Origin: Chloroflexota bacterium
Lineage (GTDB): Bacteria > Chloroflexota > Dehalococcoidia > Bin125
NCBI GenBank assembly: GCA_009838735.1
Contig: VXQZ01000043.1
Span: 1 to 57,379 of the forward strand
Direction: 5' to 3'
DNA length: 57,379 nt
Shown: one piece after another, positions 1 to 57,379 of the stretch
Layout: every line of letters begins with the position of its first letter
Position numbering within the stretch: position 1 is the stretch's first letter
Notes under the pieces: model-generated
Seen by the model: the letters and a program-made list of their open reading frames with translations, nothing else
What the model was told of the DNA's origin: nothing
Databases searched by the model: none
Made by a program: the position numbers and the translations under genes

Positions 1-141
1 CCCTCCGACGCCTCGCACTTGCCTGCGCCCGGCTAGAACAGGGGATGCGGGGCCCACAACGTGCAGCCCCTCCCACGGATTCCCCGAGCAACGGCCCCTT
101 TAGGGATCACAAACCCGTCGCGCGCGACGATCACGGTCTAG

Positions 142-162
142 CCCCCGCGTCAAGCGCGGGGG
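142..162. repeat. Palindromic repeat, TCAAG-loop family, copy 1
   Basis: The sequence is a perfect 8-bp stem CCCCCGCG/CGCGGGGG around the loop TCAAG. A second hairpin 17 bp further on has the complementary loop CTTGA, and a third copy with loop TCAAG lies at 57320-57338. It behaves like a REP-type dispersed element; its function is unknown. Confidence 0.7.
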
Positions 163-178
163 ATCGCGGGGGTTCGAT

Positions 179-199
179 GCCCCGCACTTGATGCGGGGC
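179..199. repeat. Palindromic repeat, TCAAG-loop family, copy 2 (inverted)
   Basis: A perfect 8-bp stem GCCCCGCA/TGCGGGGC encloses CTTGA, the reverse complement of the loop in copy 1, so this is the same element in the opposite orientation. Confidence 0.7.
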
Positions 200-296
200 C
201 CAGACCGCGATCACAACCCGGGACCACATCCCGATCATCCCCCACACCCTCCAAGCCTCCTACGACAACCCCAATACAACCTCATCACCCAACACA

Positions 297-308
297 GAAC
301 ATATGTAC
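297..308. promoter_or_regulatory. Possible LexA-like operator, one mismatch
   Basis: GAACATATGTAC differs at one base from the Gram-positive type SOS box pattern GAAC-N4-GTTC. It lies 41 bp before the ATG at 350, a reasonable operator position. The match is short and could be chance. Confidence 0.2.
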
Positions 309-349
309 CTACCATAGATCCCCATCGCAACCGAAAGGACAACCAACCG

Positions 350-748
350 ATGCCCGCTCTGACGGCCGCCAACCACACCACCCACGCCAACCCGCCTCTG
401 CCGTTCACCAGAGACGCCATCATCAACCAGCTCCAGCGACAGGCCACCAACGGACCCGCCTACGTCCAGCACAGCGCCACCAAGGCCCTCGCCCACCTCA
501 AGGGCCTCTACGCCGAAGCTCGCTACCAGGCCAAGCACGTCGTCGAGCGCGCCGTCGAGCAGGCCCAGCAGGCCACCCAGCAGGTCCAGGACCAGGCCTC
601 TGAACAGCTCAGCGGCGTCGCCGCCCGGGTCGCGGGTCTGATGAACGGCACCCTCCAACCAACCGCCGAAGAACTCGCCCACTTCGAGCCCGACAACCCG
701 CTGGACGACGAAGACCACCCAAAGGAGTCCGATGATGACCCTCCCTAA
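350..748 (+). CDS. Small hypothetical helical protein with acidic tail
   Basis: This is a 132-residue protein that I do not recognise. I chose the ATG at 350 because a GAAAGGA ribosome-binding site lies about 11 bases upstream and the frame before it looks noncoding. The middle (roughly residues 45-95) is rich in Ala, Gln, Glu and Val and should form long amphipathic helix, somewhat like LEA or phasin-type proteins. The C-terminus is strongly acidic and ends in a run of Asp and Pro. Its end overlaps the start of the next small gene, which suggests co-translation. No function is assigned. Confidence 0.5.
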   Translation: MPALTAANHTTHANPPLPFTRDAIINQLQRQATNGPAYVQHSATKALAHLKGLYAEARYQAKHVVERAVEQAQQATQQVQDQASEQLSGVAARVAGLMNGTLQPTAEELAHFEPDNPLDDEDHPKESDDDPP

Positions 749-1001
749 TCCCCTCGAACACCCTGCGCTGGCGGCCCTCGCGGTCCTCCACGGCGATCGC
801 GGTTTTTCCCCGACCGAACGCCAGCGAACGCTCTACACATCGCTCCTCAGCGCCCCCTGCCCGCCCGACGACCAAGATTCCGGCGCGGACCGCCCCACCG
901 TGCCCGCCGGCTCTTTCCCGTTACCCCTCGACCGGAACTCGGGGTATCCTGCTCACGTTGTGTGTTCGACGCTGTCAAGTTTCCACGAGACCTTGAGGTA
1001 A
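732..1001 (+). CDS. Small hypothetical protein
   Basis: This is an 89-residue frame starting at a double ATG (732 and 735) behind a strong AAAGGAG ribosome-binding site at 720-726, which is the main evidence that it is translated. It overlaps the end of the preceding gene by 17 bases and stops just before the ABC ATPase at 1005. The sequence has no motif I recognise; the second half is proline-rich and could be noncoding, so the frame may be fortuitous. Confidence 0.35.
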   Translation: MMTLPNPLEHPALAALAVLHGDRGFSPTERQRTLYTSLLSAPCPPDDQDSGADRPTVPAGSFPLPLDRNSGYPAHVVCSTLSSFHETLR

Positions 1002-1004
1002 CCG

Positions 1005-1952
1005 ATGACGACCAATGCGGCGCTCCCGCCCATTCGTCCCGACGAGATGCTGGCCGAACAGCACGTGATCTGCCGCGACCTGTTCAAGATCTACAAAATC
1101 GCCGACCTCGAAGTCGTCGCCCTGCGCGGCCTCGACCTGACGGTCGGAAGGGGCGAGGTCCTGGCCATCGTCGGCGCGTCCGGTTCGGGCAAGTCGACTC
1201 TGCTCAACGTGCTCGCCGGTCTCGACGTGCCTTCCGCCGGCCAGGCCTACGTCAACAAGGCCGACCTGCTCGCGCTGACCGAGCAGGAGCTGGTTGACTA
1301 CCGGCGTGAGGAAGTGGGCTTCGTCTGGCAGCAAACGGGCCGAAATCTGATCCCCTACCTCAATGCTCAGCAGAACATCGAAGTGCCGATGATCCTCGCC
1401 GGGCGCTCGCGCAAACACGCGCGAGAGCGGGCCTTGCAGCTGCTCCAGGCGGTCCGCCTAATGGACAAGCGCAAGCAGCGCCCGGACCAGTTGTCCGGCG
1501 GTGAGCAGCAGCGGGTGTCAATCGGCGTCGCACTGGCCAACGATCCACCGCTGCTGCTGGCCGACGAGCCAACGGGTGAGTTGGACACGCACACGTCGGA
1601 GGAGATTTTCCACCTGTTCCGCAGTCTCTCCAACCAGTTCGGGCTGACGGTCATCATCGTCACCCACGACCCCGCGATCGCGGCTCGCGTCGACCGCGTG
1701 GTGGCGATCCGCGACGGCACGATTGCTACCGAGACGGTACGGCGAGTCGAGAACCACGGCACGGAGATCGCTGAGGTGGTCCACGAAGAATTTGCGGTCG
1801 TCGACGGCGCCGGTCGATTGCAGATTCCCAAGCCGCTGCTGGACCAGGTCGCGTTGGGCCGTCGGGCGTACGTGGATTCCCGCGACGGCCGGATCGTGAT
1901 TACGCCGGCGCACGAGGCCGAAGCGGCGGAAGAAGAGGCCGAACAGCGATGA
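1005..1952 (+). CDS. ABC transporter ATP-binding protein, MacB/LolD type, with AbrB-like C-terminal tail
   Basis: This is the ATPase subunit of an ABC transporter of the MacB/LolD/FtsE class and should sit on the cytoplasmic face of the membrane. The 315 residues contain Walker A GASGSGKST (about 57-65), a Q-loop near 109, the signature LSGGEQ (163-168), Walker B LLLADEP (183-189) and H-loop His221. Residues about 264-302 form an extra segment with a pattern like GRLQIP...GR.AYV..RDGRIVITP, which resembles a SpoVT/AbrB swapped-hairpin domain and is not part of ordinary LolD proteins. Its stop codon overlaps the start of the next ATPase by 4 bases, so the two are translationally coupled. No permease is adjacent, so the substrate is unknown. 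Confidence 0.88.
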   Translation: MTTNAALPPIRPDEMLAEQHVICRDLFKIYKIADLEVVALRGLDLTVGRGEVLAIVGASGSGKSTLLNVLAGLDVPSAGQAYVNKADLLALTEQELVDYRREEVGFVWQQTGRNLIPYLNAQQNIEVPMILAGRSRKHARERALQLLQAVRLMDKRKQRPDQLSGGEQQRVSIGVALANDPPLLLADEPTGELDTHTSEEIFHLFRSLSNQFGLTVIIVTHDPAIAARVDRVVAIRDGTIATETVRRVENHGTEIAEVVHEEFAVVDGAGRLQIPKPLLDQVALGRRAYVDSRDGRIVITPAHEAEAAEEEAEQR

Positions 1953-3055
1953 CCACTTCAGTTCCCACCAATGGCATAGCGGCCCGCAGCCAGACCGACC
2001 TGGTGGTTGACGTACACAACGTCTCCCGACGATTCGTGGTCGGCAGCGAAGAGATCTGGGCGGTGCGTGATGCTTCGTTGCAGGTCGCGCAGGGCGAGTT
2101 CGTCGCGCTGATCGGCCGCTCCGGTTCCGGCAAGACGACGCTGCTTAATCTGATCGCCGGGCTCGACTCGCCGACTTCGGGTCACGTCATGATCGATGGC
2201 GAGAACATCACCGAGTACAACGAGCGCCAGCTGACCCAGTTGCGCCGACACCGAGTGGGGTTCGTCTTCCAGTCGTTCGGGCTGCTGCCCTTGCTGTCGG
2301 CCTACGAGAACGTCGAACTCTCGCTGCGCATCGCCGGCGCCGGCATCCGCGAGCGCCGCCGCCGGGCGGACGAGCTGCTGGAAGCGGTCGGCCTCGCCGG
2401 GCGCGCGCGTCACCGGCCCTACGAACTCTCGGGCGGCGAACAGCAGCGCGTTGCCATCGCACGGGCGCTGGCCAACTCGCCAGCCCTGATCCTCGCCGAC
2501 GAGCCGACTGGTGAGTTGGACTCGACGACCGCGGTCTCGATCTTCCGCCTGCTCCACGATCTCGTCGTCGAGCAGGGCGTGACGATCATCACGACCACGC
2601 ACGACCGCACCGTGATGGAGCTCGTGCCCCGAGTCGAAGAGATGCGCGACGGCCGTCTGCTTGAGCCGGAGGAGCAGGAACTGTTCCGCTACACGGTGCG
2701 GGACGAGCGTTCGCGCTTCGCGGCCGACCTGCCGACCGACGTGCAGGATGAAGTTGCAGCCGTCCGCACCCATGCTGCCGACTTCGCCCCGACGGTGGAG
2801 GAACGGGTCGCCGCCGAGATCGCCGCGCACCCGGATCTCACTGAAGACCAGGCCCGGCACGTCTTCGGCGCCGATCGGACTCCGGAACCGGTCCAGCCGG
2901 CGGCAGTTGCCACATCCTCGGAGTCGGAAGAGCAAGCCGATGCGGCCTGGCGACCGGAGATTCCCGACGCCGAACCGCCCAGCGAAGAAGAGGCAACCTT
3001 CGCCCCGCCGCCCGGCGTCGAGCGTCCAACCTGGGCCCGTCCACTGGACGAGTAG
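1949..3055 (+). CDS. ABC transporter ATP-binding protein, MacB/LolD type, with long acidic tail
   Basis: This is a second ATPase of the same class, probably the heterodimer partner of the preceding one because of the 4-base ATGA overlap. It shows Walker A GRSGSGKT (56-63), FQSFGLLP Q-loop region (107-114), signature LSGGEQ (160-165), Walker B LILADEP (180-186) and His218 in the H-loop. LolD/MacB ATPases are usually about 230 residues; here residues 240-368 are an added acidic, Pro- and Glu-rich tail that looks largely disordered. The role of the tail is unknown. The absence of a FtsX/MacB-type permease nearby is unusual for this family. Confidence 0.88.
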   Translation: MTTSVPTNGIAARSQTDLVVDVHNVSRRFVVGSEEIWAVRDASLQVAQGEFVALIGRSGSGKTTLLNLIAGLDSPTSGHVMIDGENITEYNERQLTQLRRHRVGFVFQSFGLLPLLSAYENVELSLRIAGAGIRERRRRADELLEAVGLAGRARHRPYELSGGEQQRVAIARALANSPALILADEPTGELDSTTAVSIFRLLHDLVVEQGVTIITTTHDRTVMELVPRVEEMRDGRLLEPEEQELFRYTVRDERSRFAADLPTDVQDEVAAVRTHAADFAPTVEERVAAEIAAHPDLTEDQARHVFGADRTPEPVQPAAVATSSESEEQADAAWRPEIPDAEPPSEEEATFAPPPGVERPTWARPLDE

Positions 3056-3094
3056 TACGAGAAGCCGCAACGGCCCGGACGGCCGCGCCGGCCT

Positions 3095-3891
3095 CTACTG
3101 CTCTGTCTCGATCTTCGTCAGCACAAACCGCCGAGGCTGCTGATCCCAGCGGATCAGCCGATGCGGCGGCTCAATCTCATACCAGGCCCGAGAAACTTCC
3201 ACCCCCGGCGTGGCCACCACCTGCCAGACCACGACGTCGCCCTCGGGCCCGCGCAGCGTGTCCTGGCCCCGTACCGCGACCTGGACCAGCTGGCTGCGCC
3301 GCTGGACCACGTTGACTGATCGATAGGTCAGCTCCAGATCCTGCTCGAACGCCAGCGAGCGCCAGAGCCAGGCCGAGGAATCGTTGTCAAACGCGAACAC
3401 TCCCGCCTCCACCGTCTCCTCGGTCACCTCCCCATCCTCATCAAGAACGACATACGCTGACACCTCACCGTCGGCGTCGGCGCGATAGTCGGCCTCGGCG
3501 GTCACGGTCTTCTCCGAAGACTCCGCCCGGCGTTCATAGCGAATCGGCTGCAACGATTCGGCGTCGACCCAGACGGTCACGTCATCCGTCACGACCTCGC
3601 CGGATTCGGTGTCGAGGCGGAAGCGCAGCGAGAGCAGGTAGACATCGCCCTCGCGGACGGTCTCCAGGATCAGCGTCCCGCGTCTGATGTCGGTCTGGTC
3701 GAGGATGTCGTAATGGAGCCGCTCGAAGTCTGGCCACGAAATCCGGGAGACCGGATCTTCGGGGTCGTCGAAGGTGGTATCGGTACCGCAGGCGACGGCG
3801 AGGATCGCGCAGACGCCGACGGTCGCGATGAGCAGGAACCGGAGGGATCGAGATTCCCACGGCAAGCGCGGGAATGACGGTGATGGCCGCA

Positions 3892-3895
<4 letters not shown>
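3095..3895 (-). CDS. Putative lipoprotein, unknown function
   Basis: This is a 266-residue predicted lipoprotein. After a basic N-terminus there is one hydrophobic segment (about 20-34) ending in a lipobox-like LAVAC, placing the lipid-modified Cys at 36. The exported part is beta-rich and acidic, with a pattern of paired Trp and Arg residues that loosely recalls the LolA/DUF3108 group of outer-surface lipid-binding folds, but I cannot assign the family firmly. It overlaps the end of the threonine aldolase gene by 4 bases and is last in the minus-strand run from mobA. Codons about 7-15 are supplied by a dispersed palindromic repeat, so the start may lie further downstream. Confidence 0.6.
3849..3880. 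repeat. GATTCCC...GGGAATGACGG palindromic repeat, copy 1
   Basis: The arms ATTCCC (3853-3858) and GGGAAT (3870-3875) flank an 11-bp centre and are bordered by GAG and GACGG. The same borders and arms occur at 43133-43160. This copy lies inside the predicted start of the lipoprotein gene. Confidence 0.6.
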
Positions 3896-4970
<1,075 letters not shown>

Positions 4971-4974
<4 letters not shown>

Positions 4975-5414
4975 TCGTCGGATCCTTGTCGTTCCCAGAT
5001 GGTGCGGAAGCCTTCGCCGCCCGTGATGGCGGCGACCGTGACGGCTCGTTCGCCGTCGAGGAGTTGTTGCCTGATGCGGTCGATGCGTTCCTGCTCGGCG
5101 CCAAGGCTGACCAGGCGAGCCTCGATCTTCTCCCAGATGCCCGACTCCTCGAAGGCGCCGACCGCTCGGGGCCAGGGGAAGGACATGATCCGCTCGGGTA
5201 GCGGCAGTTTCGGACGCAGCGACTTGAGGTGGCGGAACCGCTCTTCGGCGGAGTTGACGCGGTCGACCAGCTGGATGATCGGCGTGTCGGGCGGGTCGGC
5301 GCGGAAGTCGACCAGGAGTCGCGGTTCAAGCACGTCGAAGCGGACGATCAGCACAGCAGCGCGGTCGATCACGCGCAGGATTTCTTCGAGGTCGACGCCG
5401 TAGTCGTCGCTCAT
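4971..5414 (-). CDS. Conserved hypothetical protein
   Basis: This is a 147-residue soluble acidic protein that I do not recognise. It has a hydrophobic beta-strand region near residues 19-35 (AAVLIVRFDVLEPRLLVDFR pattern), followed by helical charged sequence. It starts 7 bases after the stop of the upstream small gene and its end overlaps the threonine aldolase start (ATGA), so it is clearly part of the operon. No membrane segment or catalytic motif is visible. Confidence 0.65.
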
Positions 5415-5421
5415 GGGGTGC

Positions 5422-5712
5422 TCATTGCTCGTCGGAGCTGTCCGCTGTCACTGAGTGTATGGACGCCTCTGGAGAGCGTCCAATCAGACCGCCGGACGGA
5501 GCTGCCGGGAGAGCTCCGATGCCGAGGAGCGCGTCGCGGGCGGCGTCGTAGCGCTGCTTGGCGCGCGCTTCGCGGTTGAGCAGGCCCTTGAGTTTGGGCG
5601 GCTCCAGCGGTTCGCCGTCGAGGAAGATCTCGTGCAGTCGCGAGAGCTGCTTCTGCCAGGCGTCGTAGGCCTCGCGGTATTCGGTTTGGCGTTCGGGGTC
5701 GACACGGACCAT
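5422..5712 (-). CDS. Small conserved hypothetical protein
   Basis: This is a 96-residue, charged, mostly helical protein with a Ser- and Asp-rich tail. I do not recognise a family. It lies in tight spacing between the dimeric alpha-beta barrel gene (16 bases upstream) and the next hypothetical (7 bases downstream), which supports its being real. Confidence 0.55.
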   Translation of the reverse strand: MVRVDPERQTEYREAYDAWQKQLSRLHEIFLDGEPLEPPKLKGLLNREARAKQRYDAARDALLGIGALPAAPSGGLIGRSPEASIHSVTADSSDEQ

Positions 5713-5728
5713 GGCTGGTTGGCGTTTC

Positions 5729-6040
5729 CTAGACGAGGTTGCGGTAGATGTTGATTACGGCGGAGTCGAAGACCATGGCCTCGCGCACGGCGCGGCGCAG
5801 CTTGGCGAACTCCTGGTCCTGCGCGGCCAGCTCCTCGAACTGTTCGAGTTCCCGCAGGTCTTCGAACTCGGCCACGATCTCGACGGTCGAGGCCTGGCCG
5901 GTGATCGCGTCCCAGACTGAGAAACGCGCCTCGATGCCGCGCGCTGACTGGTAGTCGAGCGCCTCCTCGACGGCGCGCAGGAACTCTCCATGCTTGCCCG
6001 GCGCGACTCGGCCGGTGAGGACTCTTCGGAACATCGGCAT
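5729..6040 (-). CDS. Dimeric alpha-beta barrel (NIPSNAP/ABM-like) protein
   Basis: This 103-residue protein has the beta-alpha-beta pattern of the ferredoxin-like dimeric barrel group: a first strand RRVLTGRVAPGKHGEF, a helix, the strand STVEIVAEFEDLREL, and a closing helix. Related proteins include antibiotic-biosynthesis monooxygenases and NIPSNAP proteins, some of which lack enzymatic activity. The start is supported by an AAGGGA ribosome-binding site 7 bases upstream. No catalytic residue can be assigned. Confidence 0.6.
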   Translation of the reverse strand: MPMFRRVLTGRVAPGKHGEFLRAVEEALDYQSARGIEARFSVWDAITGQASTVEIVAEFEDLRELEQFEELAAQDQEFAKLRRAVREAMVFDSAVINIYRNLV

Positions 6041-6050
6041 CGGATCGTCC

Positions 6051-6110
6051 CTTCTGTTGTTCGGACCTGTTCGGTCTCGTTCGAATCTGCTCGATTCTGT
6101 TCGATTCTGA
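6051..6110. repeat. 10-bp tandem repeat, locus 1
   Basis: Five successive decamers, from TCGGACCTGT (6061) to TCGATTCTGA (6101-6110), vary around the pattern TCGAATCTGT. The repeat fills the gap between mobA and the next gene. The core AATCTG is shared with the decamer repeats at 26991-27030 and 42931-42970. Confidence 0.6.
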
Positions 6111-6734
6111 CTAGACGAGTTCGGCCGGGTTTCGCAAGGTGAGGGCGTGTTCGACCGCGTTCAGATCCTCCTGCTGGTTGACATTTGTGAACGACTCTAG
6201 TTCTGGATCGAGAACCCGGAGTTCTTCGATGTCGAGGATGTGGTGCTCGACGAGCCGGAGCAGCGCTCGGATGCGGCCGTCGCCCTCGTCCAGCAGACCG
6301 GTCGCCTGCGGCACGATTGACGGCCGGTAAGCGGCGAGCAGCGGCTGGGCGACGCCGTCGATACGTGGCATCGCGATGGCGACATCGGAACAGGCCTCTG
6401 CCACGGCGCGCAGTAGATCCGGTTTGAGGAAGGGCATGTCGCAGGCGACGGCGACGGCGAGGTCGTGCTCGATCTGAGGCAGCGCGGCCTCGAGTCCGGC
6501 CAGCGGGCCGCGGTCGTGGCGATGGTCGACGATCTCTCGCCAGTCGACGCCGCTGAGTGGCGGAAACTGCTGGTCGGGCCGCCTGGCGACGACGATGTCG
6601 TTGGTGACCTGGGCGGCGGCGAGGGCGCTCCAATGCAGCAGCGGACGACCGCCGGCCTCGGTGGTGGCCTTGTCGCGGCCCAGGCGGCGTCCGAATCCGC
6701 CGGCGAGGATGATTACCGAGAACGATTCGCTCAT
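6111..6734 (-). CDS. Molybdenum cofactor guanylyltransferase
   Basis: MobA transfers GMP from GTP to molybdopterin to make the guanine dinucleotide form of the cofactor; some relatives use CTP. The 207-residue protein begins with the nucleotide-binding loop LAGGFGRRLGRDKA (about 10-23) and has the ACDMPFLKPDLL motif with the metal-binding Asp near residue 99, both diagnostic for the family. It is first in a minus-strand run and is divergent from yqeC with 34 bases between the starts. Its role with yqeC suggests a molybdenum hydroxylase elsewhere in the genome. Confidence 0.9.
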   Translation of the reverse strand: MSESFSVIILAGGFGRRLGRDKATTEAGGRPLLHWSALAAAQVTNDIVVARRPDQQFPPLSGVDWREIVDHRHDRGPLAGLEAALPQIEHDLAVAVACDMPFLKPDLLRAVAEACSDVAIAMPRIDGVAQPLLAAYRPSIVPQATGLLDEGDGRIRALLRLVEHHILDIEELRVLDPELESFTNVNQQEDLNAVEHALTLRNPAELV

Positions 6735-6768
6735 GGGTTGAGTTTAGGCTGCGGGCTGGAGGCGAACC

Positions 6769-7527
6769 GTGGATTTGCCATTGCACTCGTTGCATGGGGC
6801 GTTGGGGTTAACTCGGCCGGCGGTCTTCGCGACGGTGGGCGGCGGCGGCAAGACGACGGTGCTGTTCGCGCTGGCGGCGGAATGGGAAGCCTCGGGCGGG
6901 GAGGGTCTGACCGTGCTGACCACGACGACCAGGATGACCATCCCGCGCGAGGGTCGGACGATGCCGCTAGCGATCGGCCGCGACGACGCATTTCGCGCCG
7001 GCGCGCTGGACGACATCCGATCGCGGGGCCTGTCCTCAGCGGTGGTTGGCTCAGGCCGGGGCGACCGGGAACGGGTCCTGGCGGTCAATCCATCCTGGCC
7101 GCGTCAGGCGGTCGACGCGGGTCTGGCCAGCCTGGTCGGCGTCGAGGCCGACGGCTCGCGGGGTCGGCCGTTCAAGGCGCCCGCTGCTCATGAGCCGATC
7201 ATTCCTGAGGGGGTCGATGTCGTGGCTGCCGTGATCGGCGCCGGCGTGCTGGGTCGGCCGCTGGATGAGCGTTCGGTGCATCGGCCGGAGATCGTCGCAC
7301 AGATTGCCGGTGCGGAGATCGGGGATGAGGTGACGCCGGAGTTGGCGGCGCGGGTATTGACGTCGCCAGCGGGAGGTCGGAATGGGGTGCCGGAGTCGGC
7401 GGAGTTCGTCGTGCTGGTGTCCGGTGCGGGGCGGAATCTGGAGGGGTCGAGGGCGCTGGCGTCGGCGGTCGATGGGAGGGTGGTGTTGTGGGATGTGGGG
7501 TCAGGGGTGTTTCACAGTTTCCGCTGA
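6769..7527 (+). CDS. YqeC-type molybdenum hydroxylase/selenium cofactor accessory protein
   Basis: YqeC proteins are P-loop proteins linked by genome context to selenium-dependent molybdenum hydroxylases. The 252 residues include the glycine-rich P-loop VGGGGKTT (23-30), a TTTTRM segment, EADGSRGRPFKAP in the middle and the HEPIIP motif, all typical. The length matches the family. It is divergently transcribed from mobA, another molybdenum cofactor gene, which supports the assignment. The hydroxylase itself is not in the window. Confidence 0.85.
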   Translation: MDLPLHSLHGALGLTRPAVFATVGGGGKTTVLFALAAEWEASGGEGLTVLTTTTRMTIPREGRTMPLAIGRDDAFRAGALDDIRSRGLSSAVVGSGRGDRERVLAVNPSWPRQAVDAGLASLVGVEADGSRGRPFKAPAAHEPIIPEGVDVVAAVIGAGVLGRPLDERSVHRPEIVAQIAGAEIGDEVTPELAARVLTSPAGGRNGVPESAEFVVLVSGAGRNLEGSRALASAVDGRVVLWDVGSGVFHSFR

Positions 7528-7580
7528 ATGACGCGAACTGCTTTCCCCCCAATTCAGTGCAACAAGTGCCATAGCTTACG

Positions 7581-9125
7581 TCAGATAAGCAGCACTCGGA
7601 ACCATGGACCCCCTTCAAAGCCTGCCCCTCCAGGGCTTCCATGCCCAAAGTTCCCGATGGAACCAGTGTTCCCGTCGATTGCGAACCACTTGGGAATGGC
7701 CTGCGGCTCGTCCCCTTGGATTCGTGCAGTTACTATCAGGGTGTGTTCGTGCAAGTCTCCCTGTTGCGAAACTACAACTCCTCGGTTTCCAACTGTATCG
7801 GCTAGGGTCCGCGCAGCACTGGCATTTCGGCGTGTATGTTCGTTTTTCAAGCCCGCGGCTATCGCTTCGGTGTAAGAGATAAGAGCATCCGCGAATCGTC
7901 CTGTCGCCATTTGTGCGTTGCCGAGATTGTAGCGGGCCGATGGAGTTGAACTGGCATTCATGTAGTCTTCTGTCGCAAGATCGAAGCGGCCCGACTCGAA
8001 ATACACATTGCCTCTGTTAAAGTATGCTTGGTCTAACTCGGGAAAGATACTGATAGCCTCAGTGTAGTCCTCAATGGCACTATTGTGGAAACCACCTCGA
8101 GCCTTTACATTTGCTCGGTTGAAGAGGATGAGATGCCTAATGGCTCGTACCATTCGTGGGCTGGAGGCGGAAAGCGCGCTGTCATAGTCATGAACGGCCT
8201 CCGTGTCTCTCCGGAGCTCCGCCAGTGCATTCCCGCGCTGAAACAAGATTTCGCCATCGTTCGGGTAGAAGGCCAGATACTGGTCATACTCACCGAGAGC
8301 AGACTCGTAACTCTGCTGGTTGAGAAGCTCATTGCCAGCCTCACGATGAGAGCGTGCGTCGGGTGGCAATGGGGATGTGGGGGAGTGTGAAGAGGAGAAA
8401 CCTTGCAGGTCGCCGAAGAGGATGTCGTAGGTAATGCCTACCATTTCGAGCTCCCGGAGGAGTTGGCGCTTGGCAAAGCGCGGGATTTCGATTTGGAGGA
8501 GAAGCCTAGAGTCTATATCCGAGAGCTGATCCATCACGAACAGGCTGCGCTGGGCGACGATTCGTGCGGCAGAATCGCCAACTGGCGCCGGTTCCCACGT
8601 TAGGAGTTTCGGGATGGTGGGCGGCTCCATGAGGATCTCTTCGATGGATGTTGCTAGTGCCCGTCTGTTGAATTCAAGGTCGCTTGCGGTCGGCGTAACG
8701 TCCAATATGTAGACTTTGCCTGTCGTGGCCTGTTCGCGTACGGCGAAGAATAGTCCTACTAATGGGCTGTAAGTGAAGTCCAGAAGTCCCGTACCTGCGC
8801 CTTGGTGCTGCAGCGTCGCGAGAAGCTGCAAATCTCTGAGCTCAGAGCCGTAGGAGGCCCCGATACCCTTGCGGCGGGCGGCCATTGCGAGGGTGTCGCG
8901 GTGGTACTCGATGAAGCGCTGGCGGAATAGGCGTGGTTCTGCGTCAGGTTCTTGGTTGTAGGTCGTGACGAGTCGTCGAGTTGCCCCAGAGCGTAGTAGC
9001 CACTGCTTGTCGCCTTGTCCGCGATATGCTAGTCGGCGTGTAGGGTGCGAAGCAATGAGGGAGGAGATGTGGCTTAGGTAAGAGGTGAGGGTGGCTGCGT
9101 AGATCGGGCTGGTTGGGTGTGTCAT
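7581..9125 (-). CDS. FRG-domain protein with C-terminal TPR repeats
   Basis: The N-terminal half (about 15-245) is an FRG domain, recognised by YRGQGDKQWLL (34-44), the later LLATLQHQGAGTGLLDFT segment and the FFAVRE strand. Residues about 263-445 hold several TPR units, for example YESALGEYDQYLAFYPND and DLATEDYMNA. The biochemical role of FRG domains is not settled; they often occur in mobile and defence-like genes. The gene is visibly lower in GC and uses more A/T-ending codons than its neighbours, which suggests recent transfer. It is convergent with yqeC and has a 424-bp noncoding leader on its 5' side. Confidence 0.82.
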   Translation of the reverse strand: MTHPTSPIYAATLTSYLSHISSLIASHPTRRLAYRGQGDKQWLLRSGATRRLVTTYNQEPDAEPRLFRQRFIEYHRDTLAMAARRKGIGASYGSELRDLQLLATLQHQGAGTGLLDFTYSPLVGLFFAVREQATTGKVYILDVTPTASDLEFNRRALATSIEEILMEPPTIPKLLTWEPAPVGDSAARIVAQRSLFVMDQLSDIDSRLLLQIEIPRFAKRQLLRELEMVGITYDILFGDLQGFSSSHSPTSPLPPDARSHREAGNELLNQQSYESALGEYDQYLAFYPNDGEILFQRGNALAELRRDTEAVHDYDSALSASSPRMVRAIRHLILFNRANVKARGGFHNSAIEDYTEAISIFPELDQAYFNRGNVYFESGRFDLATEDYMNASSTPSARYNLGNAQMATGRFADALISYTEAIAAGLKNEHTRRNASAARTLADTVGNRGVVVSQQGDLHEHTLIVTARIQGDEPQAIPKWFAIDGNTGSIGNFGHGSPGGAGFEGGPWFRVLLI

Positions 9126-9549
9126 CAGTGGCTAGTGGGGTGGGGGGAATTTGCAAGCTCTTGAGGCCGGATGGTACCACGGATAGATGCTTAGGCCTTG
9201 ATCGTTGCGTGAGGAGAGGGAAGTGTGGGCTGAGGTTTTGGCGGGTTGGTGGTGGATGTCCCGGTCCCTGGATGTATCGGATGGCAACACCGCTATGTGT
9301 GCTCCCAGACCTCCAGGGTTCTCGCTTGAGAACTGATCGGGCGTTCTGGAGGATGGTCTTCCGGTTCTTGGAGGGCGGACCGGATATGGCCGATTCGACG
9401 ACCATTGGCTGCTTGCTGACTTCTCACTTTCGGGCTCGGGTGGAGCTTGGGCGGCGACCCGAGCTGGGTGGGTTGGCCGGGGTGATCGTGGATTGGTCAG
9501 GGTCTCGTCCGGTAGTGAGTTACGCTCTCCCGCGATGAAGGAGCATCCG
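9126..9549. other. Intergenic region with no recognisable gene
   Basis: This gap separates two divergent genes, the FRG gene and an alpha/beta hydrolase. I see no homologous frame. It contains a short hairpin GTTCTC-GCTT-GAGAAC (9318-9333) and presumably both promoters. Confidence 0.5.
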
Positions 9550-10587
9550 ATGAGCCGAATGACGGAAGACCCTCGCATTGACCCTCGGCTGAAGGAGGCG
9601 TTTGGCGACGTGCCGGCGTTTCCGCTGCCGAGCTTCGACTCGCGGGAGGAGCTGGTTGCGGCGATGAACTCGCCGGAGGTGCTTGAGGCTCTGCAGGCGA
9701 CGACCGGGGTCTCGGAGGAAGAAGCAGAGGCAGTGGCCCCGTCTGCGGGCTTGACGATCACGACCGAGACGTTCGTCTCGGAGCCGGACGGCAACACGAT
9801 CAAGGTCTCGCTGATGCGGCCTCGGACAGGTCGATCGGACCAACCACTGGCCTGCGTCTACTACATCCACGGCGGCGGCATGGCGCTGCTGTCCGCGTTC
9901 GACGCCAACTACCAGGCGTTAGGCCGGATGATCGCAAATCACGGCGTGGTCGTGGCGATGGTCGACTTCCGCAACTGCGCCGTGCCCTCGTCCGCGCCGG
10001 AGGTCGCGCCGTACCCAGCCGGATTGAACGACTGCGTGTCGGGGCTGAAGTGGCTGATCTCGAAGACTGATGAGTGGGGCATCGACCCAAATCGGATCGT
10101 GGTTTCGGGTTCGAGCGGAGGCGGCAATCTGGCGTTAGCGCTGGGTCTGAGGCTGACGCGCGAGGGTGACGCAGGTTTGATCAGAGGCATCTACGCGATG
10201 TGTCCCTACATTTCCGGAAGCTGGCCGCGCGATGATTTGCCGTCCTCGACCGAGAACAACAGCATCTTTCTTGATACGCACAGCAACTTCGGGGCCATGG
10301 GCTATGGCATGGAGGCGTTCGAGGCGCAGGATCCGGAGGCCTGGCCGCTGTTCGCGACCGAGGAGCATGTCCAGGGATTTCCCGAGACCGTGATCAGCGT
10401 GAACGAATGCGATCCGTTACGCGACGAGGGGATCGAGTTCTACCGACTCTTGCTGCGAGCCGGTCAGCGAGCCCGTTGTCGCCAGGTCATGGGCACGATC
10501 CACGGCGGCGACAACCTGGTCCTGCCCTGCACGGACCTCGCGCTTGCAACAACGCGAGACATGGCGGCGCTCGCGCGGGGGGACTAA
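9550..10587 (+). CDS. Alpha/beta hydrolase, HSL (hormone-sensitive lipase) family
   Basis: This is a predicted cytoplasmic carboxylesterase. Numbered from the ATG at 9550 it has the oxyanion motif HGGGM (107-111), the nucleophile motif GSSGG with Ser189, an acid in NECDPLRDEG, and a His in the IHGGD segment near the C-terminus. I chose 9550 because the GAAGGAG ribosome-binding site at 9537-9543 lies 6 bases upstream; an upstream in-frame GTG at 9493 is less likely. It ends in a 4-base interlocked stop with the convergent CaiB gene. Confidence 0.85.
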   Translation: MSRMTEDPRIDPRLKEAFGDVPAFPLPSFDSREELVAAMNSPEVLEALQATTGVSEEEAEAVAPSAGLTITTETFVSEPDGNTIKVSLMRPRTGRSDQPLACVYYIHGGGMALLSAFDANYQALGRMIANHGVVVAMVDFRNCAVPSSAPEVAPYPAGLNDCVSGLKWLISKTDEWGIDPNRIVVSGSSGGGNLALALGLRLTREGDAGLIRGIYAMCPYISGSWPRDDLPSSTENNSIFLDTHSNFGAMGYGMEAFEAQDPEAWPLFATEEHVQGFPETVISVNECDPLRDEGIEFYRLLLRAGQRARCRQVMGTIHGGDNLVLPCTDLALATTRDMAALARGD

Positions 10588-11855
10588 CGCCGCCGACTGC
10601 GGGCGCGGCGTGACATTGGTTGGCGCGGATTCTTCTGGGCCTCAACCTCGGCGATCTGTTCGTCGCTGAAACCGAGTTCCGACATCACCTCAGCCGTGTG
10701 CTGACCCAGTTCCGGGAACCAGGGCTTGGCGCTGGGCGGCGTCTTGTTGAACTGGGCGAAGTTGCCGGTCATGGGCCGTTTGCCGACGCCGGGCACGTCC
10801 TTCTCGACGATGTAGCCGTTCTTCAAGGCCTGTTCGTCGTTGATCACGTCCTCGTAGTCGAAGACGCGCTGATACATGATGTACTCGCGGCGTTCGTCGA
10901 AGAACTGCTCCCATTCGTCGGTGGTTCGATGCTTCATTGCTCGCGCCACGTGCGGCCGCAGAAGCTTGGCCTGGTCGACCCAGCGAAAATCGTTCATTGG
11001 CGAGCGCTTCCGACTCTCGTTCCAACGCGGATCAGTTCCGATTTCGGGGATCCCGCCGAATTCGCAGAACTCTTGCCAGACTTCGTCTCCCTGCACGTCC
11101 ACGTGAAATGCGCCGCCGTCGGCAGTGAGATAGGTGCCGGCGCTGCCGGGCACATTGGGATGATGCGGTCCCTCGCGCGAGAGCATCGTGCCGGAGATCG
11201 AGGAGTGGTTCAGTTCCCAGCCCTGCATCCAGACCAACACTCCATAAGCGGAGGTGCGGACTTTCTGGCCGACGCCGTGGAGTTCGCGGGCGGCCAGGGC
11301 GGTCATGATCGCCAGGGTGAGGCCCATCGCGCCAGAGGTGTCGCCGATCACCGAGCCTGCGATCATCGGTTGCGTTTCCGGATCGCCGACCATGTTGGCG
11401 ATCCCGCTGCGGACCTGCGCGTATTGGTCGGTCATGCGCTTGTTGCGGTCGGGTCCCTCGTGTCCGAAGCCGTTGGCGATGCCGTAGACGAGCCGCTCGT
11501 TCCGCTTGGCCAGCTCGTCGTAGCCGAGGCCCATGCGCTCGAGCGAGTCCTCGCGGAAGTTGCTCACGAAGACGTCGGCCTGATCGACGAGACGCATCAG
11601 TACTTCGCGGCCGATCTCGGTATGGACGTCCAGGGCGATTGAACGTTTGCCGTGTGAGACCGAGAGGAACTGCGCGCCGGGGGTCTCGGGCGGTGCGGTC
11701 CAGTTGACGCCGGTGTGCCAGCGGTTGGGATCACCGCCAGGCGGTTCGACCTTGACCACGTCTGCGCCCATGTCGGCGAGGAATCCTCCGACCAGTGGTC
11801 CCTGGATGGCGATTGCGAACTCAACGACACGTAGACCTTCGAGGGGTTCTGGCAT
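10584..11855 (-). CDS. CaiB/BaiF family CoA-transferase (1)
   Basis: This family moves CoA between carboxylic acids through an aspartyl-CoA intermediate and often activates acids for degradation. The protein starts PLEGLRVVEF and has GADVVKVEPPGGDP, KRSIALD and SNFREDSLERMGLGYDEL, the standard class III landmarks. The catalytic Asp is most likely the one in RMTDQYAQ. I placed the start at 11855, with AGAGAGA upstream, rather than at the ATG ten codons earlier. The C-terminus is very basic (Arg-rich). The substrate cannot be told from sequence. Two more members lie at 27163 and 29848. Confidence 0.9.
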   Translation of the reverse strand: MPEPLEGLRVVEFAIAIQGPLVGGFLADMGADVVKVEPPGGDPNRWHTGVNWTAPPETPGAQFLSVSHGKRSIALDVHTEIGREVLMRLVDQADVFVSNFREDSLERMGLGYDELAKRNERLVYGIANGFGHEGPDRNKRMTDQYAQVRSGIANMVGDPETQPMIAGSVIGDTSGAMGLTLAIMTALAARELHGVGQKVRTSAYGVLVWMQGWELNHSSISGTMLSREGPHHPNVPGSAGTYLTADGGAFHVDVQGDEVWQEFCEFGGIPEIGTDPRWNESRKRSPMNDFRWVDQAKLLRPHVARAMKHRTTDEWEQFFDERREYIMYQRVFDYEDVINDEQALKNGYIVEKDVPGVGKRPMTGNFAQFNKTPPSAKPWFPELGQHTAEVMSELGFSDEQIAEVEAQKNPRQPMSRRARSRRR

Positions 11856-12002
11856 GTGGGTGTCTCTCTGTTCCGCCGCGATCATAGGGTCGCTGCGCCG
11901 TGCCTGTTGTCAGCGGACGGCGCGATAGGGAGGCGAGAGGATCGTTGGTAAGCTGGTCGGGTCTGGTTCGGGCCGCCCGCGGGCCCTCCCATTGGACCCC
12001 TG

Positions 12003-13781
12003 ATGAGTCACGCCGCCCCGCATACTCCGACTGCCGCGACGGTTGGGTTTGCGCTGCCGCATCGCACCAAGATGCTGATCCTGGGCAGCGCGGTCGTGGC
12101 GATGTTCCTGTCTGCGGTGCAGCACTCGATCGTGGCGACGGCGACGCCCGTGCTCGCCGCCGATCTGGGCCGATTCGATCTGATCGCGTTCATGGAGTCC
12201 GCCTTCATGGCGACCTCGATGCCGGCGGTGGCGATCGCGGGACGCTTGTCGGATGTGTATGGGCGCAAGCCGTTCTTGCTCGGTGGACTGGTGATCTTCG
12301 CCGTGGCCACTGCGCTAGCCGGATTCGCGACGTCGATGGAGATGTTGATTGGATTCCGCGCGCTGCAGGGCATCGGCGGCGGGATCTTGATGGGCAACTC
12401 GTTCTCGATCTCCGGCGACCTGTTTCCGCCGGCCGAGCGGGCCAAGTACATGGGCATCTTCGCGGCCGTCTTTGGAGTCGGGGGTCTGGTCGGGCCACTG
12501 TTGGGCGGGCTGATCGTCGACGCACTGAATTGGCGCTGGGTGTTCTGGTCGATTTTGCCTCTGGCTGCGCTGGCGTTTGCCTCGATTGCGTTCATCATGC
12601 CCTGGCTGCGGCCCCCGCCGCGCAAGGTGGTGATCGACTGGCTGGGCATCGCCGCGATGCTGCTGATGCTGATGCCGGCGATGCTCGCCCTGGCGCTGGT
12701 CTCGACGGGGACGGCCTGGCTCGATACGAAGACGCTGGCGCTGTTTGGAGTGTCGATCCTCGGCGTGCTCGGGTTCGTGGCTGCCGAACGCGCGGCGAAG
12801 GAACCGATCCTGCCGGGAGAGTTGTTCCGCGATCACACGTTCCGGGTTGCAGCGATCGTGATGATGGCCACCGGCGGCGGGTTGTTTGGGGTGTCGTTCT
12901 TCCTGGCGTACTTCATGCAGGGTGTGCTGGGCTATACGCCGACTGCCTCGGGCCTGCTGCTCAGCACCGAGATTGTGTCGATGGTGGTCATGGCCTCGCT
13001 CGCCGGTCAGGTCATGTCGCGTACCGGTCGCTACAAGATGCTCGCGATCATCGCCAGCGTGGTGATCGCCGTCGGCGCCTGGTTGATGACGCAGCTCAGC
13101 GCCGAATCGGGCGCTGTCGACGTGGTCTGGCGGCTGGTGCTGTTTGGCAGCGGGTTGGGATTGCTCTTCCCCTCCGTGATGACCGCGGCGCAGAATGCGC
13201 TGCCCCAGAGAATGCTGGGCACGATCTCAGGTGCGACCCAGTTCTTCCAGGAGATTGGCGGGATCATCGGCGTGACCCTGATCGGCGCGCTGGTCACCGG
13301 TCGACTGACGAGCGAGCTGGCCGCGCGGCTGCCCGCGGACCTCGCCGAGCGTGCCGACCCGACGCAGCTGCTGAACGAGGAAGCTCGAGCCGGTCTGCTG
13401 GCCGAGATCGGCGAAGCCGGTCTGGTTCAGATCCTGACCACCCTGCCCGAGGCGCTGGCGGTCGCCATCACCAACAACTTCTGGATCTCCGTCGGAGTCG
13501 GCCTGATTTCACTGGTCGCCGTCGTGACGTTGCGGGAGAAGCGGTTGCGAACTGGAGAGCACGATCTGCCGGAGGTACCGGAAGGCGCGCTTGGACCTCA
13601 ACCGGGCGCAGTGGCGGGGAATGGCGCCGCCGTGAATGGAGCGCCCGGCTCAGGCTGGACGGACGACCCCGCGCCCGTGGCACGGATCCGGCCTCAGCAG
13701 TCGTTTGCGGGGCGGAACGGTCCAAATGCAAACGGTGATCGGCGCTCAAGCATACGCGCCCCATCAGACATCCACGATTGA
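12003..13781 (+). CDS. MFS exporter, DHA2 (EmrB/QacA-like) family
   Basis: This is a 592-residue inner-membrane proton-driven exporter of the 14-helix DHA2 group. It shows motif A in GRLSDVYGRKP (about 80-90), the ALQGIGGGILMGNSFSISGDLFP segment typical of drug exporters, and the family motif GVGGLVGPLLGG in helix 5. The last 70 or so residues are a hydrophilic, Gly/Pro-rich cytoplasmic tail not needed for the family fold. It is convergent with the small gene at 13785 with only 3 bases between. Confidence 0.9.
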   Translation: MSHAAPHTPTAATVGFALPHRTKMLILGSAVVAMFLSAVQHSIVATATPVLAADLGRFDLIAFMESAFMATSMPAVAIAGRLSDVYGRKPFLLGGLVIFAVATALAGFATSMEMLIGFRALQGIGGGILMGNSFSISGDLFPPAERAKYMGIFAAVFGVGGLVGPLLGGLIVDALNWRWVFWSILPLAALAFASIAFIMPWLRPPPRKVVIDWLGIAAMLLMLMPAMLALALVSTGTAWLDTKTLALFGVSILGVLGFVAAERAAKEPILPGELFRDHTFRVAAIVMMATGGGLFGVSFFLAYFMQGVLGYTPTASGLLLSTEIVSMVVMASLAGQVMSRTGRYKMLAIIASVVIAVGAWLMTQLSAESGAVDVVWRLVLFGSGLGLLFPSVMTAAQNALPQRMLGTISGATQFFQEIGGIIGVTLIGALVTGRLTSELAARLPADLAERADPTQLLNEEARAGLLAEIGEAGLVQILTTLPEALAVAITNNFWISVGVGLISLVAVVTLREKRLRTGEHDLPEVPEGALGPQPGAVAGNGAAVNGAPGSGWTDDPAPVARIRPQQSFAGRNGPNANGDRRSSIRAPSDIHD

Positions 13782-13784
13782 CCG

Positions 13785-14192
13785 CTACGACGATTGCTCC
13801 TTGACTGCCAACCGGTCCCGGCACTCGGACCAGGTGACTTCCTCCGGGTTCGGCGTATGCCATCTGACGAAGGCCGAACGCTCCCGGACCGCAATGTCAT
13901 CGAAGACGTTCACCGCCTCAAGGTGATTGCCGGTCCAGACGAAGCCATCGATTGGCGCATCTCCGGTCCAGATCGACATGGTTGAGAACTGCAACCTGAT
14001 GAAATCGGCTCGTAGCCGATAGCTGACCAGCCCCGGATCGGCCCTCAGCTGCCGTTCGACCGCACGGTTAACCTGGAAAAACCGGCGAAGCTTGCGCCAG
14101 CCTCTCAATTGGAGTCGGGTCGCTACGACGGTCGCGCCGGCCTCTCGCCGTTCTTGTTGGGCCGAGGCTCCTTCGCTGGAATCGGCAGCCAT
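13785..14192 (-). CDS. Small ABM-like (DUF3291/spheroidene monooxygenase-like) protein
   Basis: This 135-residue protein has the pattern of ferredoxin-like dimeric barrel proteins: strand VVATRLQLRGW, helix FFQVNRAVERQL, strand GLVSYRLRADF, TMSIWTG and a helix ending in FVRWHTPNPEE. Related small proteins of this type are often annotated as monooxygenase-like but many have no proven activity. The first 20 residues look disordered. It faces divergently from the alpha/beta hydrolase at 14264. Confidence 0.6.
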   Translation of the reverse strand: MAADSSEGASAQQERREAGATVVATRLQLRGWRKLRRFFQVNRAVERQLRADPGLVSYRLRADFIRLQFSTMSIWTGDAPIDGFVWTGNHLEAVNVFDDIAVRERSAFVRWHTPNPEEVTWSECRDRLAVKEQSS

Positions 14193-14263
14193 CTTGGTAC
14201 TCCAGGGTGGCTAGGCTACCGAAATGTGAAGCGGAACCCGGGAGACAGTTGGAATCACTGAGC

Positions 14264-15181
14264 ATGGTGTCTCTTGTCGGCAGAGCTGACAGCAAGAAGT
14301 TGGATGCGCTCAATGCCGCGTCTGAGGTAGTTGAGACGACTCGTGGGCCGGTGGAGTTCGCACGGCACGGCGACGCGCCCTACGTCCTGATCTTTCACGG
14401 CACGCCTCAGGGTCACCACGCCAGCTTCGTCGGCGAGCCGCTCGAAGCAGAAGGACTTGGCACGATCACCCCGTCTCGGCCGGGCTATCTGCGCACGCCG
14501 CTCGAGACCGGCCGCACCTTCACCGATCAGGCAGACGCCGCGGCCGCCCTACTGGACTCGCTTGGAGTCGACCGGGTGGCCGCCTATGGCATCTCGGGCG
14601 GCGGTCCGAGCAGCATTGAGTTCGCCGCCCGACACCCCGTCCGGGTCGCATGCCTGATGCTCGAAGTGGCGATCTCGCAACGGTTCGCTCCGGATGTCTC
14701 GCCGCTGATCATGGCGCTGGCGAGGAGCTCGGTCGCGTTCAGGATCCAGGCTCGGCTGCTGCGCTGGTACCCGCGATTTGCCGTGAGCCAGATGATGAAG
14801 GTCGAGAGTACGCACGAGCCTGGGGAGATCTCGCGGATTACACAGGACGTCATTGGCGATCCTGAGAAGATGGACATTCTGCGTCAGCTCTCCGACGGTC
14901 CGCCCTTCGGCATGTTGCGCGCGGGATTCGACAACGACCTGAAGCAATTCGCTTCAATCGAGCAGCTGCCGCTGGATCGAGTGAGCTGTCCGACCCTGGT
15001 CGTCCACGGGACGCACGACGGGGACGTTCCGTTCGCTCATGCCGAGCACTCGGCCGCCGGGATTCGGGACGCCGAGCTGTACACGGTCGAGAACGGCTGG
15101 CATCTGCTGCGATTGAGCGATGGCGCAGGCGCCTACCTTCGAGCCGAGCTTGACTTCCTCAAACAACACTTGCTTGCGTAA
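14264..15181 (+). CDS. Alpha/beta hydrolase fold protein
   Basis: This is a serine hydrolase of the canonical alpha/beta fold. It has the oxyanion loop HGTPQG, the nucleophile elbow GISGGG (Ser in YGISGGGPSS), an Asp in HGTHDGDVPF, and a His in NGWHLLRLS near the C-terminus, giving a full catalytic triad. The substrate is unknown. I chose the ATG at 14264; a GTG at 14207 would add 19 residues that look unconserved. It reads in the same direction as the PhyH gene 88 bases downstream. Confidence 0.82.
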   Translation: MVSLVGRADSKKLDALNAASEVVETTRGPVEFARHGDAPYVLIFHGTPQGHHASFVGEPLEAEGLGTITPSRPGYLRTPLETGRTFTDQADAAAALLDSLGVDRVAAYGISGGGPSSIEFAARHPVRVACLMLEVAISQRFAPDVSPLIMALARSSVAFRIQARLLRWYPRFAVSQMMKVESTHEPGEISRITQDVIGDPEKMDILRQLSDGPPFGMLRAGFDNDLKQFASIEQLPLDRVSCPTLVVHGTHDGDVPFAHAEHSAAGIRDAELYTVENGWHLLRLSDGAGAYLRAELDFLKQHLLA

Positions 15182-15269
15182 GCTCGCCGACCGTCTCGGC
15201 GTCGTTGGCTACTCATTGGCTACATTGCTCAGGTCAGGCAACGAGCCTGTGGATTGAAGGCCTCAACCG

Positions 15270-16166
15270 ATGACACAACGGACCGACGCGTTTCCGGAAC
15301 TGCAACGCGACCTTCGTTTCTTCCCCCTGGGGGTCGATCAGCCGGAGCAATTGTCGACGGAACAAATCGAGCAGTACAACGACAAGGGGTACGTCTTTCC
15401 GATAGACATCTTCTCGCAGTCGGAGATCGAGTCGATTCGCGGCTACTTCGACGAACTGCTGCCCAAAGCGCTGGAGGCGGGCTGGAACAGCTACGAGCTG
15501 ACCAACTGGCACAAGCACTGCCAGGGCGTGTGGGACATCGTCACCGACTGCCGGATCCTCGACATCATGGAAGACATGCTCGGCGAGACGGTGATCCTCC
15601 GGCACAGCCACTTCTTCGCCAAGCTGCCCGGCGACGGGATGCGCGTGAGCTGGCACCAGGATGCCTCGTACTGGCCGATCACGCCGAGCAAGGTCGTGTC
15701 GGCCTGGCTGGCGATCGATGATTCTGACCTGGGTAACGGGGCGATGCAGGTGATTCCCGGCTCGCATCTCAAGGCCCAGGTCGAGTTCCGCGACAGCACT
15801 GCCGAAGAGCACAACGTGCTCAATCAGACGGTCGAGGAGCCGGAGGAGCACGGCGATCCGCCGGTTGCGCTTGAACTCAAGGCGGGTCAGATTTCTTTGC
15901 ACAGCGACTGGGTGTTGCATGGCTCGGAGCCGAACGATTCGAGTCGCCGGCGCTGTGGGCTGGCGATGCGCTATCTGTCGAAGGATGTCCGTGCCTATAA
16001 CGGTTGGAACGAGAACTCGATCATCTGTCGCGGGGAAGAGCCGACCGGTCACTGGGCGCACCATCCCCGTCCGGACGGGGAGCTGATTCCGGTCAAGGAC
16101 GGCAGCGGCGATCCGACCTCAGTCAGCATGGAGCAGCGCGACGGCGGCAACGGAGTACGCCGCTAG
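15270..16166 (+). CDS. Phytanoyl-CoA dioxygenase (PhyH) family protein
   Basis: PhyH enzymes are Fe(II)/2-oxoglutarate oxygenases that hydroxylate acyl-CoA and other small substrates. The 298 residues contain the iron facial triad: His129 and Asp131 in WHQDASYWP and His217 in VLHGSEPN, with the 2-oxoglutarate-binding Arg expected in the following RRRCGLAMRY stretch. The segment GAMQVIPGSH is also typical. The length fits. The substrate is not predictable; such genes are greatly expanded in SAR202-type Chloroflexota. Confidence 0.9.
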   Translation: MTQRTDAFPELQRDLRFFPLGVDQPEQLSTEQIEQYNDKGYVFPIDIFSQSEIESIRGYFDELLPKALEAGWNSYELTNWHKHCQGVWDIVTDCRILDIMEDMLGETVILRHSHFFAKLPGDGMRVSWHQDASYWPITPSKVVSAWLAIDDSDLGNGAMQVIPGSHLKAQVEFRDSTAEEHNVLNQTVEEPEEHGDPPVALELKAGQISLHSDWVLHGSEPNDSSRRRCGLAMRYLSKDVRAYNGWNENSIICRGEEPTGHWAHHPRPDGELIPVKDGSGDPTSVSMEQRDGGNGVRR

Positions 16167-16181
16167 CCGCGCGCTCGCGGT

Positions 16182-16550
16182 TCAGCCCAGGATTCGCTGC
16201 TTCATTCCCGGAGTGGAGGGCTGAATCGCCCGCCGGGGTCGCGGATCGCCGTCCGCAGGGTTATTGGCGCCGCCGTCATTCGGCTTCGTGCTGCTGAGCG
16301 GCATGTTGATCAGCGCATGATGCGAGACATGACAGGTCTCGCACCAGAAGGAGCAGCGCAGAACCTGCGAGTCGCCGAAATAGGGCGTGATTCGCTCCAC
16401 CGTGACCTGGTGTCCGTCGTGACCCCATTCGCGCAGTTCGCGATTGGCAAGTTGTACCAGTCGCCCCAGACTTCGTCCGGGATATCCATCGCGCTGGTCG
16501 AATTGCTGGAGCGCGTTCCACACCGATTCTGTCGTCAGCACCACTTCCAC
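16182..16550 (-). CDS. Small hypothetical protein with Cys/His cluster
   Basis: This 122-residue frame has a central segment CSFWCETCHVSHH (three Cys and three His within 13 residues) that could bind zinc, after a helical N-terminus. I do not recognise the family. A GGAGG ribosome-binding site lies so close to the first GTG that translation may begin 2-3 codons later. It is convergent with the PhyH gene (15-base gap). The C-terminal third is Pro-rich and probably disordered. Confidence 0.45.
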   Translation of the reverse strand: MEVVLTTESVWNALQQFDQRDGYPGRSLGRLVQLANRELREWGHDGHQVTVERITPYFGDSQVLRCSFWCETCHVSHHALINMPLSSTKPNDGGANNPADGDPRPRRAIQPSTPGMKQRILG

Positions 16551-16608
16551 CTCCGCATGAGGAACATACTGTTGTCTCCAGCTACACCGGTGCTAGTCAC
16601 GACTCCAT

Positions 16609-16638
16609 TTGACACTGATTGTGGATGAAGTGGATACA
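16609..16638 (+). promoter_or_regulatory. Possible sigma70-type promoter for the YtcJ gene at 16734
   Basis: A perfect -35 hexamer TTGACA (16609-16614) is followed after 18 bases by a weak -10 candidate GATACA (16633-16638), about 95 bases before the start codon. The -10 match is poor, so this is tentative. Confidence 0.25.
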
Positions 16639-16733
16639 GGTCCGGCAATCCTGGGGCTGGCATCTGGTTCCCCGCGTAGCGAAAATCGGTAGCCTCTGGT
16701 GGGCGCACTCGCGCAGACTCTGAGGAGCTAGAA

Positions 16734-18350
16734 ATGGAAATACTGTTCACCGGTGGACGGGTGCTGACCATCGACCCGATGGATCGGATTGTCTCGGGAG
16801 TGGCCGTGCGCGATGGGCGAGTGATCGCGGTCGGCGACAGCGCCGAAGCGCGCGCCGCAGTAGGACCGGACGCAGTGCACGTCGACCTGCGCGGCCGCGC
16901 GCTCGTGCCGGGATTCTGCGACCCGCACAATCACTTCTCGATGACCACGTTCGAGCCGCGCTCGGTCGACTGCCGCAGGCCGCCGCTGGCGAACAAGTCG
17001 GCCGTGCTCGACGCGCTCGCGGCAGCGGCTTCCGGCAGCCCCGACGGGCAGTGGATCTGGGGACTCGGCTACTCCCAGACTGAACCGGGCGTCGTCACCG
17101 ACGACATGCTGTTCCGGCACGAACTGGACGAGGTGGCTCCGAACAACCCGGTCTGCGTGATGGATTCGTCGTATCACGCCTGCTACGCCAACTCGGCGGC
17201 GCTGGCGCTGGTCGGCATTGACCGCCAGACGCCCGATCCACGAGGTGGGAACATCCTGCACGACGACAGCGGGGAACCGAACGGCGTGCTCTGGGAGCGG
17301 GCGATGGATCCGGTCCACCACGCCACCATGCGTTCGTACATTGACACATTTGGCCCCGACGTTGTGGCTGGGCTGGTGGAACAGAACTCGATGCGCCACC
17401 TCTCGCACGGGATCACGAGCGTGGGCGACGCGCTGGTGATGCCCGAGAGCGCAGAGATCTATCGACTCACGGACGAGCGCGGACAGTTGCCGATCGCCAT
17501 TCACCAGATGCGCGGCGGACCCGGTTTCTTCGCTGCGCCCGAAGACGCCGCCGCAGGCGCCTACATGGACGATGACGTCTCGGACCGTCTGCGGGGCGGG
17601 ATTGTCAAGATTTTCATGGACCCGGTCTGGCCATCTCCGGCGATGGAGCTTTGCCATCCCGACGGCGCGACCGAACCGATCGGCGAGCCCTACTACGGGC
17701 AGGAAGAGGTCGACCACCTGGTGCTGGACGCGGCGTCTCGCGGCCTGCAGGTTGCGATTCATTGCATCGGTAACCGGGCGGTCGAACAGGGGTTGAACGC
17801 ATTCGAACGTGCGCTGCGAGAGACCCCCGGCGAGGATCGCCGATTCCGCATTGAACACTTCATGTTTGCGACCAATGATCAGATCGATCGAGCCCAGTCA
17901 CTCGGCGTGATGATCTCGCACCAACCGCCGTTCCTGCATCTGATCGGCGACTACTTCGAGCAGATGACTGCCCAGCCTGGGCTTGACACCGTGCCGATGC
18001 CGTATCGCAGCATGTTGGATGCCGGCGTGCACGTGGCGTCGGGATCCGACTTCCCCTGCGCCCCCGTGCCACCGCTGCTGGGGCTGTATGGATTAACAAC
18101 ACGCACCTCACACGACGGCACGGTGATCGCCGCCGACGAGGCGATCTCTCCGCTCGAAGCAATGCGCACCTACACGCTCAACTCGGCCGCCGCGATGTTC
18201 CGCGATCACGAGGTCGGATCGATCGAAGTCGGCAAGCGCGCCGACATGGCAGTGCTCAGCCATGATCCGACGCTGGTCGACTCGACATACCTTCGCGAGA
18301 TCGTCGTGCAGCAGACCTACGTCGACGGTGAGTTGTTGTACTCGGTGTAG
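16734..18350 (+). CDS. YtcJ-type amidohydrolase (1)
   Basis: This is a 538-residue metal-dependent hydrolase of the amidohydrolase 3 (YtcJ) group. It has the N-terminal beta-sandwich strands (ILFTGGRVLTID), the first metal pair in PHNH (His65 and His67), a conserved HCIGNRAVEQ His in the barrel, RIEH, and the catalytic Asp in ASGSDFPCAP. An AGGAG ribosome-binding site precedes the ATG. The reaction is probably hydrolysis of an amide, lactam or carbamate; the substrate is unknown. A close paralogue in the same orientation lies at 22864, and the two bracket the sterol-type operon. Confidence 0.9.
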   Translation: MEILFTGGRVLTIDPMDRIVSGVAVRDGRVIAVGDSAEARAAVGPDAVHVDLRGRALVPGFCDPHNHFSMTTFEPRSVDCRRPPLANKSAVLDALAAAASGSPDGQWIWGLGYSQTEPGVVTDDMLFRHELDEVAPNNPVCVMDSSYHACYANSAALALVGIDRQTPDPRGGNILHDDSGEPNGVLWERAMDPVHHATMRSYIDTFGPDVVAGLVEQNSMRHLSHGITSVGDALVMPESAEIYRLTDERGQLPIAIHQMRGGPGFFAAPEDAAAGAYMDDDVSDRLRGGIVKIFMDPVWPSPAMELCHPDGATEPIGEPYYGQEEVDHLVLDAASRGLQVAIHCIGNRAVEQGLNAFERALRETPGEDRRFRIEHFMFATNDQIDRAQSLGVMISHQPPFLHLIGDYFEQMTAQPGLDTVPMPYRSMLDAGVHVASGSDFPCAPVPPLLGLYGLTTRTSHDGTVIAADEAISPLEAMRTYTLNSAAAMFRDHEVGSIEVGKRADMAVLSHDPTLVDSTYLREIVVQQTYVDGELLYSV

Positions 18351-18358
18351 GAGACCGG

Positions 18359-19489
18359 TCAGGCTGCGGGAGTAGAGCGCTCGCGAGGCGAATGCGTCCG
18401 GTCCGTGTCGGTTGCCGTCGACTCGACGGGCAAGAACTGCTGATACCAGTGCCGCATCTGGTGTACGGGACCGTCGTCTCGACAGAGGATCGGTCGCGGC
18501 AGATACACCTTGTCCTGCCAGATCGCGGCATCCTGAGGCAGCTGCGACGCCCAGTTGCCGATCACGTACCAGACCAGCCAACGGGGAAGGTTGCGATCGG
18601 CGAACCAGCGGAGGTCGATCTGTTGCTCCAGCGGGCTGATTGGCAGAAAGGTCTGGTACATCACAATCTCGCCGCGGCCAGGCAAGGTAATGCGGAAGAG
18701 GAGCAAGCTGCCGGGCCCGTAGTACGAGACCCGCGCTCTTGCGTGCGTCCAGTCGTACTCGCGTCCGAAGATGCGTAGAGCCACTTCGTCATCGAAGTGC
18801 ATCATCCACGGAGCATCCTCGTCCAGTGTCCATTTCGCTGTGTGGACAATGTCGACCTTCGGGATCGGAATCTGTGTCCAGGGCAGCCGGAATTGGCCGT
18901 GCAGCGGTTGAAAGTGTGCTGTGTCAACGGCGTTTTCGGCGATCTCGATGATGTGCATTCCGACTCTGCCGAAATTGCGGTGACCGCGGAACACGAAGCT
19001 GCCGTCGTCCATTTCAGGGATGCGCGGAACTGGATAGGGCGGAGGCTCCTGGGCGTCGCCTGCAGAAGCGCCATCGGCACGGTGATACAGGAACAATTGC
19101 CCGTGCACTTCCTCCAATGGATACCTCCGCGCTGGGGATCCCGCTGGAGGATGTTCGCTGTAGGGAATGTGCTCGACGCTGCCGTCTCCTGCGAACTGCC
19201 ACTGGTGAAATGGACACTCGATGCAATCGGCGCGAATCCGTCCGCGAGCCAGATTGGCGCCCATATGCGGGCAGAACGCGTCCATCAGGTGTATCTCACC
19301 GCGCTCCCGCTCTCGCCAGAGGACGAACTGTTTGCCCAGGCATTCGAGGTAGCGAATCTCGCCGCGGCGCAGCGAGTCGGTCGAGGCCAGCCGATACCAG
19401 CCCGTCGGGTAGGGATATGGGTAGTCCTCAGCTCGGCGCGCCATGAGAAGCGAGGATGATTCCTCGCGTCTGGACCTGAAGCTGATCAT
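18359..19489 (-). CDS. Rieske [2Fe-2S] oxygenase, sterol 7-desaturase/KshA-like
   Basis: This is a 376-residue Rieske non-haem iron oxygenase subunit. The Rieske cluster ligands are Cys73/His75 in CPHMGANL and Cys92/His95 in CPFHQWQF, followed by GDG...IPY. The mononuclear iron site is ENAVDTAHFQPLH, giving Asn186, Asp189, His192 and His197. The GANL...CI.CPFH.W.F...IPY pattern is the one I associate with Neverland/DAF-36 cholesterol 7-desaturases and KshA. It overlaps the SMT gene by 4 bases (ATGA), so the two are co-translated, and this supports a sterol substrate. Electrons would come from a reductase not found nearby. The sterol role is inferred. Confidence 0.85.
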   Translation of the reverse strand: MISFRSRREESSSLLMARRAEDYPYPYPTGWYRLASTDSLRRGEIRYLECLGKQFVLWRERERGEIHLMDAFCPHMGANLARGRIRADCIECPFHQWQFAGDGSVEHIPYSEHPPAGSPARRYPLEEVHGQLFLYHRADGASAGDAQEPPPYPVPRIPEMDDGSFVFRGHRNFGRVGMHIIEIAENAVDTAHFQPLHGQFRLPWTQIPIPKVDIVHTAKWTLDEDAPWMMHFDDEVALRIFGREYDWTHARARVSYYGPGSLLLFRITLPGRGEIVMYQTFLPISPLEQQIDLRWFADRNLPRWLVWYVIGNWASQLPQDAAIWQDKVYLPRPILCRDDGPVHQMRHWYQQFLPVESTATDTDRTHSPRERSTPAA

Positions 19490-20517
19490 GATCCATCGCC
19501 AGCTCCGGCCGGCTTGCGGGCGTGCACCAGGAAGCTCGGGGTGAAGATCTCCAGTTCGCCTCCCTCGACCAGTGCATCGGCCGCGACGTTGAGGAACGAG
19601 GCGGTTTCACTGGTTCCCGCCGGAGCGATCCGCACCAGCTCCAGGAGCCTGGTCACGGTCGCCGTGAATCCACGGCCGATCGGCGTCCGGGCCCACGAGG
19701 TGAACGAGAAATCGCGTCCCTGCAGCGCCATGTACCAGGGAGTCTGTGGGTTGCCGTGCTCGGCCTGTTGATCGATGGCCTGGATGATTTCGAAGCCGGC
19801 TTCCTCGACCGTTTCCACCTGCCGTTCCGTAGTGAGCAGGTCCGGCACCGCGTTGTTCGTCTCGATGTCCTTGCGAATCTCCTGGTGACGGGAATTCGTG
19901 GGATCGAACTTGTCGGTGAAGCACCAATCGACGATCGCGATCTCGCCGCCCGGCTTCACGAGGCGATACAGCTCCTGGAAGAGCAGCAGGTTGTTCGGCG
20001 CGTGACAGACGGCCTCGAACGAGTAGATGGCGTCGAACGTCCCATCCTCAAGAGGCACATCCATGAAGTTGGCGTAGAGGAAGCGGCAGGTTTCGCTCAG
20101 TCCTGCCTTCGCCACCAGCCGCTCGCCTCGCGAAATCTGTTCGGGACTGAAGTTGATCCCGGTGATGTTGGCCCCGCTCGCCCTCCCGATCGTAATCATC
20201 GGACCGCCAACCCCGCATCCGAGGTCCGCAACCTCCATCGCCGGCTTGAGTTGAAGGATCTCTCCGATCTCCTCGTCGTGCCGCCGTTGGGACTCGACCA
20301 GGCTCTCGCCGGGTCGCCGTGGCGAAAAGTGGAAGGTCGTGCCCCAACCGAACACGTAAAAGCGGGTGACGGCGTCGTAGAACCGACTGACCAGCTTCGG
20401 TTGCTCTTCGATCCGCGCGGCGTCCTCCTGCGACTCGCTCAGTTGCTGAATCTGGTGGTAGTCGCGCAGGGCCTCGCGAGGATTGCCGCTGCGTTGTTCG
20501 TCTACATCGGTCGGCAC
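19486..20517 (-). CDS. Sterol C-24 methyltransferase (SMT/Erg6) homologue
   Basis: This enzyme family transfers methyl from SAM to C-24 of sterol side chains. All landmark regions are present: the sterol-binding aromatic motif YVFGWGTTFHF (54-64), the SAM loop LGCGVGGP (about 98-105), FEAVCHAP (167-174), DWCFTDKFD (197-205), and the C-terminal sterol-methyltransferase domain with TPWY, GR.FT, an APAGT segment and GGELEIFTP...ARKP. The homology to yeast Erg6 runs end to end. I chose GTG at 20517, behind AGGTGA, because upstream codons overlap the preceding gene. It lies 46 bases after the DUF1330 gene and overlaps the Rieske gene. Generic small-molecule methyltransferase function is the alternative, but I consider it unlikely. 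Confidence 0.9.
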   Translation of the reverse strand: MPTDVDEQRSGNPREALRDYHQIQQLSESQEDAARIEEQPKLVSRFYDAVTRFYVFGWGTTFHFSPRRPGESLVESQRRHDEEIGEILQLKPAMEVADLGCGVGGPMITIGRASGANITGINFSPEQISRGERLVAKAGLSETCRFLYANFMDVPLEDGTFDAIYSFEAVCHAPNNLLLFQELYRLVKPGGEIAIVDWCFTDKFDPTNSRHQEIRKDIETNNAVPDLLTTERQVETVEEAGFEIIQAIDQQAEHGNPQTPWYMALQGRDFSFTSWARTPIGRGFTATVTRLLELVRIAPAGTSETASFLNVAADALVEGGELEIFTPSFLVHARKPAGAGDGS

Positions 20518-20563
20518 GGCGTCACCTGGCCTCTCAGAAGGCGCCCGCAATCTGCGAACTGTG

Positions 20564-20857
20564 TCAGCCCTGGTATCCCGCTGCCACGACGACGCTGGAT
20601 CGCACTGCTCGCAGGCGAAGCTCGTCGAGGCCGGTGTACCTGGCCGAACGGACAAACGCCCCGGCGCCGTCGTCGCTGTCAAAGGACATGATTACCAGCC
20701 GCTGCGGCGTCCAGTCTCCTTCGATCACATCGAGGTCGCTGCCGCGCACGAGGAACGTGCCGCCGTGAGCGGTGACGGCCTCGTAGATTTTCTCCGCGAA
20801 CTCAGCGAACGCGTCGTCGTCGATCACCTCAGTGTCAATGACCAGGAAACTACTCAT
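20564..20857 (-). CDS. DUF1330 family protein
   Basis: This 97-residue protein is a small ferredoxin-like dimeric barrel of the DUF1330 group: strand VIDTEVIDDDAFAEFAE, helix to AHGGTFLVRG, EGDWTPQRLVIMSFDS and the helical end. Function of the group is unknown. It is first in the operon that continues into the sterol methyltransferase 46 bases downstream. A GAGAGGA ribosome-binding site lies about 9 bases upstream. Confidence 0.75.
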   Translation of the reverse strand: MSSFLVIDTEVIDDDAFAEFAEKIYEAVTAHGGTFLVRGSDLDVIEGDWTPQRLVIMSFDSDDGAGAFVRSARYTGLDELRLRAVRSSVVVAAGYQG

Positions 20858-20915
20858 CTCGGCGAATCCTCTCTATTGCGACCGCGGTACTGCGCGGCAA
20901 TGGGCACATGAGTCG

Positions 20916-20932
20916 TGAACGGGTCGCGTTCA
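20916..20932. promoter_or_regulatory. Dyad TGAACG-N5-CGTTCA before the DUF1330-SMT operon
   Basis: A perfect 6-bp inverted repeat with a 5-base centre overlaps the stop of the NCS2 permease and lies 59 bp upstream of the DUF1330 start. It could be an operator or a small attenuator; no protein partner is known. Confidence 0.3.
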
Positions 20933-22669
20933 TGATCGCGAACCCTCGACTTCGACCGTCACGATATCAACACCGTAGTACTTCCGATGCCGCACGGACG
21001 ACGCGTAGAAGCGCAACAACCGGAACGAGATGTCGCCCACGTCGGGTTCCTCGGCCTGTTCGCTCAGGTATGCGATACGGTCCTCCAGGTTTTCCTCCGA
21101 GAACAGCGCCAGGAACTCCAGCTCGACCGTCCCGCCGGCCGGACGCGCGATCAGCGCGAGGCGAGGCGGCTGGTCCGATTCGTAGTCGTCGCGCAGGTTC
21201 AACATGGCCGATAACGTCTCCTCGCCCGCCGCATGGAGACGGTCGATTGACTCCCGGTTCCATCGAAGATCGGCGCCGAGCTGGCGCAGGAACGCCTCAA
21301 TCTCGGGTAAGGCCGAGACATCCAGTTCCGACTCCATCCGCCGAGGCCGCGGTCGCGAACCGGCCAGCTCGAGCACCACGGTCAACAGCACCGCAGCCGA
21401 CACGCCGAAGACCACCCCATTACCCAGCGTGGCGCCCCAGGTACCGCCGATTACCTCCGCCAGGATGTTCTGGCTCTGCAGGCCGACCGCGATCGAGAGC
21501 GACGTCCCGACAATCGCTGCGCGCTGTCGGTTAAGTCCGTCTCGCAAGACGGTACGCATGCCTTCCACGAACAGCAGCCCCATGATCACCAACAGCAACG
21601 CGCCGCTGACTGGTCGCGGAATCGTCAGCAGCATGGCCACGATCTTGGGCAATAGCGCGGCCACGATCAGCATCACGCCAATGGTGATCCCGACCCGCCG
21701 AGCCGCAACTCCGGTGAACTGGAACAGAGAGATGGTCGAGGGCAGGTAGGCAATAGTCGGCGGCGTGCCGGCTATCCCTGAGAGGAAGATCGCGATGCCG
21801 CCAACGTTCAGCGTCCGTTGCACGCCGCGGAAGTCGATGCTGCGCGGCTCGCGCCGCGAGGCCTGCTGAATCGCCGCTCCCTCACTGCTGGAGCGCACCG
21901 CGACCACGGCGCTCACGACCAGGAAGACCAGCAGCAGCGCCCAGAAGTCCTCCTCCAGCACCGAACCGAATCCTGGCCAGCCAGCAACCTCCGGCAGATC
22001 GAACCAGGGCGCGTCGAGTGCTCGCTGGATGTCGTACACCCCGAGCGGGACCGCGATCGCGCAGCCGCCGATCAGGGCGATCGGCAAAGCCCAGAGGCGC
22101 CACAGGCCACTGCCGAGCAGCATCAGCAATGCCGTGATGGCCAGGGTCGCCAGCCCCACAACAGCACCGGCCCCGTCGCTGGCGCCGACGGGCACGTCGT
22201 TGAGCCGTCCGAGCGCGATCGGCATGGCCGACAACGCGATCATCATGAACGCAACGCCCGAGACGACCGGAGTGATCAATCGTCGTAGCTGGGCCAGGCG
22301 GGCAGCCACGACAAACTGAATCAGAGAGGACGCGATCACCAGGCTCGACATCAGCGCCAGCCCGCCCTGCTCCACGGCCAGCACGCAAGCCGCCAGAAAC
22401 GGAACGCCCGATCCCATCAGCAGGACGTGTCCCGGTCCCAGGCGACCGATCTTCGATGCGTGCAGAGCTGTGGAGACGCCGGCCACGATTAGTGCGCCGA
22501 CAATGGCCCAGGTCATGTAGCTGCCGTCGTCGTTGAACGCCGCCGAGAAGATCACCACGAAGGTGACCGTGTTCGACACGATCAGAACCATGCCCTGAAA
22601 CGCGACATTGAGGGTCAAGAGAGGCGGAACGCGCTCATCGGGCTCGTAACGAATGTGTTCGTTGGCCAC
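20930..22669 (-). CDS. NCS2 (xanthine/uracil permease family) transporter with C-terminal fused domain
   Basis: Residues about 15-440 form a multi-helix nucleobase-cation symporter-2 (NAT) protein, with the family-type segment GTPPTIAYLPSTISLFQFTG and a later QSQNILAEVIGG stretch. Substrates of relatives are xanthine, uric acid, uracil or ascorbate. The last 130 residues are extra: the stretch RESIDRLHAAGEETLSAML and a following charged region ending in HRKYYGVDIVTVEVEG resemble a degenerate RsbW-like ATPase or regulatory domain and face the cytoplasm. Ordinary family members end near 450 residues. It reads into the DUF1330-SMT-Rieske genes with a 72-base gap. Confidence 0.8.
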   Translation of the reverse strand: MANEHIRYEPDERVPPLLTLNVAFQGMVLIVSNTVTFVVIFSAAFNDDGSYMTWAIVGALIVAGVSTALHASKIGRLGPGHVLLMGSGVPFLAACVLAVEQGGLALMSSLVIASSLIQFVVAARLAQLRRLITPVVSGVAFMMIALSAMPIALGRLNDVPVGASDGAGAVVGLATLAITALLMLLGSGLWRLWALPIALIGGCAIAVPLGVYDIQRALDAPWFDLPEVAGWPGFGSVLEEDFWALLLVFLVVSAVVAVRSSSEGAAIQQASRREPRSIDFRGVQRTLNVGGIAIFLSGIAGTPPTIAYLPSTISLFQFTGVAARRVGITIGVMLIVAALLPKIVAMLLTIPRPVSGALLLVIMGLLFVEGMRTVLRDGLNRQRAAIVGTSLSIAVGLQSQNILAEVIGGTWGATLGNGVVFGVSAAVLLTVVLELAGSRPRPRRMESELDVSALPEIEAFLRQLGADLRWNRESIDRLHAAGEETLSAMLNLRDDYESDQPPRLALIARPAGGTVELEFLALFSEENLEDRIAYLSEQAEEPDVGDISFRLLRFYASSVRHRKYYGVDIVTVEVEGSRS

Positions 22670-22863
22670 TGTCGTCGCCTGTCCCGTACATCTCCGGCCG
22701 CGGCAATCAATCCGAGCGTTCGCGTCCGCCGGGAACGGACGCGGTTTGCTTCTCGGAACCGAACCGCCGCCTCAGGCTACGGCCTTGGACCGGCAGTCAC
22801 GGCGTCGCGGAGCCGGTTCGTTAGCCTCTGACCGATCCAGGGTCCGTTCCCAGGGAGGCGAAC

Positions 22864-24471
22864 ATGGAGCTGCTCTTCACCGGTGGACGCGTGCTGACGA
22901 TGGACGGACTCGATCGGATTGTGTCCGGAGTCGCCGTGCGCGACGGCAAGATCATCGCGGTCGGCGACAGCGGCGAGGTACGGCGATCAGTCGGCCCCGA
23001 CGCCACACATGTCGACCTGCGCGGCCGCGCCCTGATTCCCGGCTTCTGCGATCCCCACAACCACTTCTCGATGACGACCTTCGAGCCGGTATCGGTTGAC
23101 TGCCGGATCCCGCCCCTCGCCGGCAAGCCAGCCGTCCTCGACGCCATCGCCGTCGCGGCTGAGGCCGCGCCCGCCGGCCAGTGGGTCTGGGGACTTGGAT
23201 ACACCGCCCGACACGCCAACGGCGGCTGGCTTACCCGCTCCGAGCTCGACGACGTCGCGCCCGACAATCCGGTCTGCGTGATGGACTATTCCTACCATGC
23301 CAGCTACGCCAACTCGGCAGCGATGTCGATCGCCGGGATCAACTTCGAGACGCCCGATCCCCGCGGCGGTCAGATCCTGCGTGACGAGAGCGGCGAAGCG
23401 ACCGGAATGCTCTACGAACGCGCCTCGGACCTCGTCCATCACGCCTCGATGCGGTCGCACATCGACACGCTCGGCCCCGAAGTCGTGGCCGACCTGGTCG
23501 AACAGAATGCGCTGCGCCACCTGTCGCACGGCGTCACCAGCGTCGGCGACGCCGTCGTCATGCCTGAGAGCGCCGAGATGTACCGCCTCGCCGACGAACG
23601 CGGCAAGCTGCCAATCGTCATCCACCAGATGCGCGGCGGAAACGGCTTCTTCGCCGCGCCCGAGGCGGCGGCCAATGGCGCCTTCCTCCAGGACGACGTC
23701 TCCGACCGCCTGCGAGGCGGGATCGTCAAGCTGTTCATGGACCCGGTCTATCCCTCCAACGCGCTGCGCAAGTGCCACGCCGACGGCACCTTCGAGGATG
23801 TCGGCGAGCCCTACTACAACCAGGACGAGGTCGATCAGCTCGTGTTCAACGCGGCCTCGCACGGTCTGCAGACGGCGATTCACTGCCTCGGAAACCGCGC
23901 CATCGAGCAAGCGCTCAACACCTACGAGCGGGTCCAACGAGAAATCCCGCGCAGCGATGCCCGCTACCGGATCGAGCACTTCTTCTTCGCCGATCCCGGC
24001 CAGATGGAGCGCGCAGCCTCGCTGGGCGTGATCATCTCCCACCAACCCGCCTTCCTCTACTCGGTCGGCCAGGGCTTCGTCGACTTCATCGCCGACGCCG
24101 GCCTGACGATCCCGCCGCTGCCCTACCGCTCATTCCTCGACGCCGGCGTCACGGTCGCCTCCGGCTCCGACTTCCCCTGCGCCCCGGTCGAGCCATTGAT
24201 CGGCCTCTACGGCCTCACCGCGCGGCGCTCGCGTGAGGGCGATGTGATTGCACCGGAAGAGACACTCTCGCCGCTCGAGGCGCTGAAGACCCAGACGATC
24301 AACTCCGCCGTCGCCATGTTCCGCGACCACGAAGTCGGCTCAGTCGAAGTCGGCAAGCGAGCCGACCTGGTCGTCCTCAGCCACGATCCAACGCTGGTCG
24401 ATCCGGAGTCCATCCGTGAGATCTCGGTGCAACGGACGTATGTGGATGGGGAATTGCTGTACTCGGTCTAG
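22864..24471 (+). CDS. YtcJ-type amidohydrolase (2)
   Basis: This 535-residue protein is a close paralogue of the one at 16734, identical at most positions including the PHNH metal motif, HQMRGG, IHCLGNRAIEQ, RIEH and SGSDFPCAP. A GGGAGG ribosome-binding site precedes the ATG. Differences cluster in the stretch after WGLGY, which lies near the entrance of the active site, so the two may differ in substrate. It is convergent with a VOC gene, sharing an interlocked CTAG stop. Confidence 0.9.
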   Translation: MELLFTGGRVLTMDGLDRIVSGVAVRDGKIIAVGDSGEVRRSVGPDATHVDLRGRALIPGFCDPHNHFSMTTFEPVSVDCRIPPLAGKPAVLDAIAVAAEAAPAGQWVWGLGYTARHANGGWLTRSELDDVAPDNPVCVMDYSYHASYANSAAMSIAGINFETPDPRGGQILRDESGEATGMLYERASDLVHHASMRSHIDTLGPEVVADLVEQNALRHLSHGVTSVGDAVVMPESAEMYRLADERGKLPIVIHQMRGGNGFFAAPEAAANGAFLQDDVSDRLRGGIVKLFMDPVYPSNALRKCHADGTFEDVGEPYYNQDEVDQLVFNAASHGLQTAIHCLGNRAIEQALNTYERVQREIPRSDARYRIEHFFFADPGQMERAASLGVIISHQPAFLYSVGQGFVDFIADAGLTIPPLPYRSFLDAGVTVASGSDFPCAPVEPLIGLYGLTARRSREGDVIAPEETLSPLEALKTQTINSAVAMFRDHEVGSVEVGKRADLVVLSHDPTLVDPESIREISVQRTYVDGELLYSV

Positions 24472-24938
24472 CGCGCACCTTCAGAGCTTGCCGCCCCACG
24501 CAGCGGCTCGATCTCAATCTTGCCCATCTGAAGCAGCGCGTCCATCACCGCCTGAGGCGCAGCTGCTATCAGCTCCGCCAGCGCAGCCGGGACGATCTGC
24601 CATGAGAGCCCGTACGGATCCTTCAGCCAGCCGCATTGCTGCTCCTCGCCGCCCTCCGAGAGGCCGTACCAGTAATGGTCAATCTCCTCCTGAGTCTGAC
24701 ACGAGACGACGAACGAGACCGCCTCCGAGAACTTGAACATCGGCCCGCCGTCGAAAGCGGTCATGCGTTGCCTATCCAGCTCAAACTCGACAATCGCGCC
24801 GTCCTCGCCGGGACCGGAGGGAATCCGCTCCACGCTGATGACTCGGGAGTTGGGGAACAGCGAGACGTAGAGGTCGACCGCTGCCTGGGCATCGTGGTCG
24901 TACCAGAGGTAGGGAGTGATCTTCTGCAACGGGGTCAT
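24468..24938 (-). CDS. VOC family protein (PhnB-like)
   Basis: This 156-residue protein belongs to the PhnB/3-demethylubiquinone-like branch of the vicinal oxygen chelate superfamily: it begins ITPYLWYDHDAQAAVDLY, has FELDRQRMTAFDGGPMFKF and the segment CGWLKDPYGLSWQIVP. These proteins are usually dimeric and many lack a known reaction. I placed the start at the ATG 24938; the longer upstream frame looks noncoding. It is divergent from the TIMP-like gene. Confidence 0.85.
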   Translation of the reverse strand: MTPLQKITPYLWYDHDAQAAVDLYVSLFPNSRVISVERIPSGPGEDGAIVEFELDRQRMTAFDGGPMFKFSEAVSFVVSCQTQEEIDHYWYGLSEGGEEQQCGWLKDPYGLSWQIVPAALAELIAAAPQAVMDALLQMGKIEIEPLRGAASSEGAR

Positions 24939-25096
24939 GCCTGAGATTCCCTCGACGTTTGGTCCGGACCGATTCCGCGATTGTCGATGATGGTAAATCG
25001 GAAGGAATCGGAGAAGAACGGGAACCGGACCCTTCGCCTCGGCATACAGTGAGTTGGTTGGCGCGGGAGGGTCTGGCGGTCGCGGAGCATTCGCTC

Positions 25097-25690
25097 GTGG
25101 GTTTGCGCATCCTGTTGGTCGTGTCGATTGTTGGTCTCTGGTTCGTCGTGACGCCGGCGAGCACCTACGCGTGCTCGTGCGCGCCTCCCGGCACACCCGA
25201 AGAGGCGATGGCCGAGTCGGAATTGGTCTTCCTCGGCACAGTCACGTCGATCGGACCATCCGATGAGGTCGGCTTGCTCGAAGTCGACTTCGAGGTCGCG
25301 ACGGTCTGGAAGGGTCCGCAGGCGGAGACAATCTCGTTGACCACGCAGCAGGACACCGCGGCCTGCGGCTATCCGTTCGAGGAGCGCGTCGAGTACGTCG
25401 TCTACTCCTGGAACGGTGTGGATGTGGCGCGCTGCAGTCGCACCGCTCCCGTCGAGCACGCGGGCGAGGACCTGGCGGCATTCGCAGCCGGAGGACCATC
25501 CGATGGTGAGATCGGCTTGCCCAACACCGGCAACGGCGGCCTTGTCGAGGCTGAATCCCCGCAGGACCGCACGGCTGCGATCGCGGTGGTCGTCTTGGTT
25601 GGCTTGTTGCTGCTCGGCGTGGCCGGAGCACGGCTGTACGTTCGTCGACATGGCGGCAAGCAGAACGCCACTAGGGTTAATCGCACCTGA
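25097..25690 (+). CDS. Exported TIMP/netrin-like domain protein with LPNTG and C-terminal membrane anchor
   Basis: The protein starts with a hydrophobic signal peptide ending at ...TYA, and the mature protein begins CSC, the N-terminal cysteine pattern of tissue-inhibitor-of-metalloproteinase (TIMP/NTR) folds. Further Cys residues follow in AACGYPFE and ARCSRT. Near the end it has LPNTG, then about 15 residues on a single hydrophobic helix and a basic tail (RLYVRRHGGK), the layout of sortase substrates. No sortase is seen in the window. I chose GTG 25097 with GGAG 9 bases upstream; earlier GTG codons at 24959 and 25049 are possible. Confidence 0.68.
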   Translation: MGLRILLVVSIVGLWFVVTPASTYACSCAPPGTPEEAMAESELVFLGTVTSIGPSDEVGLLEVDFEVATVWKGPQAETISLTTQQDTAACGYPFEERVEYVVYSWNGVDVARCSRTAPVEHAGEDLAAFAAGGPSDGEIGLPNTGNGGLVEAESPQDRTAAIAVVVLVGLLLLGVAGARLYVRRHGGKQNATRVNRT

Positions 25691-25711
25691 GTTGATTCAC
25701 CTGGAGTTCAC

Positions 25712-26143
25712 GTGCCGGCGCCTGACAGCATGTCCGCAAACAACGCACAATCGACCGAGCGACTGGCCACGCTGGTCGCGCGACTCAGCGCGGATGACCT
25801 GAGCCGGTCCCTGGGCGGGTCCTGGACGGTCGGCTTTGCCCTCGCCCATCTGGCCTTCTGGGACGCGCGACAGGTCGCCGCCCTGCAGCGTATGGCCCGA
25901 GGAGAAGCGTTTCCCGCAGAGGATCTGGCGACGAATGCCGCACTGGAAGTGATCGCCACTGCGTTCAATCCAGACATGATCGGACAGGCGGCGGTCAGCG
26001 CGGCGCGGCAGCTCGACGCTGTAATCGAGACGCTGACTGCCGAGCAAGTCGACGTACTCACCGGTGCCGGCAAGTCCTACGCCATCGACCGTGCGCCCCA
26101 CCGCGAGGAGCACATCCAGCAGATCGAGGAAGCCCTCAGCTGA
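25712..26143 (+). CDS. DinB-like four-helix protein
   Basis: This 143-residue protein matches the DinB/maleylpyruvate isomerase-like metal-binding four-helix bundle. His residues in ALAHLAFWDAR and in APHREEHIQQIE sit where the family binds a divalent metal. Some family members are thiol-dependent transferases. The start could be the later ATG at MSANN. It is convergent with the DUF7002-like gene. Confidence 0.7.
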   Translation: MPAPDSMSANNAQSTERLATLVARLSADDLSRSLGGSWTVGFALAHLAFWDARQVAALQRMARGEAFPAEDLATNAALEVIATAFNPDMIGQAAVSAARQLDAVIETLTAEQVDVLTGAGKSYAIDRAPHREEHIQQIEEALS

Positions 26144-26156
26144 AGGGTCCCGGCGC

Positions 26157-26819
26157 TCATGCGTGCCAGATCGTCCCCTGGCAGACCTTGCCCCTCCACG
26201 ACTCCACAGACGTGACGAAGCGCCAGGCATCCGGCGCCGCATACTCAACCGTCAGTTCGGCTAGCCCGCCGAGTCGTCCAGCCGCCGCACGCTGTTCGAT
26301 GGTCTGGAACGTCTCGAATGAGCGCGGGGTCACCTTGCCGAACATGGGCATCGCGAATCCCGAATTGATCTGGCACACCATAATTCGATCCGCGTACTCG
26401 TCGACAAAGGCCCGAGTATCCAGGGTCAGGACGTCGTGGGCCGCATCCCGGTACGGGGAGGCGTTGAGCATGTGCATCAGGCGCTGCTCGGAGAGCCACA
26501 GAAACGTCCGGCGGTTGAGAAACTCGTACCACTGCTGAGGCGAAACGCCGTCCAATCCCTTCTCCAGGTGTTCGGGCGGCATCGGCCACTGGTCGCGGAT
26601 CACGGCGGTCCCATGTATCGGATGGCTGATCGGGACGCCCTTCGGACGCCACTGTGTTTCGATCTCCCGTCGCATCGGACCATGAATCTCGAACAAATCC
26701 AGCAGCGCCGACGTGCTCAGGAGCCCATGCTCACGTACGCTCCGCCAGCTTCCTGCCTCGGCCATGTGGAAGAGGCTTGGGTACAGCAAGACGAATTGGT
26801 CCAGCACGTCAGCCGTCAC
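26157..26819 (-). CDS. DUF7002-like protein
   Basis: This 220-residue soluble protein has the pattern LYPSLFHMAEAGSW...HGLLSTSALL, then HGTAVIRDQWPM, NRRTFLWLSEQRL and a tail with QINSGFAMP..GKVTPRSFETF, which I recognise as the DUF7002 family. The fold vaguely recalls ADP-ribosyltransferase-like proteins (His near the start, Arg/Tyr strand), but no function is shown. I placed the start at GTG 26819 because the long upstream frame includes the decanucleotide repeat and looks noncoding. Confidence 0.65.
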   Translation of the reverse strand: MTADVLDQFVLLYPSLFHMAEAGSWRSVREHGLLSTSALLDLFEIHGPMRREIETQWRPKGVPISHPIHGTAVIRDQWPMPPEHLEKGLDGVSPQQWYEFLNRRTFLWLSEQRLMHMLNASPYRDAAHDVLTLDTRAFVDEYADRIMVCQINSGFAMPMFGKVTPRSFETFQTIEQRAAAGRLGGLAELTVEYAAPDAWRFVTSVESWRGKVCQGTIWHA

Positions 26820-27162
26820 GGTCAGCAACTCCGATCCGCCGTGGCTCCACGGTCCCGATACGATAGAACAGATGAGCAGTAGCAGCGAGAGTGAATTCCA
26901 TGTCTCGACCAAGACCCGCCGCACAGAGCGAAACTCGCGGATCCACCCGGATTGTTTCTGAATTGGCCTATCGATTTCGAGCCAGCTCTGGACGAATCCA
27001 GACGAATCTGGACAAATCTGGACAAATCTGCACACCTGATCGCATGATCATCAGTCCAGGACGGGAGAACGCGCTAACACCGGCCGAATTCTCGCCCCGA
27101 TCTGTTCCGTCACCGTTTGCGAGACTCGACAGGCCTTAGCCTCAGGGAGCCAGCGCCTGGCC
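26820..27162. other. Intergenic region holding a tandem repeat
   Basis: This gap lies between the divergent DUF7002-like and CaiB genes. I see no gene in it. Its main feature is the 10-bp tandem repeat at 26991-27030. Confidence 0.5.
26991..27030. repeat. 10-bp tandem repeat, locus 2
   Basis: Four decamers, GACGAATCCA, GACGAATCTG, GACAAATCTG and GACAAATCTG, follow one another, with a weaker fifth unit before them at 26981. The unit AAATCTGGAC (in register) is the reverse complement of the unit at 42931-42970. Confidence 0.75.
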
Positions 27163-28395
27163 GTGGATGGAGTGCCCGTGTCCGAAGTCCAATCCAATCC
27201 GAAACCGCTCCTCAAGGGACTCAAAGTCGTGGAGATGGCGACCTGGCTGTTCGGTCCGATGAGCGCCTGCATCCTCAGTGAGATGGGCGCGGAAGTCGTC
27301 AAGGTCGAGTCCCATGAAGGCGATCCGATGCGCGGCCTGATTCACCGCCTGCACGACGGCGTCGACTGGGTCTTCGAGATTCCCAACCGCAACAAGCGCA
27401 GCGTGGCGCTCAACGTCCGAACGCCCGAGGGAATTGAAGCATTGCGGCGACTGCTGGCCGACGCCGACGTGTTCATCGTCAACCTGCGCCGCGGCGCGCT
27501 CGAACGGTTGGGCATTGACTATGCGTCGATCAAAGCGGACCATCCGCGTCTGATCTACGCGCACGCGACCGGCTACGGCACCGAAGGTCCCGACATCGAC
27601 CGCCCAGCCTTCGACGAGCTGGCTTACTGGGCCCGCGGCGGATTCATGGAGACGCTCGGTCCGCCCGACAGCGAGCCGATTCGGCTGGTCGGAGCAATGG
27701 GCGATCTGCCCAGCGCGATGAACCTCTCGACCGCGATCTTCGCCGCGCTCTACCAGCGCGAACTGACCGGCGAGGGACAATTCGTCACCTGCTCGCTCTA
27801 TGGCGGTGGGATCTGGGCCAACGGCTTCGCCATCCAGGGCGCGCTGGCGACCGGCGAGAACTTCCCTCGCAGCGACCGGTACAGCGCCTTCAATCCGCTC
27901 TACAACTCGTACCGCTCGTCCGATGGCAAGTGGATGCAGCTTGCGATGATCCAGGAGGAGCGGTTCTGGGGGCCGTTCGCCGAGGCCATCGGTCAGCCGA
28001 TCTTGACTGAGGATCTGCGCTTTGCCGAGGCCTCGGTGCGCCGCAAGCACATTCGCGAAGCGGTTGAGGTAATCGAGCGGCGCATCGGAGAGGAACCCCG
28101 CGATCACTGGGCCGCAATCTTCGACGCCAGGGACTTCCCCTGGGCGCCGGCGGCGGACTCCGTCGAGATTGCCAATGATCCACAGGCGGCCGCCAACGGC
28201 TACGTGCGTACGATGCAGCATCGGACCGCGGGAGACTTCAAGATCTTCGGCCTGCCCTTCCAGCTCGAGCAGGCCCCAACCGAAACGCACAGCAGCGCCC
28301 CGGAACTCGGTGAACACACCGAGGTTGTCCTGGAAGAGCTCGGCTACAACTGGAACGAGATCGCCGCAATGAAACAATCGGGCGTGATTCCCTAG
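27163..28395 (+). CDS. CaiB/BaiF family CoA-transferase (2)
   Basis: This 410-residue protein has the class III CoA-transferase landmarks LLKGLKVVEMATW, GAEVVKVESHEGDP, NRNKRSVALNV and NLRRGALERLGIDY. The catalytic Asp is probably in RPAFDELAYWARGG. Three GTG codons (27163, 27172, 27178) are possible starts; GGAG at 27169 favours the last. It lies 16 bases before an amidohydrolase, suggesting an operon for activating and degrading a carboxylic acid. Confidence 0.9.
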   Translation: MDGVPVSEVQSNPKPLLKGLKVVEMATWLFGPMSACILSEMGAEVVKVESHEGDPMRGLIHRLHDGVDWVFEIPNRNKRSVALNVRTPEGIEALRRLLADADVFIVNLRRGALERLGIDYASIKADHPRLIYAHATGYGTEGPDIDRPAFDELAYWARGGFMETLGPPDSEPIRLVGAMGDLPSAMNLSTAIFAALYQRELTGEGQFVTCSLYGGGIWANGFAIQGALATGENFPRSDRYSAFNPLYNSYRSSDGKWMQLAMIQEERFWGPFAEAIGQPILTEDLRFAEASVRRKHIREAVEVIERRIGEEPRDHWAAIFDARDFPWAPAADSVEIANDPQAAANGYVRTMQHRTAGDFKIFGLPFQLEQAPTETHSSAPELGEHTEVVLEELGYNWNEIAAMKQSGVIP

Positions 28396-28411
28396 GGACG
28401 GCGGAGAAGAA

Positions 28412-29299
28412 ATGCCAGAAATCATCGACTTCCGAGTCACTCTGCCGCCGCGCGAGTATGCAGATCCGTCGGGCGACGGCGACGAACGTTTCAGCGACCG
28501 CGACTACCTGGCCAACTACAACCGCATCTACACCCGAGAGCGCGGCGGCGGCGCCGACGCCCAGGCGATGGTCGCTGCGATTGCGGAGGCAGGCATCGAC
28601 CGCGCCGTGCTCCAGGCCGAGTGGGCGGCCGGCGACTATCGCGCCATGAACGACGCCGTGCATCGAATCGTGGCGGGGCATCCGGACGTGCTCACCGGCT
28701 ACGTCACCGTCAATCCGGCCGCCGGCGACAACATGGCGGCGGTTGTGGAAGAGGAAGTCCGCGAGCGCGGCGCAACGGGCGTCAACCTGCAGCCGTTCTC
28801 GTACCGGGTGACGGCCAACGACAAGCGCTTCTATCCGCTCTACTCCAAGTGCCAGGAACTCGGCGTTCCGGTCACGATTCACTCGTCGATCAACTTTTCC
28901 AATGACCGCTCGATCGCATACGGCCGTCCGTTGGTACTCGATGAGATCGCCTGCGATTTCCCCGACCTGACGATTGTCGCCAATCATGGTGGTTGGCCCT
29001 GGGTCAACGAACTGGTCGCAGTGGCCTGGAAGCACGCCAACGTCTACATCGAGATCGGTGCGGTCGCGCCCAAGTACATCGGCACGCCAGGCACCGGCTG
29101 GGAGACTCTGCTGCACTACGGCAACACGTCGCTGCTCAGCGACCGCGTCCTCTTCGCCACCGACAACATGATCCCGTATCAGCGCGCCGTGTCGGAGCTG
29201 CAGGAACTCCCGCTCAAGGATCACGTCAAGGAAGGCTGGCTCGGCGGGAATGCCGCGCGATTGCTGGCTCAGGTGGAGGATCGCCTGGCTGCTGGCTGA
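28412..29299 (+). CDS. Amidohydrolase 2 family protein (1)
   Basis: This 295-residue TIM-barrel metal hydrolase or decarboxylase belongs to the Amidohydro_2 group, which includes ACMSD and 4-oxalomesaconate hydratase. Visible motifs are VNLQPFSYR, TIHSS, ANHGGWPWVNE and the late Asp in LFATDNMIPY. The usual N-terminal HxH is replaced by DFRVTLPPRE, so metal binding may differ. It is 16 bases downstream of the CaiB gene. Confidence 0.85.
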   Translation: MPEIIDFRVTLPPREYADPSGDGDERFSDRDYLANYNRIYTRERGGGADAQAMVAAIAEAGIDRAVLQAEWAAGDYRAMNDAVHRIVAGHPDVLTGYVTVNPAAGDNMAAVVEEEVRERGATGVNLQPFSYRVTANDKRFYPLYSKCQELGVPVTIHSSINFSNDRSIAYGRPLVLDEIACDFPDLTIVANHGGWPWVNELVAVAWKHANVYIEIGAVAPKYIGTPGTGWETLLHYGNTSLLSDRVLFATDNMIPYQRAVSELQELPLKDHVKEGWLGGNAARLLAQVEDRLAAG

Positions 29300-29349
29300 T
29301 GTCCACCGGGCATCCCAGGCCAGACGCTCGGTACCATGGCTCATAAGCC

Positions 29350-29841
29350 GTGAAATCGAGAATGGCCCACTTCGTTCGCCGGACAGTCGGCCTTGGCGCC
29401 CTATCAGTCCTTGTGCTCGTGACCATCCTGTTGATCGCGGCCTGTGGCGGTGGAGACGAAGAAGACTACGCCGCGTCGCAGTCCCACGATGCGCACGAGT
29501 CAGCCCCAACTGCGGTGCTGGCGGGCGAGCATTCAGAAACCGGACTCGCAGGCAAGAAGCTGTTCGCGGCCAACTGCACACAGTGCCACGGCGAGAACGC
29601 GATAGGGACCAACCAGGGCCCGCCGCTGGTCCATCAGATCTATGAACCGGGGCATCACGGCAACGCTAGTTTCGTGATCGCCGTCGCGCGGGGCGTCCGG
29701 GCGCATCACTGGGATTTCGGCAACATGCCGGCGATCCCGGATCTGTCCATCGATGAGATCAACCAGGTCATCTGCTTCGTGCGAGAGTTGCAACTGGCGA
29801 ACGACATCATTGACGAGATCCCAGCCGCCACTCCGTGCTAG
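29350..29841 (+). CDS. Lipoprotein c-type cytochrome
   Basis: This 163-residue protein begins with a basic N-terminus and hydrophobic segment ending in LLIAACGG, a lipobox with the lipidated Cys near residue 32. The haem-binding CTQCH motif follows, and GNMPAI supplies the distal Met ligand. A cytochrome c of this size is a membrane-anchored electron carrier outside the cell membrane. The start may be GTG 29350 or ATG 29362. It could serve the oxidative enzymes of the region or respiration generally. Confidence 0.87.
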   Translation: MKSRMAHFVRRTVGLGALSVLVLVTILLIAACGGGDEEDYAASQSHDAHESAPTAVLAGEHSETGLAGKKLFAANCTQCHGENAIGTNQGPPLVHQIYEPGHHGNASFVIAVARGVRAHHWDFGNMPAIPDLSIDEINQVICFVRELQLANDIIDEIPAATPC

Positions 29842-29847
29842 GCAGTC

Positions 29848-31047
29848 CTAGCTGACGACGCCGGTTTCTTTGAGCCTGGCGATTTCCTGCGGAGCACAGC
29901 CAATCTCTTCCAGCAGCGAGTCGGTGTCCTGACCCAGCTCCGGAGCCAGGCTTTTGACCCGGCCCTGCACGCCATTGGCGCGGATTGGTGATCCCACCGT
30001 GGTCAGCGTGCCGAAGCGCTCATCTTCGTACTGGACGATGTACTCGTTGGCGGCCGCCTGATCGTCCTCGGCGATCATCGGATAGTCCTGGATCAACGTG
30101 CTGGGTACCTCTTCCGCGTCGAAGCGGGCCGGCCACTCGGCGGCGGGACGGGTGGCGATGGTCGTGGCGACCTCACCTCGCAGTGCTTCCAGGTTGGCGT
30201 TGCGATCGCCGAGGGTGCTGAACCGCTCGTCAGTGACCAGGTCTTCTCGCTCGAGCGCTCGGCACATCGGGACCCAGCGATCGGTGATGTAGCCGACGAA
30301 GAGCCAGTCGTCGTCGGAGCCCTGGGCTTGGAGCGTGAACATGTTCGAGATCGGCATGTTGCGCGCCGAAGGCACGATGTTGCCGTTGGCGATCGCGTTG
30401 ATCGCGGGCGCCCGACCCCAGATCTGGCTGCCATAGAGAGAGGTCTGCACGAGCTGTCCCTCGCCGGTACGTTCGCGCGCGACCAGGGCACTGGCGATCG
30501 CGAAGGCGAAAATCATGCCGCCGGTCTGGTCGGGGTCAGGCGCGGCCACTTGCGAGAACGGCGTGACACCATTCTCGCCGCGAACGCCGTTGGGCCACAT
30601 CCCGCCGCCTGCCGCGCCGGCGACCGAGGCCCACGACGTGGCGTTGGCTCGCGGCCCCTTTGGGCCAAATCCGCTCGCGCTCGCGTACACCAGCTTCGGG
30701 TTTTGCGCTTGTAGGTCGTCCCAACCGAGCCCGAGCCGATTCATCACGCCGGGCTTGAAGTTCTCGGTGACGACGTCGACGCGTTTGACCAGTTCGTGTA
30801 TCAGGTCACGGCCTTCGTCCGAGCGCAAATCGACGGCGATGCTGCGCTTGCCGCGGTGGTGAGTGTGGAAGTACTGCGAGAATCCGTCTTCGCGCTTGGC
30901 GACGTGACGCGACGGGTCGCCGACTTTGAGGCGTTCCACCTTAATCACTTCAGCCCCCAGGTCGGACATCAACACCGTCGCCGATGGTCCCTGCTGAAAC
31001 TGGGTGAAGTCGAGCACGCGAATGCCGTCGAGCAGTGGGCGGGTCAT
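29848..31047 (-). CDS. CaiB/BaiF family CoA-transferase (3)
   Basis: This 399-residue class III CoA-transferase has LLDGIRVLDFTQFQQGP, GAEVIKVERLKVGDP, HHRGKRSIAVDL and ENFKPGVMNRLGLG. It is divergent from the enolase-superfamily gene at 31128 with 80 bases between starts, so the two may be co-regulated. The substrate is unknown. Confidence 0.9.
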   Translation of the reverse strand: MTRPLLDGIRVLDFTQFQQGPSATVLMSDLGAEVIKVERLKVGDPSRHVAKREDGFSQYFHTHHRGKRSIAVDLRSDEGRDLIHELVKRVDVVTENFKPGVMNRLGLGWDDLQAQNPKLVYASASGFGPKGPRANATSWASVAGAAGGGMWPNGVRGENGVTPFSQVAAPDPDQTGGMIFAFAIASALVARERTGEGQLVQTSLYGSQIWGRAPAINAIANGNIVPSARNMPISNMFTLQAQGSDDDWLFVGYITDRWVPMCRALEREDLVTDERFSTLGDRNANLEALRGEVATTIATRPAAEWPARFDAEEVPSTLIQDYPMIAEDDQAAANEYIVQYEDERFGTLTTVGSPIRANGVQGRVKSLAPELGQDTDSLLEEIGCAPQEIARLKETGVVS

Positions 31048-31127
31048 GGTTGAAGCCTCCGGAACACGGTTCAGATACTGCGAATATACGCGCCGTTAGT
31101 CTCTCTTGACGTGGAGAGGTCACCGCT

Positions 31128-32234
31128 ATGCAAATCACCGACATCACCTGTACCCCGCTGACGATTGGCAAGAGCCTGCTGCGGATCATCACCAACGCCG
31201 GCGTCGAGGGTTGGGCGGAGGTACCGGGCGGCAACTACAACCTGAACTCGAAGGCTGCTGTGTTCGACGCCTACCTGGAGACCGACATCAAACGGGCTCT
31301 GCTGGGCGAGGACCCGCTGCTGATCGACCGGCATTGGGAGACGCTGGCTCTGGGCCGAGGCGAGCGGATGTACAAGTTGCCCGGTTGGGTCGTAGGAATT
31401 ATGGATGTCGCGTTGTGGGATTTGATGGGCAAGGAGACCGGCCTGCCGGTGCACAAGCTGATGGGGGGCGCGCGGCGCACCGACATCCCGCTCTACTGGA
31501 GCACAGGCTCGGGCTGGCGAATGCAGCCCGACGAGATGCTGGAGTTGGTCCGAGAGGGCAAGGAGAAGGGTTATGAGTCCTTCAAGATCCGCATGGACTG
31601 GCGCGGCTGGCGACAGGACATCGACCCCGAGAAAGACTTCCTGATCTTCAAACTCGTCCGCGAGTACCTCGACGAAGGCCAGTATCTCGGCTTCGACGCC
31701 AACAACGGCTACTCGGTCTCAACCGCGATCCAGCAGGGTCGCCGATTTGAGGAACTCGGCATCGACCACTTCGAGGAGCCAATCCCGCATTACGATCTGC
31801 CGGGCCTGAAGCAGATCTCCGATGCTCTGGACGTCGCCGTTTCGGCCGGTGAGCAGGACGCCTTTCGCTGGTGGTTCGAGCACCTGATCCTGCTGGGCGA
31901 TATCGACATCCTCCAGCCGGACATCCTCAACGCCGGCGGCCCCAGCGAGGTCAAACGGATCTTCGACATGGCGACGGTGTTGAACAAGCCGGTGATGCCG
32001 CACAGTCCCCAGGCCGGGATCAACTCGATGGCTTCGCTGCACGTCTACGCGACGGTGCAGAACGCGACTCGACCGCACGAGTACTCGGAAGAGTTTTCCG
32101 GACCGATCGACGATGTGGCCGATCTGTACGGAGAGTCGGTCGTTCCCAGGAACGGCCGCATCCAGCTCAGCAACAACCCCGGCTACGGGATCGAACTGAA
32201 TGAAGCGGCAGTGGAGCGGTTGACGCTGCGCTAG
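31128..32234 (+). CDS. Mandelate racemase/muconate lactonizing family enzyme
   Basis: This enolase-superfamily member abstracts a proton alpha to a carboxylate. Metal ligands are Asp190 (GFDANNG), Glu216 (FEEP) and Glu242 (AGEQD); Asp265 and His292 form the usual base pair of the MR subgroup, and KIR at 153-155 is in the position of the KxK motif. The Lys-x-Arg variant differs from mandelate racemase itself. Likely activity is dehydration of a sugar acid, but the substrate is not determined. The stop interlocks with that of the vapC gene. Confidence 0.9.
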   Translation: MQITDITCTPLTIGKSLLRIITNAGVEGWAEVPGGNYNLNSKAAVFDAYLETDIKRALLGEDPLLIDRHWETLALGRGERMYKLPGWVVGIMDVALWDLMGKETGLPVHKLMGGARRTDIPLYWSTGSGWRMQPDEMLELVREGKEKGYESFKIRMDWRGWRQDIDPEKDFLIFKLVREYLDEGQYLGFDANNGYSVSTAIQQGRRFEELGIDHFEEPIPHYDLPGLKQISDALDVAVSAGEQDAFRWWFEHLILLGDIDILQPDILNAGGPSEVKRIFDMATVLNKPVMPHSPQAGINSMASLHVYATVQNATRPHEYSEEFSGPIDDVADLYGESVVPRNGRIQLSNNPGYGIELNEAAVERLTLR

Positions 32235-32656
32235 CTGATCTCGTACTCCCACGGATTGATGAAATCGGCCGCAAGCTTTTCGAAGTCGTGGACGTTACGC
32301 GTAGCGACGGTCAGGTCGTGGATGGCAGCTGTACCCGCGATGAGCGTGTCTCCCAGGGCGACGCTGAGACCCGAGCGACGAGATCTGGCCCTGAACCGAG
32401 CGGCTCGCTCAGCAGCCAACCGTTCGACAGGCAATATTCGATCCTGATAGAGCGTCACGAAGTCGATGTGCGCGGCACGTCTTTCGTCACGCCGTCGGCC
32501 TGGCGGAAGCAATCTCAACCCGAACTCCAACTCGTGTATCACGATGGAACACAGCCAGAGGTCTGAGTTCCCCGCCATGAAAGCAGCGACGTTCGGATTG
32601 GGATTGCTCTTCGTGGTCTCGGAGACGACGTTGGTATCGAGCAGATAGCTGCTCAT
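32231..32656 (-). CDS. VapC-type PIN-domain toxin
   Basis: This 141-residue RNase toxin has the PIN acid residues Asp7 in YLLDTNVVSE, Glu in IHELEFGL and Asp in LGDTLIAGTA. It is in the FitB/VapC group. Its ATG overlaps the stop of the antitoxin gene (ATGA at 32653), the usual toxin-antitoxin arrangement. It cleaves RNA when free of antitoxin. Confidence 0.88.
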   Translation of the reverse strand: MSSYLLDTNVVSETTKSNPNPNVAAFMAGNSDLWLCSIVIHELEFGLRLLPPGRRRDERRAAHIDFVTLYQDRILPVERLAAERAARFRARSRRSGLSVALGDTLIAGTAAIHDLTVATRNVHDFEKLAADFINPWEYEIS

Positions 32657-32982
32657 TTCACATCCTCGTCGTCCGTCCACTCCTCATCCGTCGCGTAGTC
32701 GACGAATGGAATAGGCCGCTCCAATCCTCGCTCATAAGGCCCGTCGGAGTAGATGTCTCGCGGCATTCTTTCGAGGAGATACCTTCCCATCGGCATCCGC
32801 TCTTCCGAAACTTCACGTTGTTCGGATTCGCTCTCTGGCACGATCACAAATGATTTGCGGACACCGATCCGTTGCGGTCCTTCGCTTTCTGCGAGACGCA
32901 GGATCTCGGAAAGCCTGGCCTTCGCCTCGGCGATCGTCCAGACCTTGCCTTGTGTAACGTCGTCCAGGTGCTGAGTAGCCAT
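32653..32982 (-). CDS. Phd/YefM-type antitoxin partner of VapC
   Basis: The 109-residue protein starts with a DNA-binding domain typical of Phd/YefM antitoxins (VWTIAEAKARLSEILRLAESEGPQRI pattern) and ends in an acidic tail that would wrap the toxin. It has a strong AAGGAGG ribosome-binding site. Just upstream is a perfect palindrome that should be its own operator. Confidence 0.85.
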   Translation of the reverse strand: MATQHLDDVTQGKVWTIAEAKARLSEILRLAESEGPQRIGVRKSFVIVPESESEQREVSEERMPMGRYLLERMPRDIYSDGPYERGLERPIPFVDYATDEEWTDDEDVK

Positions 32983-33000
32983 TGACGCCTCCTTGCCAAT

Positions 33001-33014
33001 CTAGTCTAGACTAG
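33001..33014. promoter_or_regulatory. Perfect 14-bp palindrome, probable vapBC operator
   Basis: CTAGTCTAGACTAG is self-complementary and lies 18 bp upstream of the antitoxin start. It may overlap the promoter -10 region. This position and symmetry fit antitoxin autoregulation; binding is inferred. CTAG is normally rare in bacterial DNA, yet it occurs twice here. Confidence 0.6.
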
Positions 33015-33049
33015 TCCATAATCTTCAGCGCACAAAATCACGGACCAAC

Positions 33050-33075
33050 AAGCCCCGACCCGAAGGCCGGGGCCT
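33050..33075 (-). terminator. Terminator-like hairpin after the BVMO gene
   Basis: Read on the minus strand, a GC-rich stem of about 9 bp with one mismatch closes a UUCG tetraloop and is followed by a weak U-rich stretch (TTGTT). It lies 25 bases past the BVMO stop codon. Confidence 0.5.
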
Positions 33076-33100
33076 GATAACAAAGGGACTGCAGAGTTGC

Positions 33101-34744
33101 CTAGTCGGCCAGGACGGGCTCGTTGGCTTCGCTCTGGATGAAGCCGGGGTAGTCGGTGCTGGCGATCTCTTCGCAGCGCTCGCGGTAGACCCCCACGCCG
33201 CCGGCGTAGGGCATGAAGACCCTGGGCTTGCCGGGGATGTTGGCGCCCAGGTACCAGGAGTCGGCCAGCATGTACATCGTCTGCTCGGCGACATCGTTGA
33301 CGTGCTGGACCCATTCTTCTTCGGCCTCGGGAGTGACATCGACCGTGTCGACATCGCGCTCGCTGAGGTACTCGATGAAGTCAGACACCCACTCGACGTG
33401 CTGCTCGATCGAAACCGGCATGTTGCTCAGCACCGAGGGTGAACCGGGGCCGGTGATCATGAACATGTTGGGGAACTCGGTCGTGGCGATCCCGAGGTAG
33501 GTCTTGGGTCCCTCGCTCCACTTGTCCTTCAGGGCGACGCCATTGCGGCCCTTGAAGTCGATGTTGAAGAACGTGCCGGTCATCGCGTCGTAACCGGTGG
33601 CGAAGACGATGACGTCGAACTCGTACTCCTGGCCGTCGGCCGTGCGCAGACCGGTCGAGGTGATCTCCTCAATCGGGAAGTGTCGGATGTCGACCAGGTC
33701 GACGTTGTCGCGGTTGTAGGTGTCGAAGTAGTTGGTGTCGATCAGCGCGCGCTTGGAGCCGAACGGGTGATCGCGGGGGAGCAGTTTCTCTGCGGTTAGC
33801 GGATCCTTGACGATCTCTCGGATCTTGCTGCGGATGAACTCGGAGGCAGTGTCGTTGGCGCGGCGGTCGACGGCGATGTCGCCGTAAGACTGGAAGAGGA
33901 AGCGGAAACCGCCGACCTCCCAGAGTTCTTCAAACTTGGCCCGTCGTTCTTCATCGGAGACGTCGAGGGCCGATTCCTCGGTGAACTCGACGGGGAAGCC
34001 GGCGAAGGATTCCTTCGACTTCTGCATGATCTCGGTGTAGTTGGCCTTGACCTCGCGCAGGAACTCCTGATCAACGTTCTCGTGCCGCGCCGGAATTGTG
34101 TACTGCGGCGTGCGCTGGAACACGGTCAGGTGATCGGACTCGCGGGCGATCACCGGGATCGACTGGACGCCGCTCGAACCGGTGCCGATTACGGCCACGC
34201 GCTTGCCAGCAAAGTCGACGCCCTCGTGCGGCCAGGCGCCGGTGTGGTGCCAGTCACCCTGGAACGAGTCGAGTCCCGGAATCTGCGGGATCTGCCCGGT
34301 CGAGATGCAGCCAATCGCCGTGACCACGTACTTGGCCGAGACGCGGTCGCCCTGGTCTGTCTCGACGTCCCAGAGGCCGGTGTCGTCGTTGAAGTGCGCC
34401 GCAGTCACGCTGGTATTGAACTGGATGCCGCTGCGCAGGTCGAAGCGGTCGGCGACGTGGTTGAGATACTCGAGGATCTCCGGCTGCTCGGGATACTTCC
34501 CGCTCCAGTTCCATTCCTGCAGCAGGTCGTCGTCGAAGGAGAAGCAGTAGATGTAGCTCTCCGAGTCGCAGCGCGCGCCGGGATAACGGTTCCAGAACCA
34601 GGTACCGCCGACGCCGCTGCCGCGCTCGTAGACCTGCGTCGTCATGCCGAGGTCGTCACGCAGCTTCTTCAGCATGTACATGCCGGCGAAACCGGCCCCG
34701 ATCACAACGACATCGACTTGCTCGGTTGCGGTGGTCTCTGACAT
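33101..34744 (-). CDS. Baeyer-Villiger monooxygenase (flavoprotein, CHMO-like)
   Basis: This FAD/NADPH enzyme inserts oxygen next to a ketone to give an ester or lactone. It has the N-terminal FAD loop VIGAGFAGMYML, the BVMO fingerprint FQGDWHHTGAWP, the NADPH loop VIGTGSSGVQ, and a late ATGYD. The start at 34744 has GGAGAGAAG upstream; the extra 21 upstream codons look noncoding. Length (547 residues) fits cyclohexanone and steroid monooxygenase types. It could cleave a cyclic or steroidal ketone, but the substrate is not predictable. Confidence 0.92.
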   Translation of the reverse strand: MSETTATEQVDVVVIGAGFAGMYMLKKLRDDLGMTTQVYERGSGVGGTWFWNRYPGARCDSESYIYCFSFDDDLLQEWNWSGKYPEQPEILEYLNHVADRFDLRSGIQFNTSVTAAHFNDDTGLWDVETDQGDRVSAKYVVTAIGCISTGQIPQIPGLDSFQGDWHHTGAWPHEGVDFAGKRVAVIGTGSSGVQSIPVIARESDHLTVFQRTPQYTIPARHENVDQEFLREVKANYTEIMQKSKESFAGFPVEFTEESALDVSDEERRAKFEELWEVGGFRFLFQSYGDIAVDRRANDTASEFIRSKIREIVKDPLTAEKLLPRDHPFGSKRALIDTNYFDTYNRDNVDLVDIRHFPIEEITSTGLRTADGQEYEFDVIVFATGYDAMTGTFFNIDFKGRNGVALKDKWSEGPKTYLGIATTEFPNMFMITGPGSPSVLSNMPVSIEQHVEWVSDFIEYLSERDVDTVDVTPEAEEEWVQHVNDVAEQTMYMLADSWYLGANIPGKPRVFMPYAGGVGVYRERCEEIASTDYPGFIQSEANEPVLAD

Positions 34745-34866
34745 CTTCGTTCTTCTCTCCGACTGGGACGCATTGACGCCCCGGGGCTCTGAATGACGTC
34801 GTCGCAAGGCTCAGACGTGGGACCTGCAGACGATCGTTCCGATCAGCAGGATTCTACTACCTTCGA

Positions 34867-35820
34867 CTATCTGGCCGCTGCCATTTCTCTGACGACGACT
34901 GCGCGGATCGCCTTAACCACATGCTGGAAGCCGCGTTCGCTACCGGGCAGCATCAGCAAGGTGAAGAAGCCATGCATCTGCCCCGGGTGCCGCTGGAAGT
35001 TGACCGGGACTCCGGCCTCTTCGAGTCTGCGGGCATATTCCTCACCCTCGTCGCGCAAGACATCATGCTCCGCGGTCAGCACCACTGCGGGCGCCAGACC
35101 CGACAGATCCTCAGTCCGCAATGGCGACGCATCGGGCTCCGAGCGGCGGTCGGCGTCCGGCACGTAGTGATCCCAGAACCAGACCATCGCTTCTTTGGTC
35201 AGAAGCAATGCGTTCTCCGGGTCGACGTACGAGGCTCGGTCGAAGTCAGCGTCGGTGACCGGATAGATCAGGACCTGCAGCGCGATCTCGGGACCGCCCC
35301 GGTCGCGGGCTCGTCGAGCGACGACGGCCGACAGGTTGCCTCCGGCGCTGTCACCGGCGACAAACAGAGGGACGCCGCGGCCAGCGATGTCCTCGACGTG
35401 TTCGGCGACCCATTCCAACGCGACGTAGCAGTCGTCGGCGGCGGTCGGATACTGGTGCTCGGGCGCAAGCCGATACTCGACGTTGACGACGGCGCAGGAA
35501 GTTCGCTCAGCCAGTTTGCGAGCCATGGTGTCGGTTTCGTCGATCGAGCCGAGCACCCACCCGCCACCGTGGTAGTAGACGATCACGCCGGGCGGAGTGT
35601 CGTTCGGGACCAACACGCGAAGACTGAACGAGCCGTCGTCCTGTTCGATCGTGTGTTCCTCTACGCGAGCCATCGGTGGCGCAGGGCCGGCCATATCCGC
35701 GATCGCGCTGAGGAACCCGCGGGCCTCCTCTGGCGACATTTCGTGCAAGGGCTTGGCGTCAGGGTCGGCGCCCTCAGCCATTGATTGAATGAACATGGTC
35801 GTCGCGGGGTCGAGTGCCAT
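34867..35820 (-). CDS. Alpha/beta hydrolase, HSL family (2)
   Basis: This 317-residue esterase has the oxyanion motif HGGGW, the nucleophile motif GDSAGGN, the acid in TAEHDVLRDEG and the His in GQMHGFFTL, a complete triad. I chose the ATG at 35820 with a CAGGAG site 8 bases upstream; the open frame extends 840 bases further but without recognised homology. It could hydrolyse the ester made by the neighbouring BVMO. Confidence 0.88.
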   Translation of the reverse strand: MALDPATTMFIQSMAEGADPDAKPLHEMSPEEARGFLSAIADMAGPAPPMARVEEHTIEQDDGSFSLRVLVPNDTPPGVIVYYHGGGWVLGSIDETDTMARKLAERTSCAVVNVEYRLAPEHQYPTAADDCYVALEWVAEHVEDIAGRGVPLFVAGDSAGGNLSAVVARRARDRGGPEIALQVLIYPVTDADFDRASYVDPENALLLTKEAMVWFWDHYVPDADRRSEPDASPLRTEDLSGLAPAVVLTAEHDVLRDEGEEYARRLEEAGVPVNFQRHPGQMHGFFTLLMLPGSERGFQHVVKAIRAVVVREMAAAR

Positions 35821-36249
35821 GCGCAGCTCCTGATTTCGCTCGGCGCGTGTTGCTGATTCGCTTCGATAACGCTGCAAGGGTAATGGGAGACTGCGGTTTG
35901 ACGCAGAAGGGGAGGCAGGATCGAGCGATTCCTGGAGAATGCCGGGCCGGACAGGGCGGGGACAGCCGGGCGGCAGCTTGAAGCCGAGGTCGGCCACGAA
36001 CAGGGCGACGTCGGGAACGACCAGCAGGGCGGCACAGGCTTTCTCAGTCTGGACGAACTCCTGCACCGGTCGCGGGAACGTCATGATTTGCGCGGGGCCA
36101 TAGTTGGGCCGGGGATCGAGGTGGTACGGCGAGCGTATGAACATGCACGGGTGGGTTCTGGCCATGGTGGCTGCGCGAGACCGTTCAGCGGAGATACCAT
36201 CAGTCGAGTGCCGGCTTCCGGTAATCGCGCCGGTAGGAGCAGCTGAGCA
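35821..36249. other. Intergenic region, gene content uncertain
   Basis: The minus-strand frame is open through this stretch and could encode an N-terminal extension of the hydrolase (a hydrophobic piece CAALLVVPDVALFVADLGF lies in it) or a small separate protein. I see no ribosome-binding site that decides the matter. No RNA gene or repeat is visible. Confidence 0.35.
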
Positions 36250-36738
36250 GTGTTGTACTCGGAGAAGGTGTTTGCCCAGCTTCGGTTCGCGATCGTTGTA
36301 GCTGTCATAGCGATTGCTTGCGTTGTGGGCGGCGTATGGCTGCTGTTGGTCGCCAACCAGGTGAGTGACGGTAGCGGCTTGCTCGCTGCCGGTACCCTGA
36401 TGGCCGGGATTCTGCGCTTGTTCGCTGTCTTGCATGTCAGGGTTCAGAATGAAAGCCTGAACGCTCGGTTCGGGCCCTGGGGTCTCAATCTCCCGGCCGA
36501 GCAGATCGAATCCGTCCGTGCCGAGACGTATCGCTGGGGTTCCTACTGCGGATGGGGAATGCGCTGGGGCATGGATGAAGGTCGCGCCGGCCGCGCGATG
36601 TCGGTGCCGTTTCTGCGCAGTGGAGTCATCGTGGAGACGAAAGAATGCGGCCGTCACTACATCAACAGCCGGCGCCCCGTTGAACTTGCTGCGGCGGTCA
36701 ACCGGATCGTGGAAGGACCCGACGGCGCGGGAGCCTGA
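36250..36738 (+). CDS. Small membrane protein with PH-like cytoplasmic domain
   Basis: This 162-residue protein has two hydrophobic helices (about 12-36 and 42-60) followed by a soluble stretch with LNLPAEQIESVRAE, RAMSVPFLRSGVIVET and YINSRRPVELAAAVNRI. That pattern (membrane anchor then a strand-rich domain ending in a helix) is like bacterial PH-domain proteins. No function is known. It is convergent with a toxin gene. Confidence 0.6.
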   Translation: MLYSEKVFAQLRFAIVVAVIAIACVVGGVWLLLVANQVSDGSGLLAAGTLMAGILRLFAVLHVRVQNESLNARFGPWGLNLPAEQIESVRAETYRWGSYCGWGMRWGMDEGRAGRAMSVPFLRSGVIVETKECGRHYINSRRPVELAAAVNRIVEGPDGAGA

Positions 36739-36797
36739 GTTGACTCTTGTTCAGCGCAAAGGGACCACTACTAACGCCTGGGGTTGAAGGAACGGAT

Positions 36798-37124
36798 CTA
36801 CTCCTGCAAAAGGCGATGCAAGAGCAACGTGCGCGTATCGCGCCGACCGTCGGCTATGAGGTGCACAACGACAGTGCCCTCTGTCACTCTGTAGACGATT
36901 CGATATGGCCGCACGGTCAGACTGCGATAGTCCGATAGGTTCGAGTTGGAGATGTCCCTCAGAGGCGCGCCACGCTCAGGGAACTCCGCCAGACCTTCGA
37001 TCAGCGCGACTATCTGGTCGAGCACACGACGCGCTGCCAGAGGAGAATTATTCTGAGAGAGGTAATCGCCGATTCCTCGTAGATCAACTCTGGCGTTTTC
37101 GGTCAGCCGGACGCTGAACGGCAT
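36798..37124 (-). CDS. ParE/RelE-family toxin
   Basis: This 108-residue protein has the ParE fold pattern: FSVRLTENARVDLRGIGDYLSQ, FPERGAPLRDI, YRSLTVRPYRIVYRV and a C-terminal HRLL. It starts at the last base of the antitoxin stop (TGATG), so the two are co-translated. ParE toxins poison DNA gyrase and RelE toxins cleave mRNA; which applies here cannot be told. Confidence 0.85.
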   Translation of the reverse strand: MPFSVRLTENARVDLRGIGDYLSQNNSPLAARRVLDQIVALIEGLAEFPERGAPLRDISNSNLSDYRSLTVRPYRIVYRVTEGTVVVHLIADGRRDTRTLLLHRLLQE

Positions 37125-37390
37125 CAGTCGTCTTGCCAGCGCCGTCTCAGTTCTTCAAAAACCTCCGCTGCTGGTCTTGTCTTGCCTTCGCGAACCTGCT
37201 GTTCGCCGAGCGCGAGGATCTTTAGGAGGGCGAGCGTTTCCTGTTCCTGCTCGTAGCTCTCGTAGTCCACAAGCACAGCCTTGGCCTCGCCGTTCTGCGT
37301 GATGATGTAGGGGCCTGGCTCATCCGCGATCGTCCGCATGATTTCGGCGGCGTTGGCCTTCAAGTAGCTGATCGGCTTGATCTTCGCCAT
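37124..37390 (-). CDS. Phd/YefM-family antitoxin
   Basis: This 88-residue protein has the Phd/YefM pattern (ISYLKANAAEIMRTI...GPYIITQNGEAKAVLVDYESYE) and a helical C-terminus that should bind the toxin. It precedes and overlaps the toxin gene. An AAGGGA ribosome-binding site lies 8 bases upstream. Confidence 0.85.
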   Translation of the reverse strand: MAKIKPISYLKANAAEIMRTIADEPGPYIITQNGEAKAVLVDYESYEQEQETLALLKILALGEQQVREGKTRPAAEVFEELRRRWQDD

Positions 37391-37435
37391 GACTGAGTCC
37401 CTTGGTCCAAATGCAGACTACACCTGGCCCAGTGG

Positions 37436-39148
37436 CTAGGCGTGCAACGCTTCGCCACGATGCAGCCTCGCCGCAGTTTCGTAGGTCTGGCCCATCGAGC
37501 GGACCGTCGGCGCGTGCGCGGTGAGGAAGCGGCTGGCTCCTATCAACACGTCGTCGGCTTCCGGTCGGTCGCCAAAGCGGTCGACCAGGCGGAGCGCGGC
37601 GTCGTAGATCTGGAAAGAGTGGAAGCCGGCGTCCTCGCGCAGCAGCGCGGTGCCCAGGGTCCGCACGACCTCGTCCCGATGACCACCGGCGAGCAGGTCG
37701 GCCACCGACTGTCCCGTCTCGTCGACCTGTTGTTGGCGGTCGAAATGATCGAGCACGTCGTCGGTTGAGGTTGAGCCGCCGTTCGGCTCGGGTCGCGGCT
37801 GGCGCGGCATGTTGAGGAAGCGTTCCAGGTAGACCGACGCCGCGCCGTCGAGGATGCCGCGGGCCAGTTCGCGCGAAGGCGCGCGCTGCATCGCTCGGTC
37901 GACCGCATTCGTGTAAGTGAATGTGTGGTGGACGGTGTTCCAGTCGCCGAACTCGTTGGAGATGTGGAAGTGCATCGGGCGACGAGCGGCCGCGTAGGCG
38001 ACCGTGGCGCTGAGTTCCGTCAACGGCGCCCCGGCGCGGGCAGCGTCGATGATCTTGCGCAGCGAACGGTCGGGCGGATCGTCAAGGATCGACTCCGCGA
38101 AGGGTCGGTGTTCGTCCCAGGATTCGTTGCGCTCGCCGCCGACAGCCAACGCCTCGTCCAGCGCCTTGCCGGCCTCGTCCAGCAGCCGCGGCAGGTCGAC
38201 CGGGTGTTGCCAGGCGGAGGTCTCCTCCATCCGCTGGGCGCCGGTGATGGTGGGAATGATCGAACTGAGCACGTCGGGCGCGGTGTCCCAACCGACCACG
38301 TCGAGCAGCTCGCAGGCCTTGTTGGCGAAGTCAAGTGTGTGTCCTACGTCCATGAAGGTGTGGTCGGTTGATGCGGCGAAGAGCAGGTCGGCGAGCTGCG
38401 ACTCGTTCAGGCCAGCGACGGCGGCAGTCCGCAAACAACGCTCGGCCGCGTTGCGCGATCGCACCTCGGCGAAGCGGCGGAACCAGGTGCGGAACTGCTC
38501 GGGCCGATCCTCGTCCGTGTCCAGTGCGGCGATGTCGAAGTCGGGCGGCTGCCCTTCCACGCTGCGGGCGACGTGCACGACGCCGTGATAGAGGGCGCGC
38601 GGTCGGTCGTCTGCTGCAAGATTCGGCAGCACGTTGGCCATCGCGGTGAGGATCGAGAGTCCGCTGGACCATCCGGCGGCACGGTTCTTGACGCCAAAGC
38701 GTGCTGCTTCGGCGAGGACCAGGTCTTCCCGCCCAGCCTCGCACAGGCCGATCACCGATTTGGCGATGACCAGCCGCAGGTTCTGTTCCAGGCCTTCAGA
38801 GAGTTTGCGCGTGCAGTGCGCGACGACTTCTTCCTCCTGCGGTTCTGGATCGAGCCAGACTGTGCTGTCTCGAATCTCGGCGCGGAAAGCGGCGACATCG
38901 TCGGCGAAGAGATCAAAGGCGCAGCCGCCTGAGAGGTCGAACTTGGCGTGGTGCCAGTGACAGGTCAGGATGCCGTCGGCCACTGTCCCCTGGCTGAGCG
39001 GGAAGCCCATGTGCGGGCAACGATTGTCGACGGCGAAGACCTGATCGCGGTGCCAGAACACGGCCGCCGTGCGTTGACCGGTGGAAACGACACGCACGCC
39101 GTCGCGCTGCAATTCCTCAAGCGAGCAAACTCGTACGGTGGCGTTCAT
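37436..39148 (-). CDS. Rieske [2Fe-2S] domain fused to a large helical domain
   Basis: The first 105 residues are a Rieske ferredoxin-type domain with Cys44/His46 in CPHMGF and Cys63/His66 in CHWHH. The remaining 460 residues are mainly alpha-helical and rich in Ala, Asp and His, with His-containing stretches HTFMDVGHTLDFANKACELL and MHFHISNEFGDWNTVHH that could hold a metal. I recognise no oxygenase catalytic domain, so this is not an ordinary ring-hydroxylating oxygenase. The protein may be a redox protein acting on an unknown substrate. It is divergent from the MetE-like gene. Confidence 0.72.
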   Translation of the reverse strand: MNATVRVCSLEELQRDGVRVVSTGQRTAAVFWHRDQVFAVDNRCPHMGFPLSQGTVADGILTCHWHHAKFDLSGGCAFDLFADDVAAFRAEIRDSTVWLDPEPQEEEVVAHCTRKLSEGLEQNLRLVIAKSVIGLCEAGREDLVLAEAARFGVKNRAAGWSSGLSILTAMANVLPNLAADDRPRALYHGVVHVARSVEGQPPDFDIAALDTDEDRPEQFRTWFRRFAEVRSRNAAERCLRTAAVAGLNESQLADLLFAASTDHTFMDVGHTLDFANKACELLDVVGWDTAPDVLSSIIPTITGAQRMEETSAWQHPVDLPRLLDEAGKALDEALAVGGERNESWDEHRPFAESILDDPPDRSLRKIIDAARAGAPLTELSATVAYAAARRPMHFHISNEFGDWNTVHHTFTYTNAVDRAMQRAPSRELARGILDGAASVYLERFLNMPRQPRPEPNGGSTSTDDVLDHFDRQQQVDETGQSVADLLAGGHRDEVVRTLGTALLREDAGFHSFQIYDAALRLVDRFGDRPEADDVLIGASRFLTAHAPTVRSMGQTYETAARLHRGEALHA

Positions 39149-39252
39149 GGCGGTCCTCCGGTCCTGACTTGAAGGCTATCGATGAGAACAAGATGATGTA
39201 TGCGCGGTCCAGTGCGAAACGATCCGCGACCAAACGACTGAGGATCCTGGAA

Positions 39253-40287
39253 ATGGCGAGTACAACGACCTCAAACCGTCCGCGGGGCGTCCACTTGGTG
39301 GGCAGCGTGCCGCTGGCCAACAGCGAGGCAGTCTTCCGCGAAGTTTCCGCGAGAATCGGAGACCGGCTACGGCGCCTGCCGGACGGCGAGACCGGAATCC
39401 GAACCAACTGGATTCAGTGGCAGTTTCCGCTGTTGCTGGAGGTTCCCGAGTTTGAGTCGGCCGATGAGCCGGCTGGACCGTTTGGCGCACGGCTGCAGCT
39501 GCGCTCGGGCTCGATCGCTGCCGATGTTCAGTTTCCCGAACTCGGTTATCGCGCCGCTGCGGCGGAGTCGTACCAGGTGTTCTCGCGTTTGAAGCGTCAG
39601 GGTGTGATTGGGGAACAGGTCAGATTCCAGGTCTGCCTGCCGACGCCGCTGGCGGTGATTCACGTTCGATTCGTTCCTCGTGACCAGGAGGCCGTCGAAC
39701 TGGCCTACGAGCGCCAGCTGCTCGAGGAGTTGGACGGGTTGCTGGACGTGATTCCTGCAGACGAGCTGGCGATTCAGTGGGACACGGCGGTGGAGTTCGC
39801 CATTCTTGAAGGACTGTTGCCGTCGTTCCTGGTTGACGCCGAGACGGAGATCGTGGATCGGCTGGCTCGGTTGGCCGATCACGTGCCGGCTGGAGTCGAG
39901 ACCGGTTTCCACCTTTGCTACGGGGACGTCGAGCATCAGCACTTCATCGAACCGGTCGACACGACGAAGCTGGTCGGCGTCGCCAACGGTGTCTGCGCCG
40001 GCGTCGAGCGATCGGTCGACTGGATCCACATGCCGGTTCCTCGGGGTCGCAATGACGACGCCTATTTCGCGCCGTTGAACGGATTGGAGCTTCAGCCTGA
40101 GACCGAGCTCTATCTCGGCCTCGTGCATCTGACCGACGGCGTCGATGGAACTGAGGCGCGTATCGCCGCCGCGCGGCGGGCGGTTCCCGAGTTTGGCGTG
40201 GCGACGGAGTGCGGCTTCGGCCGGCGTCCGGCGGAGACGATTCCCGCGCTGCTCGACGTTCACGCGAGCGTCGCAGATCCCGCATGA
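39253..40287 (+). CDS. MetE-like (cobalamin-independent methionine synthase/UROD fold) protein
   Basis: This 344-residue protein looks like a single C-terminal half of MetE. Motifs are HLVGSVPL near the start, DGETG, QWDTAVEFAIL, ETGFHLCYGD and ATECGFGRR. The His and Cys in HLCYGD and the Cys in ATECGF are the positions of zinc ligands in MetE, so a zinc site seems intact. It lacks the N-terminal MetE domain, so it probably transfers a methyl group from a substrate other than folate. The start is at 39253 with AGGAT upstream. Confidence 0.8.
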   Translation: MASTTTSNRPRGVHLVGSVPLANSEAVFREVSARIGDRLRRLPDGETGIRTNWIQWQFPLLLEVPEFESADEPAGPFGARLQLRSGSIAADVQFPELGYRAAAAESYQVFSRLKRQGVIGEQVRFQVCLPTPLAVIHVRFVPRDQEAVELAYERQLLEELDGLLDVIPADELAIQWDTAVEFAILEGLLPSFLVDAETEIVDRLARLADHVPAGVETGFHLCYGDVEHQHFIEPVDTTKLVGVANGVCAGVERSVDWIHMPVPRGRNDDAYFAPLNGLELQPETELYLGLVHLTDGVDGTEARIAAARRAVPEFGVATECGFGRRPAETIPALLDVHASVADPA

Positions 40288-40305
40288 CGGAGCGATGCGT
40301 CGAGC

Positions 40306-40572
40306 ATGACTGAACCGGAGTCCCGACTGTCGCGCCCGATCGAGCCGATGCCACCTACGGTCGAGCAGGCGCTGGTCGACAGCGGGTTGCTGAACGCGTA
40401 TCGGGCTCGACCGCCATATCAACGGAACGACTATCTCGGCTGGATCAATCGGGCCAAACGACTGGAGACAAAGCAACGCCGGCTCGACCAGATGCTGTCT
40501 GAGCTGGAGCGCGGCGACGTCTACATGAAGATGGATTGGCGGCCTGGTCGAGTAGATGTCGACGCCGATTGA
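40306..40572 (+). CDS. YdeI/OmpD-associated family protein (partial-type)
   Basis: This 88-residue protein matches the C-terminal region of the YdeI group with YRARPPYQRNDYLGWI, AKRLETKQRRL and a terminal MDW. The ATG lies 18 bases after the MetE-like gene stop. Function of the family is poorly known; some members affect bacteriocin or antimicrobial resistance. Confidence 0.7.
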   Translation: MTEPESRLSRPIEPMPPTVEQALVDSGLLNAYRARPPYQRNDYLGWINRAKRLETKQRRLDQMLSELERGDVYMKMDWRPGRVDVDAD

Positions 40573-40633
40573 TGCCTTGAATCGGTAGATTTGAGATCAA
40601 TGGGGGACGCTCGCGTCGGCTAAGGGGGAGACC

Positions 40634-41011
40634 ATGCCACTGCAGCTCGATCACACCATCGTGCCGGCCTACGACAAAGAGCGGTCGGCCAGGTTCATCG
40701 CCCGAGTCTTTGGCCTCAGCTACGAGGGGACGTGGGGGCACTTCGCGCCGGTCAAAGTCAACGACACGTTGACGCTCGACTTCGACCATTCGGACGATCC
40801 CGGTTCGAATCACTACGCGTTCCTGGCGTCGGACGAGGAGTTCGACGACATCCTGCAACGGGTCAAGGACGAAGGAATCGCGTTCGGCAGCGGTCCAGGA
40901 TCACGCCGTGACGGTCAAATCAATCACCGCCACCAGGGTCGCGGGTTCTACTTCGACTGCGAGAACGGGCACGTGTGGGAAGTGATCACCCACACGTACA
41001 TCACTGATTAG
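40634..41011 (+). CDS. VOC family protein (glyoxalase-like) 2
   Basis: This 125-residue protein is a glyoxalase/dioxygenase fold member with QLDHTIVPA (a likely metal His), YAFLAS and the C-terminal GRGFYFDCENGHVWEVI, where the Glu is a likely metal ligand. The pattern resembles fosfomycin-resistance or glyoxalase I type proteins, but the substrate is unknown. The end overlaps the convergent enoyl-CoA hydratase gene by 11 bases. Confidence 0.82.
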   Translation: MPLQLDHTIVPAYDKERSARFIARVFGLSYEGTWGHFAPVKVNDTLTLDFDHSDDPGSNHYAFLASDEEFDDILQRVKDEGIAFGSGPGSRRDGQINHRHQGRGFYFDCENGHVWEVITHTYITD

Positions 41012-41867
41012 GCGCGTCCTCATACCCCCGATCCCGCTCGCGCTTGAACGCGGCCCAGCCTTGATCCTCCCGGATTCTCTGCCGTCCGGTTCCGACTGCG
41101 TCTTCGGCCTTGAGCATTTCGCGTAGTGAATCGTTGTCTCGATAGCGAACGGCGTCGATCAGACCCATCTGCTCATAAACCAGGTTGACCAGCCGCTTGT
41201 TGAGTCTGATGACCGACGGCGGCAGCGCGGCGAGTTTGGCAGCCATCTCGCTGGCTGCTGCTTCGAGCTCATCATCGGGCACGGCGCGGTTGACCAGGCC
41301 CATGCGTAGCGCGTCCTGGGACTCGATCACCTCGCCGAGCAGGAGCACTTCCTTGGCCTGTTTCTGACTGGCGAGGAAGGGTGTGATCAGCACCGGGATC
41401 CCGAAGCCGTGGCGGATCTGGATCTCGCCGAAGCGGGCGTTGTCCGAGGCAATCGTCAGGTCACACACGCCTGCCAGCTCGCAGCCTTGACCGACGGCGT
41501 GGCCTCGCACGGCGGCAACCGTCGGTTTCGGGAACGACCAGATTCGCATCAGCACGTCGACCGAATCAGGTGCCGGATCGTCGTCGGGATAAAGCGAGGC
41601 CCAGAGATCGCCGCCAGCCGAGAAGGCGCGCCCGGCGCCCGTCAGGATCACGGCCCGGACATCGTCGTCCGCCTCAGCTCGGTCGAGGGCAGCGTCGAGC
41701 AGACGCATCAGATTGCGGTTGATCGCATTGAGCACGAGCGGGCGATTGAGCGTGATTCGCGCGACGCCGCCGGCGGATTCGTAGAGCACGTCGTTGGGCG
41801 ACGGCGGCGGGATGGGAATGCCGTCGGGCGTCTGTTTCCAGCCTGAGGTGTCCGCTTCGGTCGTCAT
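41001..41867 (-). CDS. Enoyl-CoA hydratase/isomerase
   Basis: This crotonase-superfamily protein (288 residues) has NRPLVLNAINRNLM, the oxyanion-hole segment AFSAGGDL, and the second oxyanion region RGHAVGQGCELAGVCDL. One of the two catalytic Glu positions of classical hydratases appears shifted, so isomerase or other crotonase chemistry is possible. I chose the ATG at 41867 because a GGAGG site lies upstream. It acts in acyl-CoA breakdown. Confidence 0.87.
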   Translation of the reverse strand: MTTEADTSGWKQTPDGIPIPPPSPNDVLYESAGGVARITLNRPLVLNAINRNLMRLLDAALDRAEADDDVRAVILTGAGRAFSAGGDLWASLYPDDDPAPDSVDVLMRIWSFPKPTVAAVRGHAVGQGCELAGVCDLTIASDNARFGEIQIRHGFGIPVLITPFLASQKQAKEVLLLGEVIESQDALRMGLVNRAVPDDELEAAASEMAAKLAALPPSVIRLNKRLVNLVYEQMGLIDAVRYRDNDSLREMLKAEDAVGTGRQRIREDQGWAAFKRERDRGYEDAPNQ

Positions 41868-41980
41868 ACTGCCGCCTCCATCGTCGGGCGGAACGGTATC
41901 ACGCCCTCCGACTCCACAGGGGCTGGCGCTCTCGTAGACTCCGTTTCGACAATCAACCATCTGGAACAGGCAGGTCCCTC

Positions 41981-42823
41981 ATGCCAACCGACGCGCCGAC
42001 GATCGATTGCCAGGTTCACGCCTACGACCGCAACGACGAGGAGAACTTTCGCTCCGTGCTGGCCGGTCCGGCCACGGTGACCGGCGACGAAATGGTTGCG
42101 GCGATGGACGTTGTCGGCGTCGACGGCGCGCTGTTGATTTCGCCGTACACGATCTACGGATACGACTCCAGCTACTGCGAGGGCGTTCGTGACCGGCATC
42201 CGGACCGGTTCGGACTGATTAAGCCGTTTGATCTCAACGTTGCGAATCTCGGCGCGGAGGTCGACGCCTGGGCGGGGCGACCGGGCGTGGTCGGGGCGCG
42301 GATCGTGCTCAGCTTCGAGGGGGTTACGGCGGATCATCCGGGCCTCGACCAAGTGTTGGCAGCGGGAGCGCGGACCGGTCTGCCGATCAACGTGCTCTGC
42401 TGGGACCAGCTGTCGGTCCTGGCCGCGCTGGCGCGGCGGCATCCCCAGACGCAGCTCGTGATCGACCACCTCGGTCTGCAGCAGCCGTTCGCTCCGCCAG
42501 CGCCGGACGAGCCGTGGGCGGAACTCGGCGAGGTGTTGTCGCTGGCCCAGTTTGACAACGTGGCGATCAAGATCTCGGGCGCCTGCACGCTGTCGCACGA
42601 GCCGTTTCCGTACTCGGACATCTGGGAACCGCTGAGCCGAATCTTCGAGGCTTACGGTCTCGACCGCTGCCTGTGGGGCACCGACTGGACGCGAGCGACC
42701 AACCTGCTCACCTTCGAGCAGGGCGTCGAAGCGTTCCGGGTCACGGACACGCTCTCCGACGACGAGCGGGCGACGCTGATGGGCGGATCGGTGCAGCAGA
42801 TCTACGGCTGGACGCCCGGGTGA
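41981..42823 (+). CDS. Amidohydrolase 2 family protein (2)
   Basis: This 280-residue TIM-barrel protein has DCQVHAYDRN at the start (metal-binding region of ACMSD-like enzymes), VIDHLGLQQP in the middle and a late LWGTDWTRAT with the metal-binding Asp. Close relatives are decarboxylases and lactonases acting on aromatic or sugar-derived acids. It is divergent from the enoyl-CoA hydratase. Confidence 0.85.
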   Translation: MPTDAPTIDCQVHAYDRNDEENFRSVLAGPATVTGDEMVAAMDVVGVDGALLISPYTIYGYDSSYCEGVRDRHPDRFGLIKPFDLNVANLGAEVDAWAGRPGVVGARIVLSFEGVTADHPGLDQVLAAGARTGLPINVLCWDQLSVLAALARRHPQTQLVIDHLGLQQPFAPPAPDEPWAELGEVLSLAQFDNVAIKISGACTLSHEPFPYSDIWEPLSRIFEAYGLDRCLWGTDWTRATNLLTFEQGVEAFRVTDTLSDDERATLMGGSVQQIYGWTPG

Positions 42824-42930
42824 TAAGGCTCGATCACGCTGCTCATTGCATGGGGCCGGCGGGTTCGGGAGGAGAATTGGGTTAGTTGAGCGCCCTTTCC
42901 TGTGCTGGACAGCAGATTTTGAGGATTTGA

Positions 42931-42970
42931 GTCCAGATTTGTCCAGATTTGTCCGGATTCGTCCAGACCA
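42931..42970. repeat. 10-bp tandem repeat, locus 3
   Basis: The units GTCCAGATTT, GTCCAGATTT, GTCCGGATTC and GTCCAGACCA are the reverse complement of the AAATCTGGAC unit at 26991-27030. It lies between two convergent genes. Confidence 0.75.
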
Positions 42971-43132
42971 GTGCGGGTTTGGTGAGTGTGATTCCGGCGC
43001 GATCCGAGCGAGTCCGGGATGGTGCGGGTTTGCCTGTGGATGTGGGCGGGACACGGGCTGGCGCTCTCGGATTTCGGCATCGCTCAGATGTTCTTGCTGT
43101 AGCGGGGAACAGGTAGCGCGGGGTCCCGAGCG

Positions 43133-43160
43133 AGATTCCCAGCAAAGCTGGGAATGACGG
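43133..43160. repeat. GATTCCC...GGGAATGACGG palindromic repeat, copy 2
   Basis: A 9-bp perfect stem ATTCCCAGC/GCTGGGAAT with the loop AAA is flanked by GAG and GACGG, as in the copy at 3849-3880. It is a typical dispersed intergenic palindrome. Confidence 0.65.
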
Positions 43161-43212
43161 AACACGACGGTTGCGGTGATCTCCTCCGGGAGAGGGCTGG
43201 GCTGAGCGGCGC

Positions 43213-44031
43213 CTACTGAGGTCGGTCTTCGTCGTGCCACTCGTTGAACATCGACGTGCGGCCGCCGTCGACGACGAGGTCGTGGGAGTTGACGAAGCGG
43301 CCGGCGTCGCTGGCCAAGTAGAGGGCGGCCTCGGCGATGTCCTCGGACAGGCCGGCGCGGGTCATCGGCGTGGCTCGAGAGAGGTTGTAGGTGAGCTTGG
43401 TCATCTTGCGGGCGTTCTCTTCGTCGGACAGCGTGTTGGCCCGGGCGGAGCCGCCGTAGAAGATCGGCGTGGCGATTGCGCCCGGCGAGATCACGTTGAC
43501 CCGAATGCCAAAGCGTCCCAGCTCGACGCCTGCCAGCTTGGAATAGTGCGTCAGCGCGGCCTTGAGCGACGAATAGAGTGGGTCGCCCTGGCGATATCGG
43601 ATTGCGGCAATGCTCGAGTTGTTGATGATCGATCCGCCGCCGGCGGCCTTCATCGGTTCGATCGCATAGCGGATGCCCAGCATCGCGCTGCGCAGCAAGA
43701 GGTGGACGCCGTAGTCGATGTCTTCGCTGGTGATCGAGTCGAACGGCCCGCGGGTTGGTCCGCCGGCGTTGTTGAACAGGATGTGGAGCGAACCGAACCG
43801 TTCCACGGCCAGGTCGATCGAGGCCTTGATGTCCTCCTCGCGCATCACGTCGGACTCGTGATAAACGGCGTTGGGTCCCAGACGATCGGCCAGGGCGGAG
43901 CCCTTTTCGCGGGATCGTCCGGTGAGGACGACTCTGGCGCCCTCGGCGACGAACAGCTCGGCCGTGGCGGCGCCGATCCCGCTGGTGCCTCCGGTGATGA
44001 CTGCGACCTTGTCCTGCAGACGTTGACCCAT
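43213..44031 (-). CDS. Short-chain dehydrogenase/reductase (1)
   Basis: This 272-residue SDR has the cofactor loop TGGTSGIG, NNAGG, and the active-site Tyr/Lys in YSSLK. The C-terminal stretch DLVVDGG is typical of FabG-like enzymes. It oxidises or reduces a hydroxyl/keto group with NAD(P)H. It is divergent from another SDR at 44147. Confidence 0.88.
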   Translation of the reverse strand: MGQRLQDKVAVITGGTSGIGAATAELFVAEGARVVLTGRSREKGSALADRLGPNAVYHESDVMREEDIKASIDLAVERFGSLHILFNNAGGPTRGPFDSITSEDIDYGVHLLLRSAMLGIRYAIEPMKAAGGGSIINNSSIAAIRYRQGDPLYSSLKAALTHYSKLAGVELGRFGIRVNVISPGAIATPIFYGGSARANTLSDEENARKMTKLTYNLSRATPMTRAGLSEDIAEAALYLASDAGRFVNSHDLVVDGGRTSMFNEWHDEDRPQ

Positions 44032-44146
44032 GACGTGCTCCTTTCTCGGCAGGGTAGCGATGGTGTTTCATTTCGCTCCGGCGGGACACTCCGGCTGGGC
44101 TAGGATTTGCGCCAACCGAACCAATCAGAACGGACGGGTGCAGCTG

Positions 44147-44935
44147 ATGGTCGAAGGAAGGTTGTCGGGCAAGACGTGCGCCGTGACTGGGGCCGCCAGC
44201 GGGATTGGCCGGGCGATCGCTGTGCGACTGGCGAGCGACGGGGCGCACGTCGCTGCGATCGATCTGAATCTGGCCGGGGCGCTGCTGGTGACTGAGCAAA
44301 TCGAGGCGGCGGGCGGTGCGGCCTCCGCATGGGAGTGTGACGTCTCCCAGCGCGCCAGCGTGCGATCGAGCCTCGAAGCGATCGTCCAAGCGACAGGCGG
44401 GCTGGATGTGATCTTCAACAACGCGGGGATCGCCGAGATCCGCCCGTTCATGGAGGTTGGCGAGGAGCACTGGAATCGGCTGATGACGGTCAACGGCCTA
44501 GGCGTGCTGATCTGCATGCAGGAGGCAGCGCGCCTGATGATCGAGCAGGGGCACGGCAAGATCATCAACACGGCCTCAATCGCCGGCAAGGAGGGCTACG
44601 ACATCCAGCCGCACTACTCCGCTACCAAGTTCTCCGTCGTGGCGCTCACGCAGGCGGGCGCGCGCGCCTTTGCGCCACACGGGATCACCGTGAACGCGAT
44701 CTGTCCGGGAATTGTCGAGACTGAGCTATGGGAGGGTCTGGACGAGGACTTCATGAGGTTCGGAATCACCGAACGTCCGGGAGAGGGGATGGAGCGGTTT
44801 AGCGAACGCATCCTGCTCGGACGCACCGCGACTCCGGAGGACATGGCCGGTCCGGCGGCGTTCCTCGCCTCTAGCGATTCCGACTACATCACCGGGCAAT
44901 CGCTGATGGTCGACGGGGGCATGGTGTTGCAATAG
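44147..44935 (+). CDS. Short-chain dehydrogenase/reductase (2)
   Basis: This 262-residue SDR has TGAASGIG, NNAGIAEI, the Tyr/Lys in YSATK, and PGIVETELWEG; relatives include meso-butanediol and sorbitol dehydrogenases. The start at 44147 was preferred because the longer frame is noncoding. The enzyme and the divergent SDR share a 115-base promoter region. Confidence 0.88.
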   Translation: MVEGRLSGKTCAVTGAASGIGRAIAVRLASDGAHVAAIDLNLAGALLVTEQIEAAGGAASAWECDVSQRASVRSSLEAIVQATGGLDVIFNNAGIAEIRPFMEVGEEHWNRLMTVNGLGVLICMQEAARLMIEQGHGKIINTASIAGKEGYDIQPHYSATKFSVVALTQAGARAFAPHGITVNAICPGIVETELWEGLDEDFMRFGITERPGEGMERFSERILLGRTATPEDMAGPAAFLASSDSDYITGQSLMVDGGMVLQ

Positions 44936-45056
44936 TCCGACCGACTGGCAAGCGCTGAACACTGCCCGTTCGGGATTCATAACTGCGCGAACAGGAATAG
45001 AAGACTTCAATGGCAACGGCAAGACGTGCTCAATAGCACTGGCTACAGTGTGTTGG

Positions 45057-46163
45057 ATGACCGACCAAGAACACAGCAGCCCGCTTGTGCATCTGGCGTT
45101 GCGCGACCGGCACATGGCCCAGGGAGCGCGCTTCGCTCCCTTTGCCGGCTGGGAGATGCCGCTCCAGTACGAGGGCATCGTGGCCGAACACCTCGCCGTG
45201 CGCGAACGCGTCGGCGTGTTTGATGTTTCGCACCTGGCCAGAGCGTGGGTCGAAGGACCCGATGCGGACGAGCTGTTGCGCTCGGTGACAACGTTCGACG
45301 TCACAACCTTGCCCGTCGGCCAGGCGCATTACTCGCTTTACTGCAATGAGACCGGCGGAATCGAGGACGATGTCTTCATCTACCACCTGCCCGGCGAACG
45401 CTGGCTGGTGATTCACAACGCCGCGAACGCCGACCGCGACTTCGAACGGCTGCGAGCCGTTGCGGGGAATGCGGCGTCGGAGGTCACTCCGGAAACCGTG
45501 ATGCTCGCCATTCAGGGACCGGAGGCGATTGGGCTGCTGGGCACCGTCGTGAGCGCGGAGATCCCGTCGATGCAGCCGAGGGAGTGCGCCGAGCTGGACT
45601 GGCGGGGAACCTCGGTGTTGTTTGCTCGTACGGGCTACACGGGGGAAGACGGCGGGGAGTGCATCGTCGACGCGGAGCATGCCGGAGCCCTGTGGGACGC
45701 GCTGATTGATGGCGGCGCGACGCCGGCCGGACTGGGCGCGCGCGACACGCTGCGACTGGAAGCAGCCTTGCCGCTTCACGGCAGCGACATCGACGCGACC
45801 ACACATCCGTACGAGGCTGGCCTGGGATTTGCCGTGAGCCTTGATGACGGCGCCCCGTTTACGGGACGCGAGGCGCTCGCCGCGTTGAAGGCGCAGCCTC
45901 GAACCCGACGTCTGGCCCACCTGGCGGCGCGGGCTCGCGGCGTGATCCGGGCCGGGTTCGCAGTGCGAGAGCCCGGTGGGACGGAACCAATCTGCTGCCT
46001 GACCAGCGGCGCATACAGCCCGAGCCTGCGTCTCGGAATCGGTATGGCTTACCTGCCGGTTGAGCAGGCAACGCGCGGGACCATGCTTGAGGTTGACGTC
46101 AGGGGACGGGCGCTGCCGGTCGAAGTGGTTCGCCGCCCGTTCTATCGAAAGCCGGAGGACTGA
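45057..46163 (+). CDS. Glycine cleavage system T protein (aminomethyltransferase)
   Basis: GcvT transfers the methylene group from the aminomethyl-lipoyl H protein to tetrahydrofolate. The 368-residue protein has FAPFAGWEMPLQY near the start, FDVSHL, ARTGYTGEDGGE and the RDTLRLEAALPLHG region. The ATG 45057 is favoured over an upstream GTG. It is the first gene of a four-gene operon with gcvH, gcvPA and gcvPB; no glycine riboswitch is visible upstream. Confidence 0.93.
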   Translation: MTDQEHSSPLVHLALRDRHMAQGARFAPFAGWEMPLQYEGIVAEHLAVRERVGVFDVSHLARAWVEGPDADELLRSVTTFDVTTLPVGQAHYSLYCNETGGIEDDVFIYHLPGERWLVIHNAANADRDFERLRAVAGNAASEVTPETVMLAIQGPEAIGLLGTVVSAEIPSMQPRECAELDWRGTSVLFARTGYTGEDGGECIVDAEHAGALWDALIDGGATPAGLGARDTLRLEAALPLHGSDIDATTHPYEAGLGFAVSLDDGAPFTGREALAALKAQPRTRRLAHLAARARGVIRAGFAVREPGGTEPICCLTSGAYSPSLRLGIGMAYLPVEQATRGTMLEVDVRGRALPVEVVRRPFYRKPED

Positions 46164-46567
46164 TGACGATGGAATATGAGATACCCGCAGACCTGCTCTA
46201 CACGCCAGACCACGAGTGGTTGCGCCGCGACCCCGACCGTGAGGACGAAGTCACGATCGGCATTACCGAGTTCGCCCAGGAGCAGCTGGGCGATGTGGTC
46301 TACCTGGAACTGCCGACTGAAGGGACCGAGCTGACGGCCGGCGCGCCGTTCGGCGAGATCGAGTCGGCGAAGACGGTGGCTGAACTGTTCGCGCCGGTCA
46401 GCGGCGAGCTGATCGGCGTCAACGGAGAGCTGGAAGACCGTCCCGAACTGGTCAACGAGTCGCCCTTCGACGAGGGCTGGATCGTCCGCGTGCGAACCTC
46501 CAAGGTCGACGAGTTGGACAGCCTGCTGGACGCCGACGCCTATCGGGCGCTGATTCCGGAGGACTAG
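46163..46567 (+). CDS. Glycine cleavage system H protein
   Basis: GcvH carries the lipoyl arm between the P, T and L proteins. The 134 residues include YTPDHEWLR, the lipoylated Lys in ESAKTVAELFAPVSG, and a GW segment near the C-terminus. The start overlaps the gcvT stop by one base (TGATG) with GGAGGA upstream. Confidence 0.95.
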   Translation: MTMEYEIPADLLYTPDHEWLRRDPDREDEVTIGITEFAQEQLGDVVYLELPTEGTELTAGAPFGEIESAKTVAELFAPVSGELIGVNGELEDRPELVNESPFDEGWIVRVRTSKVDELDSLLDADAYRALIPED

Positions 46568-46569
46568 CG

Positions 46570-47916
46570 GTGGTCTCGCCGCACCCGTACATACCCGCGA
46601 CCGAAGCGGATCGGGCGCGGATGCTCGAGCGCATCGGCGTTGACGATCTTGACGCCCTGTTCGCCGACCTGCCGCCGGCCTTTCGTGATCCCGCGATCGA
46701 CCTGTTGCCAGCGCTGACCGAACCCGAGTTGATAGCGCTGCTCGCCGATCGCGCGGGGCAGAATGCAGCGCCATCGCGACCCAGCTTCCTCGGCGCGGGC
46801 GCGTATCGACGCTCGGTCCCTTCGATCGTCTCCCATCTGCTCAGCCGCTCCGAGTTTTCGACTGCCTACACGCCGTATCAGCCGGAGATCAGCCAGGGCA
46901 CGCTGCAGTCGGGATTCGAGTTCCAGTCGGTCGTTTGTGAGTTGACCGGCATGGACGTGGCCAACGTCGGGCTCTACGACGTTGCCAGCGCCACCGCCGA
47001 AGCCTGCCTGATGGCCGCGCGCACGACGAAGCGTCAGGCGGTCGCGCTGCTGGAACCGATTCATCCGGGCACGGCCGGCGTGGTCAACACATACGCCCGC
47101 GGAGCGGGCCTGCGTGTCGACGCGCTGGCTACGGCGAACGGGCTGAGCGATGACCACGCCTGTCTTGTGGTCCAGCAGCCGGACTTCCTGGGAACCATTG
47201 TCGACCTCGAACCGCTCGCGAACGCCGCTCACGACGTTGGCGCGCTCCTCGTTGTGGTCGCCGATCCGTTTGCTCTGGGCATGCTCAAAGCGCCGGGCGA
47301 CGCCGGGGCCGACATCGTCACCGGAGAGGGGCGCGATCTGGCCGGCGCACCGGCATTCGGCGGACCGTCGCTGGGCCTGTTCGCTGCCGGGTTGCCCTAC
47401 CTGCGGCAGATGCCCGGTAGGATCGTGGGCCGGACGAGGGAACTACATCCGTCCAACGACGGCGAACCGCGTACCGGCTACGTGTTGACCCTGCAGGCCC
47501 GCGAGCAGTTCATCCGGCGCGAACGGGCGACATCCAACGTGTCGACCGCGCAGGCGCTGATCGCCCTGGGCTTCACCATTGCGGTCCAGGCGCTGGGCCC
47601 GCGCGGTCTGCGCGAGTCGGCCGAGCTGTGCTACCAGCGCGCGCACGACGCCGCGCGGCGCATCGCAGCGCTGGCCGGATACGTCCTGTGCGAACGAGGA
47701 CCATGGTTCCAGGAATTCCTCGTGCGCGGTCCGATCTCGGCGCCAGAGCTGAGCGCGGCGCTGTCCGAACGAGGAATCACGGCCGGCCTCGACGTTTCCG
47801 ATCGGCCAGAACCTGAAGCGCGCGATGCGCTGCTCTTCTGCGTGACCGAGGCGACGCCGAATACGCATGTCGACGCACTGATCGCAGCGCTGGCGGCGAT
47901 CGGTGACGAGGTATGA
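46570..47916 (+). CDS. Glycine dehydrogenase (decarboxylating) subunit 1
   Basis: This is the first half of the split P protein, which decarboxylates glycine with PLP. The 448-residue protein has the segments FLGAGAYRRSVPSIV, YTPYQPEISQGTLQ and a YDVASATAEA stretch typical of GcvPA. It starts with GTG two bases after the gcvH stop. Confidence 0.93.
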   Translation: MVSPHPYIPATEADRARMLERIGVDDLDALFADLPPAFRDPAIDLLPALTEPELIALLADRAGQNAAPSRPSFLGAGAYRRSVPSIVSHLLSRSEFSTAYTPYQPEISQGTLQSGFEFQSVVCELTGMDVANVGLYDVASATAEACLMAARTTKRQAVALLEPIHPGTAGVVNTYARGAGLRVDALATANGLSDDHACLVVQQPDFLGTIVDLEPLANAAHDVGALLVVVADPFALGMLKAPGDAGADIVTGEGRDLAGAPAFGGPSLGLFAAGLPYLRQMPGRIVGRTRELHPSNDGEPRTGYVLTLQAREQFIRRERATSNVSTAQALIALGFTIAVQALGPRGLRESAELCYQRAHDAARRIAALAGYVLCERGPWFQEFLVRGPISAPELSAALSERGITAGLDVSDRPEPEARDALLFCVTEATPNTHVDALIAALAAIGDEV

Positions 47917-49421
47917 CGGCGCCCGGGCCTGCACGCGAGGACTTCGGCGACCGCCTGAGTGTCGATCGAAGCGTGCCCGGCAGGCGGGCGGTCGATGTCC
48001 CCACATGGAACGGCTCAGAGACCTCCCTTCCCGATCCATCCCTGCTGCGGGACAGCCTGCGTCTGCCGGAGTTAAGCCAGGGCGAACTGGTTCGCTACTA
48101 CACCGCGCTCTCGGAACGCAACTACGGCATTGATTCAGGCACCTACCCGCTCGGCTCCTGCACGATGAAGTACAACCCCAAGATCAACGATCTGATCGCC
48201 TCCCAGCCGGGCTTCGCCGACGCGCATCCACAGGCCCGCGAAGAGGACGTGCAGGGCACGCTGCGTACGTTGCTCGAACTTCGCGACGGTCTGGCGGAGG
48301 TCACCGGTCTGCCGCACGTGAGCCTGGCCCCGGCGGCCGGAGCGCAGGGCGAGTTGGCCGGCGTGCTGATGATCTCGTCGGCGCTTGAGGACCGTGGAGA
48401 GCACGACACGCGGCGCCGCATCCTCGTCCCCGACTCGGCGCACGGCACCAATCCGGCGACCGCGGCGATGGCCGGCTACACAGTGACCCATCTGCCGACC
48501 GCCGACAACGGCTCGCTGGACCGAGCCGCGATCGAGCAAGAACTCGATGAAACCGTCGCAGCCGTCATGGTCACGGTGCCGAACACGCTGGGACTCTGGG
48601 AACAGGGGATCGAGGAGGTCGCCGGACTGATCCACGATGCCGGCGCGTATCTATACGCCGACGGAGCGAATCTGAACGCGATCATGGGACGCGTGCGCTA
48701 CGGCGACCTGGGCTTCGACGTCGCCCACCTCAACCTGCACAAGAGCTTCAGCACGCCGCACGGCGGCGGCGGACCCGGCGCGGGACCGGTCTGCTGCACC
48801 GAAGAGTTGGCGCCCTATCTGCCGACGCCGGTGCTGGATGAGTGCGACGACGGCGTCGTCCGGTTGCTCGCGCCCGAGCGCAGCATCGGTCAACTGCAGC
48901 AGTTCCACGGCAACGTCGGTGTGCTGCTGCGCGCCTACGCCTACCTGCGAGCCCTGGGACTGGATGGTCTGCGCGCGGTCTCCGGCCAGGCGGTGCTGAA
49001 CGCCAACTATCTGCGGACTCTGCTGCATGGTCACTACGACCTGCCCTACGACCGCCCGGTCCTGCACGAAGTGGTCTTCTCCGGCTCACGCCAACGACGC
49101 CAGCACGACGTACGCACCTACGACATCGCCAAGCGCCTCATCGATCATGGATTCCACCCGCCGACGGTGTACTTCCCACTGATTGTTCCCGAAGCGTTGA
49201 TGATCGAGCCGACGGAGACAGAACCGCCGGAGGCGATTGAGGCGCTCGCCGATGCCTTGATTGCGATCGCGGAGGAGGCGGCCGAGGACCCCGACACGCT
49301 GCACGGCGCCCCATGGAGCGCGCCGATCGGCCGGCTCGACGAAACCGCCGCCGCGCGGCGACCGGTCCTGCGCTGGCAGGACATTGACGTCTCGGAGTCG
49401 ATCTCCCGGTTGTCTCGGTAA
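47913..49421 (+). CDS. Glycine dehydrogenase (decarboxylating) subunit 2
   Basis: GcvPB carries the PLP lysine of the P protein, in LNLHKSFSTPHGGGGPG. Other landmarks are YPLGSCTMKYNPK and PDSAHGTNPATAAM. It overlaps the gcvPA stop by 4 bases (ATGA). Together the four genes form a glycine cleavage complex without a lipoamide dehydrogenase gene nearby. Confidence 0.95.
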   Translation: MTAPGPAREDFGDRLSVDRSVPGRRAVDVPTWNGSETSLPDPSLLRDSLRLPELSQGELVRYYTALSERNYGIDSGTYPLGSCTMKYNPKINDLIASQPGFADAHPQAREEDVQGTLRTLLELRDGLAEVTGLPHVSLAPAAGAQGELAGVLMISSALEDRGEHDTRRRILVPDSAHGTNPATAAMAGYTVTHLPTADNGSLDRAAIEQELDETVAAVMVTVPNTLGLWEQGIEEVAGLIHDAGAYLYADGANLNAIMGRVRYGDLGFDVAHLNLHKSFSTPHGGGGPGAGPVCCTEELAPYLPTPVLDECDDGVVRLLAPERSIGQLQQFHGNVGVLLRAYAYLRALGLDGLRAVSGQAVLNANYLRTLLHGHYDLPYDRPVLHEVVFSGSRQRRQHDVRTYDIAKRLIDHGFHPPTVYFPLIVPEALMIEPTETEPPEAIEALADALIAIAEEAAEDPDTLHGAPWSAPIGRLDETAAARRPVLRWQDIDVSESISRLSR

Positions 49422-49464
49422 GGCGAGTACGCTCACTTCTGGATGAAGTGGTAGCCGATTGACC

Positions 49465-50568
49465 ATGGCCAACCGTCCGCTTGCTCAGCTCAGGGAGCGC
49501 CGCCCCGACCTGGCCGGCGCAGCCGAGTCGACGTTGCCTCGTCTGCTGGAGCCAGTTGCCTGGGGGATCCTGACTGCCGGTCTGATCGCGCTGGTGCTGG
49601 TCAATCTGGCCCTGGGCGCGTTCGATGTTGAGTTGCCGCGGATCATCGGCGTGCTGTTCGGCAAGGTCGGGATCGATCTCGGCATCGACTACACGACCCG
49701 CGAGGAGGCCGTTGTCTGGGTGATCCGGGTGCCGCGCATGCTGATGGCTGCCGCAGTCGGGGCCGGCCTGGGCATCTCCGGAGCCGCGCTGCAGGGACTG
49801 TTTCGCAATCCGCTCGCGGATCCCGGACTGATCGGCGTCTCGAGCGGCGCGGCATTCGCGATTGCGGTGTCGGTGGTCGTCGGCATTTCCGCCTGGGGAC
49901 TGTTTGCGCTGCCGCTCGCCGCGTTCATCGGCGGACTGACCCTGACGTTTCTGATTTACGGATTCGCACGACGCGGAGGCCGGGCTCAGATGGCCACGAT
50001 GCTGCTGGTCGGAATCGCGGTCAACGCGCTGCTCGGTGCGGCAATCAGCTTCATCATCTCCTTCTCGGACGATGAAGAACTGCGCGACATCGTCTTCTGG
50101 TTGCTGGGCAGCCTCGCCGGTTCGCTCTGGGAGTACGTCTACTCCGCGGGACCGCTCATCCTGTTTGCGATCGCTGTGTTGGTTCGCCAGGCGGGGGCGC
50201 TGAATCTGCTGTCGCTGGGCGACTCCGAGGCTCGACACCTGGGCGTGCCGGTCCAGCGAACCCAGCTCCTGATCGTGACGGCCGCCGCGATGGCCACCGG
50301 AGCCGGTGTCGCCGTCGCCGGTGTGGTCGGATTCATCGGCCTGATTGCCCCGCACATCGTGCGCCTGGCGGTCGGGCCGGATCACCGCCGGCTGATGCCT
50401 GCCAGCGCCATGGCAGGAGCGATCCTGGTGCTTGGCGCCGACCTGGCCTCGAGAACCATTGCCGCGCCGGCGGAACTGCCCCTTGGCGTGCTCACCGCCA
50501 TGATCGGCACGCCGGTCTTCCTCTTCCTGATCGACCGTTCTCGTCGCAGCCTGGCGTCCGGATTCTGA
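49465..50568 (+). CDS. FecCD/BtuC-family ABC permease
   Basis: This is an inner-membrane permease with about ten helices, of the iron-siderophore/haem/B12 uptake family. It has VPRMLMAAAVGAGLGISGAALQ, NPLADPGLIGVSSGA, GFIGLIAPHIVRL and a GVLTAMIGTPVFLFL end, all classic. ATG 49465 is preferred to the TTG two codons before. No substrate-binding protein or ATPase lies beside it, so it is an orphan here. Confidence 0.92.
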   Translation: MANRPLAQLRERRPDLAGAAESTLPRLLEPVAWGILTAGLIALVLVNLALGAFDVELPRIIGVLFGKVGIDLGIDYTTREEAVVWVIRVPRMLMAAAVGAGLGISGAALQGLFRNPLADPGLIGVSSGAAFAIAVSVVVGISAWGLFALPLAAFIGGLTLTFLIYGFARRGGRAQMATMLLVGIAVNALLGAAISFIISFSDDEELRDIVFWLLGSLAGSLWEYVYSAGPLILFAIAVLVRQAGALNLLSLGDSEARHLGVPVQRTQLLIVTAAAMATGAGVAVAGVVGFIGLIAPHIVRLAVGPDHRRLMPASAMAGAILVLGADLASRTIAAPAELPLGVLTAMIGTPVFLFLIDRSRRSLASGF

Positions 50569-50660
50569 CGATTGCGCCTGCTGCGCATGCCAGCAAGCGC
50601 TTCGATAGGCTGTCCGACGGAACTCATTCGTCCCCCGATAGCTGAGAAACGCGGTGCAGC

Positions 50661-51791
50661 GTGAAGTCACGACAGATTCGCTCCAAGGTGACCAGTGACG
50701 GGCAACTCGTCCTCTCACTCGATGACGCGGAAGTCCCTCCGCCCGGCCCGGACGAGGTCATAATTCGCGTCGAGGCGTCGCCAATCAATCCGTCCGACCT
50801 GGGACTGCTAATCGGTCCGGCCGACATGAGTCGTGCGCAGGTGTCGGGCCCGCCCGAGAATCCCGTCGTCACCGCCCCGATCGCTCCTGGACTGCTGTCG
50901 TCGCAGTCCGACCGCTTCGATATGTCACTGCCGGCCGGCAACGAGGGCGCTGGCGTGGTCGTGGAGGCGGGTTCGAGCGACGCGGCCCAGGCATTGTTAG
51001 GTAAGACCGTGGCCGTGATCGCGCGTGAGATGTATGCGCAATACCGCCTGGTCAAGGTCGGCCAATGCCTCGAGCTGCGCGAGGGCACGACCCCGGAGCA
51101 GGGAGCTTCCTGCTTCGTCAATCCGCTCACGGTGCTGGGGATGGTCGAGACCATGCGGCTTGAGGGTCACACCGCGCTCGTACATACCGCAGCGGCGTCA
51201 AACCTTGGCCAGATGCTGCAGAAGGTCTGCAACAACGAGGGCATCGAGCTCGTCAACGTGGTCCGGCGTCCGGAACATGTCGAACTGCTTCGCGGGATCG
51301 GGGCGCGCTACGTCTGCGACACGAGCTTGGACAGCTTCGAAGACGATCTGATCGAGGCACTGACCGAGACCGGCGCGACGCTCGCGTTCGACGCGACCGG
51401 CGGCGGTCCGCTGGCGAACCAGCTGCTCCATTGCATGGAAGTTGCGGCGAAAGCCAAGGATCCCGGCTTCAATCGCTACGGATCCAACATACACAAGCAG
51501 GTCTACATCTACGGAGGCCTAGACACCTCGCCAACCGTGCTGCATCGCAGCTATGGCCTGGCCTGGGGACTGGGCGGCTGGCTGCTCACGCCGTTCCTGG
51601 AGCGAGTCGGCCCGGAAGCAGCTGAGCGTCTCCGCCAACGAGTCGCCGACGAGGTCACAACGACGTTCAAGAGTGAGTACGCCAAGGAGATCTCATTGGC
51701 CGAAGCCCTCGACCTCGACAACATCGCCGTCTACAACAAGCGTGCGACGGGCGAGAAGTACCTGATCAATCCAAACAAGGATCTCGATTAG
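50661..51791 (+). CDS. Zinc-independent MDR-family oxidoreductase (quinone oxidoreductase-like)
   Basis: This 376-residue medium-chain dehydrogenase has [11 protein letters not shown], an NEGAG loop, and the NADPH-binding stretch [14 protein letters not shown]. The structural-zinc Cys pattern is absent, which fits the quinone oxidoreductase/enoyl reductase branch. It starts with GTG. It is convergent with an SDR and shares a 4-base stop overlap. Confidence 0.85.
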
Positions 51792-52552
51792 CCCCGACCG
51801 TAGAGCGGCATCTTCGTCGCCATCACGGTGATGAACGGCACGTTGGCGTCGAGCGGCAGATTCGACATGTAGACGATCGCATCCGCGACGTGCTCGACAT
51901 CGAACGTCGGCTCGGCCATCCGCTCGCCGCTGGGTTGCGGAACGCCGCGTCCCATGCCACCGGTCATCTCGGTCAGCGCATTGCCGATGTCGATCTGCCC
52001 GCCGGCGATGTCGTACTTGCGTCCATCGAGCGCGATCGACTTGGTTAGGCCAGTTAGCGCATGCTTGGTCGAGGTGTAGGGCGCAGAGTTGGGCCGCGGC
52101 CGATCGGCCGAAATCGAGCCATTGTTGATGATCCGTCCGCCGCGTGGATCCTGATCCTTCATGATCCGGAACGCTTCCTGGGTGCAGAGAAACGCGCCGG
52201 TCAGATTCAGATCGACGACGCGTTGCCATTGCTCCAGGGTCAGATCCTCCAGCAACACGGGCGGCGACCCGCCGCCGGCGTTGTTGAACAGCATGTCCAA
52301 CCGTCCGTAGGTCTCACGCACCTGAGCGAAGAGTGAAGCCACACCGTCGGCATTGCTGACATCGGCGGCGACCGCGAGGGTCCGAGCCGCATCATCGCCG
52401 GCCATCGCCTGAGTTTCTTCGAGACGTTCGATCCGCCTGCCGTTGAGCACCACCGTCCAGCCATGGCGGAGCAGGCCCAGCGCCGACGCCCGTCCGACGC
52501 CGGAGCCTGCTCCGGTGATCACTGCGATCCGTTCGGTCGCGGAGTCAGTCAT
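51788..52552 (-). CDS. Short-chain dehydrogenase/reductase (3)
   Basis: This 254-residue SDR has [19 protein letters not shown] (active-site Tyr/Lys) and a C-terminal GRG. It lies 23 bases after the hydroxypyruvate isomerase gene, transcribed in the same direction, which may make it part of a glyoxylate or hydroxy-acid pathway; that is inference. Confidence 0.88.
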
Positions 52553-52575
52553 CGCTCAATCCCTTCAAACCTTCG

Positions 52576-53334
52576 TCAAGCCTCGTTGGATATGCCGTAG
52601 GACCGCGCCCAGCTCAGGCCCTCGAGTGTGCCCGCGCGCGGGCGGTACTCGCATCCGACCCAGCCGTCGTAGCCCAGTTCGTCGATCTTCGACAGCAAGA
52701 ACGGATAGTTGATCTCCTGCTGATCGTCAGGTTCGTTCCGGCCGGGAACTCCGCTGATCTGGATGTGCCCGATCAGATCGAAGTGGGCGGCGATGCTGTC
52801 TGCCAGGCGGCCTTCCATGATCTGCATGTGGTAGATGTCGTACTGCATCCGCACGTTGTCGCGCCCGACCTGTTCGATGATCCGCCGCGCCTGTGCGCTG
52901 CCCATCAGGAAGTACCCCGGGTTGTCGACCGTGTTCAACGGCTCGAGCATCACTTGCACACCCTGAGCCGCCGCCTCGTCGGCCGCCCAGCGCACGTTGT
53001 CGATGAAGGTCGTTTGGGCTTTCGGATCGTCCGTCCGACCCGCCAGGCAATGAATCCGCCCGCACTCCAGCGCCTCCGCATACGACAATGCCTTGGCCAG
53101 TCCGTCCCGAAAGGCTTGCTCTTCCCCAGGAACGGCGGCGACGGCGACCGGCATGTTGATCAGTGCCACCTGCAGGCCGGCGTCGGCAATACACTCCGCC
53201 AGCCGCGGCGCGGGCTCCGAATACGGCGCCTGGATCTCGACCGCGCGGAATCCCGATGCAGCTGCCTTCGCGAAGCGCTCCGGCAACGCGACTTCGTTGA
53301 ACATCCAGGACACGCTCGCGGCGAGGTCGGGCAT
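52576..53334 (-). CDS. Hydroxypyruvate isomerase-like TIM-barrel protein
   Basis: Hyi interconverts hydroxypyruvate and tartronate semialdehyde. The 252-residue protein has LEPLNTVDNPGY, QYDIYHMQIMEG, GHIQISGVPGRNEP and a GCEYRP segment, the metal and substrate residues of the family. The name fits, though related sugar isomerases share the fold. Confidence 0.88.
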   Translation of the reverse strand: MPDLAASVSWMFNEVALPERFAKAAASGFRAVEIQAPYSEPAPRLAECIADAGLQVALINMPVAVAAVPGEEQAFRDGLAKALSYAEALECGRIHCLAGRTDDPKAQTTFIDNVRWAADEAAAQGVQVMLEPLNTVDNPGYFLMGSAQARRIIEQVGRDNVRMQYDIYHMQIMEGRLADSIAAHFDLIGHIQISGVPGRNEPDDQQEINYPFLLSKIDELGYDGWVGCEYRPRAGTLEGLSWARSYGISNEA

Positions 53335-53386
53335 GGCGGCATACTAAGGGCTGCTCGAGATTCAACCCGGCGAGTCCGGACCCGCC

Positions 53387-53902
53387 ATGGACCAGACGTA
53401 CTTCTCCGCAAAAGTCGAAAAGCGCATCAGTGCCATACATGGCCGAGGCCTGTTCGCCCTCGAACCGATCGCCGGAGGTGAGATCGTCGTCGTCAAGGGC
53501 GGTCACGTCATGACCAGGACTCAACGGGACAACGTCTCTCTTGAGCTGGGACCGGCCGAGATCCAGATCACCGAGGACCTGCATATCGGCCCCATCACGT
53601 CCGAGCAGCGCGAGCGCGGCATGATGCATCTCAACCACTCCTGTGAGCCAAATCTCGGACTACAGGGACAGATCGTCTTCGTCGCCATGCGAGACATCGC
53701 CGAGGGCGAAGAACTGACCATCGACTACGCCATGACCGACGACGAGCCGTACGAAATGCCCTGCGACTGCGGAGCTGAGGCCTGTCGAAGCACCATCACC
53801 GGCTACGACTGGAAACAACCCTCACTGCAGCGCAAGTACGACGGCTACTTCTCCTGGTTCATCCAACGACGGCTGCCCCACACAGACAGCGGAGAATCCT
53901 GA
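53387..53902 (+). CDS. SET-domain protein-lysine methyltransferase-like protein
   Basis: The 171-residue protein has the SET core: IHGRGLFAL near residue 18, LNHSCEPNLG (the SAM-binding NHS..PN motif) and GEELTIDYAM. A post-SET Cys cluster CDCGAEACRSTITG follows. SET proteins methylate lysines on proteins; bacterial members are less common and their targets mostly unknown. It is divergent from hyi. Confidence 0.87.
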   Translation: MDQTYFSAKVEKRISAIHGRGLFALEPIAGGEIVVVKGGHVMTRTQRDNVSLELGPAEIQITEDLHIGPITSEQRERGMMHLNHSCEPNLGLQGQIVFVAMRDIAEGEELTIDYAMTDDEPYEMPCDCGAEACRSTITGYDWKQPSLQRKYDGYFSWFIQRRLPHTDSGES

Positions 53903-53998
53903 TTCTCTCGGGAGTTTGGGCGCAGAAAACGGATAGATTCGCCCTTCGCCCCTGCCTACGTTGTCCGTATCAGCACCTCAACGAATCGAGTGTGGCTC

Positions 53999-54472
53999 AT
54001 GGACCGATGGCCCAGGAATCAATCTCCCCAGGAACTTGCGGAATGGATCAACCAGCAATGCGGTGAAGAGACGCTCATGAACCGCCTGAGAATGCGTGTC
54101 GTCGAAGCCGGACCCGAGCGCGTCGTTGTGGAACTGCCTGTGCGTCTCGGCGTCCTGACCCCTCAGCACCATGTCCACGCGGGAACCATGATCGCTCTGG
54201 CCGACTCTGCCGCAACCTGGGCCGCGATCGCTTCCTATCGTGGTGAGCTGGAGCCCGACCAAATGCCGGTCGCAGTGGCCATTTCCAGCCAGCTCGTCGC
54301 CAACGTCAGCCAGGGCATGCTGGTAGCCGAGGCGACCGTTCCCCATCCTGGCCGAACTCTGCTCGCCGCGAACACTCGTATCACCGATGGTGAGGGCAAG
54401 TTGCTCGCGATCGTCAACTCAACTCACTTCGTCCGCGTTCCGTCGCAACTGCCGTCGACGGAATCCGCGTAG
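53999..54472 (+). CDS. PaaI/hotdog thioesterase-family protein
   Basis: This 157-residue hotdog-fold protein has a PQHHVHAGTMIALADSAATWAA segment (the PaaI-type catalytic and oxyanion region) and the later LVANVSQGMLVAEATVPHPGRTL. Such enzymes hydrolyse acyl-CoA thioesters. The start at ATG 53999 follows a GTG at 53990. Confidence 0.82.
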   Translation: MDRWPRNQSPQELAEWINQQCGEETLMNRLRMRVVEAGPERVVVELPVRLGVLTPQHHVHAGTMIALADSAATWAAIASYRGELEPDQMPVAVAISSQLVANVSQGMLVAEATVPHPGRTLLAANTRITDGEGKLLAIVNSTHFVRVPSQLPSTESA

Positions 54473-54491
54473 CTCACCAGAACACACTGCG

Positions 54492-55673
54492 ATGTCTACT
54501 ACAGATACGTTCGAAACCGGTCCGCAACCGGACGCGCTGAGTCTGGACAGCGAGCAACTGTGGACCGCCGTGCAGGCAAGGGATGCAAACTACGATGGTC
54601 ACCTGGTGTACGCAGTGCGCTCCACCGGCATCTACTGTCGGCCCAGTTGTCCCAGCCGCCGCCCGCGCCCGGCTCAGGTCACGTTCTTCGCGACACCGAA
54701 TGAAGCGCGTCTCGCCGGCTACCGCGCCTGCCGGCGTTGCCGACCCGATGAAGCAGGCGAGGACGCCAGGCTGATCCCGCGCGCCCGCGAATACATCGAC
54801 GCGCGGATCGACGCTGACGATGCTCTGCCGTCGCTGACAGAACTGACGACTGAGCTGGCAGTCACGCCGGCCCGGTTGCGGCGCGTGTTCAGGCAGCACG
54901 CCGGCCTCACGCCCATCCAGTACGCCCGCGGACGCCGCCTCGCCCGATTCAAATCCAGGCTGCGAAATCAGGCAAGCGTCGCGGATGCGATGTATGACGC
55001 TGGCTACGGCTCAACCAGCCGAGTGTACGAAAGCGCCAACGCCCAACTCGGCATGACTCCGGCCAGCTATCGCAAGGGAGGCGCCGGAGCGGTCATCCGC
55101 TTCATGGTCTCGCAGTCTGCTCTCGGCGACGTGCTGGTCGCCGGCACGGTAACAGGCGTGTGCGCCGTCAAACTCGGCGACGATCCTGACGCGCTCATCG
55201 CCGAACTGCATGGTGAGTTCCCCGCCGCAGAGATCGAGCGCCTGGAGAGCGGTCAACGCGACCAGCAATCGCCTGGACTGCATGGCTGGCTGGGCGCGAT
55301 CCTGAACTACCTCGATGGCAACCGGGAGGACGTCGACTTACCACTAGACGTTCAGGCGACCGTCTTCCAGTGGCGGGTCTGGCGGAAACTCCAGGCCATC
55401 CCAGCGGGTCAGACAACGACCTACGGACAGATGGCAGAGCAACTGGAGCAACCTGCAGCCAGCCGCGCTGTAGGACAGGCGTGCGCCTCCAATCCGGTCG
55501 CGCTGATCATCCCCTGTCACCGCGCTCTGCGGAAGGACGGCAGTCTGGGCGGGTACCGCTGGGGAACCGAGCGCAAAGCGCACCTGTTGGAACAGGAACG
55601 CCGACAGCAGGAACCCTCAGGTCCGCCTACGGACGCCAGGTTGGACCCGAACCGGGACCGAGCTGCGTCTTGA
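54492..55673 (+). CDS. Ada-type bifunctional methyl-DNA repair protein and regulator
   Basis: Ada removes methyl groups from phosphotriesters and O6-methylguanine and activates its own expression. The 393 residues contain the zinc Cys cluster Cys49, Cys53, Cys80, Cys83, an AraC-type helix-turn-helix (about 110-200) and the methyltransferase active site IIPCHRAL with Cys342. The start ATG 54492 is 20 bases after the thioesterase stop. Its 3' end overlaps the convergent carboxylase gene by 47 bases. Confidence 0.92.
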   Translation: MSTTDTFETGPQPDALSLDSEQLWTAVQARDANYDGHLVYAVRSTGIYCRPSCPSRRPRPAQVTFFATPNEARLAGYRACRRCRPDEAGEDARLIPRAREYIDARIDADDALPSLTELTTELAVTPARLRRVFRQHAGLTPIQYARGRRLARFKSRLRNQASVADAMYDAGYGSTSRVYESANAQLGMTPASYRKGGAGAVIRFMVSQSALGDVLVAGTVTGVCAVKLGDDPDALIAELHGEFPAAEIERLESGQRDQQSPGLHGWLGAILNYLDGNREDVDLPLDVQATVFQWRVWRKLQAIPAGQTTTYGQMAEQLEQPAASRAVGQACASNPVALIIPCHRALRKDGSLGGYRWGTERKAHLLEQERRQQEPSGPPTDARLDPNRDRAAS

Positions 55674-57186
55674 TCACGCCCTGCGCCAGCTCGACGAAGT
55701 CGCACAGCCGAGCGCGCGTCTCGCGCGGATCGATCAGGTCCAGCCCGCTGGCCTCCGCCGTGCGGAACGGCGATGAGATGCGCTGGAAGGTCTCTTCCAG
55801 CTCCAGCCGCTTCGCCTCCGGATCGTCTGCCTCCGCGATCACGCGGCGGAATGCGGCCGAGGTGCCCCCTTCGATGTGCATCGATCCCCAGTGCCCCGAG
55901 ACCCAGGCGAACCGACGATACAGATGCGGCCCGGGACGGTACTGCAGACTCCCCGCCAGACCGAACGACTGCCGGCAGATGAACGAAATCCAGGGCATCT
56001 TGCTGTGAATGATCGCATGGACCAGCCGCGACCCGGCCCGTTCGATCCCCTGTTCCTCCGACATCGGCCCGACCAGGAATCCGGGATCGTCCATCAGCAC
56101 GACCATCGGGATGTGGAACGTGTCGCAGAGCTGCACCAGCCGCGTCGACTTCTCCGCCGCAGCGACATCCATCGAGCCGCCGCGGTGATACGGGTTGTTC
56201 GTCATCACGCCGACCGGATAGCCATGCGCCCGGCCCAGCCCCACGATCCGCGACGTGCCGTAGTCCGGCGCGATCTCGAAAAACGAACCCTCGTCGAGCA
56301 CCCCCTCGAGAATCACACGCACGTCGTACGGCCGACGCTTGTTGCGCGGAATCAGCGAGAGCAGCCGCTCGTCGCGCCGGTTCGGATCGTCCGACGTATC
56401 CCCGCGCGGCGGCATCTCCCAGACGTTGTCGGGCATGAAACTGAGGAACTGCTTGACCTGCTCGATCGCCGCCGGCTCGTCCTCGGCGACGTTGTCGACG
56501 ACGCCGCTGATCCGCGTGTGGATCGCGTGCCCGCCGAGTTCCTCCTTGTCGATCTCGAGTCCCAGCGCCGCCTTGACCACCGGCGGACCGCCGGGAAAGA
56601 CCTGTCCGGTGCCCTTCGCGATCACGCTGAAGTGGCTCAGCGGAGGGATCGGCGCCAGCCCGCCCGCCGCCGGACCGAGCACTGCCGAGACCACCGGAGA
56701 GACGCTCAGAATCTTGCAGTAGTCCTCAAACTGGCCGCCGTCGGGGATGTACGTCCGTCCCAGGTCCGAGAACTCGGTCACGCTGCCGCCCGCCCCGTCG
56801 ATCAGGTTGACCAGCGGCAGCTGCAACTCCGCCGGACCGGGATGACCGTGCCCGATATCGACCCCGCCGTCGTCGGTCCGCGCCGACCCGCCGCGCACGG
56901 TGAAATCCTGACCCCGCACAACCACCCGCCGACCGTTCACCTTCGCCAGACCGCGCACGCTGCTGACCGGCGTGAACGAGACCAGTTCGCCTCGCTCGTC
57001 GTACGTCCCCCGACCCTGCAGCTTGCCCAGCTCGTCGAAGCTGCCCGGATCGGCCAGCAGCGCAATCCGCTCGCGCACCGTCAGCTTGCCCTGCGAATGC
57101 TGCCGCCCGACCCCGTAGTCCCCGCCCATCTGCTCCTTCAGAGCATGCCGACGCGCCAGTTCATCAATTTCCTGCTGCCAGCTCAT
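55627..57186 (-). CDS. Acyl-CoA carboxylase carboxyltransferase (beta) subunit
   Basis: This 519-residue protein is the carboxyltransferase component of a biotin-dependent acyl-CoA carboxylase such as propionyl-, methylcrotonyl- or geranyl-CoA carboxylase. It has KLTVRERI, SVRGLAKVNGRRVVV, GGAGGSVTE, and VGVMTNNPYHRGGSMDV..AEKSTRLVQLCD, the CoA and biotin site region. GGGAGAT upstream supports ATG 57186 over the longer frame. No biotin carboxylase subunit is in the window; it may lie beyond the right edge. Confidence 0.92.
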   Translation of the reverse strand: MSWQQEIDELARRHALKEQMGGDYGVGRQHSQGKLTVRERIALLADPGSFDELGKLQGRGTYDERGELVSFTPVSSVRGLAKVNGRRVVVRGQDFTVRGGSARTDDGGVDIGHGHPGPAELQLPLVNLIDGAGGSVTEFSDLGRTYIPDGGQFEDYCKILSVSPVVSAVLGPAAGGLAPIPPLSHFSVIAKGTGQVFPGGPPVVKAALGLEIDKEELGGHAIHTRISGVVDNVAEDEPAAIEQVKQFLSFMPDNVWEMPPRGDTSDDPNRRDERLLSLIPRNKRRPYDVRVILEGVLDEGSFFEIAPDYGTSRIVGLGRAHGYPVGVMTNNPYHRGGSMDVAAAEKSTRLVQLCDTFHIPMVVLMDDPGFLVGPMSEEQGIERAGSRLVHAIIHSKMPWISFICRQSFGLAGSLQYRPGPHLYRRFAWVSGHWGSMHIEGGTSAAFRRVIAEADDPEAKRLELEETFQRISSPFRTAEASGLDLIDPRETRARLCDFVELAQGVIKTQLGPGSGPTWRP

Positions 57187-57254
57187 AGGAATCTCCCTCA
57201 GTGCACAATCCCCCGACAGACTAGGCGCGTCCGCACACGCTCCTCCGCTTCCGG

Positions 57255-57365
57255 TCCCCTCTCCCGGCGGGAGAGGGTTAGGGTGAGGGCCCCTCGACGG
57301 CCGAACCCTCACCCCTGCCCCCCGCATCAAGTGCGGGGCAGGCTTCTCCCAGAGGGAGAGGGAGT
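57255..57365. repeat. Composite GC-rich palindromic repeat cluster
   Basis: The stretch has several nested inverted repeats: CCCTCTCCC..GGGAGAGGG, GGGTGAGGG pairing with CCCTCACCC, the hairpin CCCCGCA-TCAAG-TGCGGGG (57320-57338) and TCTCCC-AGAGGGAGA. It sits upstream of the carboxylase gene and shares the TCAAG hairpin with the left edge of the window. Confidence 0.65.
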
Positions 57366-57379
57366 CGGCCCGACCCCTC

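Follow-up and report, generated by a model that had tools for sequence, protein, structure and literature searches.

A sterol methyltransferase gene coupled to a KshA-like Rieske oxygenase gene in a Chloroflexota genome with its own sterol pathway

A bacterial gene of the sterol C-24 methyltransferase (SMT) family that overlaps a Rieske oxygenase gene raises two questions: do both products act on sterols and, if so, are these sterols made by the bacterium or taken from its surroundings? The 57,379 nucleotides analyzed here (hereafter the window) correspond to contig C41 of a draft genome that totals 3.15 Mb and has a completeness of 96.6%. Its relatives of the same genus are Chloroflexota ('Dehalococcoidia') MAGs whose isolate labels read RHO, IRC, jk18, p16 and bin125. 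The labels RHO, IRC and bin125 are presumably those of sponge samples; the relatives apparently come from sponges and the group appears mainly sponge-associated.

The locus and its gene products

The features of the locus, all on the reverse strand, are the following:

18359..19489 (-): Rieske non-heme iron oxygenase, KshA-like, clade R1, usually adjoining an SMT (PF00355 and PF19298; tree; structure model)
19486..20517 (-): SMT of the SMT/Erg6 family, 'SMT-A' type, 343 aa, GTG start (domains, motifs, tree, dN/dS)
19510..19704 (-): SMT C-terminal domain PF08498 (86.2 bits in a six-frame search)
20326..20358 (-): aromatic sterol motif (region I), residues 54-64, YVFGWGTTFHF (SMT translation)
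20564..20857 (-): DUF1330 protein, 97 aa (PF07045, E 1.4e-20; gene-order comparison)
20930..22669 (-): NCS2-type permease, xanthine/uracil family (PF00860, E 5.5e-39; order conserved in relatives)

The open reading frames agree with the preliminary description for the gene positions, the 4-base overlap between SMT and Rieske genes and the 46-base gap between DUF1330 and SMT (20518-20563). The SMT frame is open from 19486 to 20682 (-), GTG 20517 being the most likely real start. The Rieske gene encodes 376 aa from ATG 19489, i.e., with an ATGA overlap at 19486-19489; this start is the likelier one because the same overlap and a similar N-terminus are found in several relatives. The permease gene, also on the reverse strand and separated from DUF1330 by 72 bases, is located upstream and probably belongs to the same transcription unit as DUF1330, SMT and Rieske genes. 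The assignment of DUF1330 to a sterol operon, proposed earlier, is weakened: in a relative (G194, loci L100/L114) the permease-DUF1330 pair occurs twice in succession, with the SMT next to one of the two only, thus DUF1330 is more likely the partner of the permease than of the SMT. A role of DUF1330 as a sterol gene is not supported by this comparison of gene order. The domain match itself (PF07045) exceeds the Pfam cut-off. The permease-DUF1330-SMT-Rieske unit is flanked by two amidohydrolase-3 genes (16734-18350 and 22864-24471), about 70% identical and located on the opposite strand.

The Erg6/SMT landmarks announced in the preliminary description are all present in the translation: the motif at residues 54-64, FEAVCHAP (167-174), FTDKFD (200-205) and the C-terminal domain. 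The Pfam cut-offs are exceeded by a wide margin by Sterol_MT_C (PF08498, E 2.7e-23, 82 bits vs. 21.7) and Methyltransf_11 (PF08241, E 2.6e-19), and the same search with PF08498 gave no match in any of the 14 control genomes. The motifs of regions I to III (GWG..FHF, EA.CHAP, TD.FD) all occur, and F53, G57, W58, H63 and F64 are identical across the 18 SMTs aligned. Region I contains Val where most SMTs, including those of close relatives in the same genus, have Glu. Plant SMT1 and yeast Erg6 (approximate reference sequences) share the same domains with the window SMT at about 40% and 34% identity, respectively; the window gene differs from them in being bacterial and in having this Val instead of Glu. 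The full-length structure model (pLDDT 83) matched generic class I methyltransferases only, geranyl-diphosphate C-methyltransferases included, and no solved SMT was among the matches.

In the tree, the window SMT falls among known SMTs, bacterial and eukaryotic, apart from other methyltransferases (support 100/99 vs. two outgroups), which answers the phylogenetic check proposed earlier. The eukaryotic references (approximate sequences) lie inside this group, interspersed with bacterial SMTs, and there is little deep resolution. A third outgroup, a Mycolicibacterium plasmid protein placed among the SMTs on a branch of 8.1 units, was disregarded. Domain, motifs and tree thus support membership of the SMT family, and the earlier statement that the locus makes or modifies sterols very probably holds in that it acts on sterols. 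SMTs were found in 39 of the 393 sampled genomes of the class (up to four copies); of the 14 further genomes of the genus, 12 belong to these 39. Three types can be distinguished in the tree: (i) the window type, shared with gammaproteobacteria and Acidobacteriota; (ii) a type flanking sterol clusters; (iii) a long-branched type, 'SMT2', to which the second SMT of the source genome belongs (one copy, contig C11).

That the methyltransferase uses an SMT-derived fold on a non-sterol triterpenoid or another terpenoid is considered very improbable. The long branch of the second SMT, the fold matches with geranyl-diphosphate C-methyltransferases, the Val of region I and a squalene-hopene cyclase encoded on contig C13 would fit such a function. 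However, hopanoids have no delta-24 bond in the side chain, the motifs of regions I to III are intact, the close relatives retain Glu, and sister proteins of the window SMT are encoded beside sterol genes (L123-L125, L135).

The Rieske (PF00355) and KshA_C (PF19298) domains both pass their cut-offs in the second protein, in which the cluster cysteines and histidines and the iron ligands are conserved. KshA is its best PDB match by sequence, and the structure model is closest to KshA5 (Z 29.5, 316 residues, 3.1 A). With KshA it shares the fold, both domains and 22-27% identity. It is nevertheless located outside the KshA clade (100/100), in a clade of its own, R1 (98/100), that is distinct from every characterized steroid Rieske enzyme included, SdmA among them, and from a second KshA-like clade, R2. 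The NCBIfam SdmA model gives only 35 bits, for a cut-off of 600. Values of dN/dS are low for both genes: 0.06-0.17 for the SMT and 0.13-0.15 for the Rieske gene. Both genes were compared with those of G073, G161 and G103, in which the gene order is the same, and the SMT also with that of G194, which is not accompanied by a Rieske gene. The low values indicate that both frames are real genes under strong purifying selection. Another protein encoded in the window (37436-39148; 570 aa) combines a Rieske domain at the N-terminus with a long C-terminal part that has no Pfam match.

The sterol pathway of the source genome

The preliminary description suggested that the sterols might come from a host or the environment, since no squalene epoxidase or cyclase is found in the window, and proposed to search the genome for both. 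Both are encoded in the same genome, as a single 1141-residue frame on contig C36 (squalene epoxidase-oxidosqualene cyclase fusion, SE-OSC), and for this reason the host-sterol argument falls away. Aligned to human lanosterol synthase, the cyclase part shows VSDCTAE, i.e., the lanosterol-type Val. Upstream of SE-OSC on the same strand are genes for (i) a P450, read as CYP51, whose match is to Pfam p450 only; (ii) an ERG4/ERG24-family reductase; (iii) two proteins with matches to SdmA (398 bits, a Rieske protein) and to SdmB (292 bits), neither of which reaches the strict NCBIfam cut-off of 600. Contig C23 encodes a further ERG4/ERG24-family reductase. HpnC/D-like (squalene synthase-type) genes, which would provide squalene, are on contig C13. 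No ERG3/SC5D-family desaturase was found in the source genome. A 240-aa protein beside the sterol cluster (L009:13691-14413, on the same C36) has a sub-threshold match to EBP and 30 similar loci; it is a candidate delta-8 to delta-7 sterol isomerase. The core pathway to demethylated sterols is complete in the source genome, as it is in most members of the genus.

The SMT-Rieske locus and the C36 cluster are on different contigs; in the source genome no SMT flanks the C36 cluster, and the window locus is distinct from the ERG24-CYP51-cyclase operon. Contamination is unlikely, as several MAGs of the genus, each assembled independently, show the same gene order on long contigs.

Scavenging as the sole source of sterols is ruled out by SE-OSC and the demethylation genes. 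A milder version, in which the main substrates would be sterols of the host sponge that the bacterium takes up and modifies, as suggested for Chlamydiae, is quite unlikely. The sponge setting, the separation of the locus from the biosynthesis cluster and an RND transporter of the same genome (see below) are in its favour, as is the Chlamydiae SMT that, without other sterol genes, gave 24-isopropyl sterols in vitro (PMC10070321). On the other hand, the core pathway is complete in the genome and in most of the genus, and host sterols of the cholesterol type have no delta-24 bond.

The SMT-Rieske pair in other genomes

A search of the class with the Rieske protein only, i.e., without use of the SMT, gave 13 window-type loci in 10 genomes (at least 54% identity). 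Seven of these loci adjoin an intact SMT and one an SMT fragment; all 10 genomes also have an SMT. The pair recurs in Thermoanaerobaculia of the Acidobacteriota (L127), Gammaproteobacteria (L131, L134, L136), Myxococcota (L137, L176, L177, L190), Binatota (L181) and an unclassified genome (L159), and the SMTs of these cross-phylum pairs belong to more than one SMT clade. The pair is not obligate: the SMT of G194 (L100) has no Rieske gene, and in G151 the Rieske gene is elsewhere. In G151 (C22:65053-66332), a decayed SMT fragment is followed by a Rieske gene interrupted by TAG. Between the window and G161 (L094), dS is 0.31 for the SMT and 1.16 for the adjoining Rieske gene, i.e., the two neighbours have different histories even between close relatives, which suggests allele replacement or recombination.

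In three closely related loci (L159, L176, L190), attributed to one Myxococcota lineage, the next gene after the pair is DWF1/DHCR24-like; over 456-558 columns it shows 38-39% identity to plant DWF1 (approximate reference sequence). One contig of L181 carries both an SMT-Rieske-SMT run and an SE-OSC fusion. Because of these contexts, making or tailoring sterols is favored over degrading them.

It is unlikely, though worth weighing, that the Rieske protein is a steroid-degrading oxygenase of the KshA type and the locus sterol-catabolic, the SMT diverting or detoxifying host sterols. KshA gives the best matches in sequence and fold, as mentioned above; SAR202 Chloroflexi have been proposed as steroid degraders and steroid degraders live in sponges (PMC5790920); and many genes of the window look catabolic (CoA-transferase, Baeyer-Villiger-like FMO, PhyH, amidohydrolases). 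Nevertheless, the position outside the KshA clade argues against it, as does the biosynthetic setting of the pair in Myxococcota and Binatota. The best score for an HsaC-like extradiol dioxygenase, an enzyme of the 9,10-seco pathway, in this nearly complete genome is 26 bits (TIGR03213, cut-off 366), an argument that is weak, since the control genomes are also all below the cut-off.

A second association of this kind is found on contig C39 (G000:C39:128000-146000, L212), which carries an R2 Rieske gene, a GPP34-P450 fusion, an FAD amine-oxidase-like protein and the RND transporter, a relative of HpnN and BstA with a sterol-sensing domain. The set is conserved: most of its genes flank SMT2-type SMTs in other Chloroflexota families, and some do in Nitrospira. 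The set looks like a module for sterol tailoring and transport. Considering the R1 pairs and the R2 genes near SMT2-type SMTs, KshA-like Rieske enzymes accompany SMTs twice over.

Proposed function and published systems

The reading regarded as probable is that SMT and Rieske genes form a two-gene sterol module, in which C-24 methylation of an endogenous delta-24 sterol would be followed by oxidation of the sterol by the Rieske enzyme. Squalene would be converted to oxidosqualene and lanosterol by the epoxidase-cyclase fusion, then demethylated at C-14 and C-4. Lanosterol-type products retain the delta-24 bond needed by SMTs. The SMT very likely methylates such an endogenous sterol; it would transfer the methyl group of SAM to C-24 and give a 24-methyl(ene) sterol, possibly a 24-ethyl sterol upon double methylation. 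The co-translated Rieske enzyme would then oxidize the same sterol, with an electron donor encoded elsewhere. Arguments against this reading are the location of the pair away from the sterol cluster, the relatives in which the two genes are not paired, the position of R1 apart from the characterized steroid Rieske enzymes and the different histories of the two genes.

Ring desaturation or hydroxylation would be the most likely type of Rieske reaction. Desaturation is attractive because the genome has no ERG3-type enzyme; hydroxylation is equally open. Neverland/DAF-36, the cholesterol 7-desaturase of animals, has the KshA-like Rieske architecture and an intact 3-hydroxysterol as substrate, and may be a model for the window enzyme. 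It is tentatively proposed, with considerable doubt, that R1 and perhaps also R2 are bacterial sterol ring desaturases replacing the C-5 desaturase ERG3/SC5D or acting at C-7. If true, bacteria of several phyla could make by themselves 24-alkyl sterols of the delta-5/delta-7 type, chemically like those of sponges and algae. In any case, the recurring pair is a concrete candidate for a late step of bacterial sterol synthesis.

Steranes alkylated at C-24 are taken as evidence of eukaryotes, and 24-isopropylcholestane as evidence of early sponges. A bacterium that has its own pathway to the sterol core as well as two SMTs and an oxygenase linked to an SMT makes a contribution of sponge symbionts to these compounds more plausible. 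The preliminary description had stressed the importance of such a bacterium for interpreting sterane biomarkers; the argument is sound, but it has appeared in print before, together with in-vitro results on other bacterial SMTs (PMC10070321). In that work, Brown et al. (2023) described bacterial SMTs from sponge and other metagenomes, several of which were active in vitro and some of which transferred two or three methyl groups; propylation by symbiont SMTs is also published. The window SMT has the same family, domains and sponge-symbiont setting, but its gene is not part of the sterol cluster and has a Rieske gene as partner, and the word 'Rieske' is absent from PMC10070321.

Kelly et al. (2022) described clusters of steroid genes (CSG) in Ircinia symbionts of ten phyla, Dehalococcoidia included, with horizontal transfer and a flanking SMT (PMC9531527). 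The C36 cluster (SdmB, SdmA, ERG24, CYP51, SE-OSC) matches CSG, whereas the SMT-Rieske pair is a separate locus and the SMT flanking CSG belongs to a different SMT clade. No description of the pair was found in the main texts of the open-licence papers searched. Sterol methylation by sponge bacteria being already known, what is apparently not yet described is the pairing of an SMT with a KshA-like Rieske enzyme of its own clade, which recurs in several phyla and is partnered with the SMT, not with steroid catabolism genes as KshA is.

The gammaproteobacterial msb locus of Mohanty et al. (2020) contains the same gene set as the source genome and the same fused enzyme, MsbE, with the lanosterol-type valine (PMC7074536). 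Its Rieske protein MsbB is of the SdmA type, unlike that of the window. The SE-OSC fusion is therefore not new: it is published as MsbE and as 'fused SMO/OSC' (PMC10070321). In a related family, epoxidase and cyclase are encoded by two neighbouring genes or are interrupted by a stop (G317:C9:25405-28720 and G287:C15:8986-12230), which may represent the state before or after fusion.
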